Source of the DNA: Verrucomicrobiaceae bacterium
GTDB lineage: Bacteria > Verrucomicrobiota > Verrucomicrobiia > Verrucomicrobiales > Verrucomicrobiaceae
NCBI GenBank assembly: GCA_016795485.1
Contig: JAEUHM010000044.1
Coordinates: 248,001 to 312,000 of the forward strand
Length of the DNA: 64,000 nt
Reading direction: 5' to 3'
How positions within the stretch are numbered: position 1 is the stretch's first letter; each line of letters starts with the position of its first letter. The position numbers and the translations under genes are program-made. This document shows, one piece after another, positions 1-64,000 of this stretch. The notes under the pieces were generated by a model. It saw only the letters and a list, made by a program, of their open reading frames with translations, was not told the origin of the DNA and made no database searches.

Positions 1-2
1 GG

Positions 3-443
3 AACTCTCGTGGTGGCGGACATCAGCCACCTCTCGGCTACGATGTTTTCAGTCCCACTGAAGAAAGTGCTCCGGGATTTCATATCACCGAAAACCCAGC
101 GGCTCCATGGCCCCGTTGGGACCCCGTTAAGCGCCCCAGCGGCCTCCAATGGAAGGGCTACAGTCTGGAAACTGAGCGCTCGCCCACCTTCCGCTACAGT
201 TGGCACGGCGCACAGGTGGAGGAGCACTACACCGCGGCCACTGACTCAATCACCAGAACCCTCAACATCATCGGGCCTGTGCCAGCCAACTCCTGGCTTC
301 GACTCGCAGAGGACCTAAAGCCTCAAGGCAAGGCTATTCTGAAGATTGAAGCTCCTGGGATCGTGCAAATAGGTCCACGGCTCGTGCTTCCCATCAAAGA
401 AGGCCGCCATGTGATCACCTATCGGTGGACGAGCACCAAGTAA
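3..443 (+). CDS. C-terminal part of a secreted dehydrogenase/cytochrome-type protein (cut by window edge)
   Basis: The reading frame is open from the first bases of the window to the TAA at 441-443, giving 146 residues with no start; the gene begins outside. Residues such as QWKGYSLETERSPTFRYSW and VEEHYTAATDSITRTL resemble the terminal beta-rich domain found in planctomycete and verrucomicrobial glucose/sorbosone-dehydrogenase-like proteins that often carry heme domains. That likeness is from memory and is weak. The later internal ATG at 216 is only an internal Met. A strong hairpin at 526-547 lies downstream and may terminate this gene. The full function cannot be read from this piece. Confidence 0.6.
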   Translation, partial: NSRGGGHQPPLGYDVFSPTEESAPGFHITENPAAPWPRWDPVKRPSGLQWKGYSLETERSPTFRYSWHGAQVEEHYTAATDSITRTLNIIGPVPANSWLRLAEDLKPQGKAILKIEAPGIVQIGPRLVLPIKEGRHVITYRWTSTK

Positions 444-525
444 CCCGCCTATTGCATCACCACTAATGCATCAGGGAGTCCTCTCCTTGCACGGAGCCAT
501 TTCCGTTGCATGATGCTTATCCCCT

Positions 526-547
526 GTGTGCCAAGGTGGCACACTTT
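526..547 (+). terminator. Hairpin between the upstream gene and secA: terminator or secA leader element
   Basis: GTGTGCCA (526-533), loop AGG, then TGGCACAC (537-544) form a perfect 8-bp stem followed by TTTCCC. It sits about 80 nt after the preceding stop codon and 26 nt before the secA ATG at 571. It may be a weak intrinsic terminator for the upstream gene, or a leader structure of secA. A GTG inside the stem would open a longer secA frame, but that extension is not SecA-like. Confidence 0.5.
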
Positions 548-570
548 CCCTCTGTCAGCCCCTTACTCTC

Positions 571-3500
571 ATGTTCAATTGGATCATCAAGAAAATCATC
601 GGTTCCAAGCACCAGCGCATCATTAAGAAGCTGGGGCCTGTTGTCGCCGAGATCAATCGCCATGAGGAAAAGATGCAATCCGAGCCAGAAGAGGCTCTCC
701 GTGAGCGCACTGCCAAGTGGAAAGACATGTTCCGTGCCTTCCACACCCCAGCGTTCTTAAGCGGGGTCAATCTCCGCGTGGCTGACGATGCCACGCTCGA
801 AGACAGTCTTCGCGACATTCACAACTATTTTGTGCGGCTGAAGCCTCACTTTAGCACGATTGATGAAGAAGCCGTTTCCGAGAGCTCTTGGACCGGAAAA
901 TCGGCAGAGGAGAAACGCGCCTTGATCGAATCTGCCCACCAAGCTTGGTCCGAGATCAAGCCCAAGTTTGCCGATCTTGAGGCCAAGCTCCTCGACGACA
1001 TCCTCCCAGAAGTTTACGCTGTCGTCAAAAACGCAGCTCGCCGTCTCTGCGGCCAGGAAGTCATGGTAACAGACCAACCTGTGAAGTGGAACATGGTCCA
1101 TTTCGATGTGCAGTTGATCGGCGGCATCGCTCTTCATCGTGGGATGATTGCAGAAATGGCCACCGGAGAAGGTAAAACTCTCGTCGGCACGCTGCCTGTT
1201 GCGCTGAATGCCCTCACAGGGCGCGGCGTGCATGTCGTCACTGTCAATGACTACCTCGCCCGCCGTGACTCAGAGTGGATGGGCCATCTTTACAAGCTAA
1301 TCGGCCTTACCATCGGTTGCATTCAAAACGACCAGCCCTCCCATTTCCGCCGCGAGCAGTATCTCTGCGACATCACTTACGGGACCAACAGTGAGTTCGG
1401 CTTTGATTACCTCCGCGACAACGGCATGGCCTCCAGCAAGGAGCAGCAAGTTCAGCGTGGGCATTACTTTGCCATCGTGGACGAAGTAGACTCCGTGCTC
1501 ATTGACGAGGCTCGGACACCTCTCATCATCAGCGGCCCAGTCACCGTCAGCACTCACCAGTTCGACCGCTACAAGCCGCTTGTGGAGCAACTGGTTCGTC
1601 GTCAAAACAACCTTTGTGCTCGTCTGATGAGCGAGGCCAAGGAGTTGTTCGACAAAGGAGAATCCGAGGCCGCTGGCAAAAAGCTCTACCAAGTTGCTTT
1701 GGGCCAACCCAAGAACCGCGCACTTATGCGCGCGATGGAGGACACAGAACTCCGCAAGCTGAGGGAGAAGACGGAGCTCAGCTACGCGCTCAACGACATG
1801 AAGGTTCAGCTCTTTAATCTGAAGGAAGAGCTGTATTACTCTGTGGATGAGAAAAGCCACGAGTCTGACCTCACCGAGATGGGCCGCAGTTTCCTGAATC
1901 CGGACGATCCTGACGCATTCGTGCTGCCCGACATTGCTACGGCATTTGCCGAGATTGATGGCGACACCTCACTTAGCACCGAAGCTCGTCAGGCGAAGAA
2001 ACAAGAAGTCCAAGAGCGGCTCGACCATCAAGGCCAGAAGATTCACAACATCACCCAACTCCTCCGTGCCTACTGCCTCTACGAGAAGGATGTGCACTAT
2101 GTCGTTGAGGAAAACAAAGTCGTCATCGTTGACGAGCACACCGGCCGTAAGATGAATGGCCGCCGATGGAGCGATGGCCTGCACGGCGCGGTTGAAGCCA
2201 AAGAAGGCGTTCAGATTGACGCCGAAACCCAAACGCTGGCCACCATCACCATCCAAAACTACTTCCGCCTCTATCAGAAGCTCGGGGGCATGACCGGAAC
2301 CGCAGAAACAGACGCGTCCGAGTTCCATGATATCTATCGTCTGGACGTTCTACCTATTCCAACGAACCGTCCCGTTAAGCGGATTGATCAGAACGACAGC
2401 ATCTTCAAAACTCGCCGCGAGAAATACAATGCGGTGATCGATCTGATCAAGGAGCGGCACGCCAAAGGCCAGCCAATCCTCGTCGGAACGGCATCCGTGG
2501 AAGCTTCAGAGACCGTTTCCCGGATGCTCAAGCTCCAGAAGATTCCTCACAGTGTTTTGAATGCCAAATACCACCGCCAGGAGGCTGAGATCGTTGCGCG
2601 GGCAGGTCAACGTGGTGCCGTAACCATTTCCACAAACATGGCAGGTCGTGGAACGGATATTAAGCTCGGAGAAGGTGTGGCAGATGTGGGTGGTTTGTTC
2701 GTTGTCGCTACCGAGCGCCATGAAAGTCGCCGCATCGACAGGCAGTTGCGTGGTCGTTGTGCCCGTCAGGGTGACCCCGGCGAGAGCAAGTTCTACATCA
2801 GCTTTGAAGACGATCTTATGCGCCGATTCGGTGCCGCAGATCGCATGACGAAGATGATGGAGACCTTCGGCATGAAGGAGGGTGAAGAACTTCAACACCC
2901 ATGGCTCAATCGCAGTGTCGAGACCGCTCAAAAGCGCGTAGAGCAGCAGCACTACGTCTGGCGTAAGCGCGTCCTGGAGTATGACGATGTCATGAACCAG
3001 CAGCGGGAAGTCGTCTACGAATACCGCAACGATGTTATTGAGAGCAGCGACACTCGCATCTTGATCGATGAAGCTCTCAGCAAGGGCATCCACGCCAAGA
3101 CTGCCGAGTTTCTTCCTGAAGACGGAAGCAAGCCGGACGAATCTTCGGCCTACGAAAATCTTCTCCAATGGGCAAACATGACCTTCCCGATCGCGCTGAG
3201 CGCTCAGGAGTCTGACCTAGAGAACAAAACCTTCGAACAAGCCGTGCAACTCCTCGTTGAGAAGGTCCAGAGGGCTTACAATCTCAAGGTGGAAGGCCAC
3301 TCTCCACGTGCCGTGCAGGATCTTGAGCGCATGATCCTCCTCAATGCCATCGACCGCCTCTGGCAGGAGCACCTCTACGCACTGGATGCGCTCAAGGAAG
3401 GCGTTGGACTTCGTTCCTACGGTCAAAAAGACCCCCTCATCGAGTTCAAGCAGGAAGCATACTCGATCTTTGCGGAACTGATGCACAACATCAATTACGA

Positions 3501-3789
3501 GGTTCTCAACAACCTCTTCCGCGGCATGGCACAGCTCCAGGCTTTTGAGCACTTCCTCGCACAACTTGCTGCCCAGCGCCAAACTCAGCTATCGGGTGGC
3601 ACAATGGTCGTCGAGTCAGGCGAATCCGAGACCACCTCGACCGGGACTTCTCAACAGGCAGCTCCTAAGCCCAAAATCACGTTGCCCAACCTCGCACCGA
3701 AGGCACCCGCCGTGAAAGCTGGGCGGAACGACCCCTGCCCTTGTGGTAGTGGCCGCAAATACAAAGCGTGCTGTGGCCGTCTTGGCTAG
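571..3789 (+). CDS. secA: Preprotein translocase ATPase SecA
   Basis: Motor ATPase that pushes unfolded preproteins through SecYEG at the inner membrane. The ATG at 571 gives MFNWIIKKIIGSKHQR, a typical SecA N-terminus; an in-frame GTG 45 nt upstream lies in a hairpin and is unlikely. Walker A ATGEGKT is near residues 197-203, the DEAD-like DEVDSVLIDEA near 304, and the second helicase domain has NMAGRGTDI and QLRGRCARQGDPG. The C-terminus ends with the zinc-binding CPCGSGRKYKACC. At 1072 residues it is longer than the E. coli protein (901). Much of the extra length is a charged helical insert between SGPVTVSTHQFDRY and the LTEMGR motif, as in some Bacteroidetes and PVC SecA proteins. No second sec gene is adjacent. 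Confidence 0.98.
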   Translation: MFNWIIKKIIGSKHQRIIKKLGPVVAEINRHEEKMQSEPEEALRERTAKWKDMFRAFHTPAFLSGVNLRVADDATLEDSLRDIHNYFVRLKPHFSTIDEEAVSESSWTGKSAEEKRALIESAHQAWSEIKPKFADLEAKLLDDILPEVYAVVKNAARRLCGQEVMVTDQPVKWNMVHFDVQLIGGIALHRGMIAEMATGEGKTLVGTLPVALNALTGRGVHVVTVNDYLARRDSEWMGHLYKLIGLTIGCIQNDQPSHFRREQYLCDITYGTNSEFGFDYLRDNGMASSKEQQVQRGHYFAIVDEVDSVLIDEARTPLIISGPVTVSTHQFDRYKPLVEQLVRRQNNLCARLMSEAKELFDKGESEAAGKKLYQVALGQPKNRALMRAMEDTELRKLREKTELSYALNDMKVQLFNLKEELYYSVDEKSHESDLTEMGRSFLNPDDPDAFVLPDIATAFAEIDGDTSLSTEARQAKKQEVQERLDHQGQKIHNITQLLRAYCLYEKDVHYVVEENKVVIVDEHTGRKMNGRRWSDGLHGAVEAKEGVQIDAETQTLATITIQNYFRLYQKLGGMTGTAETDASEFHDIYRLDVLPIPTNRPVKRIDQNDSIFKTRREKYNAVIDLIKERHAKGQPILVGTASVEASETVSRMLKLQKIPHSVLNAKYHRQEAEIVARAGQRGAVTISTNMAGRGTDIKLGEGVADVGGLFVVATERHESRRIDRQLRGRCARQGDPGESKFYISFEDDLMRRFGAADRMTKMMETFGMKEGEELQHPWLNRSVETAQKRVEQQHYVWRKRVLEYDDVMNQQREVVYEYRNDVIESSDTRILIDEALSKGIHAKTAEFLPEDGSKPDESSAYENLLQWANMTFPIALSAQESDLENKTFEQAVQLLVEKVQRAYNLKVEGHSPRAVQDLERMILLNAIDRLWQEHLYALDALKEGVGLRSYGQKDPLIEFKQEAYSIFAELMHNINYEVLNNLFRGMAQLQAFEHFLAQLAAQRQTQLSGGTMVVESGESETTSTGTSQQAAPKPKITLPNLAPKAPAVKAGRNDPCPCGSGRKYKACCGRLG

Positions 3790-3799
3790 TAGCTCGCGT

Positions 3800-3853
3800 C
3801 TCTTTAGAACCAAAGAGTTGCTAGGGCACAGAGCGTGCACACGTTGTGTGCGC
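3800..3853 (+). promoter_or_regulatory. Two inverted repeats in the secA-downstream gap
   Basis: CTCTTT (3800-3805) and AAAGAG (3812-3817) form a 6-bp hairpin just after secA, with no T-run. A second inverted repeat around 3832-3853 (AGCG-TG-CACAC, loop GTT, GTGTGCGCT) ends directly before the ATG at 3855. If formed in RNA it would cover the ribosome-binding region of the next gene. Function is inferred only from position. Confidence 0.3.
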
Positions 3854-3854
3854 T

Positions 3855-5024
3855 ATGAGGCATATTTTGTTCACGGCGGTTCTTCTCCGACTTTGCGTCT
3901 CGGGAACTAGTGCCATCGGCCAAGAGAAAGAGCCGACTCCACCGCCCATTCCTCCATCGGCGATCCCTGATGTCGTTCAAAAGCTCAGGGAGTTCCAAAC
4001 CAGTTACGAAGGCTATCGCAAAGAAATCCTTCAATCGTACATCGAGCGATTCCGCTCTGCTGCCGCAAGTGAGCAAGCAGCACTCAACTTTCACAGCCTC
4101 TGCGTGCAGGCTGCGGCCAATCGTATTGAGACTCCAGAAGAAAAAGGACGGCAAAAGCCAGCATCACCCATGGAGCTCATTGCTCGTCTTCGCCAGGAGC
4201 GTGCAGAAAATCAAGATGGCGGGCGAGGTGGTCGCCGCAAAGGCGATGACAAAAAGGACGATGAAAAAAGCTCTCAGAACACCAGCGAGCAAACCGCCAT
4301 CCCCGGAAAGGGCGCCTTTCTTCAGCTTCAACTCGAATACCTTAACTTCACCATCGAGGCGCCGACCTACCAAGACAAATCCGCCATCCCTGGAAAGTTC
4401 AAGGACTTCATTGAGCGAGGCATTCAACTGGCCAGTAGATACCTTCCTCCGGGGACACCAGCCGAAGCAGACCTTGCCAAGCTAACTGATCGCCAACGCC
4501 AGGAACTTCAGGAGCGCCAGCGCTACCGCCAGAGCATCATTAAAGAGTTTGGCTCAGCCCTTACCCAAGACGTCTACGCCAGCGCCTTTGCCAAAGCAGG
4601 CGGCGTAGAAACTCATTTCAAAAAGGAGCCCAAGTGGCCCGCCGGCCCTCTTAGCATCAAGGCCATTTACGAAAACTTTATTCTGCCACCCGTCCGCACG
4701 AACAATATCGAGCGTGTCAGTCCCGCCTGGGACGAATACATAGCTTACGAGGCGGCCGTCCAACGTGCCGTGCAGGACGAAACCGGCTATGCGCGCTGGA
4801 CCGCGAACGATCTAAAGGACCTTGAGTTCCAGAAGTGGCTAGATGTCCTACTTTATAGCCCGAACCGTGACATTGGCCTCAACGAGATCATCAACCTCTG
4901 CAAGAACAATCCACAGCATCCCAAGCTCGGGCAGTGGATCTCGCAAATGGCGAGCTTGGAGAAGCAGTTGTCGAAGCCGTCAACCGCCACGGCACCAACC
5001 GAAAACGCGGCTGAACCAAAGTGA
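3855..5024 (+). CDS. Secreted protein of unknown function downstream of secA
   Basis: 389 residues. The start MRHILFTAVLLRLCVSGTSA is a clean signal peptide; the in-frame start 9 nt earlier adds nothing. No domain is recognised. The mature part opens with a Pro-rich segment (EPTPPPIPPSAIP). It has charged, helical stretches and a low-complexity Gly/Arg/Lys/Asp segment (DGGRGGRRKGDDKKDDEK, roughly residues 120-140), then a mostly alpha-helical remainder. It is likely periplasmic or outer-membrane associated. It converges with hemB, with only 6 nt between stop codons. Co-orientation with secA could mean co-transcription, but the gap contains inverted repeats. Unknown function. Confidence 0.75.
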   Translation: MRHILFTAVLLRLCVSGTSAIGQEKEPTPPPIPPSAIPDVVQKLREFQTSYEGYRKEILQSYIERFRSAAASEQAALNFHSLCVQAAANRIETPEEKGRQKPASPMELIARLRQERAENQDGGRGGRRKGDDKKDDEKSSQNTSEQTAIPGKGAFLQLQLEYLNFTIEAPTYQDKSAIPGKFKDFIERGIQLASRYLPPGTPAEADLAKLTDRQRQELQERQRYRQSIIKEFGSALTQDVYASAFAKAGGVETHFKKEPKWPAGPLSIKAIYENFILPPVRTNNIERVSPAWDEYIAYEAAVQRAVQDETGYARWTANDLKDLEFQKWLDVLLYSPNRDIGLNEIINLCKNNPQHPKLGQWISQMASLEKQLSKPSTATAPTENAAEPK

Positions 5025-5030
5025 TGCGAC

Positions 5031-6011
5031 TCAGCCCTGCCTTAGCTTCTTGGCAGCAGCCTTGGCAAAATAAGTGAGGATCATGTCAGCACCTGCTCGC
5101 CGGATGCTTGTTAGTGACTCCATCATGACTTTTTCCTCGTCCAACCAGCCTGTAGACGCCGCAGCTTTAATCATCAGGTACTCACCTGACACCTGATAAG
5201 CAGCGATAGGCAGCGGAGATGCCTCACGTAGCTCCGCAATGATGTCCAAATACGCCCCGGCAGGCTTCACCATCAGCATATCAGCACCCTCCGCCTCATC
5301 TAAAGAAGCCTCCAGCACCGCTTCACGCGCATTGGACGGGTCCATCTGATAAGTCTTCTTGTCACCGGCACGGGGAGCCGAGTCCAGCGCTCCACGAAAG
5401 GGTCCGTAGTAGGCAGAAGCGTACTTTGCAGTGTATGACATGATGGACACATCTTCAAAGTTCCACGCGTCCAAGGCATCTCGCAGAGCGGCCACACGCC
5501 CATCCATCATGTCACTTGGTGCAACGATGTCCGCTCCTGCTCGCGCATGACAGAGCGCCTGCTGACACAGCACTTCCACGGTCTCATCATTCAGTATTCG
5601 ACCGTCTTCGCTCACCAAGCCGTCATGTCCATCTGCATTGTACGGATCAAGGGCGACATCAGTGATCACCACCATCTCCGGCAATGCCTTCTTCAGCGCC
5701 CGGATCGCCCTCGGCACCAAACCATCGTCATTGCTGCATTCACGGGCATCCCGAGTCTTCAACTCATCTGCAATGCGTGGAAAAAGAACAACCGCAGGCA
5801 CTCCCAAAGCATGAGCCTCACCAGCTTCCTGCACCAACGAATCAATGCTGTGCCTCACACAGCCCGGCATCGCATCAATCGCCGTGCTCTCACTCCCTTC
5901 TTGGAAGAAGAGCGGATAAATGAAGTTACCTGGAGCAAGACGAGTCTCTTTCACCATCTCACGGATGGCAGCAGACTTGCGGTTGCGGCGTGGGCGAATC
6001 GGAAGGTCCAT
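5031..6011 (-). CDS. hemB: Delta-aminolevulinic acid dehydratase (porphobilinogen synthase)
   Basis: Condenses two 5-aminolevulinate molecules to porphobilinogen in cytosolic heme synthesis; the several c-type cytochromes in this window need heme. It has 326 residues, the usual length. The segment SYTAKYASAYYGPFRGALDSAP and the lysine of MVKPAGAYLDII are the Schiff-base regions, and APSDMMDGR is conserved. The metal-binding segment reads DVALDPYNADGHDG, where zinc-type enzymes have a three-cysteine cluster, so this is predicted to be the magnesium-dependent, Cys-less type. It is the last gene of a leftward operon, with 3 nt separating it from cysS upstream. Confidence 0.97.
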   Translation of the reverse strand: MDLPIRPRRNRKSAAIREMVKETRLAPGNFIYPLFFQEGSESTAIDAMPGCVRHSIDSLVQEAGEAHALGVPAVVLFPRIADELKTRDARECSNDDGLVPRAIRALKKALPEMVVITDVALDPYNADGHDGLVSEDGRILNDETVEVLCQQALCHARAGADIVAPSDMMDGRVAALRDALDAWNFEDVSIMSYTAKYASAYYGPFRGALDSAPRAGDKKTYQMDPSNAREAVLEASLDEAEGADMLMVKPAGAYLDIIAELREASPLPIAAYQVSGEYLMIKAAASTGWLDEEKVMMESLTSIRRAGADMILTYFAKAAAKKLRQG

Positions 6012-6014
6012 AGT

Positions 6015-7418
6015 TCAGAGGGGAATGAGCTTGTATTCAGTTTTGGAATCTTTGGTCGTCCAGCCTAGAGCAGCCAGCTCATCCCGGAACTTGTCTGCGG
6101 CAGCCCAGTCTTTGGATTGCTTAGCCGCCCATCGTTGTTCGGCAAGTGCCACGACTTCCGCCGGAGCCTCAGCATCAGGCTGAGCCTCTGGCAGGATCAC
6201 TCCCAACGCACCAAGCACAAAATGGAGGTCCATCCATCGGCTCTTTGCCGTTTCAACGTCAAATGCCGTTGAATCCGCATCCTTGATGGCCCCAAACACT
6301 GCGCCCAACGCCCCTGGAACGTTGAGATCATTCGTCAAAAGCGCCCAGGCATCGGCAAAAACACCCGCGCTTCCATGTCGAATCAGGTCGTCGTACTTTG
6401 GAGCGCCCCCTGCACCATATTTCGCCCTGAGCGATGCCTCATGCTTAGCCAACTTTTGCAATGCCTGCCGCGCAGAATCGAGAGTATGAAAGGTGAAGTT
6501 CAGCGGTGCGCGATAGTGCCCAGAAATCAAAACATAGCGCACTTCAGCTGCCGTGTAGCCCTTTGCTTGTAGGTCCGCCAAAGTGAAGAGATTCCCAAGC
6601 GACTTCGACATTTTCCCTCCATCCACCATCAAGTGAGCGATATGGAACCAGTGGCTCGCAAACTTTCCACCCGTGCTGCAGCAGCTTTGCGCAATCTCGT
6701 TCTCGTGGTGCGGAAAAATCAGATCCACACCACCAGAATGCAGGTCAAACTCGGTGCCGAGATACTCCAAGATCATCGCTGAGCACTCCAAATGCCACCC
6801 CGGCCGACCTTCCCCCCACGGACTCGCCCAAAAATTGACGCCGTCTTCGTCTTTACGTGCCTTCCACAGCGCAAAGTCAGCCATCGACTCCTTGCTGTAC
6901 TCGTCAGAGTCAGTCTGTGCTGCACCCAGCCTGATCTCTCGCTTCTCTAGGTGGCTCAGAGCTCCATATTCATGAAACGCTCCCACCTTGAAGTAGACTG
7001 ACCCATCCTCCGCCTTGTAGGCATGACCAGACGCCATCAACTTCTCAATCATCGCAATTTGATGCGGAATGTGGGCCACCGCAGAAGGCTCCACATGCGG
7101 CCGCAGAAGATTCAGTGCCTCGCAATCCGCATGAAACTTAGCCGTCCACTCAGCCGTGAAACTACCCAGCGTCTGTCCCGCTTTCTGCGAGTCACGGATG
7201 GTTTTGTCATCCACATCTGTGATGTTTCGCACATGCAAGGTCGGTGTTCCGCCAAGTTCCACCGTGCGGCGGAATACATCTTGCACCACAAACGTCCTAA
7301 AGTTCCCAATGTGAGCCGGCCCGTACACCGTAGGACCGCAGCAGTAAATTCGCAGCGTCTTTCCGTCTAGCGGATGAAGGGGGCGGTCGGTGCGGGTAAG
7401 CGTATCGTGGAGCAACAT
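6015..7418 (-). CDS. cysS: Cysteinyl-tRNA synthetase
   Basis: Class I aminoacyl-tRNA synthetase that charges tRNA-Cys in the cytosol. It has 467 residues, normal for the family. The HIGH-type signature is in YCCGPTVYGPAHIGNFRT near the N-terminus and KMSKS is in GGKMSKSLGNLFTL. Zinc ligands are visible as the N-terminal Cys, the Cys of HLECSAM and the His pair of LIFPHHENEIAQS. The C-terminus has the short DALR/anticodon-type region ending in WTTKDSKTEYKLIPL. It lies between the pseudouridine synthase (6-nt gap) and hemB (3-nt gap), so the three are probably one transcript. Confidence 0.98.
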   Translation of the reverse strand: MLLHDTLTRTDRPLHPLDGKTLRIYCCGPTVYGPAHIGNFRTFVVQDVFRRTVELGGTPTLHVRNITDVDDKTIRDSQKAGQTLGSFTAEWTAKFHADCEALNLLRPHVEPSAVAHIPHQIAMIEKLMASGHAYKAEDGSVYFKVGAFHEYGALSHLEKREIRLGAAQTDSDEYSKESMADFALWKARKDEDGVNFWASPWGEGRPGWHLECSAMILEYLGTEFDLHSGGVDLIFPHHENEIAQSCCSTGGKFASHWFHIAHLMVDGGKMSKSLGNLFTLADLQAKGYTAAEVRYVLISGHYRAPLNFTFHTLDSARQALQKLAKHEASLRAKYGAGGAPKYDDLIRHGSAGVFADAWALLTNDLNVPGALGAVFGAIKDADSTAFDVETAKSRWMDLHFVLGALGVILPEAQPDAEAPAEVVALAEQRWAAKQSKDWAAADKFRDELAALGWTTKDSKTEYKLIPL

Positions 7419-7424
7419 GTGAAC

Positions 7425-8159
7425 TTACGTGTAGGCAGGATTCACCCGATTGACAACGTCATTGCCACCCTCCAACTGATGCCATTCTGGGCTCACTTCC
7501 CGCCACTGCCCTGGAGCCATGTCCTCCGGCAGCCTCCACGGCCCGATACTCGCACGGTGCAAGCTACGGACCTGTGCGCCCACACGATGAAACATGCGCT
7601 TGATCTGGTGGTAGCGCCCTTCAACGAGCGTCACGCGAGCCTGATTTGGCCCCAGAAGTTCCAACTCAGCCGGTAGTGTGGTGATGTCCTCCGTGTGGAA
7701 ATAAAACCCACGCGCAAACGCTTCTACTGCCTCTGCAGGGATCACTTCCTTCGTCTCAACTTCATAAACTTTCGGCACATTACGCTCCGGGTGCATCAGC
7801 AACTTGGACCACCGCCCGTCATTTGTCAGCAGCACCAAACCCGTGCTCGCCCGATCCAACCTCCCCACCAAATGCAGTTCCTCCTTCTGGGGATGATCCA
7901 ATAAATCCACCACAGTCCGATATTCCAAGTCAGAAGTAGCGCTCAGGATCCCCGCAGGCTTGTTCACCATAAGGTAGACCGCGTTAGCACCCACCTGCAC
8001 TGTCTTTCCATCCACCTCTACCGAGGTAAATCGATCCACCTCATAGAAGCCATCCCGCACCACAGCACCATTCACCCGCACCCGACCCGCAGCGATCATT
8101 CCCGCCGCAGCTGTTCGGCCCAACCAGTCTAACTTCGCCACAAACCTGCTCAACTTCAC
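7425..8159 (-). CDS. RsuA/RluB/E/F-family rRNA pseudouridine synthase
   Basis: Isomerises a uridine in ribosomal RNA to pseudouridine. It has 244 residues: an N-terminal S4 RNA-binding domain (MKLSRFVAKLDWLGRTAAA with RVRVNGAVV), then the catalytic domain with the active-site Asp in VGRLDRASTGLVLLTNDG, and the conserved late motif EGRYHQIKRMFHRVG. Which rRNA site is modified (RsuA 16S or RluB/E/F 23S) cannot be decided from sequence alone. It is the first gene of the leftward operon with cysS and hemB; no promoter consensus was convincing in the 266 bp upstream. Confidence 0.93.
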   Translation of the reverse strand: MKLSRFVAKLDWLGRTAAAGMIAAGRVRVNGAVVRDGFYEVDRFTSVEVDGKTVQVGANAVYLMVNKPAGILSATSDLEYRTVVDLLDHPQKEELHLVGRLDRASTGLVLLTNDGRWSKLLMHPERNVPKVYEVETKEVIPAEAVEAFARGFYFHTEDITTLPAELELLGPNQARVTLVEGRYHQIKRMFHRVGAQVRSLHRASIGPWRLPEDMAPGQWREVSPEWHQLEGGNDVVNRVNPAYT

Positions 8160-8425
8160 CCCCCACCCTCCCCCATCTCTCCCTCAAGCGCTAGCATGAT
8201 CTCCGATGCTGATCCCGATTCCGACAGCTACCACAAACTTACACCAAAACACGATGCCACCCCCATTATGAGATCGGGTGAAGCCAGCCCACTTGCCCAT
8301 CAACCCTCGTCTAATGTGCCCGGCCGGAAAGGGCCAGAAGAATGTCGTCAGGACGTCCGCACAAGGCTCACGTTTGATTCCATATGTGAACGAGAGGAGC
8401 CTGGGCCACCGTTGGTGACTGCATC
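8160..8425. other. Divergent intergenic region, no gene seen
   Basis: 266 bp between the pseudouridine synthase (leftward) and a PQQ-like propeller gene (rightward). It must hold promoters for both directions, but I could not pick a convincing -35/-10 pair. No RNA gene or long repeat is visible. Confidence 0.5.
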
Positions 8426-9652
8426 ATGATTCTGTTCGCCCGCTACCTGTCTTTTGTCCTCATTGTAAGTCCTAGCCTTTTGGCTGGGGATTGGCCCGCT
8501 TGGCGTGGACCTACGGGAGATGGGCATGCTGCTCCGGGCCAAAAACTGCCGCTGAAATGGAGTGAAACTGAAAATGTCGTCTGGAGAGCTGGGGTACGTG
8601 GTCGAGGACACGGGTCTCCGATCGTCGTTGGAGATCAAGTTCTGTTGGCCACTGCCGATGTAGAGACCGAGGAACAATTGGTGCTTAGTTTTGATCGCGC
8701 GACCGGGAAAGTTCGATGGGAGACGGTGGTTCACCAGGGGAACTTGAATACAAAAGGCCATAAAATCTCTTCTCAGGCCTCTTCAGATGTCGTGAGCGAT
8801 GGTGAGCGGTTGTACGTGAACTTTCTCAACAATGGGGCGGTTTTCACGACCGCCTTGGACTTGAATGGCAAACGATTGTGGCAACAGCGTATCTGCGATT
8901 TTCAAGTGCATCAGGGATTTGGCTCATCGCCTGTGATTTACCAGAACATCGTTTTGGTGGCTGCGGATCATCGCGGTGGCGGGAAGATGACAGGCCTCAA
9001 CAAGGCAAGTGGGGAGATCGTATGGCAGCAGAGTCGCCCACCAGTGGCAAACTACGCTTCTCCGGGGATCGTGAAGGCGGCAGGCAGAGTGCAGGTCGTG
9101 CTGGCTGGCTGCAACAAGGTGGAAAGCTTTGATCCTCTGACAGGCAACAAGTTTTGGAGTATAGACGGTAGCACCGAGGAGACGGTGGTGACAGCCGTGA
9201 GCGATGGGAGCCGTGTCTTTCTCGGCGGTGGATATCCAAAACGGCATACAATGGCGGTCGAGGCAGATGGGAGTGGCAAAATCGCTTGGGAGAACGTAAC
9301 TCAAACGTATGTGCCGTCCATGATCGTGAAAAATGGACACGTTTTTGCGGTGGGAGACGCAGGCCGCGCCGTTTGCTGGGAATCGACGACTGGCAGGGAA
9401 CTATGGAATGAGAAGGTTGATCGCGAGTTCTACGGATCGCCTGTGATGGCAGACTCGCGCATCTATGTCACAAGCAAGATGGGTGTAACTTCGGTGTTTG
9501 AGGCAACGCCTGAGAAGTTTTCACTCATAAGCCAAAATGCTCTTGGCGAGGAGAGTTTTAGCACACCCGCAATCTGCGACAACAGGATCTATTTGAGGTC
9601 AGCAAAGACAAGTCCGACAAGGCAGGAGTATCTGTGGTGCGTGGGAGAGTGA
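8426..9652 (+). CDS. Secreted PQQ-binding-like beta-propeller protein
   Basis: 408 residues. Signal peptide MILFARYLSFVLIVSPSLLAG is followed by DWPAWRGPTGDGHA, the standard opening of these verrucomicrobial and planctomycete propellers. Repeated blades carry tryptophan-docking motifs of the type G.ivWq or G.elWn (GKVRWETV, GEIVWQQS, GRELWNEKV). Such proteins resemble the quinoprotein alcohol dehydrogenase fold or BamB. Whether PQQ is bound cannot be told; no catalytic Cys-Cys or calcium site stands out. Periplasmic location expected. A paralogue of similar length lies at 15746-16996. It converges with the 936-residue secreted protein, with 32 nt between stops. Role unknown, probably substrate binding or sensing in polysaccharide use. 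Confidence 0.85.
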   Translation: MILFARYLSFVLIVSPSLLAGDWPAWRGPTGDGHAAPGQKLPLKWSETENVVWRAGVRGRGHGSPIVVGDQVLLATADVETEEQLVLSFDRATGKVRWETVVHQGNLNTKGHKISSQASSDVVSDGERLYVNFLNNGAVFTTALDLNGKRLWQQRICDFQVHQGFGSSPVIYQNIVLVAADHRGGGKMTGLNKASGEIVWQQSRPPVANYASPGIVKAAGRVQVVLAGCNKVESFDPLTGNKFWSIDGSTEETVVTAVSDGSRVFLGGGYPKRHTMAVEADGSGKIAWENVTQTYVPSMIVKNGHVFAVGDAGRAVCWESTTGRELWNEKVDREFYGSPVMADSRIYVTSKMGVTSVFEATPEKFSLISQNALGEESFSTPAICDNRIYLRSAKTSPTRQEYLWCVGE

Positions 9653-9684
9653 AAGCTGCGGGTCCGCCAAATGGCTTCCCAAGA

Positions 9685-12495
9685 TCAAGGCACACGACGA
9701 AGAAGGACTCCACTGCGACCATCATTAAGCGTCACTTGAATGGCGATCGTAGCTGAGTCATTGAAGCTACGGGTGCCGCCCGCGGAGAATGGAACTGTCT
9801 TAAACAAGCTGAAGCTCAACAACTTACTGGAGCCGAAGGACTGACCTTTTCTTAGCAACTCACGCTTCAGTCCTTTCGAGTCCACTCCGTAGAGAGCTAC
9901 ATTGTTGGAAGCTTTTACTCCCTTGCCTTTGAGATTGGCGAGATAGATCAGGCGATAGGTGGGAATCGCAAAGCTCTTGATCGCTGAGATCTTATTCAGG
10001 GTGTTGGCACCTGTTCCGTCAGTAGCGAACATATCTGTGCGTGTCACTAACTGGGGACTAGTCTTACTGCCGTACCACAACGTTGTGTTGTTGGCGGAGT
10101 TGATACCGTTGCCCTTGATCTTCGCTATGTAGGCGATGTATGAAGTGTCTGTGAGAGGCGGGTAAAAACTCTTGTAGACCGCCCCAGCAATGCCTGGCAC
10201 TTGGGAACTCTCCCGTGCGACCAAAGTCCAAGCTCCAGCTCCACCAGCGGTGTTGGGTGCAACGATCGCCGTGTCGTTACTTTGAGTGACACCACCAAGG
10301 CCTGGTTTAAGTGTAGCGATCACGCCTTGGGTATCTCCCCATGCTCCGATGCAAGGCTGGCCAAAACCGTGCCATTTGGCCTGTCCATTCACGGCATTAG
10401 CGATGCCTCCCGTGGCAAGCTGGAGAGTGCGCACTCCTGTGTCGAAATCATAATGGAGCAGCACGCGGCGCCCATCTACAAGGGTCACAGCGGCAACGAC
10501 TCTAGACTGTATGTGGCTGAAGCTACGGCCATGACCGGGACTTTTGCTGCCTGGGGCCATGACGTGAATGCCCTTCACTTTGCTTGTGCTGCCATCAATC
10601 GTCAGAGACTCACCGGCACGCACAACGACATGCCCAGTGTCCTTGTTAGCAACTCCGATAAGGGCCAGAGAGTTGGCGCTGGTCACGCCCGGACCCGCAA
10701 GCCTAACAAGGGCAACAATCCCGTATCCACCGTGAGCATAACTGACCACCGAACCCAGCCGGGCTCCACCAGCTCCTGGGACTGCCTTGCCCGACTGAAG
10801 CATCAGCACCGGCTTGTCATACAGGTAGTTGCAGATCACCAAGGACTCCGCCGCTGGCACGCCAGAGAGCCGGGCCATGAATGCCAAACTGCCCATGCCT
10901 GAGGTTACTGGATCACCCAACGAAGCAAATCTCGCACCAGGGATATCAGCAAATGACTGTCCCTGCACAAGGAGGAGGCTGCCATATCCATGCAAGCCCA
11001 TGACGAGCCGTGAACCGTCTTTGATGATGGTGCGGGCAAATGTGCGTTCCCAATGCCCAACGGTGGGTGACTTTATCCCAAATATGACAGCGTTCGGACT
11101 GAGCCCTGGTCCGCTCACCCGCTCCCCGCGAGCCATAAACAACCGCGACAAGCGGGCCACTAAGAAATCCTCAATCCCCAATGCCGTGCGAGAGGTGGTT
11201 CCCACGATCGCAATCTGTCCCAGGCGGTTTGTTTGCAGCGATGCAGGGACGACCACTGATGGAAGATACGTTCCGGTGATCTTGACGCGAGATTCCAAAC
11301 GAGCATCAAGAGGCGAGTAACGAAGGACTTGAATCTCAGAAGAAGTTCCACCGGTTGCTTCATTACTTGTTAGAACCAGCGGGCTGCGATCTTCCATGAT
11401 GCCATACGCGCGGAGGTGCTCGTAAGTTCCCGCCGGACTGGAGGCTGTCACGGAGTCTTTTTCCCAGACCAGTGTTCCATCAGACTTCCAGCGTCCGAGG
11501 TGAAAACCTTTTCTTTGGGCATCAATGGAGGCCTCACAGCAAAGCACCACATCTGCAAAACTCATGGACCTAGGCACGAGACTAAGGCGTGGATTCACAT
11601 CTGTATTACCACCAGGGGCATCATAAGTCCGCTCCCAGGCGAGACCGCCAGCATCAACTCGCATAACCCGGGCGGTGTAACTGGATGCGCTGTTCCGCAC
11701 TTTGCCCGCGACATAGATGGTGAGTCCGTCTGTCGCGACACTTGTGGCCTCGTCGTCCTTGGCAGGAACATCCAACAAGTTGATTGTAGGCGCACCGGTG
11801 GCCAGATCATATCTGATGACCAAACTGCTGACGGTACTACCCACCCGAGTCTTCCCAGACACGCACACGAAGTTGTCATAAGGGCTGCTTGCGAGTGCAG
11901 TGGGTGAATCGGTGAAAGAAGTGGAGTAAAGTTTCTTCCAAACCTCGGTTCCGTTATTACGATTGAGCCGGTAGGTGACCAAGTCTCCCGCAGAACCAGC
12001 GGCAGAGCCAGTAACAATGACCTCACCGTCCACATCAAGACGAAGATCGACCGGACGATCATGGCCTCCGTTCATCTCGCCAAAAGTATGCGTCCAAATC
12101 TGGATACCATCCGCATTGAAACCAATCGTGCGGATATCCTCACCATTTGGCCCACCCACATATCCTGTTACATAACAGTAGCCATAGTAGTCGATCTCCA
12201 CGGCCACAGGGCGACAATCATAGCCAGCCACCGCCACCGTTTTCTGCCAAACGACCGTGCCAGTGATGGCATCGTGGCGGGTGATCATCCACTTTTCATC
12301 ATTCCCGGTGGTAGTGTAGGCCACGGTCACCATCTCACCCTCTTCATTGATCGAAACATCAACGCCTTTAGAGTTTGGCGTTAGACCACTAACATAGTCA
12401 TGCCGCCACTCCAGGAGATCATTTACGGCGGAGGCATTTGGAACCCCAAACACGAGCATCGTGGCGAGCAGTAGAGTGGTTTGAATCGTTTTCAT
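9685..12495 (-). CDS. Large secreted protein: N-terminal propeller repeats plus a tandem-repeat C-terminal half
   Basis: 936 residues with signal peptide MKTIQTTLLLATMLVFGVPNASA. Residues of about 25-440 show repeats of the delta-60/SBBP kind (WQKTVAVAGYDCRPVAV, IWTHTFGEMNGGHD, EVWKKLYSTSFTDSP). About residue 470 onwards there are long repeats, each with a hydrophobic strand then an LVxxGQSF- or VVRAGESL-like segment and a G.LAFMA.L.G segment. The last one is FGSSKLLSFSLFKTVPF followed by SFNDSATIAIQVTLNDG. This pattern resembles a planctomycete/verrucomicrobial choice-of-anchor-like repeat family, but I cannot name it securely. It is probably extracellular or on the cell surface. No enzyme motif seen. 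It is transcribed alone, divergent from the Dabb gene. Confidence 0.75.
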   Translation of the reverse strand: MKTIQTTLLLATMLVFGVPNASAVNDLLEWRHDYVSGLTPNSKGVDVSINEEGEMVTVAYTTTGNDEKWMITRHDAITGTVVWQKTVAVAGYDCRPVAVEIDYYGYCYVTGYVGGPNGEDIRTIGFNADGIQIWTHTFGEMNGGHDRPVDLRLDVDGEVIVTGSAAGSAGDLVTYRLNRNNGTEVWKKLYSTSFTDSPTALASSPYDNFVCVSGKTRVGSTVSSLVIRYDLATGAPTINLLDVPAKDDEATSVATDGLTIYVAGKVRNSASSYTARVMRVDAGGLAWERTYDAPGGNTDVNPRLSLVPRSMSFADVVLCCEASIDAQRKGFHLGRWKSDGTLVWEKDSVTASSPAGTYEHLRAYGIMEDRSPLVLTSNEATGGTSSEIQVLRYSPLDARLESRVKITGTYLPSVVVPASLQTNRLGQIAIVGTTSRTALGIEDFLVARLSRLFMARGERVSGPGLSPNAVIFGIKSPTVGHWERTFARTIIKDGSRLVMGLHGYGSLLLVQGQSFADIPGARFASLGDPVTSGMGSLAFMARLSGVPAAESLVICNYLYDKPVLMLQSGKAVPGAGGARLGSVVSYAHGGYGIVALVRLAGPGVTSANSLALIGVANKDTGHVVVRAGESLTIDGSTSKVKGIHVMAPGSKSPGHGRSFSHIQSRVVAAVTLVDGRRVLLHYDFDTGVRTLQLATGGIANAVNGQAKWHGFGQPCIGAWGDTQGVIATLKPGLGGVTQSNDTAIVAPNTAGGAGAWTLVARESSQVPGIAGAVYKSFYPPLTDTSYIAYIAKIKGNGINSANNTTLWYGSKTSPQLVTRTDMFATDGTGANTLNKISAIKSFAIPTYRLIYLANLKGKGVKASNNVALYGVDSKGLKRELLRKGQSFGSSKLLSFSLFKTVPFSAGGTRSFNDSATIAIQVTLNDGRSGVLLRRVP

Positions 12496-12661
12496 GATCT
12501 GAATCGGTGAGGAAGGGTTTTGACTGCCCTACCATCCACGCTGGAAGCGTTTATGGGTATAAGACCATCGGCCTAGGACTTAAGTCGGATGCGGCAAAGA
12601 GGACCCTCGGATCTAGTGGTGAGTGCAATCCACGCGCTGAAGGCACCGTTAAAGCTTACCC

Positions 12662-12967
12662 ATGATCCGTCATACCGTTGTATTCAGACTCAAGCATCCC
12701 GCTGGTTCAGCGGCCGAATGCGATTTCCTCAACGCAGCATGTAAGCTAGCAGAGTTGCCTGGCGTGCAAAAGTTCGAATGTCTGCGCCAGACCAGCACCA
12801 AGAACCCATACACATTTGGTTTATCGATGGAGTTTGCCGATCGGATCGCCTACGAGGGGTATAACGATCATCCCGAGCACACTCGATTCGTTCGTGAGCG
12901 CTGGCTACCGGAGGTGGCTGAGTTCATGGAAATCGACTACGCTCACTGGCAACCGGACGTATCGTGA
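12662..12967 (+). CDS. Dabb family protein (dimeric alpha/beta-barrel, stress-responsive)
   Basis: 101 residues, typical for a single Dabb (ferredoxin-like) domain. It begins with MIRHTVVFRLKHPAGS, has the family pattern LPGVQKFECLRQTS, and ends in YNDHPEHTRFVRERWLPEVAEFMEIDY; the HP-H-x-x-F-V-x-x-x-W motif is diagnostic. Family members form dimers; some are cyclases or hydratases, but most are uncharacterised. There is no signal peptide, so it is cytosolic. It lies 76 nt before the Gfo/Idh/MocA oxidoreductase in the same direction, an association common in PVC genomes, suggesting a shared sugar-related pathway. Confidence 0.88.
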   Translation: MIRHTVVFRLKHPAGSAAECDFLNAACKLAELPGVQKFECLRQTSTKNPYTFGLSMEFADRIAYEGYNDHPEHTRFVRERWLPEVAEFMEIDYAHWQPDVS

Positions 12968-13043
12968 TGAAAGCCCACCTGGGGGCTCTGAAGCGCGACT
13001 TTCAGCATGACAAGGCAACTTGGAGCGCCATGCTTTGAACTCC

Positions 13044-14444
13044 ATGAACCGTCGCCATTTTCTCCAAAAGTCAGCCATCGCGCTGGGTTTCCCCACCATT
13101 ATTCCCGCCACTGCCCTTGGAACGGGCGGACGTCCTGCGCCATCGGAACGCATCACGCTCGGCCTGATCGGCTGGGGCACTATCGCCACCGACTGGACGC
13201 CAAACTTTTTCCAAGATGAACGCGTCCAGGTCGTCTCGGTCGCTGATCCGATGAAGAAATATGGGCACTACGGCTACAGGGGCGAAAAGACCGGCGGGCG
13301 CGATGCTGGACAAGAGGTGGTAAACCAGTTCTACTCGACTGTAGCTAACAAGCCGGTGAAAACTTGCTCGTCTTACGTCGACTTTCGCGAAATGATCGAG
13401 AAGGAGGACTTGGATGCCGTACAGGTATCGACCCCTGACCACTGGCACGCTTACATGGCCGTCTATTGCGCTAGAAAAGGCCTGCACATCTATGGCCAGA
13501 AGCCCCTTTCGCTAAATGTAGGCGATGGACGCCGCATGGTCGACGAAGTGGAAAAGGCTGGCATCACCTGGCAGACCGGATCGCAGCAGCGGAGTGATCT
13601 CAAGTTTCGCATGGCCTGCGAGTTAGTGCGCAACGGCAGAATCGGCAAACTAAAGGTAGTGAAGGTAGGCCTCCCAGGAGGACACACCGATTGGAACCAG
13701 ATGAGCGCGCAGAAGGATGCAGCTCCGCTTCCCCCTGACTTTGATTACGAGCTGTGGCTTGGCCCGGCTGAACAAATCGACTACCGCCCTGCCCTGCTCC
13801 CGCTGAACTGGCGCCACAACTTTATTTTCTCCGGTGGCATGATTACCGACTTTGGTGCTCACCACATCGACATCGCTCACTGGGGGATGAATGCAGACAG
13901 CACTGGGCCTGTGTCGATGAGCAACATCCGCGGCACAATGCCAGCGGCCACTGAGCTCTACAACACAGCTACCGCTTTCCATTTTGAATGCGATTATGCA
14001 AATGGCGTGAAGATGATCGTGGCAGACAAGTCCGAGGAAATCATGCCACAGGTCGTGGGCACACCAGGTGCAGGGAAGAAGTTCGACCACACCGGCATCC
14101 TTTTCGAGGGTGAAGACGGCAAATGGATTTGGGTCAATCGCGGGCAAATCTCAGCTTCAAGCATGGACATTCTGCGTCAGCAGGCTGAACCGGGCGAAAC
14201 GAAGCTTTACGAAAGCAAAGATCACTCGCGCAACTTCATTGACTGCATCTACTCGGGCAAACCGACGATTACTCCCATCGCGACATCTCACCGTTCCATC
14301 ACCGTTGCTCATTTAGCGAACTGTGCTTTGCGCGCGGGAGCAGAGAAGATCGAGTGGGATGCAGACAAAGAGACGCTATCTGGCAGCGAGAAGGCAGCCG
14401 CTCTGCTCCGCAAAGACTGGCGCAAGCCCTGGACGCTCGACTGA
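13044..14444 (+). CDS. Tat-exported Gfo/Idh/MocA family oxidoreductase
   Basis: NAD(P)-dependent oxidoreductase family acting on sugars or cyclitols. It has 466 residues. The ATG at 13044 gives a twin-arginine signal (MNRRHFLQKSAIALGFPTII); the upstream TTG start adds unrelated residues. The Rossmann fold is ITLGLIGWGTIA, and the dinucleotide/catalytic lysine is in IYGQKPLSLNVGDGRRM (GQKP where EKP is usual). The C-terminal domain includes ITDFGAHHIDIAHWGM, the H-x-x-D/H-x-x-H-W motif of this family. Export by Tat implies that it folds with its cofactor before crossing the membrane. Its stop overlaps the start of the next gene by one base (TGATG), so translation is probably coupled. The substrate is not known. 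Confidence 0.92.
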   Translation: MNRRHFLQKSAIALGFPTIIPATALGTGGRPAPSERITLGLIGWGTIATDWTPNFFQDERVQVVSVADPMKKYGHYGYRGEKTGGRDAGQEVVNQFYSTVANKPVKTCSSYVDFREMIEKEDLDAVQVSTPDHWHAYMAVYCARKGLHIYGQKPLSLNVGDGRRMVDEVEKAGITWQTGSQQRSDLKFRMACELVRNGRIGKLKVVKVGLPGGHTDWNQMSAQKDAAPLPPDFDYELWLGPAEQIDYRPALLPLNWRHNFIFSGGMITDFGAHHIDIAHWGMNADSTGPVSMSNIRGTMPAATELYNTATAFHFECDYANGVKMIVADKSEEIMPQVVGTPGAGKKFDHTGILFEGEDGKWIWVNRGQISASSMDILRQQAEPGETKLYESKDHSRNFIDCIYSGKPTITPIATSHRSITVAHLANCALRAGAEKIEWDADKETLSGSEKAAALLRKDWRKPWTLD

Positions 14445-15676
14445 TGGCTCATAGAAGAGTCCACCTTCGAGTTAATGAACAACTGCGGGCCATTTGGTCC
14501 GCAGTTGTTTGTTCTTGGCTTTTAGTCGGAGTCCCGTTTGGTTTTGGCCAGGGGGCAACCTCAGAAGTCGACCCAGGGACTCGCTCCTTTCTTTACCTGG
14601 AGCCCTACTCGACGCGATTTGAAGTCGTTGTCCCGCTCAGGACCGTGTTGAAATGGATGAACAAAGTCCGCCTGGACGATGACCAGATAAACCATAGTGA
14701 ACAGGCGGCCCTGCAAGATGAAATCGAGGCCGCAGCAATTGAATGGGCCACCATGGCCATGGACGGCGCTCCCTTACCGCTCAAAAAAACAACTTTGACT
14801 CTCGTCGCGAGCGCTACAGCCGCCGCCACCCCATTCCCATTGGCAGAGGACAAGCCTACCATGTTACGAGATATTCACGCTGCGTTGGAGTGGACTTGGT
14901 TAACGATGCCTACGGCGCAAGTTCTCGATGTGGGGTTGAATGCTGTCTTCCCAGACCAAACTGCACTGCCCTTACAGGTTTGGACCGACAAACCCGTCGA
15001 TACACTGTCAATTGCCCGCAGATTTCCGAACGTTCAGTGGCAGACAAATCACCGCATCCCCCAGCCCTTGCCGCCGACCAAGGTGCCTGCACCGGAAACC
15101 GCATCTGGGCTAGAGATTCCTGCTGGAATCCTTGTCTGGCTCGGATTGGGATCCATCTCGCTCTTTGTTGTCCGCAGAAATCGAGTTGTGGCGCTTTGTC
15201 TCACAGTGGTGCTGATCATTGGATCAATCCCATTGCGTAATGTTGGCATTTTCCGACTTGGTAGCCCTACAGCGCTGATGGACAACGAGAAGGCTTTGTC
15301 CGTAGTCGAGCCTCTTTTGAGCAATGCCTACTTAGCGATGACACATCCCATACCTGAGGAACGGGCGAGTCGGATGGGGACGATCCTTGAAGACCCGATC
15401 GCCGCAGAGCGGCTTAGGATGGATCTGTTCATCAAAGGACACCCGGGTCTCCTGGCAAAAGTACGCCCTGAGCAACTCAGCGTCGAGATCACCTCGGTGA
15501 AGCCAGCAAACCACGGCTACGATCTTGAAATGACGTGGACTGTCATGGGCACCGTTCATCATTTGGCGCACCCTGATACACGAGTGAACCGCTACAAAGC
15601 GCTTGGTTCGCTCATCATCGCAGACAAGCAGTGGCGATTGGGCAAGATCGACATCCAAGAGCATAAGCAGATGTGA
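14444..15676 (+). CDS. Membrane protein of unknown function, coupled to the oxidoreductase
   Basis: 410 residues. The chosen start ATG overlaps the upstream TGA (TGATG). An N-terminal hydrophobic segment (AIWSAVVCSWLLVGVPFGFG) is a signal or anchor, followed by a roughly 220-residue extracytoplasmic region. Next come two membrane segments (AGILVWLGLGSISLFVV and VVALCLTVVLIIGSIPL), then a soluble C-terminal domain of about 120 residues ending in GSLIIADKQWRLGKIDIQEH. No family is recognised. The TGATG coupling suggests joint expression with the oxidoreductase, but no functional link can be read from sequence. Confidence 0.75.
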   Translation: MAHRRVHLRVNEQLRAIWSAVVCSWLLVGVPFGFGQGATSEVDPGTRSFLYLEPYSTRFEVVVPLRTVLKWMNKVRLDDDQINHSEQAALQDEIEAAAIEWATMAMDGAPLPLKKTTLTLVASATAAATPFPLAEDKPTMLRDIHAALEWTWLTMPTAQVLDVGLNAVFPDQTALPLQVWTDKPVDTLSIARRFPNVQWQTNHRIPQPLPPTKVPAPETASGLEIPAGILVWLGLGSISLFVVRRNRVVALCLTVVLIIGSIPLRNVGIFRLGSPTALMDNEKALSVVEPLLSNAYLAMTHPIPEERASRMGTILEDPIAAERLRMDLFIKGHPGLLAKVRPEQLSVEITSVKPANHGYDLEMTWTVMGTVHHLAHPDTRVNRYKALGSLIIADKQWRLGKIDIQEHKQM

Positions 15677-15680
15677 ACAG

Positions 15681-15718
15681 CGAAAACAAAACACCCAGGC
15701 TGAATCCAGCCTGGGTGT
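15681..15718 (-). terminator. Strong intrinsic terminator of the leftward propeller gene, probably bidirectional
   Basis: ACACCCAGGCTG (15691-15702), loop AATC, and CAGCCTGGGTGT (15707-15718) form a perfect 12-bp stem. On the minus strand the stem is followed by TTTGTTTTCG, a good U-tract, 28 nt after the stop at 15746. On the plus strand it lies 15 nt after the membrane-protein stop, so it may serve both converging genes, although the plus-strand side lacks a T-run. Confidence 0.9.
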
Positions 15719-15745
15719 AGAGGTTAAACTATTCTGAATTGCAGA

Positions 15746-16996
15746 TTACTTAAGCGACCAGCAGCCACCTTCCACGGTACTACGGGCGAACAGATGATCG
15801 TTGGCGAGGATGGGATAGCTCCAGACTTTGCCTTCCAGAACGTCTTTGCGACTCAGTTCGTTGTATTTTTCAGGATTAGCCTCGATCATCACGATCTCAC
15901 CTTTGTCGCTGATGGCTACTACCGTATTCCCTGCAAGAATGACCTGTCCAGGGCCAAAGCCCTCCTTCTTCCACACATCTTTGCCGGTGCGGATATCAAC
16001 ACAAGCCACTGGGCCGCTGCCGTATTCCTTGAAGCTGAACATGCCGTAAAGATAGCCGTCTTTGACTACTGGGGTGCTCCAGTGATTGAAGCACTCGTTC
16101 TCACGGCGCCAGATTTGCTCCGCCTTGAGCCCGGAGTCGCCCTTCACGATTTTGAAGCAGGATGCACCAACTCCATAACCGGAGGAGCAGTAGACAATAT
16201 CGTCCCAAACCACCGGAGAAGCAGCCGTGGACACTTTGTAAGGGTGTTCACCGCACCATAGCACTTCGCCACTGGTTGGCTGGACCGCAACGAGACCCTT
16301 CTGAGTAAAGAAGATCACCTGATGGATGCCATGAATGTCAGCAACGATTGGGGTTGCGTGCGTCATCTTGTCGTCTTCAGCCTTCCAGACGACTTTTCCG
16401 GTGTTCTTGTTCAGCGCGAGCAACGCTTGGCCCTTTCCACCGCCAGCCATGAAGAAGAGATCACCGTCGATCAATGGGGATGCAGCATTCTGCCATTTGA
16501 TGTTTTCGCCGGAGTTCTCCTTCAGCACATCGTGACTCCAGACTGGTTCACCAGTTGCTGCATCGAAACAATAGGCACCCAAAATAGCGTCAATGGCATA
16601 CACTTTGCCGTCATTGATGACCGGCGTAGACCGGGGGCCATCACCACCACCATTGTCCTTAGTACCAGCATCGCCTCCTCCATCATACTTGGTGATGATA
16701 CCCAAAGGCTTAGCCCATAGTTCCTTGCCCTTGGCAGCATCCAGGCAAACGAGCGTCTCAGAGTTGTTTCCGTCAAACTCACGCATCACAATCGTGTATG
16801 CCTTACCTCCTGCTACGGCAAAACTGCTGAAACCGAGGTTTGTCGGCGTTTTCCAGACTTCCTTGAGGCTAGCGTTGGCGACTTCCGCAGAGATGACGCC
16901 ATTGTGACTGGGGCCGCGGAAATTGGCCCAGTCAGCCGAAGCTTTGTCCGCGTATGCAACCGCGGCGGTGAATAGGATGTGGGTGAGAATGCGCAT
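15746..16996 (-). CDS. Secreted PQQ-binding-like beta-propeller protein (paralogue)
   Basis: 416 residues with a signal peptide at MRILTHILFTAAVAYADKASA and the family opening DWANFRGPSHNGV. Blades carry GKELWAKPLG, GEPVWSHDVL, GKVVWKAED and GKDVWKKEG. It is of the same family and length as the propeller at 8426-9652. It starts 35 nt after the pbpC stop in the same direction, so it may be the last gene of the comEC-pbpC transcript, ending at the strong terminator at 15681-15718. Periplasmic; function unknown. PQQ binding is not established for this family. Confidence 0.85.
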   Translation of the reverse strand: MRILTHILFTAAVAYADKASADWANFRGPSHNGVISAEVANASLKEVWKTPTNLGFSSFAVAGGKAYTIVMREFDGNNSETLVCLDAAKGKELWAKPLGIITKYDGGGDAGTKDNGGGDGPRSTPVINDGKVYAIDAILGAYCFDAATGEPVWSHDVLKENSGENIKWQNAASPLIDGDLFFMAGGGKGQALLALNKNTGKVVWKAEDDKMTHATPIVADIHGIHQVIFFTQKGLVAVQPTSGEVLWCGEHPYKVSTAASPVVWDDIVYCSSGYGVGASCFKIVKGDSGLKAEQIWRRENECFNHWSTPVVKDGYLYGMFSFKEYGSGPVACVDIRTGKDVWKKEGFGPGQVILAGNTVVAISDKGEIVMIEANPEKYNELSRKDVLEGKVWSYPILANDHLFARSTVEGGCWSLK

Positions 16997-17031
16997 ATTT
17001 AGAAGGTGAGGTAGGATTTGGAGTTGAGCGA

Positions 17032-19311
17032 TTACGGAGCCGCATGGGCTCTCTTAACATTGAAAGTAGAGCGCACGGCTTGTCCACGGCGGATTGCAGC
17101 AATGGTGTGGCTGCCGGGCTCAAGCGTAACGAAGACCCCGGAGGGCTGAAAACTCAGTTTCAAGGTGTCACATTTCCACTCGATCCCGTCTGCTGGCTCA
17201 GCCTTGAGCAACAGTGTCTTTCCACCGCCTGGGAGATCCGGATCGAGGATGACTGTGGTTCCGGCCAGCGGACTGACAATACGCAACGGGACATAGCGGT
17301 TCTCGGTGGCGGTTGTGACGAGCCCATGCAGCCAATTGTCAGGAGAGGCGATCCATCGCGAATACTCAGAAGACAGAATAGCCCTGCCAGTCTTCTCCTC
17401 GTAATCTGCGGGATCGACCACGGGTGGAAGTCGGTCTTTATGAAAGACCTCCGCCCTAGACAGGCGGACCTCCGGGCCACCTTCAACCACTCGTTTTCCA
17501 GTACGAGGATCAATCCTTCCCCGCACAATCCATTCGGGATCAGGATACCAACTGAGGGTCCGAGTCTGACTCATGAACTGCAATACATCCGCAAAGATGG
17601 GCCCAGCTCCGGTGACGCCACTCACGTCCTGCATCGGTTCAGATTCAAAGTTGCCCGCCCATACACCCACGGTGATCTCTGGCGTATAGCCAACTGTCCA
17701 GTTATCCCGATATGACGTACTTGTGCCAGTCTTGACTGCTACACGGAACGGGAGCCGCAACACCGAGCGAGTGCCAAACGTCATCGCACGAGCTTGATTG
17801 TCACTGAGAACATCAGCCAAAAACCAAGCAGCCACTTGATCAACCACACGAACGGCTTGTCCTTCTGGATCGCTCTCACGCAAGCGCCATGGCTTGTGCT
17901 CACCCAGAGAAGCCAAGGTCGCGTAAGCATTGGTGAGTTCAATTAAACGAACAGGAGCATTCCCAATGGTAAGGCCCAAACCATAGTGAGAAGGGTCCTC
18001 GACAAGCGTGGAGACTCCACACTTCCGAAGCAGCTCGACGAGCGGCTTTGGGCCGCCCACGGAGTCCAGCACACGAACCGCTGCAATGTTAAGCGAGTTG
18101 CCCAGTGCTTGCCGATAAGTCACCGGACCATAGAACTTGCGGCCATAGTTCTCAGGCTTGTATAGCCCCGTTTCCGTCGGGAACTCCACCGGCAGGTCAG
18201 CCACGAGTGTATGAGGGTAATCTCCATTCTCCATCGCCAGCGCGTAGGTGAATGGCTTCAATGCAGAACCAGGAGAACGTGGTGTCCACGCGCCATTCAA
18301 TTGACCGCCATCGCGAGAAAAGTAGTCGCGTGAACCAACAAGCGCCAGCACACGACGAGTTGCGTTCTCAATCACCACAACTGCGGCATGTTCCACATGC
18401 TTGTCACGCAGTCCAACAAGCCTTTGCGCGACAATCTGCTCAACTCGTGCCTGGAGCCGAGGATCTATGGTGCAGACTACCTTGCCCAACGTGGAGGCTG
18501 CCAGCTTTTGGTCTAGTTCGACCACATGGGGTGCTGCAAATCCCCCCTGGAACCTTTGGATCACCACCGCTTGACCTTTCGCTGCAGCAAAGCTCGGCCC
18601 ATCAATCATTCCAAGGCCCAACATTCGCTCCAAAATCAAATGCTGCCGCTCCTCAACGGCACGGCGACTCCGAAAAGGATTCAATCTTGATGGCGATTGT
18701 GGAATCGCAGCCAGAAAGGACGCTTCAGCAAGGGTCAAGTGCTTCACAGGCTTGTTGAAGTAGCCCTGAATCGCCGCCGCACATCCGATGAACTGGTTTC
18801 CGTAAGAAATGCGATTCACATAGGCGCTAAGTATCTCCTTCTTGGACCAGATTTGCTCTAGCCTTCTTGCCTGGAGAGCTTCCATGAGTTTCACCTTCAT
18901 AGTGCGCGGCCCCGTTCTATCGGCACTCACTTTGATCAACTGCTGTGTAATCGTGGAAGCCCCAGACACGACTCTACCAGAGTCCACGTTCATGCGGGCA
19001 GCCCGTGCGATTGCCAGTAGATCGACTCCGCCATGACCAAAGAAACGCTTGTCCTCTGCCGCAACAGTCGCGTCAACGAGTACCTTCGGTATCTCTTCAA
19101 ACTTTAGCGGGACGCCCACACGTTCCTCTTCCTCGTTGAGCAAGTGTCGCAACGGACTCCCATCGCTAGCCTGATAAATGGTCCCCATTGCGATCGGACG
19201 AAATAAAGCTTCGGGAAGTTCAACCGCCCATGGAATCAGATACCAAGCCGCGATGAATCCAGCCACCAATATGCCCAGTCCCTTGAGCATTCGCCTGATG
19301 ATCGACCTCAT
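17032..19311 (-). CDS. pbpC: Penicillin-binding protein 1C (bifunctional peptidoglycan glycosyltransferase/transpeptidase)
   Basis: 759 residues. A single N-terminal membrane anchor (GLGILVAGFIAAWYLIPWAV) precedes a GT51 domain with EDKRFFGHGGVD and GASTITQQL. The transpeptidase domain has SALK (in SPGSALKPFTY) as SxxK, SLN as SxN and KTG in AVKTGTSTSYRDNW. The C-terminal region fits the PBP1C-type domain, ending in KSRFNVKR-like beta structure. It polymerises and cross-links peptidoglycan in the periplasm. Its start overlaps the comEC stop by 4 nt (ATGA), so they are co-translated. The alpha-2-macroglobulin partner that often accompanies pbpC is not adjacent here. Confidence 0.95.
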   Translation of the reverse strand: MRSIIRRMLKGLGILVAGFIAAWYLIPWAVELPEALFRPIAMGTIYQASDGSPLRHLLNEEEERVGVPLKFEEIPKVLVDATVAAEDKRFFGHGGVDLLAIARAARMNVDSGRVVSGASTITQQLIKVSADRTGPRTMKVKLMEALQARRLEQIWSKKEILSAYVNRISYGNQFIGCAAAIQGYFNKPVKHLTLAEASFLAAIPQSPSRLNPFRSRRAVEERQHLILERMLGLGMIDGPSFAAAKGQAVVIQRFQGGFAAPHVVELDQKLAASTLGKVVCTIDPRLQARVEQIVAQRLVGLRDKHVEHAAVVVIENATRRVLALVGSRDYFSRDGGQLNGAWTPRSPGSALKPFTYALAMENGDYPHTLVADLPVEFPTETGLYKPENYGRKFYGPVTYRQALGNSLNIAAVRVLDSVGGPKPLVELLRKCGVSTLVEDPSHYGLGLTIGNAPVRLIELTNAYATLASLGEHKPWRLRESDPEGQAVRVVDQVAAWFLADVLSDNQARAMTFGTRSVLRLPFRVAVKTGTSTSYRDNWTVGYTPEITVGVWAGNFESEPMQDVSGVTGAGPIFADVLQFMSQTRTLSWYPDPEWIVRGRIDPRTGKRVVEGGPEVRLSRAEVFHKDRLPPVVDPADYEEKTGRAILSSEYSRWIASPDNWLHGLVTTATENRYVPLRIVSPLAGTTVILDPDLPGGGKTLLLKAEPADGIEWKCDTLKLSFQPSGVFVTLEPGSHTIAAIRRGQAVRSTFNVKRAHAAP

Positions 19312-21656
19312 GGAGTAAGCCGCAGTGCGCGCTCACTGCGATGAGTCTTCACCGTCATCGCATCTAGAGCAAAGTTGATTGTTGTCATTCCATCTTGTTG
19401 CAGGTCTACAAGATGGACGCCGTTCTTCTGGCAGTATTCGATCAAATGAGCAGGTGCCGCCCCGCCCTCCACGGAAGGGTAGTGAGCCGTGACGACCATC
19501 TTTGGCGAGACCGCCATGAGAAACTCTGGGAGAGCACTATAGTCCGTAGCGTGTTGCCCCCGCAGAAGAATCTCAGCTTCCAAATCTCTGCTCTGGTATC
19601 TCTCCAGCAGCTCTTTCTCCACCACGAAGCCCGCATCACTCACCCACAGCAATCGATGCCCATTGAGGTGAATACGGGCAACAAGGCAACGGTCATCGGC
19701 CTGATCATGAAGGTCCAGTCCAGACGGGTGCAGAATGTCCATCACGACATCGCTTCCCATGGGCACACGTTCTCCAGCCTGTAGTTTCTGGATGGTTTTG
19801 TCCTTCCACCACTTCTCCTCGGACAACTCCTGAAGTAACGACTTGCTCGTCTCATGCTGCCAAGGCTCAAAGACCGGAAGCTTGATCATCGACATTGGAT
19901 ACCGCTTGAACAGGCGATAGGCCGCACCCACATGCTCGGCATCCGAGTGGCTGAAAATGATACCTTTGAAGTCACGTACTCCAGTTGCTTGAATCAATGA
20001 GCGGATCGCGTTGTCGTAACTCCGCTTCCCTCCACAATCCAGCCACCATCCTTCACCATCTACGACCATCAACTGTCCACCCTGACCTGGTGGCAGACTA
20101 GGAATCACCAGTTGTGGCGGATCAACCTTCGTTGGCGGCTTCTGCCCGAGCGGCGTATTCCCACCTGGCACAGCCGAAAAAGCTTCCGCGCTGTAGGTCA
20201 TCGTGTGTGCGACCAAGAGATTGGCGTTATTCAGTTTCTGCTGAACACCGCCCAGTCCAAGCACAGCCGCCATTAGGCTCAATGCAACACAGGCGAGCGA
20301 AACAAATGAGAGCGGAACCAGAAACACATTTGCCAAGAGCGCTATTGAAGTCAGCGACCGAAAGTGCCCAATCATCAGCGGTGTACTGCCTACCCACGCT
20401 GCCATTGAAGTTGCCAGCAACATAACGATACTTTCTTTCATCCACGCCTGAGTCCTTTGCCACCAAGTAGCCACTGGAAGCGGAAGAAAGTCATCAAGTC
20501 TCGCCCACGGCAGAAATGGCCTTGCGAGCAAGTGGGAACCCACCGCTATCGCCATCAGCACCAGAAACGAAAGCTGGAAACCCGCTTCAAACGTCTGCTG
20601 CGTGTCAGAAGCCCACAGCAAGAGAGCCGCGAGCCCAAGGGCATTGCAAATCCGCCCATGACGATTGAATAGCGGGGCCAGCACCATCACTGCGGTCATA
20701 AATGCCGCCCTAGCCGCTGAAGCACGCCACCCCGTGATGAACGCGTAGAAAAACACCAGTGGAATAAGTAGCATCAGTGCGTTTCGCCTACCCACTCGGC
20801 ACATCTTGAGGGCAAGCCATCCAATGACGCCAATCAGACCAACATGCAGGCCACTCACCGCAAAAACATGCAAAGTCCCACTTTGTCGAAACGGCTCAGC
20901 CATCTGCTCAGTGTCCTTCTCAGCGGTCCCTAACGCCATCGTGCGGATCAGCTTCACGGCATCATCATCGTCCTCAATCCCACGGGCCAAAGCCCTACCA
21001 ATCCACTCCCTACTCGACTCCGCTACACTCAATAGCCAGAGCCTGATACTCGGTTCACGCGGACCAACTTCGTGCAACTCGGTGACTGACATCGCACCGA
21101 CGATCCCCTGCCGCAATGATGCCGTCCTCCGGTCATACAGTGTGGGATTCAGTGGTTGAGACGGACTGTAAAGTCTGCCTGTCACGACATAATCGCCTCC
21201 ATGCGCAACGAAGTTGCCCGAGACGAGACGACCACTGAGTGAAATCAGTGATTGCCCCTTCAGCCCCTTGCTGCGGCCCGCAAAACGAATCTCCGTAGCT
21301 TCAAAGAGGATCTCACGCCTCTCTTCCATTTCCTCCACCACAGGTGCAGAAACAAATCGGCCTACTGCCGTAGCCACGATTGGCTCTCCGGGAGCTTGCA
21401 TGCCTACCAGCGGGTGACTGAAGCACTCTGCCCAACGCATCGCGTGGATTGCAGTAAATGAACAGAAAGTGCCGACGATGAGCCCCCACATCGTTCCTTT
21501 AGCCGCAGCGAGAACCAGAAAGAGCGCCCCAGTGATGCCCATTGGCCACACCAGATCATACTGGCCTTCTCCGATCAAAATACCTGCCAGTGCTGCAAGG
21601 GCCACCAGAAGCAGCGGATGCTTTCCGGTAAGACTTTTCACCTCGCGCCAGTCCAT
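19308..21656 (-). CDS. comEC: ComEC/Rec2 family competence DNA-uptake channel
   Basis: 782 residues. It has an N-terminal membrane/OB region, then the polytopic ComEC domain with the signature GTLHVFAVSGLHVGLIGVIG and many hydrophobic helices (about residues 230-480). A C-terminal metallo-beta-lactamase-like domain follows, with IIFSHSDAEHVGAAYRL and a later HATDYSALPEFL. The protein is thought to carry single-stranded DNA across the inner membrane during natural transformation. The gene overlaps pbpC by 4 nt and follows the small TPR-like gene by 7 nt, so it is within an operon. No other competence genes are in the window, so transformability cannot be concluded. Confidence 0.95.
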   Translation of the reverse strand: MDWREVKSLTGKHPLLLVALAALAGILIGEGQYDLVWPMGITGALFLVLAAAKGTMWGLIVGTFCSFTAIHAMRWAECFSHPLVGMQAPGEPIVATAVGRFVSAPVVEEMEERREILFEATEIRFAGRSKGLKGQSLISLSGRLVSGNFVAHGGDYVVTGRLYSPSQPLNPTLYDRRTASLRQGIVGAMSVTELHEVGPREPSIRLWLLSVAESSREWIGRALARGIEDDDDAVKLIRTMALGTAEKDTEQMAEPFRQSGTLHVFAVSGLHVGLIGVIGWLALKMCRVGRRNALMLLIPLVFFYAFITGWRASAARAAFMTAVMVLAPLFNRHGRICNALGLAALLLWASDTQQTFEAGFQLSFLVLMAIAVGSHLLARPFLPWARLDDFLPLPVATWWQRTQAWMKESIVMLLATSMAAWVGSTPLMIGHFRSLTSIALLANVFLVPLSFVSLACVALSLMAAVLGLGGVQQKLNNANLLVAHTMTYSAEAFSAVPGGNTPLGQKPPTKVDPPQLVIPSLPPGQGGQLMVVDGEGWWLDCGGKRSYDNAIRSLIQATGVRDFKGIIFSHSDAEHVGAAYRLFKRYPMSMIKLPVFEPWQHETSKSLLQELSEEKWWKDKTIQKLQAGERVPMGSDVVMDILHPSGLDLHDQADDRCLVARIHLNGHRLLWVSDAGFVVEKELLERYQSRDLEAEILLRGQHATDYSALPEFLMAVSPKMVVTAHYPSVEGGAAPAHLIEYCQKNGVHLVDLQQDGMTTINFALDAMTVKTHRSERALRLTP

Positions 21657-21663
21657 CGTCGTG

Positions 21664-22185
21664 TCAGTTGCTCATCTTTAATTCATGCAGTCGATGCCGT
21701 GCATTCGCGGCATGACGAGACGACGGAAATGCTTCCATGATCGACTCCAGTTCAACTCTAGCCTGCTGGACATCGTCCATGGCTTTTAGCATAACGTCTA
21801 CTTTCCTGAACCTCAGAAACGCGCGGTCATCGTCCGACCACCCATACCGCATCAAGTGCGCATCGAGTTCACGCAATGCTTCTTCCGGCCGTAGCAGATG
21901 CTCAGAACGAATGCGCGCAATCTCCTTGATCGCCATCATGTCAGGAGGATCACTCTGCAATCGCCGCTCGAACACCCGAATAGCCCCTTCAAAATCTCCT
22001 CGTGCTAGCATTGCTGCAGCCTCATCCGTCTCGATCTTCCCAACCTTCTCGCCCGATGAGTAAAAGAACCGCCCCACAGCCTCACCCAGCCTTGGCAGCA
22101 AAAACTTCACGGCAACCACGCCCAGGACCATCCCGGCGATCAGAGTGACTACATACCACTCAGGCTCTGTTAGGGCAGCGACCAT
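21664..22185 (-). CDS. Small membrane-anchored TPR-like protein upstream of comEC
   Basis: 173 residues. One N-terminal membrane helix (WYVVTLIAGMVLGVVAVKFLL) is followed by a helical region with TPR-like spacing: AAAMLARGDFEGAIRVFERR, then RPEEALRELDAHLMRYG and QQARVELESIMEAFPSSRHA. The start at 22185 (MVAALTEPEW) is preferred over one 12 nt upstream, which only enlarges the overlap with the preceding gene. Probably a cytoplasm- or periplasm-facing scaffold. It overlaps the upstream PL14-like gene by 16 nt and is 7 nt from comEC. Function unknown. Confidence 0.75.
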   Translation of the reverse strand: MVAALTEPEWYVVTLIAGMVLGVVAVKFLLPRLGEAVGRFFYSSGEKVGKIETDEAAAMLARGDFEGAIRVFERRLQSDPPDMMAIKEIARIRSEHLLRPEEALRELDAHLMRYGWSDDDRAFLRFRKVDVMLKAMDDVQQARVELESIMEAFPSSRHAANARHRLHELKMSN

Positions 22186-22979
22186 CTGAAGTTCCAAAAA
22201 CGTGCAAAGACATCTCGTTGCGGCGCCCAGTCACTGCCACTACCTCCGTGAAAAGTATTGAATAGAATACCATTCACTCCAATCGACTCGAGCGCCCGCC
22301 ACTCCATGTCCTTTCGTTCTACCAACAGCGTTTGAGACCCCTTGTGCACTTCGTCCACATAAATACGAAGCTCACCATCTCGCTTCCCAACGGCATTCAT
22401 CTTCACCTCCACCTTTATGCGATAAGGCACTGCGGTCTTAAACCTAAACTCTGTGGGAAAATCGAACTCGTCCCCATATTTGGACGGTTGGTTCATGTGA
22501 TAAACGTAAGCCTGCCCACGCCCATCTTTTCGCCACATTAGCCGTGCAGACCAGCCCTCCTTCCCATTCACCGCATCTCCACCCGTGATGGTCTTGGGAC
22601 CGCCACACAAGCCAGGAAGCTTCCCACCCTTAACAAAATCAAACCCATCCTCAAACAACACCGCATACTCCAGAGACGCAGCAGCATTGTCATCTGCTAC
22701 ACCAGGCAACGGATATCTCCAGCCAGCGCCACCCGCATCGGCTCCATGTGATCCTTTCGGGTAGCACACACGCAGTGCGGTCTGGCCATCCTGTTTCACC
22801 ACCTCCACACGCCCGTCCTCCACACCATCCTCGTATTCGCACCCCTGCCAGTCGTTCTTCCACGCGGACACCGTGTATCTGCCCTCCAAAGACTTCAGCA
22901 TCACCTCTTCCGCCACAGCCACCTGGATCAACAAGGAGCAACTAACCAAATAGTGGAAAATCCGGGGCAAGCGGTGCAT
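22170..22979 (-). CDS. Secreted polysaccharide lyase family 14-like protein
   Basis: 269 residues from the ATG at 22979, which begins MHRLPRIFHYLVSCSLLIQV, a signal peptide; a longer frame upstream has no secretory N-terminus. The mature part is a beta-jelly-roll of the PL14/alginate-lyase-like type. Conserved pieces are YAVLFEDGFDFVKGGKLPGL, the GWSARLMWRKDGRGQAYVY segment and the C-terminal NGILFNTFHGGSGSDWAP. PL14 enzymes cleave uronate polymers by beta-elimination; activity here is inference. It is the first gene of the run leading into comEC and pbpC, which is an odd setting for a lyase. Confidence 0.75.
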   Translation of the reverse strand: MHRLPRIFHYLVSCSLLIQVAVAEEVMLKSLEGRYTVSAWKNDWQGCEYEDGVEDGRVEVVKQDGQTALRVCYPKGSHGADAGGAGWRYPLPGVADDNAAASLEYAVLFEDGFDFVKGGKLPGLCGGPKTITGGDAVNGKEGWSARLMWRKDGRGQAYVYHMNQPSKYGDEFDFPTEFRFKTAVPYRIKVEVKMNAVGKRDGELRIYVDEVHKGSQTLLVERKDMEWRALESIGVNGILFNTFHGGSGSDWAPQRDVFARFWNFRWSLP

Positions 22980-23797
22980 GTGCCGAACACTGCACAAAGC
23001 CCACAGCCCAATCAACTCTCTGTTTAAGAAAAATGGGCCCTTCAAACCCTGACTAGACAAATGCTCATGGCGCTGAAGGGCAGATCGGTGGCAATAGCAG
23101 ATCGAGCTTCCTACGCGATGATGCAGCGGCTGACGAGGAACTCTTCGCGAATGATGTCGCCTAGCACCCGGTCTTACTGGTGACGTTTGCATTTCGGCTT
23201 GCGCAGATGAGCGTGATAGGCACTGCGGATGACGCCTGGGATTAACAAGTTTCGGAGAAGTTCATGCCAGGATTGCCACGGAGTAGTGTTTCGGTGAGTT
23301 TGGAGCGTGGGCTTGTGATGTGCAACAGCAGAGCAGAGCGGGGTGGACAGCACAAAGTGCTGCCCGAAGGGCGGGGAGGAAATCGAGTCCCAGGCCAAAG
23401 CATTTCAATATTGTTCTGCCTGCGCTAGGAGGCCAACTCACGCTGCATAGTTGTAGGTCCGACCACCGCCCCGAAGCCGTAGAGCATTCTCCAACGACAA
23501 AGGTTCCAGCTTGAGACGTCCAGATCGCATTTGAAATGCGCGGCCTCGATCAATTCATTATCTCCTGAAATCGAAGGGTCGAAATGCAAAGTTGGCACAG
23601 GAGTTTCTGCTGAAGGCCCTGCCAGTGGCCCAAGAGTCAGATCGTTTACAGGTAAGGTGGCCGCTCTGCTGCTGCAACTGCCTGGAGACCGGGAGTCAAG
23701 GAGAGGAGTTGTTCTTGGTGGTTCGATGTTTGCCCAGAAAAACATGCCGCTCAGGAAAGAAGCGGGCCACAACAGGCGAACTCCTACGTCCCACGTC
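22980..23797. other. 818 bp without a convincing gene; possible decayed sequence
   Basis: No open frame here looks like a real protein. On the minus strand about 23174-23290 a short frame (HELLRNLLIPGVIRSAYHAH) has a protein-like feel and continues past a stop as VLGDIIREEFLVSRCI. It may be a gene remnant, perhaps of a transposase, but I cannot place it in a family. No REP-type repeats as seen near 30-32 kb are present. Promoters for the two divergent flanking genes should lie here. Confidence 0.35.
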
Positions 23798-24511
23798 ATG
23801 AAACGCTCTGCTTGCTCGCTCATCCTGTTCCTCGCTGCTTCCATCCTCCCTGCGAATGAACCACCTCCGGGGTTCACGGCTATTTTTAACGGCAAGGACC
23901 TAACAGGCTGGTATGGGCTGAATCCACATTCAGTGGTGAAGCTCAGTGGCGAGAAGAAAGAGGCCGCTCTGAAGGCGATGCGGGAGGATTTTGCCAAGCA
24001 TTGGCGTGTGGAGAATGGCGAACTCGTGAACGATGGCGAGGGCGGCTATGCCACCACGGACAAGGAGTTTGGCGACATCGAACTGCACATCGAATACAAG
24101 ACGGTGCCGAAGGCGGACAGCGGCATTTATCTCCGTGGCACTCCCCAAGTGCAGATCTGGGACAAAAATCAGGTGTTTGACCCCAAGCGCCCCGACCGCA
24201 AGCCTCACTTGGGCTCCGGCGGCCTCTTCAACAACACTCCAGGCACTCCCGGCCGCGATCCAGCGGTGCTAGCGGACAAGGAGTTCGGCGAGTGGAACAA
24301 GTTTCGCATCCGTCAGGTCGGGGCCAAGACGTGGGTCTGGCTCAACGACCAACTCGTGGTTGATGGCGCTGTGATGGAGAACTTCTGGGACAAAAAGCTC
24401 CCCCTCCCCGCCAAAGGCCCCATCATGCTCCAAACCCACGGCGGTGAAATCCGCTGGCGGAACATTTTTCTAAAGGAACTAAGTGCTGAGGAAAGCGCTT
24501 CAGGGAAATGA
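23798..24511 (+). CDS. DUF1080 (3-keto-disaccharide hydrolase-like) secreted protein
   Basis: 237 residues. The ATG at 23798 begins MKRSACSLILFLAASILPAN, a signal peptide; the longer upstream frame is not protein-like. The DUF1080 opening GFTAIFNGKDLTGWYG, the VENGELVNDGEGGYATTDKEF segment, then IELHIEYKTVPKADSGIYLRG and the closing GPIMLQTHGGEIRWRNIFLKEL are all characteristic. The family is a jelly-roll domain; some members hydrolyse 3-keto-glycosides in the periplasm. Its stop overlaps the start of the phosphodiester glycosidase gene by 4 nt (ATGA), so the two are translationally coupled. Confidence 0.92.
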   Translation: MKRSACSLILFLAASILPANEPPPGFTAIFNGKDLTGWYGLNPHSVVKLSGEKKEAALKAMREDFAKHWRVENGELVNDGEGGYATTDKEFGDIELHIEYKTVPKADSGIYLRGTPQVQIWDKNQVFDPKRPDRKPHLGSGGLFNNTPGTPGRDPAVLADKEFGEWNKFRIRQVGAKTWVWLNDQLVVDGAVMENFWDKKLPLPAKGPIMLQTHGGEIRWRNIFLKELSAEESASGK

Positions 24512-25272
24512 GGCTACTCACAAGCCTAGCTGGCCTCGTGTGGGCATGCTGCACACTGGTCTCTCGTGCAGATGACCTTGAGGTAGTGCAGCACGGTGGT
24601 GCCACTTATCAACTGTATCGAGTGAGCCGGGCTGCTTCGTCTCATTTGGAAATGGCTTGGCTGGACTCTGGAGGCAAGCCGCTTGGGGATTTAAATGGTC
24701 TCCAGAAGAAGCTCGCAGCAGAAGGTCGTGAGCTGAAGTTCGCCACCAATGGAGGCATCTACGAGCACGGCCCCAAGCCGTGTGGCCTAGCTATCGTGAA
24801 TAGCAGGCAACTGGTGCCGCTCAGCACTAAAGACGCCGATGGTAACTTTTACCTGAAGCCCAACGGTGTGTTTTATGTGGATGACAAGACCGGTCCCGGA
24901 ATCATGGAGACCAGCCGCTACGGCAAAAGTGGGCTGGCACCGCGTATCGCCTGCCAGAGCGGACCTCTGCTGCTCGCAGATGGAAAGTTTCACCCTGCAT
25001 TCAATCCGAACTCAAAAAACCGTCGGCTGCGGAATGCTGTGGGCGTGCGCTCAGCCGACCAACAGATCATCTTCGTGATGTCTGACCCCGATGACCGGGA
25101 CAAAGGCAGGGTCACCTTCTACCAACTGGCCCAGTTCTTCCTCCACCTCGGCTGCAATGACGCGCTCTTCCTTGACGGCGACATTTCCCAAATGGTGGTG
25201 AATCCGCCGTTAGGCAAGGCGGGCCGTCCAACGACGTTTGCGACAATGTTTTACATAGCTTCCAAAAAGTGA
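24508..25272 (+). CDS. Secreted phosphodiester glycosidase family (NAGPA-like) protein
   Basis: 254 residues with signal peptide MRLLTSLAGLVWACCTLVSR. The fold signature of the phosphodiester glycosidase/DUF2233 family is clear: LKFATNGGIYEHGPKPCGLAI, KPNGVFYVDD, IACQSGPLLLADGK, RLRNAVGVRSADQQIIFVMS and the late GCNDALFLDGDISQMVV, where Asp and Gly form the active-site loop. The family includes the human uncovering enzyme and phage or bacterial proteins acting on sugar phosphodiesters. Periplasmic or extracellular. A 22-nt near-identical direct repeat begins at the stop codon of the gene before it and at its own stop codon, so this gene may be an inserted or duplicated cassette. Confidence 0.88.
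   Translation: MRLLTSLAGLVWACCTLVSRADDLEVVQHGGATYQLYRVSRAASSHLEMAWLDSGGKPLGDLNGLQKKLAAEGRELKFATNGGIYEHGPKPCGLAIVNSRQLVPLSTKDADGNFYLKPNGVFYVDDKTGPGIMETSRYGKSGLAPRIACQSGPLLLADGKFHPAFNPNSKNRRLRNAVGVRSADQQIIFVMSDPDDRDKGRVTFYQLAQFFLHLGCNDALFLDGDISQMVVNPPLGKAGRPTTFATMFYIASKK
24509..24530 (+). repeat. Direct repeat, first copy (before/at start of the phosphodiester glycosidase gene)
   Basis: TGA, one variable base, then GCTACTCACAAGCCTAGC. It spans the stop codon of DUF1080 and the first codons of the next gene. The second copy lies 761 bp downstream at 25270-25291 with one mismatch (G versus C at the variable base). Confidence 0.85.
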
Positions 25273-25291
25273 CGCTACTCACAAGCCTAGC
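25270..25291 (+). repeat. Direct repeat, second copy (at stop of the phosphodiester glycosidase gene)
   Basis: TGA, C, then GCTACTCACAAGCCTAGC, matching 24509-24530 at 21 of 22 positions. Both copies begin with a stop codon. The pair brackets exactly one gene. Confidence 0.85.
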
Positions 25292-25302
25292 ATCTCTCCC
25301 CC

Positions 25303-25359
25303 ATAGGACGAATACGACCCGGTAGGCCCCATCCGTCCTCTCGGACCCATTCGTCCTAT
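25303..25359. repeat. Inverted repeat downstream of the phosphodiester glycosidase gene
   Basis: ATAGGACGAAT (25303-25313) and ATTCGTCCTAT (25349-25359) are perfect 11-nt inverted arms separated by 35 nt rich in GGTCC/GGACC-like words (including ATCCGTCC and GGACCCATT). It could act as a terminator without a U-tract, or be a small dispersed palindromic element. The rest of the 222-bp gap up to lpdA shows nothing clear. Confidence 0.5.
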
Positions 25360-25494
25360 CCTTCTCTGCTACCAAGGGCCCGCCCCCGCAATCCGGGTGC
25401 CCTTTTGCGCCAGCAAACGTATTCCCGTTTGCCAGTTGCTCAGCGCGCTGGCCTAGCTTTGATGCGGCTCCCCCAAAACCCCTCTTTTTCCTGA

Positions 25495-26871
25495 ATGAAC
25501 TACGATCTTATTGTCATTGGCGGCGGTCCCGCTGGATACGTCGGTGCTATCCGCGCCGCTCAACTTGGAAAAAAAGTAGCCTGTGTCGAGAATGATCGTG
25601 CTGGCGGCACCTGTTTGAACTGGGGCTGCATTCCTACCAAGGCGCTACTCAAAAATGCTGAACTCTACCACACGCTCGCTCACCGCGCAGACGAGTTTGG
25701 CCTGAAGATCGATGGCCTGAGCTTTGACTGGAGCAAAGTCGTTGGCCGCAGCCGCAAGGTCTCGGACCAACTCAACAAGGGAATCGAGTTCTTGTTCAAG
25801 AAGAACAAGATCGACTACATCCGCGGCACGGGCAGCATCCCCGCCGCTGGCAAAGTGGAAGTCACCGCCGCAGACGGCAGCAAGCAGAGCCTCAGTGCGA
25901 CGAAGATCCTCATCGCCACCGGTGCCCGCAGCCGCCCCATGCCTGGTCTTCCCTTCAATGGCACAACGGTGATCGGCAGCCGAGAGGCCCTGACGCTTGA
26001 GTCTCAACCCAAGGAGATCCTCATCGTGGGTGCCGGAGCCATTGGCATTGAGTTTGCCTACTTCTTCAATGCGTATGGCACCAAGGTCACGGTCATCGAG
26101 ATGCAAGATCGCATCCTTCCCGTGGAGGACGACGAGGTCAGCAAACTGCTCGAACGCAGTCTGACCAAGGCGGGCATCCGCGTGCTAACGAGCACGAAGA
26201 TCCTCGAAGCCTCTGAAGACGGCAAGCAGGTCACTTTGAAAGTAGAAGGCGCGGCAAATGAAACACTCACGGCGGAGAAGTGCCTGGTAGCCATTGGCGT
26301 GGCACCTGTTCTGCCAGATGGCACCAAACTCACCGTCTCAGACAAAGGCTGGCTCAACACCAACGCTAACTACGAAACGTCAGTGGCGGGAATCTACGCC
26401 GCAGGCGATATCATCGGGCCACCATGGCTAGCGCATGTCGCTAGCTATGAAGCCATCCAGGCTGTGGAAGGCATGTTCGGCAAAACCAAGCCCAAGAAGG
26501 TGACGGTCTTCCCAGGATGTACCTACTGCCATCCGCAGGTGGCATCCATTGGCCTCACCGAGCGTGATGCCAAGGCCAAGGGCCTCAACTTCAAAGTGGG
26601 CAAGTTCCCCTACACCGCCAGCGGCAAAGCCCTTGCAGTGGGTGAGCCAGAAGGCTTCGTGAAGATCCTCTACGGTGAACCGCACGGCGAGATCATCGGC
26701 GCGCACATCATCGGAGCAGACGCCACGGAGATGATTTCTGAAATCGGTCTCGGCATCACCCTAGAAGCCACTCGAGATGAGATCGAGGCCACGATCCACG
26801 CCCACCCAACGCTCGCGGAGATGATCCACGAGGCGACCGGAGTGGCCATGGGTCACCCGATCCACGTGTAG
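25495..26871 (+). CDS. lpdA: Dihydrolipoyl dehydrogenase (E3)
   Basis: Flavoprotein that reoxidises dihydrolipoamide in 2-oxoacid dehydrogenase complexes and the glycine cleavage system, using NAD. It has 458 residues. The FAD motif is DLIVIGGGPAGYVGAIRAAQ, and the redox-active disulfide is Cys40/Cys45 in GGTCLNWGCIPTKAL. The NAD motif is LIVGAGAIGIEFAYFF. IYAAGDIIGPPWLAHVASYE is the FAD pyrophosphate motif, and the C-terminal HAHPTLAEMIHEA holds the catalytic His-Glu pair. It is cytosolic. No E1 or E2 subunit gene is adjacent, so it is a stand-alone copy. Confidence 0.97.
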   Translation: MNYDLIVIGGGPAGYVGAIRAAQLGKKVACVENDRAGGTCLNWGCIPTKALLKNAELYHTLAHRADEFGLKIDGLSFDWSKVVGRSRKVSDQLNKGIEFLFKKNKIDYIRGTGSIPAAGKVEVTAADGSKQSLSATKILIATGARSRPMPGLPFNGTTVIGSREALTLESQPKEILIVGAGAIGIEFAYFFNAYGTKVTVIEMQDRILPVEDDEVSKLLERSLTKAGIRVLTSTKILEASEDGKQVTLKVEGAANETLTAEKCLVAIGVAPVLPDGTKLTVSDKGWLNTNANYETSVAGIYAAGDIIGPPWLAHVASYEAIQAVEGMFGKTKPKKVTVFPGCTYCHPQVASIGLTERDAKAKGLNFKVGKFPYTASGKALAVGEPEGFVKILYGEPHGEIIGAHIIGADATEMISEIGLGITLEATRDEIEATIHAHPTLAEMIHEATGVAMGHPIHV

Positions 26872-26884
26872 ACCGCCCGCCATC

Positions 26885-28093
26885 GTGGCAAAGACGACCA
26901 GCCAGACACTGCGCAAGGAACTCCTCGGCTTCAAAGAGTTCGGAACGAGCACTCAATGCGCAGAACTGGCTGCCGGAGGCACTATGGTGCCGGTCTACAT
27001 CAATGAGTATTGGACTGCAAAACAAAGAGCTGCGTCCAACCTCCATGAGGTGCCCTACCGCGCCTGTTTTAAGCCGCAGCTACCACGTTTTTTCATCGAG
27101 CGCCTCACGCGCCCAGGAGATCGCGTCTACGACCCCTTCATGGGACGCGGCACCACATTGATCGAGGCAGCGCTCATGGGCAGACGTGTGGCCGGGTGCG
27201 ATGTCAATCCACTCGCCGCCACACTAGCCGAACCAAGGCTCGCCCCGCCGGCTCAAGATGACGTTCTTGCCAAACTCGAGTCGCTCGACCTCACAGGACA
27301 TGCTGAGGTGAATGAAGATTTGGCTCCGTTTTATCACATCGACACCTTAGGCCAAATCCAGGCACTACGACGCTACTTCTTGAATCGCGAGCTCGATGCC
27401 GTGGACAAGTGGATCAGAATGGTGGCGCTCACACGCCTCACGGGACACTCCCCAGGATATTTTTCCGTCTACACCTTGCCGCCTAATCAAGCAGTGCTGC
27501 CAGGGCGACAGCGCTTGATCAACGAAAAGCGCGCGCAAGTACCAGAGTTCCGCGATGTGAAGGCACTCATCGCTCGCAAGTCGGCACAGCTGCTAAAAGA
27601 GCTAACCAAAGAGCAACTGAAGCACCTCCACAGCTCGGACCGGATCCTTCTAACATCCGAGGCCAGCCAAACTCAAGCGCTGGCAGACAACTCAGTTAGC
27701 TTAGTGGTAACCTCACCGCCGTTTCTCAATGTCGTCGACTACAAGACGGACAACTGGTTGCGCTGCTGGTTCCTCGGCATTGACGCGGCCACCGTACAGA
27801 TCAGCCAGATCAAAAAACTCACCGAGTGGCAGCAAACCATGACCCGTGTGTTTCACGAGCTTGCAAGAGTGATCAAACCCGGTGGCCACATCGCGTTTGA
27901 AGTCGGTGAAGTCGCAGGCGGCACGATCCGACTCGAAGAAGCGAGCATCCCGTGCGGAATAGCCGCTGGTCTGGAGCCCGACTTGGTGCTGATCAATGCC
28001 CAAGAGTTCACCAAAACCGCCAACTGCTGGGGCATCGCCAACAACGACAAAGGCACCAACACCAATCGGATCATTCTCTTCCGTAAGCCCTAG
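26885..28093 (+). CDS. Orphan DNA methyltransferase (N6-adenine/N4-cytosine type)
   Basis: 402 residues, GTG start 13 nt after lpdA. The AdoMet-binding motif is VYDPFMGRGTTLIEAALMG near residues 81-99, with GCDVNPLAATLA as the acidic strand end. The catalytic motif IV is TSPPF near 275-279, followed by NVVDYKTDNWLRCWFLG. Motif I precedes motif IV. A typical amino-methyltransferase C-terminus (LARVIKPGGHIAFEVGEVAGG) is present. No restriction endonuclease or specificity gene is adjacent, so it is probably a regulatory or phage-derived orphan enzyme. Target sequence unknown. The GTG is accepted because the upstream frame gives no better start and residues from about 10 on look conserved. Confidence 0.85.
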   Translation: MAKTTSQTLRKELLGFKEFGTSTQCAELAAGGTMVPVYINEYWTAKQRAASNLHEVPYRACFKPQLPRFFIERLTRPGDRVYDPFMGRGTTLIEAALMGRRVAGCDVNPLAATLAEPRLAPPAQDDVLAKLESLDLTGHAEVNEDLAPFYHIDTLGQIQALRRYFLNRELDAVDKWIRMVALTRLTGHSPGYFSVYTLPPNQAVLPGRQRLINEKRAQVPEFRDVKALIARKSAQLLKELTKEQLKHLHSSDRILLTSEASQTQALADNSVSLVVTSPPFLNVVDYKTDNWLRCWFLGIDAATVQISQIKKLTEWQQTMTRVFHELARVIKPGGHIAFEVGEVAGGTIRLEEASIPCGIAAGLEPDLVLINAQEFTKTANCWGIANNDKGTNTNRIILFRKP

Positions 28094-28169
28094 CATTCTG
28101 AATGAACTGGCTGGCATGCAATGCCAGAGAAAAGGAGAGCTTTGGCTTAGTAGCAGCGTTTTCTCCCGC

Positions 28170-29072
28170 ATGGGTCGCCTTCTCATCTTCTTCGCGCTTC
28201 CGCTGCTTGCACTGGCCGAACTCACGCCCAGCGAGCGTGAGTTGATGCAGCAACTCGGCCCCGGCACGCCCGAGCCCATTTTGCTCTGGCCAGACAAGCC
28301 GCCGCAGTTCCTGGAAAACGCCGCGCCGGAGGTCATCAAAGACAATCAGACCATCCAGAGCGTCTCCGTGCCCACGATCACGCCGTATCTGCCGCCGAAG
28401 GAGAATCGCACCGGCATGGCCATCGTCGTTTGCGCAGGTGGCGGCTATGGCGGGCACGCGTGGAAGACGCACGTCGTGTATGCCGCGCAGGTCTTCAATC
28501 CGATGGGCATCGCCGTCATTGGCCTCAAATACCGCACGCGCCCACCGCACAAACTCGACAACGCAGGCATTCAGGAGCTCACCTTGCTCGATGCGAAACG
28601 CGCCATGCGCCTCGTCCGTCATCGCGCTGCCGAATGGGGCCTCGATCCCGCGAAAGTCGGTGTCGCGGGCTATTCCGCGGGTGCGAACCTCGCAATGAAT
28701 CTCGCCGCGAACTTCGATCTCGGCGATCCGCAGGCCACCGATCCCATCGACCGCCTCAGCAGCCGTCCTGACTTCGCCGTCGGCCTCGGCACCTGGCATT
28801 GGCGGAAGCCAGAGAACCCGTTTGTCTTCAAGGCGAACTCGCCGCCCGTATTTCTTGTCCACGCCACCACCGACAAGCCCATCGAGATCGCAACGAACAT
28901 CGTCGCCGACTTGAAAAAGCTCGGCGTGCCCGCCCGCCTCGATCTCCACGAAGAAGGCGGCCATGGCGTCGGCAATCTCATCCCCACCCGCGTGAAACAC
29001 CATTTCCCCGGCGCCCAGTGGCCGAAGATGCTCGTCGAATGGCTGGGGACGTTGGAGGGGAAGAAACCGTGA
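28170..29072 (+). CDS. Secreted alpha/beta hydrolase (carbohydrate-esterase-like, BD-FAE/xylanase-associated type)
   Basis: 300 residues from the ATG at 28170 (MGRLLIFFALPLLALAELTP, signal peptide); the longer frame overlaps the methyltransferase and is rejected. IWP.-type opening PEPILLWPDKPPQFLENAAPE, the oxyanion loop AIVVCAGGGYGGHA, the nucleophile elbow VGVAGYSAGANLAMNLA (GxSxG), and the late His in HEEGGHGVGNL are clear. Such proteins deacylate plant or algal polysaccharides in the periplasm. From here the third codon positions become markedly GC-rich compared with the methyltransferase before it. Confidence 0.88.
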   Translation: MGRLLIFFALPLLALAELTPSERELMQQLGPGTPEPILLWPDKPPQFLENAAPEVIKDNQTIQSVSVPTITPYLPPKENRTGMAIVVCAGGGYGGHAWKTHVVYAAQVFNPMGIAVIGLKYRTRPPHKLDNAGIQELTLLDAKRAMRLVRHRAAEWGLDPAKVGVAGYSAGANLAMNLAANFDLGDPQATDPIDRLSSRPDFAVGLGTWHWRKPENPFVFKANSPPVFLVHATTDKPIEIATNIVADLKKLGVPARLDLHEEGGHGVGNLIPTRVKHHFPGAQWPKMLVEWLGTLEGKKP

Positions 29073-29119
29073 AGCCTGGGATCTTTACGAACCAACTGGA
29101 TCAGGTATGATCTGCACTC

Positions 29120-29596
29120 ATGGAGACGGTTTACATTGAAACGACGATTCCCAGCTACCTGACGGCTCACCGCAGCCGTCAGGAGCCGATGGCGTCGCAT
29201 CAGAAGCTGACGCACGACTGGTGGAAGGATCAGCGGCACAAGTTTCTGCTCTACAGCTCTGTTCTCGTCCGGTTGGAAGCCTCGCGCGGTGACGCCAATG
29301 CCGCCCAGCGACGTCTCGCCTACCTCAATGGGATCACGGAACTCGACGTGCTGCCTGAAACCGTTCAGCTTGAAGCCGATTTGATTCGTTTGTTTCAGCT
29401 TCCGCCTCGGGCCGCCGCAGACGCGGGTCATCTGGCGATGGCGATCCTTCACCGGATGGATTACCTGCTCACCTGGAACTGCACGCATCTGGCAAACGCC
29501 ACTTTGCAGAAGGAACTGATGGACTACTGTCTCTACCACAAGCTGCACCTCCCCATCATCTGCACCCCTGAAACCCTCATCACCCAGGCATCATGA
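29120..29596 (+). CDS. PIN-domain VapC-like toxin of a type II toxin-antitoxin pair
   Basis: 158 residues. N-terminal VYIETTIPSYLTAH is the PIN variant in which the first acidic residue is in IETT. Further conserved parts are SSVLVRLEASRGD, PPRAAADAGHLAMAILHRMDYLLTWNCTHLANA (acidic Asp then the WNC-H-x-A-N motif). PIN domains are metal-dependent RNases; VapC toxins usually cut tRNA or rRNA. Its stop overlaps the next ORF by 4 nt (ATGA), and that ORF has the size and context of an antitoxin. Toxin first, antitoxin second is the reverse of the usual vapBC order but common for this subfamily. Activity is inference. Confidence 0.82.
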   Translation: METVYIETTIPSYLTAHRSRQEPMASHQKLTHDWWKDQRHKFLLYSSVLVRLEASRGDANAAQRRLAYLNGITELDVLPETVQLEADLIRLFQLPPRAAADAGHLAMAILHRMDYLLTWNCTHLANATLQKELMDYCLYHKLHLPIICTPETLITQAS

Positions 29597-29826
29597 CTGA
29601 CCGCATCGTTCAAGAAGTCCGAGCCGCACGCGCCGAAGTCGCCGCCGATTTCGGCAATGACCGTGCCCGCTTCTGGGCGTGGGCACGGGAGCAGCAGGAA
29701 GCTCAAAAGGAGTCGAAAAAGCAACTGCCCGCCGCCCCGGCCAAGCCAACAGTGAAGCCAACAGCCAAGTCGAAGTCTCTCGCGCCTCGGAAGCGAAGCG
29801 TGCGTCCGACTCGTGCCTTGGCGTGA
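29593..29826 (+). CDS. Small putative antitoxin coupled to the VapC-like toxin
   Basis: 77 residues, start overlapping the toxin stop (ATGA). N-terminal half MTDRIVQEVRAARAEVAADF with NDRARFWAWAREQQ resembles the short helical partner proteins found beside PIN toxins of the IETT type. The C-terminal 40 residues are a Lys/Pro/Ala-rich low-complexity tail (PAAPAKPTVKPTAKSKSLAP) that could bind nucleic acid. No classical ribbon-helix-helix or AbrB domain is visible. The tail ends close to the REP-rich DNA that follows. Confidence 0.65.
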   Translation: MTDRIVQEVRAARAEVAADFGNDRARFWAWAREQQEAQKESKKQLPAAPAKPTVKPTAKSKSLAPRKRSVRPTRALA

Positions 29827-29892
29827 AGCCAAAGCCCAAGGAAAGGCGCTTTGGAAGCGCCTCCGAACAGGTCGAGTGCTGATAGCCACCTT

Positions 29893-30046
29893 GGACTGCG
29901 GCAGCCTGCTGCCGCCAAAGTCTCCCGGTCACCGAAAAGCCCCTCTGCTGTCGCCAACGCGATAGCGCCTTGGCGGAACATCGTCTTGGAACATTCGACG
30001 GCCAGCAGGCTGGCCTCCCGAAAGCGGCAGCAGGCTGCAGCAGTCC
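29893..30046. repeat. REP-bounded element, copy a
   Basis: Begins GGACTGCGGCAGC-CT-GCTGCCGC (8-bp hairpin, 2-nt loop) and ends with GGCCAGC-AG-GCTGGCC (30000-30015) then an imperfect GCGGCAGCAGGCTGCAGC and CAGTCC. Its ends are thus inverted copies of each other. The interior (about 90 nt) matches copies c and d closely. Located between the toxin-antitoxin pair and the Fic gene. Confidence 0.85.
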
Positions 30047-30285
30047 ATGTAGTCCATGTCACGCTCGGATTCGATCGAAGCATGGGGACAGGAGAATGGA
30101 TTCGCCGGATTCTTTTGTCCCCATGCTTCTGTCGATTCTGTCTCCGCTTGTTTCCTGAGTGGCTCGACCCTTCCGAGGTGCGTCAGGAGGTCTGAGTCCG
30201 GCGCGAGAGGCGTCCCAGGGGAACGGTTGAGCCCTTGGTATCTCTAGCGGCGCTCCTCATCCTCGCCTTCGAGGGTGAGAGCCAT
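29893..30285 (+). repeat. Long direct repeat, left copy (REP element a plus flank)
   Basis: Matches 32472-32880 in the same orientation. Shared stretches after the REP element include CATGTAGTCCATGTCACGCT (near 30045), GAAGCATGGGGACAGGAGAA, TTTCCTGAGTGGCTCGACCC, TTCCGAGGTGCGTCAGGAGG and CCCAGGGGAACG. No convincing reading frame runs through it. The remainder of the gap to the Fic gene (30286-30388) holds the palindrome described separately. Confidence 0.8.
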
Positions 30286-30340
30286 GGGGGCTCCACCGGA
30301 CCGTTGGCCTGACTCATCAGTCAAAGAATAACCTGTTTTC

Positions 30341-30366
30341 TTTACGCGTCACTGCTGACGTGTTAA
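30341..30366. promoter_or_regulatory. Palindrome upstream of the Fic gene, candidate operator
   Basis: TTTACGCGTCA (30341-30351), spacer CTGC, TGACGTGTTAA (30356-30366): inverted arms match at 9 of 11 positions. It ends 22 nt before the Fic ATG. A further TTTCTTTACAC lies at about 30379-30388, echoing the left half (TTTCTTTACGC). The Fic protein has a C-terminal winged-helix domain, so autoregulation through this site is a reasonable guess. Confidence 0.5.
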
Positions 30367-30388
30367 GTTTTTGCCGATTTCTTTACAC

Positions 30389-31462
30389 ATGAGCTTCCAC
30401 CTTGAGCCTCTACCGCTGCCAGCCTCCATCGAGTTGGAGACTCCGGCGGTGCTGCGGCAGTTGGCTCGGTCGCATCGGCATCTGGCCGAACTCAAAGGCG
30501 CAGCGGCGACCATTCCGAACGAGGCCATCCTCATCGACACCCTCGCTTTGCAGGAGGCCAAGGACTCCTCCGCCATCGAAAACATCATCACCACCGAGGA
30601 CGAGCTTTTCCGCACCGACTCCGCGCCTGGCGGCTACGGCAGCTTGGCGGCGAAGGAGGTACATCGCTACGGAGCCGCTCTGAAGGTCGGCTTCGAGCGT
30701 GTGCGCCAGCAAGGCTTTCTGAGGCTCGAGGACGTGCTCGCGGTGCAGGCCACGCTGGAGCAAAACCGCGCCGGATTACGCAAGCTCCCCGGCACCGTGT
30801 TGAAGAATGCCGAGACAGGAGCAGTCGTCTATGAGCCGCCGCAGGATGCCGTGCGCATCGAGCAGTTGATGGACAACTTCATCACCTGGCTAAATCGCAG
30901 CGAGCCCGGCGATCCCGATCCACTCGTGCAGATGGCCGTGCTGCACTGGCAATTCGAGAGCATCCACCCTTTTTATGACGGCAATGGCCGCACAGGGCGC
31001 ATCTTAAACCTCCTACACCTCGTCATGCACGGCCTGCTTGATCTTCCCGTGCTCTACCTCAGCCGCCACATCGTGCGGAACAAGGCCGACTACTACCGCG
31101 GCCTCCAAGGCGTGCGCGAGCATGGTGCCTGGGAGGCTTGGGTGCTCTATATCCTCCGTGCCGTCGAGGAGACCGCCAAGGAGACGCTCACCCAGGTCAC
31201 CGGCATCCGCCAGCTCATGCAGGAGACCAAGCAACGCCTGCGTTCCCAGCACCCGAAGCTCTACAGCCAGGAACTGCTCAACAACCTTTTCCGTCACCCC
31301 TACACTAAAGTCGAGTTCATCGAGCACGACCTCGGCGTCTCACGCCCCACCGCGATGAAGTATCTCGACACCCTGCACACCGCCGGCTTCGTGAAAAAGA
31401 CCAAGCGGGGCCGCACCAACTTCTACATCAACGAACCGCTGTTCGCGCTGCTCGGGCGGTGA
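30389..31462 (+). CDS. Fic-domain protein with inhibitory helix and C-terminal winged helix
   Basis: 357 residues from ATG 30389 (a TTG 18 nt upstream is less likely). Fic proteins usually transfer AMP from ATP to a hydroxyl on a target protein. The N-terminal autoinhibitory motif (S/T)xxxE(G/N) is SSAIEN at about residues 60-65, so it is class II, intramolecularly inhibited. The catalytic loop is HPFYDGNGRTGR at about 193-204, fully intact, with the flap region before it (LRKLPGTVL). The last roughly 80 residues (QELLNNLFRHPYTKVEFIEH, then SRPTAMKYLDTLHTAGFV) form a winged helix-turn-helix, as in Fic proteins of the SoFic type. It sits in a cassette with a RAYT transposase and REP repeats. 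Targets are unknown. Confidence 0.95.
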   Translation: MSFHLEPLPLPASIELETPAVLRQLARSHRHLAELKGAAATIPNEAILIDTLALQEAKDSSAIENIITTEDELFRTDSAPGGYGSLAAKEVHRYGAALKVGFERVRQQGFLRLEDVLAVQATLEQNRAGLRKLPGTVLKNAETGAVVYEPPQDAVRIEQLMDNFITWLNRSEPGDPDPLVQMAVLHWQFESIHPFYDGNGRTGRILNLLHLVMHGLLDLPVLYLSRHIVRNKADYYRGLQGVREHGAWEAWVLYILRAVEETAKETLTQVTGIRQLMQETKQRLRSQHPKLYSQELLNNLFRHPYTKVEFIEHDLGVSRPTAMKYLDTLHTAGFVKKTKRGRTNFYINEPLFALLGR

Positions 31463-31480
31463 GGCTCCGGTCTCACCCTT

Positions 31481-31662
31481 GGACTGGGCAGCCTGCTGCC
31501 GCTTTCCCCAGGCAGCCCTGCTGCCGTCAAAGTCCGATAGATGATCAAACGCCACGACCAGCTCTCGCTAAGGCGGTAGCCGTGAGCGCATCGGAAGTCT
31601 CTCAGCCTCCGGCGGCCAGCAGGCTGGCCTTCCGAAAGCGGCAGCAGGGCTGCACGCACTCC
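31481..31662. repeat. REP-bounded element, copy b, between the Fic and RAYT stop codons
   Basis: Begins GGACTGGGCAGCCTGCTGCC (31481-31500), followed by a second hairpin GGCAGCCCTGCTGCC, and ends with GGCCAGCAGGCTGGCC, GCGGCAGCAGGGCTGC and CACTCC. It has the same architecture as copies a, c and d but a diverged centre. It fills the whole 200-bp gap between the two convergent genes and stops 4 bp short of the RAYT stop codon. Confidence 0.85.
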
Positions 31663-31665
31663 ATA

Positions 31666-32244
31666 TTACTCCCCGTCCTCGGCAGCGATTTCATCAAACG
31701 GAAAACTCGCCACGGTCTTCACCCACGCAGCCGTGGCTTCGCGTTTGAAGTCAGCCGCGCTGCACCACCGCCACTGCGAGGCCAGCGGCACCAGGCCATG
31801 GTGCTTGGGATTCTGATGCACATAGTTCAGCCGGGCCAGGTAGCTCTGCGGATAGGTCAGATGCGTCTCCCGATAGTTCTGCCAAAGCCGCGTCCGCCCT
31901 GGTGTGCCGTCTTCCGTATTCAAACGCTTCGTCGCCAGGCTGTGCAGCTTTTGCAGCACGACCCGCAGTGTGTCCGCGTCCCCCGGAGGACTATGCGCCA
32001 CCACATGGTAATGATTTGAGAGAACCGCCCATGCCTCCAGCTTCCATCCCGCTTCCGCAAAGCCCTCCAGCAGCATCTGGAGAAACCAATCGCGACGTTC
32101 TGGAGTATGCAAAAGAGGCTTCTTCTCGCGAGTCCGCGCCGTCACAAAATACACCCCGCTCTCCGCCAGCCGATGCGGTGGCGCATGAGGCCAGTGACGG
32201 GTGCCGCGAAGGCACTCTTCATCGTTGGGCAGATCAGGCATCAT
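31666..32244 (-). CDS. REP-associated tyrosine transposase (RAYT, Y1/HUH superfamily)
   Basis: 192 residues from the tandem ATGs at 32244/32241; the longer frame upstream only translates REP DNA. The single-stranded DNA transposase signature is present: the HUH pair in LSNHYHVVAHS (about residues 77-86) and the candidate nucleophile Tyr141 in YVHQNPKHHGLV. The early part has GVYFVTARTREKKPLL, and WRWCSAADF near the C-terminus is typical of the family. RAYTs are domesticated IS200-like enzymes that nick and move REP palindromes. Here one REP element lies directly downstream and two lie directly upstream, the classic REPtron layout. The catalytic residues look intact, so it may be active. Confidence 0.93.
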   Translation of the reverse strand: MMPDLPNDEECLRGTRHWPHAPPHRLAESGVYFVTARTREKKPLLHTPERRDWFLQMLLEGFAEAGWKLEAWAVLSNHYHVVAHSPPGDADTLRVVLQKLHSLATKRLNTEDGTPGRTRLWQNYRETHLTYPQSYLARLNYVHQNPKHHGLVPLASQWRWCSAADFKREATAAWVKTVASFPFDEIAAEDGE

Positions 32245-32306
32245 GGATAAAGGATGTTCAAAGCCCGCCCTACCCGTCAAGTATCGAATGGAAGGAACAA
32301 CAACAT

Positions 32307-32460
32307 GGACTGCGGCAGCCCGCTGCCGCTTTTCCGAGGCAGCCTGCTGCCGCCAAAGTCTCCCGGCCATCGAAAAGCCCCTCGGCTGACGCCAACGCGA
32401 AAGCGCCTTGGCGAAACTTCATCTTGGAACATTCGACGGCCAGCAGGCTGGCCTCCCGAA
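32307..32460. repeat. REP-bounded element, copy c, upstream of RAYT
   Basis: Begins CATGGACTGCGGCAGCC with its hairpin, has a second hairpin GGCAGCCTGCTGCCGCC, an interior like copy a (TCTTGGAACATTCGACGG), then GGCCAGCAGGCTGGCC. The right end is truncated: after CTCCCGAAA it runs into ACATGAAACATGGACTG of copy d. It is therefore in tandem with copy d. Confidence 0.85.
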
Positions 32461-32471
32461 ACATGAAACAT

Positions 32472-32649
32472 GGACTGCGGCAGCCTGCTGCCGCTTTTCC
32501 GAGGCAGCCCTGCTGCCGCCAAAGTCTCTTGGCCATCGAAAGCCCCTCGGCTGTCGCACACGCGAGAGCGCCTTGGTAAAACATCGTCTTGGAACATTCG
32601 ACGGCCAGCAGGCTGGCCTCCCGAAAGCGGCAGCAGGCTGCCGCAGTCC
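32472..32649. repeat. REP-bounded element, copy d, complete with perfect terminal inverted repeats
   Basis: GGACTGCGGCAGCCTGCTGC at the left end is matched by its exact reverse complement ending in CAGTCC at 32649, a perfect terminal inverted repeat of about 23 bp. Internal hairpins GGCAGCCCTGCTGCC and GGCCAGCAGGCTGGCC are present. This is the most complete of the four copies (178 bp). Confidence 0.88.
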
Positions 32650-32880
32650 ATGTAGTCCATGTCACGCTCGGTTCGACCGAAGCATGGGGACAGGAGAATG
32701 GATTGGCCTGCTTCTTTTGTCCGCATTCTTCTGTCGATGCTGCTGAGCTTGTTTCCTGAGTGGCTCGACCCTTCCGAGGTGCGTCAGGAGGTCTGAGCCT
32801 GACGTGAGAGGCTTCCCAGGGGAACGCTTGCGCCCTTGGAATCTCGGGCGGCGCGCCTCATCCCCGCCCTCGAAAGTGCC
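32472..32880 (+). repeat. Long direct repeat, right copy (REP element d plus flank)
   Basis: Direct counterpart of 29893-30285. Shared words include CATGTAGTCCATGTCACGCT, GAAGCATGGGGACAGGAGAA, TTTCCTGAGTGGCTCGACCC and CTTCCGAGGTGCGTCAGGAG. Differences are scattered substitutions and a 24-nt extra hairpin in the REP part. Together the copies bracket Fic and RAYT, about 2.6 kb apart. Confidence 0.8.
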
Positions 32881-33072
32881 GCAGGGGCTCGATGAGTGGC
32901 TGGAACGTCAAGGGTGGATTGGGGATACCGGGATCTCCGGTCCCGAAAACTGTGATACGATTTGCTGACCTGGAAGTGCCCGCTTCCGCTGAAGCTGCTG
33001 CTAGTCCGAAACATGATCCAACTGGCTTATTGGTGGTCAAATGATCCACGGCAGATTATTGAATCCATCCTG
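32881..33072. other. Gap after the REP region, no gene seen
   Basis: About 190 bp between the long repeat and the first membrane-protein gene. It contains a small imperfect hairpin (ACCGGGATCTCCGGT near 32926-32940). Base composition falls to more AT-rich DNA at about 33000. A frame starting at 32962 or 33013 could extend the next gene, but shows no signal peptide or conserved look. Confidence 0.4.
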
Positions 33073-33717
33073 ATGTCCGAAAAAACGCCAACCCAATCGA
33101 ATAGCTCGTCATGTTGTATCCCGTCCGGGATAAAAGCCTTGGTTTCATGGTCATTCACGGGGGTTTTGGCTCACAATCGAACCATTCAGTCTTCCTATTT
33201 TTGGCTGTTCTTTGTTCCTGTCGCCGCGAAGGCGCTGAAAGGCCTTGATCAGAAGTTGGTCTTTCAGATCTTCGATCAGAGTGTGGTTGTGCACCCCCAT
33301 CTTCCATTTAACTGGCTGGCCTTCTTCTTTTCGGCGCTTGCGTTCGCAATCGGCACCGTTCTCTATTTCGCATTCTGCCCACCAGTAACCCGAGATTTCA
33401 GAACTTGGGTTGACTACCGTGATTCAGGACGAGGAGAATGGTATATCCTGGACCAGTTGATTGATCTGCGTCAAATACCAGAAAAGGCAGTCAAAGAATT
33501 AAACGGCACTGTGTCATTCTTGACCACCGGGACCACCTATAGCTGTGCGATCAGTGACAAAGCTGTCGCTACTGTGTTTTGGGTTGTCCGCGATCTACAG
33601 AATCATCGCCGAATCTGTCCGCTCATCTTCACATTCTTGGCATTTCTGCTCGGCACAGTCTTAATTGGGTTTGTCATCATTGAGAATATTCGATTTGTAT
33701 TGAGCTGCCTCATCTGA
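33073..33717 (+). CDS. Orphan membrane protein with a cytoplasmic central domain
   Basis: 214 residues from the ATG at 33073 (MSEKTPTQSNSS); starts at 32962 or 33013 are possible. Three likely membrane segments: SSYFWLFFVPVAAKALKG, WLAFFFSALAFAIGTVLYFAF, and PLIFTFLAFLLGTVLIGFVI. About 80 residues lie between the second and third. The stretch WSFTGVLAHNRTIQSSYFWL reminds me of small uncharacterised membrane proteins in scattered genomic islands; that is memory, not a search. The gene is more AT-rich in third positions than its neighbours, suggesting recent transfer. Function unknown. Confidence 0.7.
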   Translation: MSEKTPTQSNSSSCCIPSGIKALVSWSFTGVLAHNRTIQSSYFWLFFVPVAAKALKGLDQKLVFQIFDQSVVVHPHLPFNWLAFFFSALAFAIGTVLYFAFCPPVTRDFRTWVDYRDSGRGEWYILDQLIDLRQIPEKAVKELNGTVSFLTTGTTYSCAISDKAVATVFWVVRDLQNHRRICPLIFTFLAFLLGTVLIGFVIIENIRFVLSCLI

Positions 33718-33776
33718 TGACGATTGCCTGAGTCTCTAACGGCTTCTCATTTCGGAACCGCCTTTGTCTGTCTGTA

Positions 33777-34145
33777 ATGGATACTTCATTCATTCTCCTT
33801 TTCTTTGGCGGACCCGTCATCGCTATTGTTGGCTTTTTTGCCTGTCTCGTTCCGCACGTTCGCCCACAGCGCTTGAGTCGGACCATTGGAGCGCTTGGAG
33901 TTGCCACCTCGCTGCCCATTGGTGCATCTATCTTAACAAACACAGCTTTCCCGCTGCTGATTCTTCGCCCTGGAACCGTCTTTTTGGGCCTGCTGACGGC
34001 TATCTCGTATCTTGTGCTCAGCCGAAAGCTTGGCTTGCCACTCCGAGAGTCAGCGGCTGCGATGGCATTACTCGTCGCTTCGCTTTGGGATGCAATATCA
34101 CTGGCCATCATAATGACCCCCGGTTTTGGCGGCGCATATTGCTAG
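33777..34145 (+). CDS. Small four-helix membrane protein of unknown function
   Basis: 122 residues, almost all hydrophobic. Segments are FILLFFGGPVIAIVGFFACL, ALGVATSLPIGASILTNTAF, ILRPGTVFLGLLTAISYLVL and ESAAAMALLVASLWDAISLA. No recognised family and no signal peptide. It follows the previous membrane protein by 59 nt in the same direction and shares its lower GC content, so the two may form one transferred unit. Function unknown. Confidence 0.6.
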   Translation: MDTSFILLFFGGPVIAIVGFFACLVPHVRPQRLSRTIGALGVATSLPIGASILTNTAFPLLILRPGTVFLGLLTAISYLVLSRKLGLPLRESAAAMALLVASLWDAISLAIIMTPGFGGAYC

Positions 34146-34233
34146 AAGAAACAAAAATTCAACAAAACGACCTCTAGCCCCGCGAATCAGCCAATCTTCG
34201 TCCCGCGAAGACCCACCCCACTCCCCACGTTTC

Positions 34234-36849
34234 ATGTCCCACATGAAACCATTCCTCGCGCTCTTCCTCTCCCTCACCGCCGCGAACGCAGCAGACCTCA
34301 CCTTGCTCGACGCGGGCAAGACGGACTACCAGATCGTTTTGCCGGATGTGACACCGAGTGCGGCCATCGACGCGAGTCTTCAGCAGACGGCGCGACTGCT
34401 CCAGACGGCGTTTTTGGCGAACAAGGCGGAGATCGCCATTGTGCGTGAAAAGGAGCGGGATGGCTCCAAACCGGCGTTGATGCTCGGGAACACGGATTTG
34501 GCGCTGAAGAGCGGCGTGGAGGTGACGAAGCTGCGGGATTGGAGCTATGTGCAGCGGGTGGTGGGGCGGGATGTGATCCTCGCGGGGAATGATCAGGCCT
34601 CGAAGGCGAAGGTGGAGAATGCGCGGAGGCCGAACTGGGATCGCGTGGGCACGGTGAAGGCGGCGGTGGACTTTGCGCGGGAGTTTCTTGGCGTGCGTTT
34701 CCTGTATCCTGACCTGCCGGGCTACACGCCGGTGAGCGGCGCGGCGAAGATCGACCTCATGAGCTCGCCTGCGATCGAGTTCCTACCGATGAAGACGATC
34801 ACGGTGCCAGACACGCTGAACGTGATGAAAACGCCGCTGCTGCGGGTGAACTCGGCGCATCCAGCGGGCGGTTCGTTTTATGATCTCGCGCACAATCGCT
34901 TCCCGCGTGTGGATGAGCAGTTCGGCGGGCACACGTGGGAGCGGGCGGTGCCGGCGGAGTTGTTTGCGGAGCATCCAGAATACTTCGCGCTGATCAGCGG
35001 CTCGCGTTTGAAGCCGGAGGGCAACGGGCAGTATTGCCTGTCGAACGCCGACGTGCAGGAGCGCATCTACCGTGACCTCGTTTCGCACCTGGAGCGCGGC
35101 TTTGACAGCGTGGATCTCGGCCAGCCGGACGGCTTCCGCGAGTGCCAGTGCGAGAAGTGCGAGGCGCTCTACGGCACGGGCAAGGACTGGTCGGAGAAGA
35201 TCTGGATCTTCAATCGCGAGGTGGCGCAGCGCGTGGAGAAATCGCATCCCGGCGGGCAGATCACGATGATGAGCTACATCCTCACCGCACAGCCGCCGAA
35301 GACGTTCACGAAGTTCCCCGCGAACACCTGCATCATGCTCACCGGCACGAACGAGGAGGACATCGCCCCGTGGCGCGGCATCGAGGTGCCACGCGGCTTC
35401 ACCGGCTACGTCTATAACTGGTGCCCGAACCTCGGCACGCGCTACACGCCGATGCGCACGCCGGGCTACATCGAGTTGCAGGTGCAAAGGCTCGCCGCCG
35501 CGCGCATTCAGTCGCTGTATCGCGACGGCCCCGGCCAGCTCTTTGGCCTCGAAGGGCCGGTGTATTACACCATGGGCCGCATGTTTGATGATCCGGCGAA
35601 CAACCACGCGAAGGACCTCATCCCCGAGTTCTGCGAGGGCGCGTTCCCGGACAAGAGCATCGCCTTCTACATGCGTGCCTTTTACGACGAGCTGTATCAC
35701 GCCATCGCGCTCTACTCCGACCACATCGGCACGCGCACGGATGTGTGGACCTACAAACCGCTGCCCACCGATGCTCGCGGACGCAAAACCGTGCAGGACC
35801 CGTTTCAACTCATCGCCTTTCTCTACACGCCGCGCGTGCTCGCCGCGATGGAGGGCCACCTCGCGCAGTCCGAGCAGCTCGCCCGCACACCGAAGATCAA
35901 AACACGCCTCGCACTCGTCCGCGCCGAGTTTGATTACCTGAAGCACTTCGCGAAGGTCGTGCATCTGCATCAGGCCTGGCAGATGGCACCGGATCAGCCC
36001 TCGCTGCATCGCCTGCTCGATGCCATCGACGCGCGAAACGCCTTCATCGCCACGCTTTACGTCAAAGGGCATCAAAAGGAGTGGAACCATGTCCTCTTCC
36101 CCTTTGCCGGCCACGACGCGAAGCATCTGCAACTCGCCCACGACGGCTACCAGGAGCCGTATGCCAACACCTGCTTCAACTGGGACACGCAAGCCATGCG
36201 CCACGCTCCGCCGCCCGGCCTCAAGAAGCTCACCATCGCCAAAACGACCGCCAAACTCACGCTCGACAGCCCCGAGTGGCAAAACGCCGCCGCGCACGAA
36301 CTCACGCTCCTCCCACCGCTGCACACACTGCCGCGCAAAACGACGATTCGCCTGCTTTACGACACCAACGCCCTCCACATCCGCGCCGAGGCCGAACTGG
36401 GCGATGAAACGAAATTCACCGCCTACAACCGCGACCGCGTTTTGACGAACCAGGAGGCCTTCGATGTCTATCTGGCTCCGAATCCTGCCCAGCCGATGTT
36501 TTACCGCTTCACCCAAGGTGCCAACCCCGCCAGCCGATACGACGCCCTGAACGGTCGCATCACCGACGTCATGGACCCGCGCCACGGCAAGGACGATCCC
36601 ACCTGGAACGGTGACTGGCACAGCGAAACCCGCGTCGATACGAAGACAAAGCGCTGGCACGCGCACCTCGTGATTCCCTTCCAAACTCTCGGTGTCGAAG
36701 CCCCAACCAAAGGCATCACCTGGAAAGCCAACTTCGGCCGCAACCATGCCTTGCCACGCGAAGTCATCGACCGCGCGATTTGGTCCTCCTCACTCACCAT
36801 CACCCGTATGGCAGACACAAGCGTGATGGGCGAGATCGTGTTTGATTGA
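34234..36849 (+). CDS. Secreted DUF4838 protein (putative glycoside-hydrolase-like), first of a tandem pair
   Basis: 871 residues from the ATG at 34234 (MSHMKPFLALFLSLTAANAA, signal peptide). N-terminal region up to about residue 170 resembles the alpha-glucuronidase/hexosaminidase-type accessory domain (ALMLGNTDLALKSG, FAREFLGVRFLYPDLPGYTP). The central DUF4838 domain carries GFRECQCEKCEALYGTGKDW near residue 300, with the CxCxxC motif, and YMRAFYDELYHA later. The C-terminal 200 residues are a sugar-binding-like beta domain (TIRLLYDTNALHIRAEAEL, FRFTQGANPASRYDA-like strand). Codons are strongly GC-ended throughout, which also creates long antisense frames. Family activity is not established; a role in polysaccharide hydrolysis is inferred. 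Confidence 0.88.
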   Translation: MSHMKPFLALFLSLTAANAADLTLLDAGKTDYQIVLPDVTPSAAIDASLQQTARLLQTAFLANKAEIAIVREKERDGSKPALMLGNTDLALKSGVEVTKLRDWSYVQRVVGRDVILAGNDQASKAKVENARRPNWDRVGTVKAAVDFAREFLGVRFLYPDLPGYTPVSGAAKIDLMSSPAIEFLPMKTITVPDTLNVMKTPLLRVNSAHPAGGSFYDLAHNRFPRVDEQFGGHTWERAVPAELFAEHPEYFALISGSRLKPEGNGQYCLSNADVQERIYRDLVSHLERGFDSVDLGQPDGFRECQCEKCEALYGTGKDWSEKIWIFNREVAQRVEKSHPGGQITMMSYILTAQPPKTFTKFPANTCIMLTGTNEEDIAPWRGIEVPRGFTGYVYNWCPNLGTRYTPMRTPGYIELQVQRLAAARIQSLYRDGPGQLFGLEGPVYYTMGRMFDDPANNHAKDLIPEFCEGAFPDKSIAFYMRAFYDELYHAIALYSDHIGTRTDVWTYKPLPTDARGRKTVQDPFQLIAFLYTPRVLAAMEGHLAQSEQLARTPKIKTRLALVRAEFDYLKHFAKVVHLHQAWQMAPDQPSLHRLLDAIDARNAFIATLYVKGHQKEWNHVLFPFAGHDAKHLQLAHDGYQEPYANTCFNWDTQAMRHAPPPGLKKLTIAKTTAKLTLDSPEWQNAAAHELTLLPPLHTLPRKTTIRLLYDTNALHIRAEAELGDETKFTAYNRDRVLTNQEAFDVYLAPNPAQPMFYRFTQGANPASRYDALNGRITDVMDPRHGKDDPTWNGDWHSETRVDTKTKRWHAHLVIPFQTLGVEAPTKGITWKANFGRNHALPREVIDRAIWSSSLTITRMADTSVMGEIVFD

Positions 36850-36901
36850 GATGGGTGCCATGAAGGCCGCAAAACTAAATCCGGCTCGACGTTTCTTCGA
36901 G

Positions 36902-39900
36902 ATGAAAAGCCTCCTGGCCTTCTTCCTCTCCTCCTCCGCACTCGCCCAGACTTTCATCGTCGAAAACGGCCAGCCTTGCGCTGAGATCGTCATCGCGGAA
37001 AAGCCTTCGCGTATGCAGCGCATGGCGGCGCATGAGTTCCGCAATCAGATCGAGAAGATCAGCGGTGCACGCTTGCCCATCGTCACGCAGCCTTCGGGTA
37101 AGGCGGTCAAAGTGTTCATTGGAGCGAGCGATTTGTGCCCGGTGAAGGCTGAGGGTCTCAAAGACGGCGCGTATCGCATCGCCAGCGGCGCAGATTGGAT
37201 GGCGCTTATCGGCGAGGACACGGAGTTTGAGCCCACGGGGCCGTTTGCACGCAACAACAGCGACATCCCGCGCGCGCAGGCCGAGTGGGAGCAGATCGTC
37301 GGTGCACCGTATGGCATGCCGATGCCCGGTTTGTATAAAAACCGCCTCAAACTGCCCGCAGACACCGGCAAGCCCGACGGCGTGCCCACCGCGAAAAACG
37401 AAGCCTTCGAGATCTGGGGCCTCGATGAACGTGGCAGCTTCAATGCCGTTTGCGGCTACCTCCAACGGCTCGGCGCACGCTGGTATCTGCCTGGCGAACT
37501 CGGAGAGGTGCTGCCATCGCTCAAAACTATCGAGCTGCCGAAACTGGATGAAACCGTGCGGCCGGACTTCCGCCTGCGGCAGTTCAATTTCCGCTTCAGC
37601 ACCGCTGGCTACGACACTTCGATGTGGGCCATGCGCCTCGGCACTCGCAACGACGAGCGCCTGCAAATCGCCCACGGCATGGCGACGATGACGAATCGCG
37701 AAGAAGTCTTCGCGAAGCACCCGGAGTGGTTCGCGCTCTACGGCGGCAAGCGCGACTTCCGCCCCGGCGACTCGAAGTGCCAGCTCTGCTACTCGAACGA
37801 CGAGCTCTTTCAGGAAACGCTGCGCTGGGCGCGGGCGCAGCTCGACACGTTTCACTTTGAAGCCGTCTCCATCATGCCGCCGGACGGTTACACCTCCATT
37901 TGCCAATGCGAGAAGTGCAAAGGCAAGGACTCGCCCGAGCGCATCGACCGCGGCCTGCTCAGCGATTATGTGTGGGACTTCGTGAACCGCGTGGCGAAGG
38001 AGATCGCGAAGACGCACCCGAAGGCGAAGGTGCTGAACTGCGCCTACGGTGTTTACACCCTGCCACCGCTGAAGATCGACAAACTGGAGCCGAATGTGCA
38101 GGTCTGCATCGTCGGTGGTCGCAGGCCGCTGAACGTCGCCGCATCGAAAGCCGAAGGCGAGGCCGCGCCTGAGGCCCTGCAAGCCGCGTGGGTGAAAAAG
38201 ACCGACAACCCGCTGCTCATCTTCGAAAACTATCCGTTCACGGATCGCGGCTGGTATCTGCCCGCCTTCAGCGCTCCCGCACTCGTGGACAGCGTGAAAG
38301 CCACAAAGGACAAATCCATCGGCGAGGACATCTGGCTCACCGTGCGGCAGGATTTCGACAAAGTGGGCATCGGCTTCAATCACTTCCTCGTCTATTTCAC
38401 CGCCCGCGCCTACTGGGGCGGCCAGGACGTGAGTGCCGATGCCATGCTGCGTGAGTATTGCCGCCTTTTCTCCGGCCCCGCCGAGCAGGAGATGCACACC
38501 TTCTTCAAAGCCTGCGAAGCGAACTGGCTCGCCAGCGGCGAAGACAAAGCCAAGGCTGATGAAATCCTCGCCCTCTTCGACAAAGCGAAGACGAAAGCAG
38601 ATGCAGAGAGCGTGTTTGGCAAACGCATCGCCCTCATCGACGACTTCCTCAAAGGCCTGCGCATGAAGTCCGTGCAGCTCGGCCAGAAACGCGGCCCCGT
38701 GCCCACCTTGCGGCTCGTGGGCGATGCGAAGGGCGTCGTGATCGATGGCAAACTCGATGACGACTACTGGCAAAAGTGCCCCACCGCCGCCACTGGCCGC
38801 CTGCGTGAACTGCAAACCGGCCGCACGCCCACTTTTGGCACCTCGTTCAAAGCCGGCTGGCAGGCAGGCCACCTCGTCTTCGCCATCCGCTGCGATGAAC
38901 GACGCGGCGACAAGCCCCGCATCACCACCACTCGCGACGACGACCAGGCTGCGTGGCACGGCGATGTCATCGAACTGGAAATCGCCACCGAGACGCACTC
39001 TTACTACTCCATCGCCATCAGCCCCGCCGGGCATGTCGTCGATCTCGACCGCGGCGCACCGCGCAGCCAGTGGTTCACCTGGGATGCGAAAGCGAAGGTC
39101 GCCACGCACATCGCCGATGATCACTGGACCGTCGAGATCAGCCTGCCCGTCACCAGCGATGAAAATGATCCGCTGCATCAGATCATCGGTCGCAAGCCCA
39201 TCGTCAGCCTCCCGTGGCACTTCAACCTCTGCCGCCAGCGCATCCGCGACGACGGCGTGGAGCACAGCGCCTTCTCTCCCACCGGCGCGGAGAGTTTTCA
39301 CGAGCCGATGAAGTTCGCCCGCCTCTACGACGGCAAGTCGCACCAGTTCGACGCCGATCCCAGCGTCACCGATTTTGTCATCGCCTTCCGCGATGCGCAG
39401 CAAAAGCGTGTCCCCGCCGCGCTGCTCGCCCTCGCCGCCGGAAAAGTAACCCCGTTCCAAAAAGCCGCCGCCCTCGAACAAGCCGCCATCTGGGACAAAA
39501 AGGCCACCTTCATTGACCAGATCCCCATCGAAGCCGTCAAGATGACCGCGCAGATGCAGAACCTGCTCGCCAACTTCAAAGCGCCCGAAGTCTTGAAGCA
39601 GTTCGGCACCGAAGACATCACGCAATGGCCCTTCTGGAAGCGTGGTGACGGTTTCCATCATCGCGGCCGCGCCTACTCGATCGCCAAAAACGGCGAAAAA
39701 GCCGAATCCGACCTCAGCGCCGCTTTGGAGTGGATTGGCGATCCACGCACTCGCGAGTCCGTTTTGCTCGTGCAGGCCCAAAACCGCGAATTGAACCTCA
39801 AAAACGACGAAACCGCCCTTCAAGCCTACGAAGCCATCCTCGAAGGCAAAACCCGGATCGGTGGTGCCGATGAATACTCCGCCCTCCAAGGCATCGCCCG

Positions 39901-40033
39901 CATCCAAACGCGAAAAGGCCAGTTCGACGAAGCCTTGAAGACCCTGAACCGCGCCGAACCGGAAAAACTCCAAGGCGTGTGGAAAACGAACTTCGAGAAA
40001 TCCATCGAAGCCGTGAAGCAGGCACGGAAGTAA
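36902..40033 (+). CDS. Secreted DUF4838 protein with CBM9-like and TPR-like C-terminal regions, second of the pair
   Basis: 1043 residues from the ATG at 36902 (MKSLLAFFLSSSALAQTF, signal peptide); an in-frame start at 36842 would overlap the previous gene. The N-terminal part (RMAAHEFRNQIEKISGARLP, then VFIGASD) is the hexosaminidase-type domain. DUF4838 has the CxCxxC motif in SICQCEKCKGKD near residue 334. From about 610 a CBM9-like domain opens with VIDGKLDDDYWQKC and contains HGDVIELEIATETHSYYS. The C-terminal 130 residues have TPR-like helices (ALQAYEAILEGKTRIGGADE, QFDEALKTLNRAEPEKLQG). Paralogous to the gene before it but with more domains. Likely secreted and acting on complex glycans. 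Confidence 0.88.
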   Translation: MKSLLAFFLSSSALAQTFIVENGQPCAEIVIAEKPSRMQRMAAHEFRNQIEKISGARLPIVTQPSGKAVKVFIGASDLCPVKAEGLKDGAYRIASGADWMALIGEDTEFEPTGPFARNNSDIPRAQAEWEQIVGAPYGMPMPGLYKNRLKLPADTGKPDGVPTAKNEAFEIWGLDERGSFNAVCGYLQRLGARWYLPGELGEVLPSLKTIELPKLDETVRPDFRLRQFNFRFSTAGYDTSMWAMRLGTRNDERLQIAHGMATMTNREEVFAKHPEWFALYGGKRDFRPGDSKCQLCYSNDELFQETLRWARAQLDTFHFEAVSIMPPDGYTSICQCEKCKGKDSPERIDRGLLSDYVWDFVNRVAKEIAKTHPKAKVLNCAYGVYTLPPLKIDKLEPNVQVCIVGGRRPLNVAASKAEGEAAPEALQAAWVKKTDNPLLIFENYPFTDRGWYLPAFSAPALVDSVKATKDKSIGEDIWLTVRQDFDKVGIGFNHFLVYFTARAYWGGQDVSADAMLREYCRLFSGPAEQEMHTFFKACEANWLASGEDKAKADEILALFDKAKTKADAESVFGKRIALIDDFLKGLRMKSVQLGQKRGPVPTLRLVGDAKGVVIDGKLDDDYWQKCPTAATGRLRELQTGRTPTFGTSFKAGWQAGHLVFAIRCDERRGDKPRITTTRDDDQAAWHGDVIELEIATETHSYYSIAISPAGHVVDLDRGAPRSQWFTWDAKAKVATHIADDHWTVEISLPVTSDENDPLHQIIGRKPIVSLPWHFNLCRQRIRDDGVEHSAFSPTGAESFHEPMKFARLYDGKSHQFDADPSVTDFVIAFRDAQQKRVPAALLALAAGKVTPFQKAAALEQAAIWDKKATFIDQIPIEAVKMTAQMQNLLANFKAPEVLKQFGTEDITQWPFWKRGDGFHHRGRAYSIAKNGEKAESDLSAALEWIGDPRTRESVLLVQAQNRELNLKNDETALQAYEAILEGKTRIGGADEYSALQGIARIQTRKGQFDEALKTLNRAEPEKLQGVWKTNFEKSIEAVKQARK

Positions 40034-40055
40034 AACCGCGAAACGCCGAAGCAGA

Positions 40056-40085
40056 GTAACCATCTCGCTCCGTCGAGATGGCTAC
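40056..40085. repeat. Hairpin downstream of the DUF4838 pair
   Basis: GTAACCATCTCG (40056-40067), loop CTCCGT, CGAGATGGCTAC (40074-40085): 12-bp stem with one mismatch. No U-tract follows on either strand. It lies between two convergent genes and could be a factor-stabilised terminator or a small dispersed palindrome. Confidence 0.55.
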
Positions 40086-40157
40086 CTTGCTGGCGCACGC
40101 TCCCAGGACAGTGCAGGTTCTCAAGCCCTTTGGTCCCGAGTTGTTTGCACTTCACGT

Positions 40158-40793
40158 TTACACCTGCGCCACCGCTCGAATCGGCGAGCCATCACGTCCG
40201 GCAAAGTTCAGAGGAAAACCCGTGAACATGAACTCACGATCATCAGGGAGTGCATCGAGGTTGGCCAGTGACTCGACGATGACCATCTCCACTTCTTTGG
40301 CGAGCAGGATGTGATGCACTTCAACGTAATCTTTGCTGGGCGTTGGCATGTCCATGCCGATGAGACGAAGTTGGCGTGAGGCTAGGTAACGCGCCGCTTC
40401 CTGGGTCATGGATGGAAACTCAGTGAAAAAGTGATCACTTCCAAACTCACGGAACCATCCTGTATTGAGCAAAATGCGCGCTCCTGGTTGCAATACGGCC
40501 TCGTGATTGGCCAGATCTGCCACATCGATGATATCACCGGCAGTCTTCGGCACCCGGATCATCCTTGCCGGGCCCTGAAACCACTCCAACGGCATTTGAT
40601 CAATCGTCTTGCCGTCATCCAGGAAGTGAAACATCGCGTCGAGATGAGTGCCCTGATGCGTGCCCATCGCCACCTGGGAAACATTGCACTTGGCCGGTGA
40701 CGACGTGGTGTGAAAAGACGTCACGCTGAGCACGGGATCACCTGGAAACGAGGACATGCCGTCCCGAAGAGGATGACTGAGATCAATGAGCAT
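40158..40793 (-). CDS. Cyclase family protein (kynurenine-formamidase-like metal-dependent hydrolase)
   Basis: 211 residues, no signal peptide, cytosolic. It opens with MLIDLSHPLRDGMSSFPGDP, has the metal-binding motif GTHQGTHLDAMFHFLDDG (HxGTHxDxxxHF type) and the C-terminal YVEVHHILLAKEVEMVIVE, all typical of the cyclase family. Members hydrolyse formylkynurenine, isatin or similar amides. Gene context gives no tryptophan pathway, so the substrate is open. Third positions are less GC-rich than in the DUF4838 genes next door. Confidence 0.9.
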   Translation of the reverse strand: MLIDLSHPLRDGMSSFPGDPVLSVTSFHTTSSPAKCNVSQVAMGTHQGTHLDAMFHFLDDGKTIDQMPLEWFQGPARMIRVPKTAGDIIDVADLANHEAVLQPGARILLNTGWFREFGSDHFFTEFPSMTQEAARYLASRQLRLIGMDMPTPSKDYVEVHHILLAKEVEMVIVESLANLDALPDDREFMFTGFPLNFAGRDGSPIRAVAQV

Positions 40794-40896
40794 GTCACGG
40801 GAGTAGACTGGATCAAAATGGCAGGCAAGCAGCGATTGTCAGACAACTGAGACTAGACCGTGCCCCTACCGGCGTATGGTTACCCCTCCTCAAAGT

Positions 40897-43800
40897 ATGA
40901 AGCCCATCGCCACCCTGCTGTTGATCGTCTGTTGCACTTCTCATGCGGCAGAGAGTTTGTTTGACGGCACGACACTCACTCATTGGTCAGGCAAACCAGA
41001 GCATTGGCGTGTCGAGGATGGTGCCATCACAGGTGAGATACCCTCAGGGCAAATGCTGAAGGGCAATGAATGGATTTTCTGGGATGGTGAGGTGCATGAC
41101 TTCGACTTCAAAACAGAGTTCCGCATCAGTGGCGGACCGTCAGCCAACTCTGGCATTCAGTTTCGTTGCCAGCAAAGCCCGCAGGGCCATGCCTCCGGCT
41201 ATCAGGCGGATCTCGACAATGGCACGGTCTGGCTGGGCCGCATTTACGATGAGCATGGTCGTGCGCTAATCACCGAACGTGGCACGCGTGTCTCCATCGC
41301 ACCCGATGGCAGGCGCTGGGTGGATGTCTTTGCCGAGGCGAAGAGTCTTGCCTCGGTCATCAAGCCTAATGAATGGAACACCTACCAGATCACCGCCACG
41401 GCTTCTCACGTAGAAGTGCGGGTCAATGGCACGCTCATGAGTGTGCTGGATGATCATGAAGCTCAGGCTGCCGAGTGGAGCGGCAAGATTGCCTTTCAGC
41501 TTCACTCAGGCCCCGGCCCCGCAAAAATCCAGTTCCGCAATATTCAGTTAGAGCATTTGGGTCGGACCGAAATACCAAAGCGAGAGAACATCCGGCGCGC
41601 CGCCCCATCAGTGGATGTTCCGGGCATTCCGCCGCCGCCCGAACTCAACCTCGGCTTCGAGCAAGGGACCTTGGAAGGCTGGAAAGCCGAGGGCAACGCC
41701 TGGGACAAGCAACCTATCGAGGGCGATACGGTTGCTACTCGCAAACGCGGCAACTCTCGCCATGAAGGTCGCTTTTGGTTGGGTGGTTACGAACGATTGG
41801 GAGACAACGGCACTGGCACGCTGACATCCAACTCGTTCGATGCAGCTCATCCCTGGGCCAGCTTTCTCGTCGGAGCCGGACGCAAGGCCAAAGTCGAGAT
41901 CGTCGACGAAGCAGAAGGCAAAGTGCTTGCCTCGGCATCCGGTGAAGATCGGGAAGACATGCGGCGGGTCGCTGTGGATCTGACGGCAGCGCAAGGGCGT
42001 AAAATCATCATCCGCATCACCGATGGCAGCACCCAGGGCTGGGGGCACATCAACTTTGATGACTTTGTGTTCCATGCGCAGAAACCAAAGTTCGCCACCA
42101 CGCTGACCATCAGCGGCGACCGCTCCAAGCGCGCCGATGAAAGCCCTGTGCTCTGGCATCTCACGCCAAACCCGGTGCAAGACAAACTCGTGGCTGGCAT
42201 GAAGCTCACCGCAGGGTTCCAGGCAGAACTCATCGCGGCCGAGCCAACGATCGCGCAGCCCATTGCCTTCTGCTTTGACGAGCGCGGACGCATTTGGGTG
42301 GCGGAGGCTTTTAGCTACCCCAATCGACAGCCCGAAGGCCAGGGCAAAGACCGAATCAGCATCCTCGAAGACGCTGATGGCGACGGGAAGTTCGAAACTC
42401 ACAAGGTCTTTTGTGAAGGACTCAATCTGGTGAGCGGGATCGAGGTTGGATTTGGTGGAGTGTGGGTAGGAGCGGCACCTCATTTGCTGTTCATCCCGAA
42501 AGATGAGAACGACAAGTCAGGTGAACCCAAAGTGCTCTTGGACGGCTTCGGCTACCAAGACACTCACGAGACTCTCAATAGTTTTCTCTGGGGTCCGGAC
42601 GGCTGGCTGTATGGCAACCAGGGCGTCTTCAACACTAGCTACATCGGCAAACCCGGCACTCCGCAAAACGAGCGCATCACGATGCGAGCCGGCGTGTGGC
42701 GCTATCATCCGGTGCGGCATGTATTTGAAGTGTTCTGCCACGGCGGCAGCAACCAATGGGGTCTTGATTACAACAGCAACGGGCATCTCTTCATGACACA
42801 CTGCCGCAGTTACTTCGGCAAAGGCGGCACGACGAATGCGATCCGCAACGGGCACTTCTGGAACCAGGCCAATGCCAAGTATGCGCCTTTCATCTCCGCC
42901 ACGGCACCTGCGTTTGCTCCCGATCTGCAAAACTATCTGCCAGCATCGGCCAAATACGACAGCGGTGAAGGAGGAGCGGGCAAGCCAGGGACCACGGCAG
43001 TCTATGGCGGACATTCCCACGTTGGCACCATGATTTACAACGGCAACAACTGGCCTGCGATTTACCGCGATCATTTGTTCACTCACAACCTGCACGGACA
43101 TCAGATGAACCACCAGCACATGGTGCGGGAAGGCTCCGGCTACGAGACACTGCACGCCGGATACGATCTGATGTTCAACGGCGCGGAGAACTATATCCCC
43201 GTGGACCTCCAAACGGGGCCGGATGGTGCGGTTTACGTGATCGACTGGTGCGATACTCAGCACTGCCATAATCCAGACGACGAAAAATGGGATCGCAGCA
43301 ACGGAAGAATCTACCGCATCTCCTGGAAAGAGACATACAAGTCGGTGAAAGTGGATTTGACTGCGACCTCGAGTCACAAGCTAGCAAACCTAGCTGATAG
43401 TCCGTGTGATTGGAGCGCTCGAACCGCTCGAAGAATCATACACGAACGCAAGGCTTCAATAGTGCTCGACACCAGAAGCAATCTCGACCTGACCACCGGC
43501 AAAAACGTCACTTTAGGGATGCTCTGGACGCTAAACGCTTCGGGAGACCTTGACGCCGATTTGCTAACTGCCGCAACAGGATCAAATAGCGACATCATCC
43601 GCGCCTGGGCCATCCAACTCGCCACAGAAGAGCCCAACAAACCCAAGCTGACAAAAGATACCCTCCTCCGGCTGGCTCAGTCCGATCCAGCGCCTGTCGT
43701 TCGTCTAGCGGTGGCCTCAGCGATGCCTGCATTGCCAGAGGATTGGGTTTTCGAGATTGGCAGTGCGCTTGCCATGCATGCAGAAGACAAAGACGATCGC

Positions 43801-44997
43801 TTCTTGCCCAAGATGATCTGGTTTGGTCTGGCACGAGCCATCGCAAACGAGTGGAAGCGTGGACTCGAACTGGCTCAGAAGACTCCGATGCCGTCCCTGG
43901 CCGATTCCATCTGCTGGTACGCTGCTACCACACCGACAGGGCGTGATGCCTTGATGCCATTCATCAAGGCGGAACGTGATCTGCAGATCCTCGCATTCGG
44001 CATCAAGGATGAAGCCAGCGTTACCATGCCAACCGGATGGAGCACCATCGGCGCTCCTGATTCACCCACCAAGCGACAGCTCTCGGCCATCTTCGGTGAT
44101 CAGCAGCAACGTGCAGCGATGCGCATCATCCTCACGAACAGCACAATGCCTGCGACCGAACGTCGTGCTGCATTTGATCTGCTCAGACGCGTAGGCGATC
44201 CCGAGTCCACGGCCATCTTCGTTAAACTCCTCGACGATCCTGCGTTTGCGACTGACGTCATTCCCCTGCTCTCCCGTTCCAGTGAACCCGCGACTGCCAA
44301 TGCATTGATCGAAAGGCTACATGGTCTGGATCAGGCCAGTAGAATCGCAGCGCTCGCGACCCTCACCAGTCGGGCAGAGCTAGCGCTGCCGTTGCTCCAC
44401 GCCATCGAGCAGGGCAAGCTCAACAAACAAGACCTGACCGCACTCCAGATCCGCCAGTTGCGCAACCTGAACCATGCCGAAATCAACAAGCTCCTGGACG
44501 CCGCCTGGGGCAAGGTGAACGAGTCCTCATCTGCTGCCAAGGCCATCATGGCGAAACTGAAGCAGGCCTACGAATCCGCCCCGCTCTGGGCATTCAATGC
44601 AAAGTCTGGCGAGGAAACGTTCAAGCAACTCTGCTCCGCCTGCCATGCCATCAACGGCGTGGGAGGCAAGCTCGGTCCCGACCTTGCGGGTTCTTGGCGC
44701 AATGGTTTGGACTACTTCTTGGAGAACATCGTCGACCCTAACGCTGTGGTGGGCGACAACTTCCAGCTTCATATCCTGACCAAGAAAGACGGCACCGTGG
44801 TCTCGGGAGTGATTGAGCAAGAATCCGAAACATCTATCACCGCCAGAACCATCACCGAGCAACTCGTCATCTCCAAAGCCGATCTCAAAAGCCGCCAGAA
44901 ACTGGCTGCATCACTCATGCCTCCTGGTCTTTTGGAGACTTTGCCAGAGCGCAAAGCCTTGGAGTTGCTGAAGTTCCTTCTTTTGCAGCGCCAATAG
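40897..44997 (+). CDS. Multi-domain secreted protein: DUF1080, PVC-type dehydrogenase propeller, HEAT repeats, c-type heme domain
   Basis: 1366 residues from the ATG at 40897 (MKPIATLLLIVCCTSHAAES, signal peptide). Domains in order: DUF1080 (SLFDGTTLTHWSGKPEHW to FRNIQLEHLG, about residues 20-215); a second jelly-roll (LGFEQGTLEGWKAEGNAW, about 250-400). Next is the membrane-bound-dehydrogenase beta-propeller (GFQAELIAAEPTIAQPIAFC, then VWRYHPVRHVFEVFCHGGSN and VIDWCDTQHCHNPD, about 430-810). HEAT-like helices follow (about 830-1210), then the heme-binding domain with CSACH near 1246 and GGKLGPDLAGSWRNGLDYFL. One covalently bound heme c is predicted. Likely periplasmic, coupling sugar binding or oxidation to electron transfer. 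Transcribed divergently from the cyclase and convergent with the serine hydrolase (11 nt apart). Confidence 0.92.
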   Translation: MKPIATLLLIVCCTSHAAESLFDGTTLTHWSGKPEHWRVEDGAITGEIPSGQMLKGNEWIFWDGEVHDFDFKTEFRISGGPSANSGIQFRCQQSPQGHASGYQADLDNGTVWLGRIYDEHGRALITERGTRVSIAPDGRRWVDVFAEAKSLASVIKPNEWNTYQITATASHVEVRVNGTLMSVLDDHEAQAAEWSGKIAFQLHSGPGPAKIQFRNIQLEHLGRTEIPKRENIRRAAPSVDVPGIPPPPELNLGFEQGTLEGWKAEGNAWDKQPIEGDTVATRKRGNSRHEGRFWLGGYERLGDNGTGTLTSNSFDAAHPWASFLVGAGRKAKVEIVDEAEGKVLASASGEDREDMRRVAVDLTAAQGRKIIIRITDGSTQGWGHINFDDFVFHAQKPKFATTLTISGDRSKRADESPVLWHLTPNPVQDKLVAGMKLTAGFQAELIAAEPTIAQPIAFCFDERGRIWVAEAFSYPNRQPEGQGKDRISILEDADGDGKFETHKVFCEGLNLVSGIEVGFGGVWVGAAPHLLFIPKDENDKSGEPKVLLDGFGYQDTHETLNSFLWGPDGWLYGNQGVFNTSYIGKPGTPQNERITMRAGVWRYHPVRHVFEVFCHGGSNQWGLDYNSNGHLFMTHCRSYFGKGGTTNAIRNGHFWNQANAKYAPFISATAPAFAPDLQNYLPASAKYDSGEGGAGKPGTTAVYGGHSHVGTMIYNGNNWPAIYRDHLFTHNLHGHQMNHQHMVREGSGYETLHAGYDLMFNGAENYIPVDLQTGPDGAVYVIDWCDTQHCHNPDDEKWDRSNGRIYRISWKETYKSVKVDLTATSSHKLANLADSPCDWSARTARRIIHERKASIVLDTRSNLDLTTGKNVTLGMLWTLNASGDLDADLLTAATGSNSDIIRAWAIQLATEEPNKPKLTKDTLLRLAQSDPAPVVRLAVASAMPALPEDWVFEIGSALAMHAEDKDDRFLPKMIWFGLARAIANEWKRGLELAQKTPMPSLADSICWYAATTPTGRDALMPFIKAERDLQILAFGIKDEASVTMPTGWSTIGAPDSPTKRQLSAIFGDQQQRAAMRIILTNSTMPATERRAAFDLLRRVGDPESTAIFVKLLDDPAFATDVIPLLSRSSEPATANALIERLHGLDQASRIAALATLTSRAELALPLLHAIEQGKLNKQDLTALQIRQLRNLNHAEINKLLDAAWGKVNESSSAAKAIMAKLKQAYESAPLWAFNAKSGEETFKQLCSACHAINGVGGKLGPDLAGSWRNGLDYFLENIVDPNAVVGDNFQLHILTKKDGTVVSGVIEQESETSITARTITEQLVISKADLKSRQKLAASLMPPGLLETLPERKALELLKFLLLQRQ

Positions 44998-45008
44998 TGC
45001 CCTGAAGA

Positions 45009-46097
45009 TCACTTTGTTGAAATCAGATCCGACACTGCCTTCAGAATCAGCTCTCCCGAAACATTCTTTGGAAGACTTGTGAGTAACACAAAGCTTGTCT
45101 CCGTCTCCGGGTCTGCCCAAGCGAGAGTCCCTGTAGAGCCACTGTGGCCGAATGCTTTGTCAGAACAACCGTGACCAAGTGCATTGCCAAGCATCCAACC
45201 GATGCCTCGGTGTGCTCCAAGTCCTTTGGTGTGATTCTGGAGCATTCTCTGCACACTTTCGTCAGACAAAATGGGGTTCTTTTGCGCCATAAGTGCCTGC
45301 AAAAGACGGTGCAGATCACCCGTGCAACTATGAGCTCCGCCCCAAGGGGCAGCCAACTTGCGCCAATAGTCACTATTCCAATCCCAGTCCTTTGCAGTCG
45401 GATCACCTGCCCCTGCCTCAGGTGCCGCATGCTCGGTCTGCATCGGCACCATGTCCAATTTTGCGAATCTACCCAAGCCGAGCACCGTGCGACTGAGTCC
45501 TAGTGGTGCGAAGACTTCTTTGTCCAAAAAAACAGGTAGCGCCATGCCACTCACTTTCTCTGCGATGCGAGCGGCGAGCAGAATGCCCATACTTTGGTAG
45601 TGATAGCTGGTTCCAGGCTCAAACAACAATGGCACACATGCCGCACCCTCAACAAAGGCTTGAAGAGGAGAATGTTTTGCCCGCAACTCGTTGTTGTTTG
45701 GCAACTGATCTGGCAATCCACTCGTGTGCACGAGTAAATGCTCAATTTTGATCTTCCTATGTTCGCCGTGATCAAGCTCCGGAAGATATTCAAGCGCGTA
45801 GTCTTCAAAACTGAGCGCTCGGCGCTCAGCCAAGACCACCAAACCCAAAGCGGTGAGCGGTTTGGTGATCGACCCGAGCAAAAACATTGCGTCCGACTTT
45901 ATGCCATCTCCAAAAGCAGACACTTCACGAACATCACCACACCTCACCTCAAGAACTGCGGCTTTGAGTGTGCCGCTGTCCACCTGCTTTTGGATGATCT
46001 GTGTGGCCGTTCTCAAGCGGGAAGAAAGATCTGTTGCTCGCACAGGCAATCCGCCAGCGAGAGCGACTACTGATGCCATGACGTCTCTCCTTCTCAT
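45009..46097 (-). CDS. Secreted serine hydrolase, beta-lactamase/class C penicillin-binding family
   Basis: 362 residues. MRRRDVMASVVALAGGLPVRA is a Tat-like signal. The active-site SxxK is SITK in MFLLGSITKPLTALGLVV. The family segment IEHLLVHTSGLPDQLPN is present, and the second motif appears as YQS in SYHYQSMGILLAARI. The third motif is near AFGHSGSTGTLAWADP (HSG). The family includes D-aminopeptidases, esterases and class C beta-lactamases; substrate cannot be told. It lies 11 nt after a GH25-like lipoprotein gene, so a shared cell-wall role is plausible. Confidence 0.88.
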   Translation of the reverse strand: MRRRDVMASVVALAGGLPVRATDLSSRLRTATQIIQKQVDSGTLKAAVLEVRCGDVREVSAFGDGIKSDAMFLLGSITKPLTALGLVVLAERRALSFEDYALEYLPELDHGEHRKIKIEHLLVHTSGLPDQLPNNNELRAKHSPLQAFVEGAACVPLLFEPGTSYHYQSMGILLAARIAEKVSGMALPVFLDKEVFAPLGLSRTVLGLGRFAKLDMVPMQTEHAAPEAGAGDPTAKDWDWNSDYWRKLAAPWGGAHSCTGDLHRLLQALMAQKNPILSDESVQRMLQNHTKGLGAHRGIGWMLGNALGHGCSDKAFGHSGSTGTLAWADPETETSFVLLTSLPKNVSGELILKAVSDLISTK

Positions 46098-46108
46098 TAA
46101 TTGTCCCG

Positions 46109-46990
46109 TTAACGAAGCCGTAAACCATGCTGTTGCCAGAACGCAAACAGACCAGAATGGCTGCCATTAAACACACTGCGCTCTACAGGACGATCCAGGT
46201 TACCAAAATACGTTGGGAAACGATACCGTCCGTGGTTGTAGACTTTTGGACGTGACCTTCCACCCTGCCACTCAACCCCTCCATACTGCCACATGGTCCA
46301 ATTAGACCAGACGCGGTATTGCCCCACAAGTCCACGCGGGACTCCGGGAGGAGGAAAGATTGAACCGCCTCCACTATCATGGGCATAGAGGGCCAGCCAG
46401 TAAGGCATCTCCCGCAATCTTGCTTTGGTTCCAGCATCTGCGCCACTCATGGCTAACTTCAGTGCCGTGCTGTTCTCCAAATATGCCACAGGGACAACCC
46501 CTGTTCGTTGCTTGACTCGATCCGAGAATCGCAGAATCGCTGACAACGACAGATCGCCATCAAAGTCACCGCAGAGCAAGATGGCCGGTGCATTCCATGC
46601 TCTGCTGCGCGCCAATGCCGCAACGCGATTCACAAACTGATCCGCTTGCTTCACAGCATCCACGTGACGCTGGACGCGATAGTAAACTCCAGGAAGCAAT
46701 CCCGCACGATCCGCAGCCGCCAGAAACGCAGCGCACTTTTCATCGAGGTTGCCACCTTTTCCTGCCCTGGCAATGAGAGCACTGGCACCATTGGCTCGCA
46801 GGGCGCTCACATCGTGCTCAGAGTAGCTCGCGCCGCTTCTCTGTCGCTCTTTAGGGTCATAAGCTGAAACATTGATAATCTGAGGACTCCCAGAGGCACC
46901 TACAGAAGGCGGCAAGGGAACGGCTTGCGGTGCGGGAGCAACACATCCGGTGATGATCGACAACAGAAGTGAGAGCAAAACAAATCTCAT
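46109..46990 (-). CDS. GH25-lysozyme-like lipoprotein
   Basis: 293 residues from the ATG at 46990: MRFVLLSLLLSIITGCVAPA is a lipoprotein signal with lipobox ITGC. A GTG farther upstream would add 39 residues that destroy the signal. The mature domain is a TIM-barrel of the GH25 or DUF1906-type: INVSAYDPKE, VSALRANGASALIARAGKG, AADRAGLLPGVYYRVQRHVD, APAILLCGDFDGDLS and MPYWLALYAHDSGG with WTMWQYGGVEWQGG. The catalytic acid of GH25 (D-x-E) appears as CGDFDGD, so catalysis is uncertain. Probably anchored in the outer membrane. Confidence 0.72.
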   Translation of the reverse strand: MRFVLLSLLLSIITGCVAPAPQAVPLPPSVGASGSPQIINVSAYDPKERQRSGASYSEHDVSALRANGASALIARAGKGGNLDEKCAAFLAAADRAGLLPGVYYRVQRHVDAVKQADQFVNRVAALARSRAWNAPAILLCGDFDGDLSLSAILRFSDRVKQRTGVVPVAYLENSTALKLAMSGADAGTKARLREMPYWLALYAHDSGGGSIFPPPGVPRGLVGQYRVWSNWTMWQYGGVEWQGGRSRPKVYNHGRYRFPTYFGNLDRPVERSVFNGSHSGLFAFWQQHGLRLR

Positions 46991-47018
46991 GTTGCCGCAT
47001 CCATAGACCAGACGCGGC

Positions 47019-47696
47019 TCATTGCAAAGCAAGTGCATCATGCCATTGAAGCGGCGGAGGTAAATTGAACGAAGCATATTCAATGTGAACGACACGCCGA
47101 TGATCACGACTCAACGAGCGACCTGAAGCGTGGAGCAGCAGCGGACGCATTACCATCACATCGCCGGCCTTAACTTTGCAAACTAAGGGTTGACCGCATT
47201 CGCTCGACCGACGGATCTGGTCCGCACTGAGCCTGCCAAAAGCGTGCGACCCAGGCAACACACGCAGAGCACCATTGCTGATGTCTGCGTCATCCAAGTG
47301 CAGTCGTGCCGTGACCATTTGTTCAAGAAAGCTGATTGGCGGTTGAACATGAGGTATCTGGTCCTTAACGCTCCACGGACCAAAACCAGCCACTTCATGG
47401 CGTTCACAAACGGCAATCGTCAGATCCTGATGCCAAGGAACCAGCCAGTTTACATCCGGGTGCTTATCAAAGAATATCCCACGTACGGGCATTGGCTTGT
47501 CAGCCAGAAGAGGTGCAACTATGTCCGATAAACAGCCCCGAGCTATGTTGGCTATCTCCTGAACCTTTAGTAGATCACGAGTACCGGCACCTTTTGCCTC
47601 GCCCAATATACGGTTAAGCCGTTCACAGTCGCTTTGGGACAGCGCCCCTTCAACGATGGCAAATCCACTCGATGCAACTTCATCACTTAGGCTCAT
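47019..47696 (-). CDS. Phytanoyl-CoA dioxygenase (PhyH) family protein
   Basis: 225 residues from MSLSDEVASSGFAIVEGAL (an ATG 21 nt upstream is also possible). Fe(II)/2-oxoglutarate oxygenase fold: the metal triad is the H-x-D of VPWHQDLTIAV and the distal His of RPLLLHASGRS, with the Arg in that segment probably binding 2-oxoglutarate. GALRVLPGSHAFGRLS is the family motif. It is cytosolic, and lies 28 nt before the GH25-like gene in the same direction. Substrate unknown. Confidence 0.9.
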   Translation of the reverse strand: MSLSDEVASSGFAIVEGALSQSDCERLNRILGEAKGAGTRDLLKVQEIANIARGCLSDIVAPLLADKPMPVRGIFFDKHPDVNWLVPWHQDLTIAVCERHEVAGFGPWSVKDQIPHVQPPISFLEQMVTARLHLDDADISNGALRVLPGSHAFGRLSADQIRRSSECGQPLVCKVKAGDVMVMRPLLLHASGRSLSRDHRRVVHIEYASFNLPPPLQWHDALALQ

Positions 47697-47781
47697 GATC
47701 AAATCTCCGGTGCGCATTCTGTGTCCTATTGCGAGCCGGACTCTTTGATTTGCTGACTTTCAAGCACCGGGAAAGAAATGA

Positions 47782-49116
47782 TTACTCGCTCTTCTTTCTC
47801 TTCCCTTTGCCCTTTGACTTCCTTTTGTCTGACTTCCGGTCAGCATCACCATTCCACCTCAAGTCTTCCCACCTTGGTGGCTGCATTGAATCGTTCCACT
47901 TATCAAACAGCGCCACAAGTTCGGCTTTCTTGTTAGGATTCTCGTTGGCTCGATCATTTTGCTCACCAGGATCTGTGGAGAGGTCGATGAGCATCGGTTC
48001 CATGTCCTTTGAGGCTTTAACTAGCTTCCAATCGCCTTGTCTCACAGCATGCTGCACCCCAAATCGGAAGTAAAGTTCACGCGGAGGCAACTCCTTTGCT
48101 GCTCCTTCAAGCAATGGGAGCAGGTTTACACCATCCAGCTCGACTCCACCAGCATCTGCATTGGCTGCTGCCAAAGCTGTAGGCAGAACATCGAGTTGAA
48201 TAACCGGATCATTCACCACTCGCCCGCCAGGAACATGGCCCTTCCACTGGACCATCCAAGTCACGCGGATGCCACCCTCCCAAACGAACCATTTCGAACC
48301 TCTTAGTCCAAGTTGTTCGGCCTCTTTCGATGCACCGCCATTGTCACTGATGCAGAAGATGAGCGTCTCCTCCTCAAGATTGAGCTCACGGATCTTGCTC
48401 ATCACCGTACCAATCGCTTCATCTGCCTCGCCCACGAGAGCAGCGTACGCTTGCTGGCGTTTATCGAGGTGCTTAAACCTGTCCATCCAGCTTTGTGACG
48501 CGACGATGGGCGAATGCACCGCGTTGAATGACAAGTAGAGGAAGAACGCCTTGTCTTTGTTAGCATCGATGAATCCGCAAGCCTCCTTTGCATAGACTGG
48601 AGAAGTCACAGGCGCTCCCTCCAGCTCCCCAAGTAAGTCAGTTCCACGATAAAATGAGGGACCTCTTCCCTCGCCGAGATTTCCAACAGTTCCCATGGCA
48701 AAATCGAAGCCTCTCGCCATTGGCATGAACTCCGGCGAGGTGTCCCCAAGGTGCCACTTACCCACGATGCCGGTTGTGTAGCCAGCAGGCTTCAAATGCT
48801 GAGCCATCGTCTTCTCGCTCAAGAGCAACTCCCGCCCCTCACGTGTTGGATTAGCGTCGTGGCCTGTTCGTGCCTGATAGCGACCAGTCAAAAGTCCAAC
48901 CCTACCTGGGGAGCACACGCAGCCACTGGAGTAGCCGTCGGTAAACCTCACACCATTCTTCGCAATGGAATCCATGTTGGGCGTTGGCGCGAGCTTGCCG
49001 CCGTAAGCACCAGGTTGCGCCCAACCCATGTCATCAAGATAGAAAATCACGATGTTGGGCTTGTCCGCAGCAACGGCGGCCGAGGCAAAGGCAAAGAAGT
49101 AGGCAAGAATGCGCAT
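47782..49116 (-). CDS. Secreted sulfatase A (formylglycine type) with basic C-terminal tail
   Basis: 444 residues from the ATG at 49116 (MRILAYFFAFASAAVAADKP, signal peptide); 10 more residues if the ATG at 49146 is used. Formylglycine precursor Cys68 is in CVCSPGRVGLLTGR (CxPxR). Metal-binding residues are in IVIFYLDDMGWAQPG and CISDNGGASKEAE; TTGIVGKWHLGD is conserved. Arylsulfatase-family enzyme hydrolysing sulfate esters on extracellular polysaccharides. The last 22 residues (RKSDKRKSKGKGKRKKSE) are very Lys-rich. A formylglycine-generating enzyme is not in the window. Confidence 0.93.
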   Translation of the reverse strand: MRILAYFFAFASAAVAADKPNIVIFYLDDMGWAQPGAYGGKLAPTPNMDSIAKNGVRFTDGYSSGCVCSPGRVGLLTGRYQARTGHDANPTREGRELLLSEKTMAQHLKPAGYTTGIVGKWHLGDTSPEFMPMARGFDFAMGTVGNLGEGRGPSFYRGTDLLGELEGAPVTSPVYAKEACGFIDANKDKAFFLYLSFNAVHSPIVASQSWMDRFKHLDKRQQAYAALVGEADEAIGTVMSKIRELNLEEETLIFCISDNGGASKEAEQLGLRGSKWFVWEGGIRVTWMVQWKGHVPGGRVVNDPVIQLDVLPTALAAANADAGGVELDGVNLLPLLEGAAKELPPRELYFRFGVQHAVRQGDWKLVKASKDMEPMLIDLSTDPGEQNDRANENPNKKAELVALFDKWNDSMQPPRWEDLRWNGDADRKSDKRKSKGKGKRKKSE

Positions 49117-49162
49117 GATCCGGCTGAAACGAAGTAGCATGCGCATTCTAACTCTAGTTTTG

Positions 49163-50554
49163 TCAGTGTATCTTCTTCATTCCTTTGCGTTTCACACGCC
49201 CTTGACGTGACTTGTCCCCTTCAGGACCCGCGTCAGTACTCCACAGTGGTTCAACCAAAGTCATTGCCCATGCGTTATAGGCGTTTTGCAATGCGACGAC
49301 CTTTGTCGGATTCTCCTCACTCAGATCGTGTCTTTCTGAAGGATCAATCGCAAGGTTGATCAGCCTCGCCTTCGATTTTGCAGAAGGCAGATCATGCCAC
49401 GCGTTGTGCGTAAGCAGTTTCCAATCCCCCATGCGGATCGCCCAGATCCCCCGAGCCGTCATCCGCCAATACATGGCCTCGTGGGGTCGGCCTTTGTCCT
49501 CTTCTCTTAGATATGGAATCAGATTCACACCATCAAGATTCGATGGCAAAGTTGCATTTGCCGCAGCCAGTGCGGTGGAGGCGATGTCCAAGCTGCTGAC
49601 TGGATTTTCATAAACCTTGCCTGCGGGGAGGCCCGCCTTCCACTGCACGAGATAGGGTACGCGTATGCCACCTTCAAGCATATGGCCTTTCTCTCCACTT
49701 AGCGGCGTATTCAGCGACCCGTTCCGATCCAGAGGACCACCGTTGTCGCTGAGGTAAAAAATCAGCGTGTTCTCTTCGGCACCTTGCGCCTTCAGTTCTG
49801 CTAAAATCGAACCCACCGCATCATCGACTGCACTCACCATCGCTGCATAGGTGCGGCGTGTTGCATCGGCGATGTGTGCAAACCGCTCCAGATACTTATT
49901 CGTAGCCTGCGAGGGTGTGTGCGGCGCATTGAACGCAACGTAGAGGAACCAGGGCTTCGTGTTGTCCCGTCGGATGAACTCGCAGGCCGCGCGGCCATTG
50001 ATGTCCGTCAAATAGTCGTTCGCGAACTCGAACGGCTTCCCGTCCCAGCCCTCAAGCGCATATGTGGAACCCTTGCCGCCGTCCTTTGAAGTGAAATAGT
50101 CGTGCGAGCCACCGATATGCCCAAAGTAGTCATCAAAACCACGCTGCTTCGGATGAAACTTGGCCACATCACCGAGATGCCATTTTCCAACGCAACCTGT
50201 GCGATACCCCACAGCCCTTAGATGATCGGCTAACGTTTTCTCCGTCACTGGCAGGCCACGTAACCCTGTGTCATCGCGTCCCTCCCAGTTAATCTCGTGC
50301 CCAAAACGTGATTGTGACCTTCCCGTTAGAAGACCCGCCCGACTTGGAGAGCACATGCACGACGACACATAGCCCTGCGTGCATCTCACCCCGTTCCTTG
50401 CCAGCGAGTCGATATGTGGCGTTGGAATATCCTTGGAGCCCTGGCAGCCCAAATCAGCACTCCCTTGATCGTCAGACAACAAGACGAGCACGTTTGGAAC
50501 AGCCGCAAAACAAGGACAACAAAGGAAGAAGACGGTAAAAGCAGCAAAGCGCAT
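49163..50554 (-). CDS. Secreted sulfatase B (formylglycine type) with basic C-terminal tail
   Basis: 463 residues with signal peptide MRFAAFTVFFLCCPCFAAVP. Cys68 in CMCSPSRAGLLTGR is the CxPxR nucleophile precursor. Other motifs: LVLLSDDQGSADLGCQ, RTGCVGKWHLGDVAKFHPK, and FYLSDNGGPLDRNG. Ends in a basic tail (KSRQGRVKRKGMKKIH). It lies 46 nt upstream of sulfatase A in the same direction and probably shares its transcript. Substrate class cannot be read without family-level comparison. Confidence 0.93.
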   Translation of the reverse strand: MRFAAFTVFFLCCPCFAAVPNVLVLLSDDQGSADLGCQGSKDIPTPHIDSLARNGVRCTQGYVSSCMCSPSRAGLLTGRSQSRFGHEINWEGRDDTGLRGLPVTEKTLADHLRAVGYRTGCVGKWHLGDVAKFHPKQRGFDDYFGHIGGSHDYFTSKDGGKGSTYALEGWDGKPFEFANDYLTDINGRAACEFIRRDNTKPWFLYVAFNAPHTPSQATNKYLERFAHIADATRRTYAAMVSAVDDAVGSILAELKAQGAEENTLIFYLSDNGGPLDRNGSLNTPLSGEKGHMLEGGIRVPYLVQWKAGLPAGKVYENPVSSLDIASTALAAANATLPSNLDGVNLIPYLREEDKGRPHEAMYWRMTARGIWAIRMGDWKLLTHNAWHDLPSAKSKARLINLAIDPSERHDLSEENPTKVVALQNAYNAWAMTLVEPLWSTDAGPEGDKSRQGRVKRKGMKKIH

Positions 50555-50704
50555 GAGTTCACGAACAACGCCATCTAAGCGGGCTTCTAGCTAAACAGCG
50601 AAAGTAAACACTGCCGGAACCCAAAGTTCCTCATCTATGATGGCACAGTAATTGCGTTCCTGGGGACTTACGCCCCCCCCAAAAAAACGCACTGCTACGC
50701 AATC
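50555..50704. promoter_or_regulatory. Divergent intergenic region with a C8A7 homopolymer tract
   Basis: 150 bp between sulfatase B (leftward) and the PEP-CTERM gene (rightward). Eight C (50673-50680) followed by seven A (50681-50687) end 17 nt upstream of the first ATG of the PEP-CTERM gene. Upstream GGGG (about 50662-50665) can pair with part of the C-run. Such tracts are prone to slipped-strand length change, which would alter spacing or folding near the start codon. Confidence 0.55.
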
Positions 50705-52942
50705 ATGCTTAGCGGACGAATGCTATCGATTATGAGTAACCGCGCCGAAGCCTTCTTTAGATCTGCAGTTTTATTCATCTGCTCATTTTGTCTGATTGAT
50801 CGATTACAAGGGCAAACAGCCGTTTGGGATGGGGGAGTTAGTGGAAATGGCACCTCGTGGGCAGTGACGGACAACTGGGTGAGCGACACTGCTCTTCAAA
50901 GCAGCGCAACCTCAAACGTTTTGATCAACAATCGCAACGGCACGGGCACTATCAGCAGTCTAACCATCAGTGGCACTCGCACTCACGGGACGATTACTTT
51001 TGACAACGTAAACTCAGTCCTCGCCTCAACTCTAAATGTTGACACAAATGGCAGTGGAACAACCGCGCGTGCCCTAACGCTGCACGGTGGCATTACTCTG
51101 CAAAACACAGGACCCAACCAAACCCCTGGAACGACCGTTGCCTTCCGGGGTAACAACGGATCGCTGTCGATCATTTTGGGAGCGAATAACACTTTCTCAG
51201 CATCAACTGGGATGTATCTGCAGATCAACTCCGGCGTGGTAATCAGCGGTGGCTTCGGAATCAATATCAGTGGAGGAGGTACCGTGGGACTAAACGCTCC
51301 AAACACTTTCACTGGCGGTGTAACCGTAGAAAATGGAGCCACGCTCAGAGTCGGCGCGGCCAATCAGGGCTCCTCAGCATCCAGCACTCTCTCTGGTGGC
51401 TTGCTTCAGGATAGCCAAGTGGGCACAGGCACATTGATTCTTCAAAATGGATCAACACTACTTTCTGGCGGTAGTGGCCAGCGGACATTGCACAACAGTT
51501 TGAGTCTTGGTGGGAACATAACTTTCGGTGCCACGTCAACTTACACAGGCACTCTGGTTTTCCGTTCGGATGACACAAGCTCTGGAGAAACCTTAACCAC
51601 ACCAGCAGTTATCACTCTTACCAACGACCTCAATGTGACTAGCAATGTGACGACGTCCTTTTTCAATGTCGTCTCTGGCCCACATGCGATTACTAAACAG
51701 GGACCTGGAAGTTTGCGATTAAGCGCGAATAACACCTACAACGGAGGAACAGCCGTTGCATCTGGCACACTCGAGTTTGGGCGCACCGGTTCACTTGGAT
51801 CAGGGCTCGTAACCTTAGGCAGCACTGGTGGAGGTGATGCATCTCTACTCAACTACCTTGGTGGCTGGACGTTATCGAACAACATAGTCGCTACCGCCGG
51901 TTCCGGCGGCACTTTGACCCTCGGCTACACAAGCACTGCGGACTACAGCGGCATTTTCAGCGGCTCAATCACTCTGAATGACGATCTGAATCTGAGAAGT
52001 GATGCGGCAACCGGTTTCGCGATGCGTGTCACGGGTTCCATTTCAGGCTCTCACGACCTAACAAAAACCGGCCCAGGTATGTTGCGGATTGAAGCAGACA
52101 ATACCGCGTATACTGGAACGACGACCATCGCTGAGGGCACACTTCAGCTAGGCTCATTCTCAGGAAGCAATGCGGGAAGTCTCGGAAGCGGTCAGGTGGT
52201 AAACAACGCAATACTTAGGATCAACCGGACCAACAACTTCACCATTTCCAATGAGATCAGCGGGACAGGCAGTTTCATTCAAGCGGGTAGCGGAACAACC
52301 ATCTTGACTGGCCAGAACAGCTACTCTGGAGGAACAAGCGTGATAGGTGGCGAGTTACTCATCAACAACACGACTGGCTCGGCGACAGGCTCCGGATCAG
52401 TAACAACCGCAGTTGGCACCACGTTGGGCGGCACAGGAACACTGGAGCTCACAGGATCCAATTTCATCTCAATCGGAGGGACTGTGTCGCCGGGGATAGC
52501 GGGTAGCGCTGGCGTGCTCTCGATGAAGGCAGTCGATGGTAATGTCACTTTCACGAGTACTAGCTCTCTCGCATTGGAGCTTTTTGCTAATGCCGTCAAT
52601 GATAGGCTCTTCTATGCTGGGTCAGGTTTAGGCCAACTCGACTTCACAAGCTTGGGCGCTGGACAAATCAGTGTGACGTTTGCGAGTGGCTACACACCTT
52701 CTGCCGGAGATACTTTTGATCTACTCGACTGGACCAACCTAGCGGGCCTCAGCACCACTCAACTCAACCTGAGCACGGCAGGCTTTGACCCTAATTGGAC
52801 CTGGGACACTTCACAGTTTGTCGCTTCAGGTGTGGTCTCGATCATCGTCATACCAGAACCGTCACGAGTGCTCCTGATCCTTCTCGGAGTGGTAGCGATT
52901 GTATCTCGCCGCGAAAGAGTAAACATTACTTCCCATCGTTAG
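50705..52942 (+). CDS. Autotransporter-associated beta-strand repeat protein with PEP-CTERM sorting signal
   Basis: 745 residues from the first ATG; ATGs at 50720 and 50732 give shorter versions and I cannot choose firmly. The signal peptide core is AVLFICSFCLIDRLQGQ, then AVWDGGVSGNGTSWAVTDNW. Many beta-helix repeats follow, including the autotransporter-associated motif NNTYNGGTAVASGTLEFG, NTAYTGTTTIAEGTLQLGSF and NSYSGGTSVIGGELLINN. The C-terminus is a PEP-CTERM anchor: IPEPSRVLLILLGVVAIVSR followed by basic residues, to be cut by an exosortase (not in window). Probably displayed on the surface or exported into the matrix, a glycan-rich adhesin or scaffold candidate. Confidence 0.93.
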   Translation: MLSGRMLSIMSNRAEAFFRSAVLFICSFCLIDRLQGQTAVWDGGVSGNGTSWAVTDNWVSDTALQSSATSNVLINNRNGTGTISSLTISGTRTHGTITFDNVNSVLASTLNVDTNGSGTTARALTLHGGITLQNTGPNQTPGTTVAFRGNNGSLSIILGANNTFSASTGMYLQINSGVVISGGFGINISGGGTVGLNAPNTFTGGVTVENGATLRVGAANQGSSASSTLSGGLLQDSQVGTGTLILQNGSTLLSGGSGQRTLHNSLSLGGNITFGATSTYTGTLVFRSDDTSSGETLTTPAVITLTNDLNVTSNVTTSFFNVVSGPHAITKQGPGSLRLSANNTYNGGTAVASGTLEFGRTGSLGSGLVTLGSTGGGDASLLNYLGGWTLSNNIVATAGSGGTLTLGYTSTADYSGIFSGSITLNDDLNLRSDAATGFAMRVTGSISGSHDLTKTGPGMLRIEADNTAYTGTTTIAEGTLQLGSFSGSNAGSLGSGQVVNNAILRINRTNNFTISNEISGTGSFIQAGSGTTILTGQNSYSGGTSVIGGELLINNTTGSATGSGSVTTAVGTTLGGTGTLELTGSNFISIGGTVSPGIAGSAGVLSMKAVDGNVTFTSTSSLALELFANAVNDRLFYAGSGLGQLDFTSLGAGQISVTFASGYTPSAGDTFDLLDWTNLAGLSTTQLNLSTAGFDPNWTWDTSQFVASGVVSIIVIPEPSRVLLILLGVVAIVSRRERVNITSHR

Positions 52943-52963
52943 CCCGCTCCAAAGGATCACCAA

Positions 52964-54319
52964 TCAATCCTTCACTTTTTTGTTCTTCTTCCGCTTCTTC
53001 CGAGGTTTTTCATCGGTCTTGGAGGAGCTATTATATCGTTTTTCACCTGCTTTGACCGGTTTGGCCATCTGCTCGAGCCAAGCATCGTGCAGCTTGGTGA
53101 GTTCTGTTACTCTATCGGGCATTTTCGCTGCTAGGTCATTAGCCTCCGACACATCCTTGGCCAAGTCGAAGAGACTGAGCTTGTCTCTCTCTCCAACTAG
53201 CTTCCAATCGCCCGAGCGCACGGCCCACCAGCCTTCGTCGCTGCCAGAGCACCAGAAGAAATCACGTGAAGCAGGCGTTGGAGCCTCGCCCTTGAGCAAC
53301 GGCAGCAAATTGATGCCATCAAAGTTCTTTCCATCTACTGCTGAGGCTCCTGCTGCAGCAAGCGCGGTGGGCAGGATGTCGAGCGAGGTCACTGGCCAAT
53401 GCCATTCACCCGGTTTAAGCTGCGAGGGCCAGCAGATGAGAAACGGCACGCGGATGCCGCCTTCGTAATCGGTGTGCTTCCCACCACGCAGCGGCGTGTT
53501 GTCCGCGCTTTGCGCCAGCGGGCCGCCGTTGTCGCTGATGAAAAAGAGCAGCGTGTTTTCCCACACGCCACCGTCCTTGAGCGCGGTCATCACACGGCCA
53601 ATCGCATCGTCCATGCGCTTACCCATCGCGAGGCGGGCATCGCGGTCCTTGTTGCCCGTGTTGAACTTCGCGATCTCGTCCTCCGGTGCCTGCAAAGGTG
53701 CATGAACGGCATTGAAGGCCAGGTAAGCGAAAAACGGCTGCGCCTTTTGCTTTGTGATGAAAGCCGCGGTCTCCTCGCCGAGGCGATCCGTGAGGTAACC
53801 GGTCTCCTTCACCACCTCCGTGCCGCGATAGATCGGATCATTCGGGTCATCGAGCTTGAAGTAATCATGCGCCCCGCGACCGAGAAAGCCGAACACCTCA
53901 TCAAAACCGCGCAAAGCCGGACTCCACGCCAGATCCGGCCCCAGGTGCCATTTGCCAAACTGTCCCGTGGCATAACCAGCGGGCTTCAAATACTGTGGAA
54001 AGAGCTTTTCGCTCATCGGCACGCCGCTACCCGCCTCGCCGCCCGTGTAGAGTCCCAGCCGCTGCTGATACCGCCCCAGCATCAGCCCCGCCCGAGTCGG
54101 CGAGCACACATGCCCGGTCACATAGCCCTGACGACAGATCACGCTCTGCTTCGCTAGCGAGTCGAGATGCGGAGTGACGACGTCCTTGGCATGCTGCGGA
54201 TGAAAACCAACATCCGCATATCCGAGGTCATCCGCGACGATGACGACAATGTTCGGAGGAGCCGCAAATGACGAATGCAGAACGATGAATGACGAAAAAA
54301 GCAGGATGAGGCTTTTCAT
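52964..54319 (-). CDS. Secreted sulfatase C (formylglycine type) with basic C-terminal tail
   Basis: 451 residues with signal peptide MKSLILLFSSFIVLHSSFAA. CxPxR is Cys72 in HVCSPTRAGLMLGR. Other motifs: VVIVADDLGYADVGFHP, ATGQFGKWHLGPDLAW, FFISDNGGPLAQSADN. The C-terminal tail (KPRKKRKKNKKVKD) is strongly basic. The gene changes base composition along its length: the part encoding the N-terminal two-thirds is GC-rich, the 3' end (52964 to about 53450) is AT-richer like the PEP-CTERM gene next to it. Its start overlaps the stop of sulfatase D by 4 nt, so the two are coupled; it is convergent with the PEP-CTERM gene (21 nt). Confidence 0.93.
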   Translation of the reverse strand: MKSLILLFSSFIVLHSSFAAPPNIVVIVADDLGYADVGFHPQHAKDVVTPHLDSLAKQSVICRQGYVTGHVCSPTRAGLMLGRYQQRLGLYTGGEAGSGVPMSEKLFPQYLKPAGYATGQFGKWHLGPDLAWSPALRGFDEVFGFLGRGAHDYFKLDDPNDPIYRGTEVVKETGYLTDRLGEETAAFITKQKAQPFFAYLAFNAVHAPLQAPEDEIAKFNTGNKDRDARLAMGKRMDDAIGRVMTALKDGGVWENTLLFFISDNGGPLAQSADNTPLRGGKHTDYEGGIRVPFLICWPSQLKPGEWHWPVTSLDILPTALAAAGASAVDGKNFDGINLLPLLKGEAPTPASRDFFWCSGSDEGWWAVRSGDWKLVGERDKLSLFDLAKDVSEANDLAAKMPDRVTELTKLHDAWLEQMAKPVKAGEKRYNSSSKTDEKPRKKRKKNKKVKD

Positions 54320-55695
54320 GGCTTTGAGTTCAGGGGTGGGAGTTTTTGGAGCCGTGCGGTGAGTTCTGCGATGACATCAGCATGTTGCGCAGAGACATCG
54401 TGAAGGTCCTCGGGGTCTGCATCGTGATCGTAAAGCTCAGTCGGGCCATCGCTCCAGCGGGTGAAGCGCCAGCGGGCGGTGCGGATGCTTTGACCGTAGA
54501 GTTTATCGCCTCGCGTGACGAGCGTGAAGGCGGCGTCTTTGATGCTGGCGGCGGGATCGGCTAAAACGGGCCGCAATCTGGCTCCTGCGGCCGTGTGTGG
54601 CATTTTCAGGCCACAGAAGTCGGCAACTGTCGGATACACATCGACGAACTCGGCCAACGAGCGCGTGGTCTGTCCGCCCTTCATGCCTGGCGCGGCGATG
54701 ATGAGCGGCGCACGACAACTGCGCTCGAACAGCGTGTTTTTGTTCCACCATTGCCTCTCGCCCGTGTGATAGCCGTGGTCTCCGACGAAGACGACAATGG
54801 TCTTTTCCCAGAGCTGATGCTTGTCGAGTGCATCGAGCACACGACCGAGCTGCGCATCCATGAAGCTGGTGCCGGCACAGTAGGCGCGGAAAAGCTCGCG
54901 CCACTCCTGCTCGGTGAATTTGCCGAACGCGGTGCCGTAGTCGCCGAAGCCCACGCTCTCCTTTCGCACCGCTGTCATGCCTGCGGGATCGCTCCAGGGC
55001 TTCAGCGAGTCGGCGGGATACAGATCGAAGTATTTCTTCGGCGCGATGAAGGGATCATGCGGCTTCATGAAGCCGCAGCCGATGAACCACGGCGTGTCAC
55101 CGAGCTTTTCGATCATCGCCACGGTCGACGCGGCGATCTGGCCATCCGGCTGATCATCATCCGTGCCATCCGCCGCGCCCCACTGGCACCATTTCAGCGC
55201 ACCACCGGTCACATCACGGCCCTCGATCATCTTGCGGCCTGCCTTCGTCGCTTCAAACGCCTGCGCTGTATGCCAGGAGCGCCCCGCATCCATCCAGCGC
55301 TGCTTCGCTTCCGCATTCTTGCCACCGCCGAGATGGTAGAGCTTCCCAAACGCATGCGACTGCCATCCGGCGTCTTTGCAGAGCTGCGGCAGCGTGACGA
55401 CATCCGGCATCTTTTGCCGCAAAGGAATGTCATTGCCCACGATGCCCGTCTGCTCCGCCCGCAGGCCAGCCATCATGCTGCTGCGGCTCGGATTGCACAC
55501 CGGATACTGCACATACGCCCGCTCAAACGTCGTGCCGCGAGTTCGCAAACGGTCGAGGTTCGGCGTCTTCACGACCTCCTTCGTGAACGCCCCGCCAAAG
55601 TCCCGCAGATCATCCGCCATGATGAGCAGCACATTCGGCTTCTCCGCGGCGATGAGTGACGAGCAGAGGGCAAAGAGGAGAACAAGATAGCGCAT
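54316..55695 (-). CDS. Secreted sulfatase D, iduronate-2-sulfatase-like
   Basis: 459 residues with signal peptide MRYLVLLFALCSSLIAAEKP. Cys67 lies in YPVCNPSRSSMMAGLR (CxPxR, here CNPSR). NVLLIMADDLRDFGGAF, SHAFGKLYHLGGGKNAEAK and FVGDHGYHTGERQWWNKNTL (G-D-H-G-Y-x-x-G-E-x) are typical of the iduronate-2-sulfatase type. It lacks the Lys-rich tail of sulfatases A-C. Predicted to desulfate hexuronate-type polysaccharides; that is family inference. Strongly GC-ended codons. Coupled to sulfatase C by a 4-nt overlap, and 51 nt downstream of the 55747 gene in the same direction. Confidence 0.93.
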   Translation of the reverse strand: MRYLVLLFALCSSLIAAEKPNVLLIMADDLRDFGGAFTKEVVKTPNLDRLRTRGTTFERAYVQYPVCNPSRSSMMAGLRAEQTGIVGNDIPLRQKMPDVVTLPQLCKDAGWQSHAFGKLYHLGGGKNAEAKQRWMDAGRSWHTAQAFEATKAGRKMIEGRDVTGGALKWCQWGAADGTDDDQPDGQIAASTVAMIEKLGDTPWFIGCGFMKPHDPFIAPKKYFDLYPADSLKPWSDPAGMTAVRKESVGFGDYGTAFGKFTEQEWRELFRAYCAGTSFMDAQLGRVLDALDKHQLWEKTIVVFVGDHGYHTGERQWWNKNTLFERSCRAPLIIAAPGMKGGQTTRSLAEFVDVYPTVADFCGLKMPHTAAGARLRPVLADPAASIKDAAFTLVTRGDKLYGQSIRTARWRFTRWSDGPTELYDHDADPEDLHDVSAQHADVIAELTARLQKLPPLNSKP

Positions 55696-55746
55696 GGTCG
55701 CGCTGGAACGCGGTGGCCCGCGCTTTCTAACTCGTGTTTTCGCTCT

Positions 55747-57021
55747 TCACCGCTCCAGTAACCGCAGACGCCACCACGCGGACTCGACGGGGAAGAACTG
55801 GCTCAGATACACGCGCTGATAATCGTAATGCGTGATCACTTTCTCGATGGCGGTGCGGTGCCGCGTCACGAGATCGCGATCGGGGCAGAGCGTGACGACC
55901 CACGCGGCAAAGCAGGGCTCGCGCAGGTAGTCTTTCTCGATGTGCATGCGAGGTGAGGCGGTGTGCTGGAGCTTCAGGCCTGCGAGCGCCACGGCGACGA
56001 CATCCTGCTCGCTGTGCTGAGGCTTCCAGGCACCGTTCATCACGCGCCAGTCCACGTCGAAGGCCTCCGTGCCGTTCACATCAAACTTCGCGATGAGTGC
56101 CAGGCTCTTCGCGGCCAGTTCGGCGCTGTGACGCAGGCCCTCGGCATATACGGCCTTCCGCGTGGGATCGCTTTCCATCTCCCACAGGCCGCGCAGGCAG
56201 ATCACGCTCTCGCTACTGGTCCATGAATGCCGCTCGCCCTGTCCAGGATCGAAGACCATGCCAGTCCGGCACACTTGCAGACGCTCACGCTGGCCTTTGC
56301 CCACCTTTTCCACTGCCGCGGCGAGATAACGCTCCTGCCACGACGCCTCACCGGTGAACTCGTGCATCGCTTTGAGGATGAAAAGCAGCCGCGGCACGGC
56401 TTCCAAGGTCGGTTTGGCGAAATCACCGCGATACTTGGATGGCGGGCCGTTGGTGGGCACCTTCCAGCCATGGCCGTCCAGCACCTTCACCTGTTCAATG
56501 AAGCGTCGCACCAGTTCCTCGCGCTCGGTAGCATTCGCGGGCAGGCCATCACGCACAAAACGCCTCAGCCCGTAGAGCCACGGCGTCGTCTGGTCATTCG
56601 ATCCCATTGGATACGTCGTTTTGCCATCGGTCGCCAGACCGCGGGCGATGAAGCCGGGCGTCTCACCGACGCTCGACAGCTTCAGCAAGCCCGCGACGAG
56701 CTTCCGTGCCTTCACGCGAACCTCCTCGTCTTTCGTGACGAGCCAGCGACTGCACATCGCGTCGAGGTAGAGGCCATTAAACATCGCGCCGTCCTCGTTC
56801 GGCACGCCCCAGCTCAGCGCGCTCGGCTTCATCTCGCGACAATCCTCCGGCGTTGGCCTCACGATCTCGCCCTTCAGCCCCACGTAGTCGAGGATCAGCC
56901 CATGCTCATCGACAAAGCGCCGCCACAACTCCTTATGTGCCCCTTCCACTGCCTCCTCAGGCGGGGCCGAATACAAGAGGCTCGCAAATCCAAGTGTAAC
57001 GCAGAAAAAAATGCTTCTCAT
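55747..57021 (-). CDS. Secreted protein of unknown function, probably an (alpha/alpha)-barrel
   Basis: 424 residues from the ATG at 57021 (MRSIFFCVTLGFASLLYSAP, signal peptide), five residues shorter than the maximal frame. The sequence is largely helical with repeated aromatic helix-capping segments: MFNGLYLDAMCSRWLVTKDE, NDQTTPWLYGLRRFV, SSESVICLRGLWEMESDPTR. This spacing suggests an (alpha/alpha)6-type toroid as in unsaturated glucuronyl hydrolases and polysaccharide lyases, but I see no catalytic signature. It precedes sulfatases D and C on the same strand, so a shared polysaccharide role is likely. High-GC codons. Confidence 0.72.
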   Translation of the reverse strand: MRSIFFCVTLGFASLLYSAPPEEAVEGAHKELWRRFVDEHGLILDYVGLKGEIVRPTPEDCREMKPSALSWGVPNEDGAMFNGLYLDAMCSRWLVTKDEEVRVKARKLVAGLLKLSSVGETPGFIARGLATDGKTTYPMGSNDQTTPWLYGLRRFVRDGLPANATEREELVRRFIEQVKVLDGHGWKVPTNGPPSKYRGDFAKPTLEAVPRLLFILKAMHEFTGEASWQERYLAAAVEKVGKGQRERLQVCRTGMVFDPGQGERHSWTSSESVICLRGLWEMESDPTRKAVYAEGLRHSAELAAKSLALIAKFDVNGTEAFDVDWRVMNGAWKPQHSEQDVVAVALAGLKLQHTASPRMHIEKDYLREPCFAAWVVTLCPDRDLVTRHRTAIEKVITHYDYQRVYLSQFFPVESAWWRLRLLER

Positions 57022-57580
57022 AACGCCAGCACTCATGGAGCGAGTGCGTCATGGATCAAGGCGCTTGCGCCATGATCAACGTAGGGACGGCTTTGCGGAT
57101 TGCACGGCCCCCCCAAAGAACCAAACCTGCTGGTGTGCTGAATCTGGCGTTGAATGCAGAAGTTTGCTGGCCGCCACAGCCACGCCGCAAACAAGAGCAA
57201 GATTACCTCCAAAGAAGTTTACTTCTTGTGCATAGTTGGACGCGAAAGAGGGAATGCCAAACCTGGCGGACCCCTTGCTGATCAGGCGCACCAACCCCGA
57301 GTCACCTGAGTCTTGCGAGCTTCTGAGGAAGTACAGGTCCGTGACGAGGAGTTAATGAACATTGACTGCCGGAGTCTCGCAGCTTTTGCCTTGCAGCGAA
57401 CGATGGCAATCGACTCTTTACATACTGGTCTCGACCACAATTTCTCCAATCCGATTCTGGTCTATCAAGCCCCACCTGTTACCCTTCACTAGAAAGATCA
57501 TTCGTTTGGACGTTATCAAAGCCAACTCCTCATGACAGCAAATGAAGCCCAAGTGACAAGAGTAGGATCTGGAACACTCG
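57022..57580. other. 559 bp without a convincing gene
   Basis: Lies between two leftward genes (upstream of the 55747-57021 gene, downstream of the cytochrome propeller). Short frames here do not look like proteins. A C7 run occurs at about 57109-57115. It presumably contains the terminator of the cytochrome gene and the promoter of the sulfatase-side operon, but I found neither convincingly. Confidence 0.5.
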
Positions 57581-60109
57581 TCAATTGGTGGCAACTGGCG
57601 GTTCGGTCAGAAGGAAGGTCAACAAGTCTCTCAACTCGGTTGAGGTGAGTATCTTGTCGAGGCCTTCGGGCATGAGAGACAGTTTCATGGGTTCCACTTT
57701 GAGTATCTGAGGCTTTTTGATCTTAGTCGACTGGCCTCCGGGTTGAGAAATGATCAATTCATCTTGGTTTTCACCGGTGCGTGTGCCGGTTACGACTTCG
57801 TTTTTCGTCTTGGTGACGACATAGCCGATAGCATCAGGATTGATGACTGCGTTGGGCTTTACGATGTCTTGCAGAACACTTGCGTAATCTCGGTGAACGA
57901 GATTGTTGAGGTCTGGACCAACAGCGAACCCTTCACCACGCATGACATGACAGGTGAAGCACGCGGCTTTGCCTTTGAACAACGTCGCTCCCCGGTTCCA
58001 ATCACCCCCGACGAGTTCAGGAATCACTCTGTCATTTCGCAGTTCTGTGGCAGGCATAGCGAATGGCAGCATAACTCGCCTTATCCCTGGTGCGCGTTCA
58101 TGAGTCGAATCTCGATCTGTTGTGTAACTGACCTTCAATTTTTGAACAGGTGTCGCGACTGCAATCGAGACTTCCGGCCATTCGCGGTCGGCCACATTCT
58201 CGAACACGAGTCTTGTTTCATGTAAACTCACACGGTTGACCTCTCCTGCCGTAGACTTGGCTTGCAGGGTAGCGTCTGATCGCAGGATGAGAGTGACAGT
58301 CTCGGGTTTTGGTTCGTATCCCAACTCTGAGCCGGGCTGGGTGGCTGGCTGTAGCATGTTAAACAAGTTGAGCCGCATCTTTAGTCTAAGCTCTCCTGGG
58401 GTTCGAACATGAGCGGTAAGTTTATCGTGATCCTTACTCCCGCGAAGTAGTTCTGAAGACTCTTTCAGATCTGGATGTGGTATCCAGCCCGACCAAGCCG
58501 CCCCTTCTTCCCCTCTCCAATTGGCTTCCAGTCCACACAGATCATAAGAGAGGCAGGCCTCGTGTTTGTCGGCTCCCTCACGGAATCTGATGGCATAGTT
58601 CTGTGCCGTGGTGCGAGGTGAGCTACGGACAACTAAGTACCTGCGATCTTCCGTCAGGTTCGCGCTGATGATATTGACCTCACTCACAGAGTCTCGCTGT
58701 TGCATCTGCACCACTTTATAGCCCGGGCGCATCTTCTCGATGTGAGAACCGGCATCAATGAACCTTCCAGACTGAATCTGAAGGTGCCGACCAATATTCG
58801 ACGTGGAATCGAGCGCACGATCAAAAGCGATGGTCGTTTCATCTTTTGCGGACGCCCAAACTGCAATTGGCTGCGGATCGTGCTTGCCCACGTAGCGAAA
58901 CTTAAACAGCCGTCCCTCACCTGAAGGACCATTTCCCCAATCAGGCTTCCCCGTGTGACAACAGACAACTAGATCGCCTGCTGGCGAAATGGCACAGTCA
59001 ACTGCGAGCAGCCCTATGTCCGCAATCAACTGACTACTAGCGACATAACCTGAATCTGTAGACACCAACTTTGTGCGCCAGAGCTTGCCGCGCGCCTCTC
59101 CCGTAACGATCGCATCATTTTCCCAAAACGAAGGGCCGAAGCGTCCCCGGGTGCTCCCCGGCGTATTGAAGCGGAAACCGCAAGTGCTTTGGTGCTGCGG
59201 AGTGAAGTCCCAGACGCTTGGCTCATCGACGACCCTTGGCAAAAAAGTGGGGTGCCGAGGTGGGAAGCCGTAGTGTCGACCAGATTGGATATGAAGGAAC
59301 TCATCAAATGGGTTGCCGTTTGGCACCCATGTCGCGCCTTCTTGCTCAGTGCCGAACAGGTCTCCTGCCTCATTAAACTGGAGGCACATGATGTAACGAA
59401 GTCCGCTGGCGCGTAGCTCGACTTTACCCCTTGCATCTATCCGCAAAAGACAGCCTCGCCTTTTGTCGGTTGAGTATCTGTTACTACCTGCCATCTCACC
59501 ATTTTTGCCTTTCTGATCATGCCAATAGGGATTGTTGTAGCCCGCATTGCCCATCGTGAGATACCAAGCCCCGTCTGGCCCCCATGCTAAGGCCATTGAA
59601 CTATCCACTCGCCGATGATTCAGATAGGGCGCCGCCACAAGGTCAGGATCATCAAATCCCTTGATAACTGTCTCACGTCGATCTGGGACGCCATCGTTAT
59701 CGGTATCGCGAAAGCGCACGACCTCGTCGGTGAGGACCGTGTGGAGATCCCCATCTTTGACGACCATTCCAAGTGGATAGTTGGCACTTTTTTCTGACCA
59801 AAAGGTGCGCACTTCGTCCTCAATGCCGTCACCGTCTGAGTCAGTGAGCAAATGGAAGCGCCCATCATAGCCCCCGGCATAAAGCGCCCCATCGGCTCGA
59901 TATTCAATGTTGTTGAGGCTCGTGAGTGAAATCGGAAGTTCGGTAACAACGAATCCCGGAACAAGCATGGTCGGGAACGCAGATCGGTCGTTAGCAACGG
60001 GTGGTGGTTGTTTATCTGGGACAGGAGGGATTCCCGGCTCGGCAGCACTGAGGCAACCCCAAGCCAACGCAAGGAGCGTGGTGTATCCAGCAGATGTGAA
60101 CGTGAACAT
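57581..60109 (-). CDS. Secreted PVC-type dehydrogenase propeller with C-terminal heme c domain
   Basis: 842 residues with signal peptide MFTFTSAGYTTLLALAWGCLSA. The beta-propeller opens with TMLVPGFVVTELPISLTSLN and has calcium-like DSDGDGIED and DTDNDGVPDRRE segments, DSSMALAWGPDGAWYLTMGN, SGLRYIMCLQFNEAGDLFGT and VCCHTGKPDWG. A beta-rich middle follows, then the heme motif CFTCH near residue 717 (GKAACFTCHVMRGEGFAVGP). The closing part is the usual VITGTRTGENQDELIISQP-like region. Predicted periplasmic electron-transfer dehydrogenase of the glucose/sorbosone class; substrate unknown. It is transcribed alone and diverges from the threonine aldolase gene. Confidence 0.9.
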   Translation of the reverse strand: MFTFTSAGYTTLLALAWGCLSAAEPGIPPVPDKQPPPVANDRSAFPTMLVPGFVVTELPISLTSLNNIEYRADGALYAGGYDGRFHLLTDSDGDGIEDEVRTFWSEKSANYPLGMVVKDGDLHTVLTDEVVRFRDTDNDGVPDRRETVIKGFDDPDLVAAPYLNHRRVDSSMALAWGPDGAWYLTMGNAGYNNPYWHDQKGKNGEMAGSNRYSTDKRRGCLLRIDARGKVELRASGLRYIMCLQFNEAGDLFGTEQEGATWVPNGNPFDEFLHIQSGRHYGFPPRHPTFLPRVVDEPSVWDFTPQHQSTCGFRFNTPGSTRGRFGPSFWENDAIVTGEARGKLWRTKLVSTDSGYVASSQLIADIGLLAVDCAISPAGDLVVCCHTGKPDWGNGPSGEGRLFKFRYVGKHDPQPIAVWASAKDETTIAFDRALDSTSNIGRHLQIQSGRFIDAGSHIEKMRPGYKVVQMQQRDSVSEVNIISANLTEDRRYLVVRSSPRTTAQNYAIRFREGADKHEACLSYDLCGLEANWRGEEGAAWSGWIPHPDLKESSELLRGSKDHDKLTAHVRTPGELRLKMRLNLFNMLQPATQPGSELGYEPKPETVTLILRSDATLQAKSTAGEVNRVSLHETRLVFENVADREWPEVSIAVATPVQKLKVSYTTDRDSTHERAPGIRRVMLPFAMPATELRNDRVIPELVGGDWNRGATLFKGKAACFTCHVMRGEGFAVGPDLNNLVHRDYASVLQDIVKPNAVINPDAIGYVVTKTKNEVVTGTRTGENQDELIISQPGGQSTKIKKPQILKVEPMKLSLMPEGLDKILTSTELRDLLTFLLTEPPVATN

Positions 60110-60212
60110 GGAGAGTTTGAAACGTGAGAGCTCGCATCAATCGTTCCGCGCTTGATGCTAGGTGTGAAAAATCTTGTGCCAGGTGGAAGAACTGACGTTT
60201 AGTGTCTTCTGA

Positions 60213-61244
60213 ATGAGCGAACTCAAATACCACTTTGCATCAGACAACACAGCAGGCGTTTGCCCGGAGGCGTGGGCCGCTCTGGAAGAAGCGAACACCG
60301 ATTTTCTACCTTCCTACGGTGATGATGCCGTTACCAAGAAGGCTTGTGATGCATTCAGGGACTTCTTCGAGACGGACTGCGATGTGTATTTTGTGTTCAA
60401 TGGCACTGCCGCCAACTCCTTGGCCCTAGCGTCCCTATGTCAGAGCTATCACAGCATCATCTGCCATGAAAGAGCGCACGTGGAGACGGATGAGTGTGGC
60501 GCTCCGGAGTTTTTTTCAAATGGCTCCAAACTGCTGATTGCTCGGGGAGCCAATGGAAAGCTGGATCTTGACCAAGTCAGGCACCTGATCACTCACCGGC
60601 ATGACATGCACTATCCGAAGCCCATGGGGCTGACGTTAAGCCAAAGCACGGAGTTAGGGACAGTCTATCAGCCAACCGAGATTCAAGCAGCATGCGCTCT
60701 CGCAAAGGAGTTTGGCCTTCACACTCACATGGACGGAGCACGTTTCGCCAACGCATTGGCCGCCCTTGATTGCAAAGCTGCTGACATCACTTGGCGTGCT
60801 GGTCTTGATGTATTGTGCTTTGGCGGCACAAAGTTGGGAATGGCAGTTACTGAAGCTGTGGTGTTCTTCGATCGCGAGCTTGGCCGTGAGTTTGCATATC
60901 GGTGTAAACAAGCCGGACAGTTATGCTCGAAGATGCGCTTCATTTCCGCTCAGTGGCTCAGGATCCTCACGGATGGTGTGTGGCGGAAGCATGCCGCACA
61001 TGCAAATCGCATGGCTGCCATGCTGGCCGCAGGTTTGGGGGCTATTCCTAATGTGAAAGTGCTCTACAGCGTGGATGCGAACGCCGTTTTTTGCATGTTG
61101 CCGCCAGAAGTTGAGAACCGACTCCAGAAGGCAGGTTGGAAGCACTACAACTTCATCGCTGGTGGTGGCTCACGTTTCATGTGCTCATGGAAAGTGTCGG
61201 AAGGCGATGTGAAAGCACTGATAGCAGATGCAAAAGGCTCCTGA
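60213..61244 (+). CDS. Low-specificity threonine aldolase (PLP-dependent beta-eliminating lyase family)
   Basis: 343 residues. Splits L-threonine (or allo-threonine) into glycine and acetaldehyde, or acts on a related beta-hydroxy amino acid. The PLP lysine is Lys207 in VLCFGGTKLGMAVTEAVVF. HTHMDGARFANALAAL supplies the Asp that contacts the pyridine nitrogen. FASDNTAGVCPEAWAALEEA and FVFNGTAANSLALASLCQSY are typical N-terminal motifs. It is cytosolic and ends 8 nt from the convergent lipoprotein gene. Its substrate range cannot be fixed from sequence. Confidence 0.92.
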   Translation: MSELKYHFASDNTAGVCPEAWAALEEANTDFLPSYGDDAVTKKACDAFRDFFETDCDVYFVFNGTAANSLALASLCQSYHSIICHERAHVETDECGAPEFFSNGSKLLIARGANGKLDLDQVRHLITHRHDMHYPKPMGLTLSQSTELGTVYQPTEIQAACALAKEFGLHTHMDGARFANALAALDCKAADITWRAGLDVLCFGGTKLGMAVTEAVVFFDRELGREFAYRCKQAGQLCSKMRFISAQWLRILTDGVWRKHAAHANRMAAMLAAGLGAIPNVKVLYSVDANAVFCMLPPEVENRLQKAGWKHYNFIAGGGSRFMCSWKVSEGDVKALIADAKGS

Positions 61245-61252
61245 GCCTTGTA

Positions 61253-62026
61253 TCACCAAGGCTTGAGTGTCACAAAGGACGATTCCTTCACCTGATGATT
61301 GCCCATCGTGCGGGTGAACTCCTCAAGTTGCAACCCCCATTCGTTCATGGCGACACGAGCGTGCTCGTAGGGCTGAAAATCTCGTACGCTGTAGAAAGTC
61401 ATTTTGTCCTTCTCGTTATCACTGAACTGAAGATAGGACTCGGACTTGCCATTGACTGAGACGAGGAACTTGCCCTCGATGGCGATGTTGCCTTTGGTGA
61501 AAACACTCAGAAGACCTGAGAGTGGGCCAACCGTGAACTTTGCCGCGAGCTTAACCGCATTTCCTTTCACGCTCGTGGGCGTTAGTTCGGTGATGGCCAG
61601 AGCGAGAGTGACCGAGTTCTTTGTTGGTGCGGTGACCAAGCGAAAACGAGGAGATCGTGTGAATGCCTGAGCGATGCGCGCTCTAAGCTCAGCGGCCATC
61701 TCAGTTTCACGTGTGCGGATGAGACCGTTCCGGACTTCCCACTTCACCAATGGTTTCCGAATGGGACGAAGGTAGCGAAGATCAACCGGAGCGATGTATA
61801 GCTCGGTGGAAGACGCCACTGCATTTTGCACTCGAGGATCTGTGGTGGCCCACACATAGTGGAATGGCAACCGTTGGCGCATTGGCCGCATTGCCCAACG
61901 TTGATCCAGGAATGGCGATACGGCTGCCGGACGTGCCTTAGCCAACCGCTGAACTGTGGTGCTCTGGCATGAGGCAAGAAACAAGATGAGCAACAAGCTC
62001 CATGAAGGCACCTTGTTGCTCATCAT
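61253..62026 (-). CDS. Lipoprotein, DUF3313-like
   Basis: 257 residues. MMSNKVPSWSLLLILFLASCQST is a lipoprotein signal with lipobox LASC. The mature domain pattern (ELYIAPVDLRYLRP, MAAELRARIAQAFTRSPRFR, VTLALAITELTPTSVKG and SVRDFQPYEHARVAMNEWGL) is that of periplasm-facing lipoproteins of the DUF3313/GNA1162-like type, which are presumed to assemble at the outer membrane. The naming is moderate only. It is followed by thrS upstream on the same strand (35-nt gap), but a functional link is doubtful. Confidence 0.78.
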   Translation of the reverse strand: MMSNKVPSWSLLLILFLASCQSTTVQRLAKARPAAVSPFLDQRWAMRPMRQRLPFHYVWATTDPRVQNAVASSTELYIAPVDLRYLRPIRKPLVKWEVRNGLIRTRETEMAAELRARIAQAFTRSPRFRLVTAPTKNSVTLALAITELTPTSVKGNAVKLAAKFTVGPLSGLLSVFTKGNIAIEGKFLVSVNGKSESYLQFSDNEKDKMTFYSVRDFQPYEHARVAMNEWGLQLEEFTRTMGNHQVKESSFVTLKPW

Positions 62027-62061
62027 TGTTCTAGATCAGAGTCACTGGTTAAGCGCTGGCA

Positions 62062-63981
62062 TTACATCCGACGTTCAGCGATCTCGCTCTGCAACTCAGC
62101 GATGAACGCATCCACTAGCTGAACGCCTAGGTCACCACGTCGATTGTGACGAACAGCGACAGAGGCTGCTTCGGCCTCTTTTTGTCCGACGACCAGCATG
62201 TAAGGCACCTTCTCGAGTTGGGCGTTGCGCACTTTCGCACCGATTTTGTCGGAACTGATGTCGAGCGTGGCGCGGATGCCTTTGGCTAACAACTGCTGAT
62301 GCACCTGAGTAGCGAACTCATCTGCTTTCTCGCTGATGGTCATCACACGCGCTTGCTCAGGGCTTAGCCACGTGGGGAACGCACCTGCAAAATGCTCGAT
62401 CAACACACCCGTGAAGCGCTCCATGCTGCCAAACGGTGCCCGGTGGATCATCACTGGACGGTGGCGCTGGTTATCGGCTCCTATGTAAGTAAGATCAAAG
62501 CGGATGGGCAGGTTGTAATCCACCTGAACCGTTCCTAGCTGCCACTCACGGCCAATCACGTCCTTCACGACGAAGTCAATCTTCGGTCCGTAGAATGCTG
62601 CCTCACCTGGCTCTTCCGTGAATGGTACGCCGAGTGTGGCAGCCGCGCTGCGGCAGGCTGCCTCGGCCTTGTCCCAGTTCTCCGGGTTACCGGTGTATTT
62701 GTTGCTGTCCGGATCGCGAAGACCTACACGAACACGGTAGTTGCTCATTCCAAGGGTATTTAGCACGGTCTTCACGAGGCTGAGACAGCCTAGCACCTCG
62801 CCTGCTACCTGATCTTCTGTGCAGAACAGGTGAGCGTCATCTTGCGTAAATCCACGCACGCGGGTCATCCCGTTCAACTCGCCACTTTGCTCCCAACGAT
62901 ACACCGTTCCAAACTCAGCGAGCCGCACCGGCAGGTCGCGGTAGCTACGTGGAGCGCTATCGAAGATCTTGATGTGATGCGGGCAGTTCATGGGCTTCAG
63001 CATGAAGCCGTCCAGGAGTTGATCGTCTGGCAACACTCGATCGGAGGGAATCACTTCTTTTCCTGCACGTTCATTGATACCATCCGCCAAGCGCTTGGAC
63101 ACCGAGTCGATGCGGTGAAGTATCTCTGCACATGAGCAGCCAGCGTCCGCACACTTTTCAAACTCGTCGTTCTCGATGATGGCTCCAAACTGGCTCTCTT
63201 TATAATAAGGGAAGTGCCCGCTGGTTTTGTACAGCGTCAACTTGCCGATGTGCGGGGTGAAAACTTGGCTGTAGCCCTGCTTCGTGAGCTCGGCGCTGAT
63301 GAAGTTTTGCAACTCTTGGCGCACGATAGCACCCTTGGGCGTCCAGAGGATCAAGCCCTGGCCCACATCTTCGTCGATGTGGAAAAGTTGCAGTTCTTTG
63401 CCGAGCTTGCGGTGATCTCGCTTCTTTGCCTCTTCCAGCCCGACGAGGTGCTGTTCAAGTTCTTCCTTAGACTCGAAGGCTGTGCCGTAGAGGCGTTGGA
63501 GTTGGCCCTTGCTCTCGTCCCCCATGTAAAAGGCGCTGGCGATGGACATGAGCTTCACGTTTTTGCATTTGGACGTGTAACCAACGTGAGGACCTGCACA
63601 CAGGTCAATGAAGTCACCATTCTTGAAGAGGCTGATCTCCTCGCCCTCTGGAATCTTGTCGATGAGGTCGAGCTTAAACCTGCTGGGGTTTCCAGGGCGC
63701 TCAGTAAGACCGCCAAGTCGCCCAGTTTCTGCCATGACCTTGGCTTCATCCCGGCTGATCAGCACTTTTTCAAAGCGCTGGTTCTCTTTGGCGACTTTCT
63801 TCATCTCAGCCTCGATCTTTTCAAAATCGTCCGGCGTGATGCGGTGCTTCATGTCGAAGTCGTAGTAGAACCCGTTCTCCACTGGCGGCCCGTAGGCAAA
63901 CTGGGCGTCTGGCCAGATGCGCAGAATGGCGGTCGCCATGACGTGTGCACAGGAGTGGCGCAGGCGCTCAATGTCTGACAT
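62062..63981 (-). CDS. thrS: Threonyl-tRNA synthetase (start may lie beyond the window)
   Basis: Class II synthetase charging tRNA-Thr. From the Met at 63981, 639 residues. The editing-domain HxxxH is HSCAHVM near residue 9, so no TGS domain precedes it in this window. The frame stays open to the edge (LEERAQ before the Met), so the true start may be upstream. Catalytic motifs: MKPMNCPHHIK, RWEQSGELNGMTRVRGFTQDDAHLFC, and GTVQVDYNLPIRFDLTYIGA with HRAPFGSMERF. An insert of about 45 residues with a CADAGCSC cluster interrupts the core between GHFPYYKESQ and LKPMNCPHH. The C-terminal anticodon-binding domain is complete. Confidence 0.95.
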   Translation of the reverse strand: MSDIERLRHSCAHVMATAILRIWPDAQFAYGPPVENGFYYDFDMKHRITPDDFEKIEAEMKKVAKENQRFEKVLISRDEAKVMAETGRLGGLTERPGNPSRFKLDLIDKIPEGEEISLFKNGDFIDLCAGPHVGYTSKCKNVKLMSIASAFYMGDESKGQLQRLYGTAFESKEELEQHLVGLEEAKKRDHRKLGKELQLFHIDEDVGQGLILWTPKGAIVRQELQNFISAELTKQGYSQVFTPHIGKLTLYKTSGHFPYYKESQFGAIIENDEFEKCADAGCSCAEILHRIDSVSKRLADGINERAGKEVIPSDRVLPDDQLLDGFMLKPMNCPHHIKIFDSAPRSYRDLPVRLAEFGTVYRWEQSGELNGMTRVRGFTQDDAHLFCTEDQVAGEVLGCLSLVKTVLNTLGMSNYRVRVGLRDPDSNKYTGNPENWDKAEAACRSAAATLGVPFTEEPGEAAFYGPKIDFVVKDVIGREWQLGTVQVDYNLPIRFDLTYIGADNQRHRPVMIHRAPFGSMERFTGVLIEHFAGAFPTWLSPEQARVMTISEKADEFATQVHQQLLAKGIRATLDISSDKIGAKVRNAQLEKVPYMLVVGQKEAEAASVAVRHNRRGDLGVQLVDAFIAELQSEIAERRM

Positions 63982-64000
63982 TTGGGCGCGTTCTTCGAGG

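Follow-up and report, generated by a model that had tools for sequence, protein, structure and literature searches.

The window, a 64,000-nucleotide stretch of a Verrucomicrobiaceae genome, holds a Fic gene and a RAYT (REP-associated tyrosine transposase) gene between two direct repeats. The locus is likely to be a variable slot for small toxin-antitoxin and anti-phage genes, bordered by an alpha/beta hydrolase gene and a DUF4838 gene, beside a resident REPtron, with the repeats formed by the repeated junction of the slot and by REPINs. Slot and REPtron are both best read as being of known kinds. We observed the composition and rarity of the repeats, the synteny of the locus, the unlinked distribution of Fic and RAYT, their differing divergence and the copying of the hydrolase 3′ end, and it is on these that this account is built. 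The features are listed in Table 1.

Table 1 Features of the hydrolase/DUF4838 locus (positions in the window; a dot marks features given no strand).
Feature	Position	Strand	Remarks
Alpha/beta hydrolase (BD-FAE/Abhydrolase_3)	28170..29072	+	Pfam; left slot border; 3′ end copied in junctions
PIN-domain protein, probable VapC-like toxin	29120..29596	+	Weak Pfam PIN match, below curated cut-off
77-aa partner, probable antitoxin	29593..29826	+	Overlaps PIN gene; no family match
Direct repeat copies R1 and R2	29892-30272 and 32466-32873	same orientation	89% identical
REPIN of R1	29892..30050	+	TGGACTGCGGCAGCCTGCTGCCGC ... inverted copy; internal ~25-bp gap relative to R2
Second dispersed palindrome, R1 copy	30068..30138	.	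GAAGCATGGGGACAGGAGAAT / ATTCTTTTGTCCCCATGCTTC
Truncated junction element, R1 copy	30221..30272	+	Hairpin plus hydrolase 3′-end remnant
Operator-like palindrome upstream of Fic	30341..30367	.	TTTACGCGTC...GACGTGTTAAG; conserved in 11 homologues
Fic AMPylase, SoFic type	30389..31462	+	HPFYDGNGRTGR active site; N-terminal inhibitory motif SSAIEN; SoFic-like C-terminal domain
REPIN R3	31475..31665	.	Diverged; between convergent stop codons of Fic and RAYT
RAYT	31666..32244	-	192 aa; intact HYH motif
REPIN R2a	32301..32461	.	Right side truncated
REPIN R2	32466..32656	.	Complete
Second dispersed palindrome, R2 copy	32672..32742	.	
Junction element, R2 copy	32755..32919	+	Hairpin, then degenerate hydrolase 3′-end copy
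251-aa ORF, likely membrane protein	32962..33717	+	Atypical codon use
122-aa ORF, likely membrane protein	33777..34145	+	No family match
DUF4838 protein	34243..36849	+	Right slot border

A sequence-only reading of this DNA had described a repeat of about 390 bp that recurs in the same orientation on either side of Fic and RAYT. Alignment of the two copies, R1 and R2, bore this out (379 columns at 89.4% identity, with longest exact runs of 62 and 51 bp). In a genome-wide search the full repeat was found only twice in 6.5 Mb, which is far beyond chance and rules out the common genome-wide filler that the same reading had named as a case against itself. The repeat was real but not a single unit: each copy is a mosaic that combines a REPIN of ~160–190 bp with a dispersed palindrome of ~70 bp and with a hairpin/junction element, and in our view the two are likely to be copies of the REPIN-plus-junction block of the slot. 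R1 and R2 could be active RecA substrates from which Fic and RAYT are excised or amplified in some cells, so that SoFic dosage varies, and their direct orientation, aligned length and exact runs would suit this; no state with the middle deleted or amplified was seen, and a divergence of 11% between R1 and R2 points to little exchange or conversion of late and speaks against their recombining often. We regard such activity as improbable.

The REP element previously placed between the Fic and RAYT stop codons is indeed there as a diverged REPIN, R3 (62–67% identity to other REPINs at the locus and in relatives), but it is one of four at the locus, which include the additional copy R2a. Elsewhere in the genome we found only two REPINs, both diverged (C3:75887 and C8:32860). 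The aligned copies have the REP foot TGGACT, and a GT[AG]G foot was not seen.

We compared the locus with relatives from the same verrucomicrobial family, none of the same genus and most of them fragmented metagenome assemblies. Synteny of the hydrolase gene was conserved in G002, G023, G045, G052 and G032. Upstream of the DUF4838 gene, the junction element of the R2 type precedes different modules in different relatives and separates HicAB, PIN/DUF2281, ParDE and SoFic with PIN. G023 carries HicB/HicA enclosed by two REPIN-junction blocks in direct orientation, and G045 has ParDE, the junction and a PDC-S14-like gene. The order in G002 is hydrolase, REPIN, RAYT, three REPINs, junction and DUF4838 gene, without Fic or PIN, and that in G022 is REPIN, RAYT, REPIN, junction and DUF4838 gene, without Fic; G003 and G049 have Fic, PIN, partner, junction and DUF4838 gene, without RAYT. 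The same flanks thus enclose differing content in relatives, as in a defence or toxin-antitoxin hotspot. Within the slot we found no recombinase gene, and the 251-aa ORF had no homologue among 67 family genomes. Direct repeats bracket an exchangeable module here, as they do other modules in relatives, and the slot may fairly be called 'cassette-like'; as a name for a Fic-RAYT unit the term does not hold.

The right half of the junction corresponds to the 3′ end of the hydrolase gene and ~30 bp of the flank downstream. The hydrolase 3′ end of G045 matched the junctions of G049 (86%, E 3e-24), G040 (88%, E 4e-22) and G045 itself (83%, E 5e-21). Similarity of the R2 junction in the window to the hydrolase 3′ end is weak (26–28 bp at 81–85%) and the R1 junction is truncated, so homology to the hydrolase 3′ end in the window rests on transitivity. 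RNAalifold predicted a strong hairpin for 13 junction copies with a covariation term of +0.7, so the conserved pairing is no evidence for an RNA; no Rfam match near threshold was found for the repeat, and we rejected a structured RNA as its identity.

If the junction were a specific attachment sequence, this would explain the pile-up of very small, recombinase-free defence modules at one place. We think it unlikely that it is a dedicated attachment site at which an unlinked recombinase inserts and excises small toxin-antitoxin and defence modules, in an integrase-free cassette system specific to slot and family. Very unlikely, too, is an integron cassette cluster in which the junction element serves as attC site. 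Several of these genomes, including that of the window (C16:67-1005), do have an integron integrase above the family cut-off, the slot modules are toxin-antitoxin and defence genes and the junction forms a strong hairpin; yet the ~93-bp repeats of the host integron (74–92% alike) are unmatched in the slot (best E 0.38), GTTRRRY/RYYYAAC ends were not seen in the junction by eye, and the sequence of its right half was copied from the 3′ end of a gene. We therefore set integron cassettes aside.

Fic and RAYT are both intact and convergent, as had been noted, and both lie between direct repeats that contain REPINs of the RAYT type and occur nowhere else in the genome. This arrangement would suit a composite cassette, moving as a unit between its repeats with RAYT as engine. 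Against such a cassette, which we consider very unlikely, RAYT was within reach of Fic at 0 of 70 Fic loci, Fic was absent from all 29 RAYT loci and from larger neighbourhoods, and each of the five relatives possessing both genes has them on different contigs, an unlinked state that the sequence-only reading had itself named as fatal to the cassette idea. Two relatives have SoFic in the slot and no RAYT there, and in another two the slot holds RAYT and REPINs but lacks Fic. Divergence separates the two genes as well. The dS values of Fic and its flank were 0.41 and 0.41 against G003 and 0.44 and 0.44 against G049; that of RAYT was 1.66–1.79 compared with 0.38–0.43 for the flank, in relatives other than those used for Fic. 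Scaled to the same flank gene, Fic and RAYT are about four-fold apart, measured against different relatives, and part of the excess could reflect rate and not history, as RAYT dS is near saturation and RAYT GC3 is lower (0.69 versus 0.82). The two genes are thus likely to be separately acquired tenants of the slot and no travelling pair. This removes a tempting but wrong tie between a domesticated transposase and a stress or defence effector, and offers instead a concrete comparable locus at which small defence modules come and go and REPINs build up at the joints.

Fic matched the PADLOC SoFic profile over its full length (381 bits, E 1e-114, residues 5–355), with the active-site motif at residue 193 and SSAIEN at residue 60. 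The protein is a SoFic AMPylase of the self-inhibited class II, and the gene probably serves in defence by abortive infection. The 97% protein identity across genera had suggested that Fic was transferred horizontally in recent times; this was rejected, as Fic and the flanking gene have equal dS, and the identity reflects purifying selection acting on a copy as old as the flank. The operator-like palindrome before Fic, noted earlier, proved real; homologues as distant as 63% identity keep it in unrelated surroundings, and it may be Fic's own control element. RAYT matched NF047646 narrowly (80.6 bits, cut-off 80, profile search) and has the intact HUH motif of the Y1/HUH RAYT family (HYH at residue 78). 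It is the only copy of its type in the genome, with R3 on one side and R2a and R2 on the other; its orthologues in G002, G022, G025 and G009 are likewise REPIN-flanked. RAYT probably acts only on REPINs and does not move Fic.

The repeat-bearing array also holds the PIN gene and its small partner (29120-29826), outside the interval first described. The PIN genes of G003 (97% aa) and G049 (63% aa) adjoin Fic, and the partner is conserved in G003, G049 and G039. G003 and G049 have the order Fic-PIN, the opposite of the PIN-Fic order in the window, which calls for additional rearrangements. R1 and R2 might have arisen by tandem duplication of a Fic-PIN-partner-REPIN-junction segment, after which Fic would have been lost from the first copy and the PIN pair from the second, which the REPtron also entered. 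Such a history accounts for PIN and partner standing before Fic here, and for the same REPIN-junction block ending both modules; we found no lost-gene remnants in the junction sequences between hydrolase and PIN or after Fic, and hold it to be possible but doubtful. It would be a lineage-specific variant within the slot model, and not an alternative to it.

For the variable slot itself, we propose that it was inserted between the hydrolase and DUF4838 genes and would have gathered modules of one or two genes (SoFic, PIN/partner, HicAB, ParDE, PIN/DUF2281 and GIY-YIG/DUF4357), with the junction element, hairpin plus hydrolase 3′-end copy, parting successive ones. A REPtron, RAYT with its own REPINs, has probably settled independently in or beside the slot in several lineages. 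REPINs inserted immediately left of the junction would make the REPIN-plus-junction block repeat wherever the junction does. Homologous recombination between shared flanks and repeated junctions would most likely account for the gain, loss and reordering of modules; we infer this route, since neither a recombinase nor precise crossover points were seen in the slot.

Genomic islands that insert at gene 3′ ends are bordered on each side by the gene end as a direct repeat. The slot is similar in that a host-gene 3′-end copy stands where the inserted DNA ends on the far side, and differs in that it has no integrase gene and that the copy is degenerate, carries an internal deletion and is joined to a hairpin. 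A REPtron is a tnpA-REP/RAYT gene flanked by REPs or REPINs (PMC6006769, PMC3733652, PMC3116915). RAYT here agrees with this in its HUH motif, single copy, immediately adjacent REPINs on both sides and REPIN-flanked orthologues; the foot is TGGACT instead of the GT[AG]G tetranucleotide, which REP-like sequences of some subclasses also lack (PMC6006769), and REPINs are few genome-wide. SoFic is a known anti-phage system (PADLOC SoFic; PMC12249575) and belongs with class II Fic proteins (PMC3667792). Fic shares with it the domain order, intact Fic motif, N-terminal inhibitory motif and SoFic-like C-terminal domain, and differs in scoring below the NCBIfam equivalog cut-off (357 versus 550 bits), in its conserved upstream palindrome and in that no small AS1-like gene was found downstream. 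Literature on hotspots in Verrucomicrobia yielded nothing on the hydrolase/DUF4838 locus. Compared with defence hotspots and islands between core genes, as described in, for example, PMC10121019 and PMC10250203, the slot likewise varies in toxin-antitoxin and defence content while the genes on either side are conserved; it departs from them in its very small modules, its lack of a mobile-element integrase and a junction that repeats the 3′ end of a flanking gene. That junction, built from a copied gene end, is the sole mildly new part of the locus.

The long direct repeats that the sequence-only reading saw around Fic and RAYT were confirmed by alignment (89.4% identity, 379 aligned columns; longest shared exact runs, 62 and 51 bp). 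Across the entire 6.5-Mb genome the full block was found at two places only, both here, ruling out a common genome-wide filler, which would be incompatible with the cassette that had been proposed. Of nine occurrences of the REP core GGCAGCCTGCTGCC in the genome, five are at the Fic/RAYT locus. Each direct repeat is a mosaic of a REPIN, a palindrome and a junction element. The locus holds four REPIN copies (R1, R3, R2a and R2, with R3 strongly diverged), and two more, both diverged, lie elsewhere in the genome. Recombination between the repeats is possible and, because the copies are 11% diverged, not frequent.

Features in and around the locus (window coordinates), and slot content in family genomes (G numbers; partner, probable antitoxin)
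Feature	Coordinates	Strand	Details
Type II DNA methyltransferase	26885-28093		Directly precedes hydrolase gene; PADLOC MTase_II, 527 bits
Direct repeat R1	29900-30277		Junction copy truncated at 30272
Fic	30389-31462		
RAYT	31666-32244	minus	
Direct repeat R2	32503-32878		
REPIN, repeat part 1			About 160-190 bp; ends TGGACTGCGGCAGCCTGCTGCCGC and inverted copy
Palindrome, repeat part 2			~70 bp; GAAGCATGGGGACAGG...; dispersed across many relatives
Junction element, repeat part 3	32755-32919		
ORFs of 251 and 122 aa	32962-34145		Likely membrane proteins
DUF4838 gene	34243-36849		Anchor of slot comparison
Two tandem DUF4838 genes	34243-40033		
G002 slot			REPIN-RAYT-REPINx3-junction; without Fic
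G022 slot			REPIN-RAYT-REPIN-junction; without Fic
G003 slot			Fic-PIN-partner-junction-PIN/DUF2281 pair-junction-SDH protease
G049 slot			Fic-PIN-partner-junction-134-aa gene
G023 slot			REPIN-junction-HicB/HicA-REPIN-junction-134-aa gene
G032 slot			PIN/DUF2281 pair-REPIN-junction-PDC-S14 (GIY-YIG/DUF4357)
G045 slot			antitoxin/ParE pair-junction-PDC-S14-like gene

Both genes are intact, as had been claimed. The Fic protein matches Pfam Fic_N, Fic and SoFic-like_C and PADLOC SoFic (381 bits) and retains HPFYDGNGRTGR and the inhibitory SSAIEN motif; RAYT barely reaches the NCBIfam REP_Tyr_transpos cut-off (80.6 against 80) and keeps its HYH motif. Fic is a SoFic, a type described as a toxic AMPylase that causes abortive infection (PMC12249575); class II Fic members have an inhibitory helix of their own that keeps them inactive (PMC3667792). 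The palindrome noticed upstream of Fic (TTTACrCGT...ACGTGTAAAG) is real; 11 homologues, some as little as 63% identical and set in varied neighbourhoods, retain it, which suggests that Fic may be autoregulated, perhaps through its C-terminal domain. RAYT and its REPINs form a REPtron, described as non-transposing as a unit (PMC6006769, PMC3733652). A stop-interrupted Fic copy (92-97% identical) occupies a different chromosomal place in G009 (contig C65; L103 11330-12004, L177 7001-7723), with a 187-aa gene, also found in the G022 and G023 slots, and a partial junction-element match upstream.

Fic of the same type was found in 10 family genomes; five relatives with Fic also hold, on a different contig in every case, a RAYT whose aligned part is at least 76% identical. 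RAYT was found within about 7 kb of none of 70 Fic loci in a wider genome collection (tblastn, E 1e-4; very distant RAYTs could escape), and neither Fic nor PIN was near RAYT at 29 RAYT loci and 9 larger RAYT neighbourhoods. Fic dS was 0.41 against G003 and 0.44 against G049, the same as for the flanking DUF4838 gene, and RAYT dS was 1.66-1.79 against G002, G022 and G025, where the DUF4838 gene gave 0.38-0.43; as RAYT dS is near saturation and codon bias weaker, the excess is uncertain in size, not in direction. With the two genes unlinked and unlike in dS, the idea of a travelling cassette falls, and they stand side by side by coincidence, as co-residents of a toxin-antitoxin/defence slot.

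This slot, the interval between the hydrolase and DUF4838 genes, varies in content between relatives. Genes were called with a simple codon-usage caller and families checked by Pfam and PADLOC; for PDC-S14 the protein tested was that of G032, and sequence clustering extended the label to G045 and G039. G023 has the architecture of the window's locus with different cargo. Slot content is absent from G030 and G027, where the preceding gene, not the hydrolase, ends 28-75 bp from the DUF4838 gene. REPIN-flanked RAYTs stand directly after a DUF4838 gene, not before, in G025, G032 and G009. Codon use is atypical in the window's 251-aa ORF (GC3 0.56 vs 0.82), which lacks a homologue among 67 family genomes. 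Elsewhere in the window's own genome lies an integron integrase that passes the family cut-off, and after it come four repeats of ~93 bp that are 74-92% alike and spaced like cassette recombination sites (G000:C16:67-1005 and L266:2018-5419). An integrase of this kind passes the cut-off in 7 of 11 genomes checked.

The junction element, queried with a relative's copy, occurs in 12 of 68 family genomes, mostly in the slot; one copy outside it or at a broken contig end (G003:C144:116-260, L272) lies beside a transposase-like fragment. In the junction element a strong hairpin makes up the left half, while the right half corresponds to the final ~50 bp of the hydrolase gene plus ~30 bp downstream: the G045 hydrolase end aligns with the junction in G049 (86%, E 3e-24), in G040 (88%, E 4e-22) and in G045 itself (83%, E 5e-21). 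The modules are therefore flanked by the true hydrolase 3' end on one side and degenerate copies on the other, the footprint that repeated addition of DNA to a gene end would leave, whether through site-specific insertion or homologous recombination. In several genomes REPINs adjoin the junction on its left side; a junction duplication would therefore copy them along and yield the long direct repeats. The copied gene end is the single point meriting closer study; the observed repeats and genes are real, and the locus belongs to already known kinds of system.

Follow-up and report, generated by a model that had tools for sequence, protein, structure and literature searches.

A horizontally acquired membrane-protein cassette in a chromosomal exchange hotspot of a Verrucomicrobiaceae bacterium, with a possible role in phage exclusion or defence

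Introduction

Superinfection-exclusion membrane proteins of temperate phages are a known class. The membrane protein family described here, which we call the A family, resembles them in that one relative is a lone small membrane gene lying antisense in a Mu-like phage, but no sequence or fold match links it to a known member. A second likeness is to NACHT/STAND-type NTPases that occur with membrane proteins: one A relative overlaps a NACHT-type gene (locus L021), and two others (L004, L053) overlap genes for other P-loop NTPases. Unlike in such pairs, the A gene of our window (the whole 64,000-nucleotide stretch of DNA that was analysed) is without an NTPase of this kind, and the family is absent from PADLOC.

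P2-like phages are described in a 2022 paper as holding defence genes between gpA and gpQ (PMC9122126). The slot reported here is likewise short (1.3 kb, versus ~1–5 kb there) with a similarly high turnover of accessory genes, and one A relative, together with a NACHT gene, lies beside a P2-type gpA. In contrast to the phage hotspot, our slot lies on the chromosome, where its neighbours are a RAYT/REP block and a DUF4838 gene; phage genes were not seen, and the comparison covered three species. SoFic is described as a single-gene phage-defence protein acting by AMPylation (PMC12249575). Its counterpart here (30371–31462) is a neighbour that lies outside the cassette and is unrelated to A or B.

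Results

A foreign cassette in an exchange hotspot

The segment of interest and its borders comprised the following features:

32920..34207, no strand: A+B cassette of 1,288 bp, which the sister species G009 and G016 lack; A and B are its only genes
33013..33717, plus strand: ORF A, a 234-aa membrane protein with three helices and a ~80-residue soluble domain
33777..34145, plus strand: ORF B, a membrane protein of 122 aa with four helices, separated from A by 59 bp
32823..32919, no strand: interspersed repeat bordering the cassette on the left, with counterparts at L047:2806-2956, L046:4321-4470 and L046:5198-5333
34208..34260, plus strand: right border of the cassette, where homology resumes (G009 at 34208, G016 at 34225; DUF4838 ATG at 34234)
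34234..36849, plus strand: DUF4838 protein, the conserved flank of the hotspot

Leftward, homology between the window and G009 ended at 32919, and it resumed at 34208; thus, the window-specific segment is 32920–34207. The left-border repeat is common to all three species, and the DUF4838 neighbour has orthologues in G016 (87%) and, in two pieces, in G009 (88% and 81%). Two DUF4838 proteins stand in tandem at 34234–40033; of 38 genomes searched, 19 gave some match to the first.

We compared 17 window proteins with the regions around the DUF4838 orthologue in seven relatives. None of these regions yielded a match to A or B, and in L048 to L052 this protein comparison matched only DUF4838 proteins near the slot. 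The same slot is occupied in G009 (L047) by a gene for a PIF1-like helicase (GC3 0.54; Pfam E 1.7e-27) and in G016 (L046) by one for a ClpP-like SDH protease (GC3 0.58; E 4.9e-23). Because other low-GC3 genes fill the slot in both sisters, we concluded that it is a gene-exchange hotspot, with the same borders and different cargo in three species. The lone low-GC3 helicase gene (L047:1139-2626) also gave partial PADLOC matches to the candidate systems PDC-S68 and PDC-M16A. Beside the slot in G016, a VapBC-type pair (DUF2281 and PIN) lies between two copies of the repeat.

The original prediction had called the pair less GC-rich than the genes on both sides, and base composition bore this out: GC3 was 0.54 for A and 0.53 for B, versus 0.81 for the Fic gene and 0.82 and 0.79 for the DUF4838 genes. 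The GC minimum of 128 consecutive 500-bp blocks fell at 33001–33500 (0.476), and the cassette (GC 0.500) ranked second or better among 1,255 windows of the same size. Part of this contrast arises because the flanks (0.59–0.62) are GC-richer than the window mean of 0.561; ORF B alone, at 0.537, does not stand out within the wider window. Searched as single proteins against 96 genomes, A and B were found in their own genome only (0/95 relatives each). The low GC3 relative to neighbours, the lack of matches in all 95 relatives and the other low-GC3 cargo of the sisters together showed that A and B form a foreign, horizontally acquired cassette. The original prediction is supported in that the genes are accessory and foreign.

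The block to the left of the cassette

Four features were found on the left-hand side:

32298..32661, no strand: REP-like palindromic block, which together with the RAYT lies directly left of the pair
31666..32370, minus strand: RAYT (REP-associated tyrosine transposase); G009 counterpart L047:3421-4104, 78% aa identity
30371..31462, plus strand: SoFic-type Fic protein of a known anti-phage gene family (PADLOC E 1.1e-114)
29120..29596, plus strand: PIN-domain protein, Pfam score just below the cut-off; 97% orthologue in G016

The RAYT matched profile NF047646 with E 1.5e-22 at 80.0 bits, which equals the curated cut-off, and it lies directly left of the pair, in keeping with the earlier placement directly after a REP/RAYT block. 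Similar palindromes occur elsewhere in the same genome (C3:75887-76064, C8:32860-33037); a 607-bp query located them on only three of its contigs, few for a RAYT-bearing genome.

The SoFic gene belongs to the same variable block, 1.5 kb left of the cassette, so that a defence-annotated gene does stand among the neighbours, as had been asked of this locus. Fic and PIN are common to the window and G016, at 97% each, and the RAYT is common to the window and G009, with the gene order changed. Two direct repeat copies of ~390 bp, ~90% alike, surround the SoFic and RAYT genes (29887–30277 and 32466–32878), and the block could be exchanged or lost by recombination between them.

Gene A and its protein

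ORF A is certainly a gene, because relatives were found in other phyla with E values of 3e-27 and 1e-21, both relative to the candidate stretches of the genome-contig scan. It starts at the ATG at 33013, or alternatively at that at 33073, and not at 33000 as first given; the end stated for B, 34145, was correct. A promoter/terminator scan of 32600–34400 detected no promoter-like site on the plus strand upstream of ORF A.

The three helices first proposed agree with two clear hydrophobic segments and a weaker first one, which corresponds to an AlphaFold helix. The first segment exceeded the threshold in five of eight relatives (L004, L005, L013, L018, L054). On the four-row alignment, the AlphaFold helices of ORF A lie at 61–76, 101–121 and 201–233; the model adds a beta hairpin (82–93) between the first two, and more helices are predicted between the last two membrane helices. 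Mean pLDDT was 67 for this model and 71 for the Nitrosomonas relative, indicating moderate confidence. The ~80-residue soluble part lies between membrane helices 2 and 3, and we infer that it is cytoplasmic because lysines follow helix 2 in relatives.

The family motif reads SSYFWLFFVPxxAK ... LPFSW ... CP. We defined membership by SSYFWxxxVPxxAK after a conserved Trp, LPFSW, CP after helix 2, and an Asn and a Val in the last helix. ORF A shows every one of these features, with LPFNW as a variant of LPFSW. W46, P69 and P123 were invariant in all nine aligned rows, and 14 columns were invariant in all seven strong ones.

Distribution of the A family

Two A relatives came from the genome-contig scan, one in a Desulfococcaceae bacterium and one in Nitrosomonas sp. 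Nm34, which belong to two further phyla beyond the window's own. Profile searches were then made over genome sets that partly overlap. Two of 370 genomes were positive (the source genome and the new G170); three of 297 (one source and two weak matches, left out of the count); four of 387 from the window's own phylum (its own, strong matches in G784 and G1011, and one with stops, uncounted); and two of 299 (one source and a weak match in G1172). Among 100 genomes of G096's family, only the source was positive. Viral contigs searched with A, B or A relatives yielded one distinct contig, carrying an A relative, and plasmid and phage records searched with A or its relatives gave one weak match only.

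Counting that of the window, this family of three-helix inner-membrane proteins has seven strong members. Two weak ones, L030/L053 at E 1.3e-4 and L054 at E 0.02, were kept for their aligned motif; the family is sporadic across phyla. Candidates L015 and L016 (E 1.4e-4 and 7.1e-4) were discounted as short stretches in longer frames, and L020/L024 for internal stops.

Neighbours of the A relatives

A P-loop NTPase gene overlapped the A gene at three of nine loci by raw count (L004, L021 and the weak member L053), and no NTPase stood beside A at the other six, window included. In L004, A overlaps by 4 bp the 3' end of an Sll1717-family ATPase gene (NCBIfam E 8.6e-40), the first half of which is missing near the contig end; a literature search on these ATPases found no paper. 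In L021 (G170), the overlap is 1 bp, with the second of two frames after a NACHT domain (Pfam E 1.3e-6). The two frames are probably one gene, because the first runs into a stretch of N. A P2-type gpA gene adjoins this set, which by analogy with P2-like phages would lie at the gpA–gpQ site; gpQ itself was not found there. In L053 (G1172), the weak A relative overlaps by 10 bp the gene for an 839-aa protein with the Walker A motif GEIGEGKS, and the other end of that gene is overlapped by an HI1420-type antidote gene. The 839-aa protein (L053:3823-6342) had no Pfam or NCBIfam family over the cut-off and is a candidate new type of NTPase. The NTPase genes overlapped in this way are of three kinds, which hints that A stays the same while the sensor, the NTPase, varies.

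The remaining settings varied. L005 is a Mu-like phage (transposase, late activator, endolysin and terminase by PHROGs) in which a lone A gene runs antisense to the phage genes between late activator and endolysin. In L003, an A relative has a Zot gene on either side and a toxin-antitoxin pair of HI1419/HI1420 type next to it. L054 is a Roseibium plasmid with a weak member after two small hypothetical genes. In L022 (G1011), another gene (L022:6356-7795) begins 78 bp downstream of the A relative; its 479-aa product matched TPR weakly, shows two N-terminal hydrophobic segments by eye and is a possible further partner. In L023 (G784), the A relative stands among small same-strand genes, 4.9 kb from a TIR protein. 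The same-strand run of L023:1-14000 encodes a TIR-TPR protein, a GNAT-like and a pentapeptide-like one (each judged by eye) as well as several small membrane proteins, and looks like a store of accessory genes. We considered an integron array for its one-directional cassette look but do not favour it, as the gaps between genes showed no regular repeats.

Gene B and its only candidate relative

ORF B contains four hydrophobic segments, as first described. Its codon score was the best of the three plus-strand frames yet close to that of the reverse frame, its codon statistics were near background, and an open frame of 133 aa overlaps it on the opposite strand. The sole candidate relative, L023:5453-5857, is weak, with 27% identity end to end and a common ending, GFxGAxC; it lies 1.8 kb from the A relative of G784. 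As a single comparison, BLASTP gave E 0.002. Whole-sequence shuffles gave Z 3.6 to 5.9, and shuffles keeping local composition reached the score in 3 to 13 of 1000. This gene was picked out while reading the ORFs of the region, so that the resemblance is a selected one, and the sequence comparison is suggestive of kinship.

A two-row B profile run over 240 genomes matched only G000, G784 and one further sequence at chance level. L028 (E 6.9e-4) was discounted, lying inside a 402-aa frame. A tblastn search with the window's B protein had no match in the A-family loci (L030/L053 and L054 by ORF list only), and ORF B and its candidate relative had none in plasmid records. Both membrane-protein ORFs exist as predicted, with homologues across phyla for A, but B is less certain as a gene because its only relative is weak. 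Constant co-occurrence of A and B failed: one of eight other A-family loci (L023) has a B-like gene, of weak resemblance, within the stretches covered. A strict two-gene module is not supported, since A usually occurs without B.

Comparison with known families and folds

The A family is absent from Pfam, NCBIfam, PHROGs and PADLOC; judged by profile libraries alone, it is an undescribed family. Neither A nor B matched any PADLOC-DB 2023 family at E up to 10, and no toxin or antitoxin domain family in Pfam or NCBIfam passed the cut-off for either. A match of A to MASE11 fell below the cut-off (Pfam E 0.024), and those of ORF B in PHROGs and NCBIfam were at chance level. Sequence searches of PDB returned nothing below E 0.08, and Foldseek against PDB and BFVD no match at E 0.001 or less. 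The best VIA-align Z, 7.7, lay under the level that the tool advises trusting for helical proteins. We do not read the absent fold match of A and B as a new fold.

Discussion

The explanation that we favour, tentatively and at somewhat under an even chance, is that A and B are acquired, mobile-element-derived membrane protein(s) that would most likely serve phage exclusion or defence, with no NTPase partner here. In this view, A would act at the membrane as part of a phage-exclusion or abortive-infection system. An NTPase, if one is encoded, may serve as sensor or switch, with A as the effector, altering the membrane or blocking entry. The window's A might work by itself or have B as its partner in the membrane; it could be a constitutive exclusion factor or respond to a trigger not visible in DNA.

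Four lines of evidence point this way. The copy in a Mu-like phage, that beside a P2-type gpA and that between Zot genes argue for a family carried by mobile elements, and SoFic in the block, together with the PIN gene and VapBC-type genes, argues for a defence setting. The foreign origin of the cassette and the overlaps with NTPase genes also count in favour. We counted against a defence function that no NTPase stands beside A, that no known defence family was matched, that the moderate-confidence models gave no informative fold match, that some members are weak and that B has no functional support. The defence suspicion of the original prediction is, on balance, likelier than before for SoFic, the mobile-element relatives and the NTPase pairing. 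The defence or exclusion function, the membrane-effector role and any partnership of A with B are what we infer from these settings.

Second in standing, and on the unlikely side, is that the hotspot carries A and B as independent passengers, with unrelated or no functions at present, which an accident of insertion made neighbours. A occurs without B in most loci, the hotspot swaps genes of unrelated kinds and the codon statistics of B are near background, all of which would fit; but the cassette consists of A and B only, on the same strand and 59 bp apart, and in G784 a weak B-like gene lies 1.8 kb from an A relative.

Rather doubtful is a more specific form of the effector idea, in which the A family would be an interchangeable inner-membrane effector for different sensor NTPases (NACHT, Sll1717-family and unclassified P-loop) on phages and islands, and the window an NTPase-free version with B in the partner's place.

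We think it improbable that A is an orphaned effector that lost a former NTPase partner and is now decaying or tolerated. The overlapping NTPase in three of nine family loci and none beside the window's A would suit such a loss, but this A is intact, full length and conserved in its motifs, and a lone copy persists in a phage, where an unused gene would be expected to go. More improbable still is a toxin-immunity pair, one membrane protein being toxic and the other neutralising. The small size of both membrane genes, the mere 59 bp between them, the PIN and Fic genes of their block and the VapBC-type genes in that of the sister recall such pairs; however, A is found without B in the phage and several genomes, and neither protein matched a toxin-antitoxin family in Pfam or NCBIfam. 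Least credible is that B is a chance open frame and A alone matters, for although the 133-aa opposite-strand frame, the reverse-frame codon score and the single weak relative favour this, B has four hydrophobic segments, the best plus-strand codon score and an end-to-end relative sharing its GFxGAxC ending.

To return to acquired membrane proteins of exclusion or defence, this reading of the A family is directly testable through the family motif, the pairings with NTPases and the borders of the hotspot. If it is true, an unnamed membrane family would point, in several phyla, to candidate phage-defence loci missed by profile libraries, and the REP/RAYT-bordered chromosomal slot would be a place to seek further candidate defence genes in this bacterial family.
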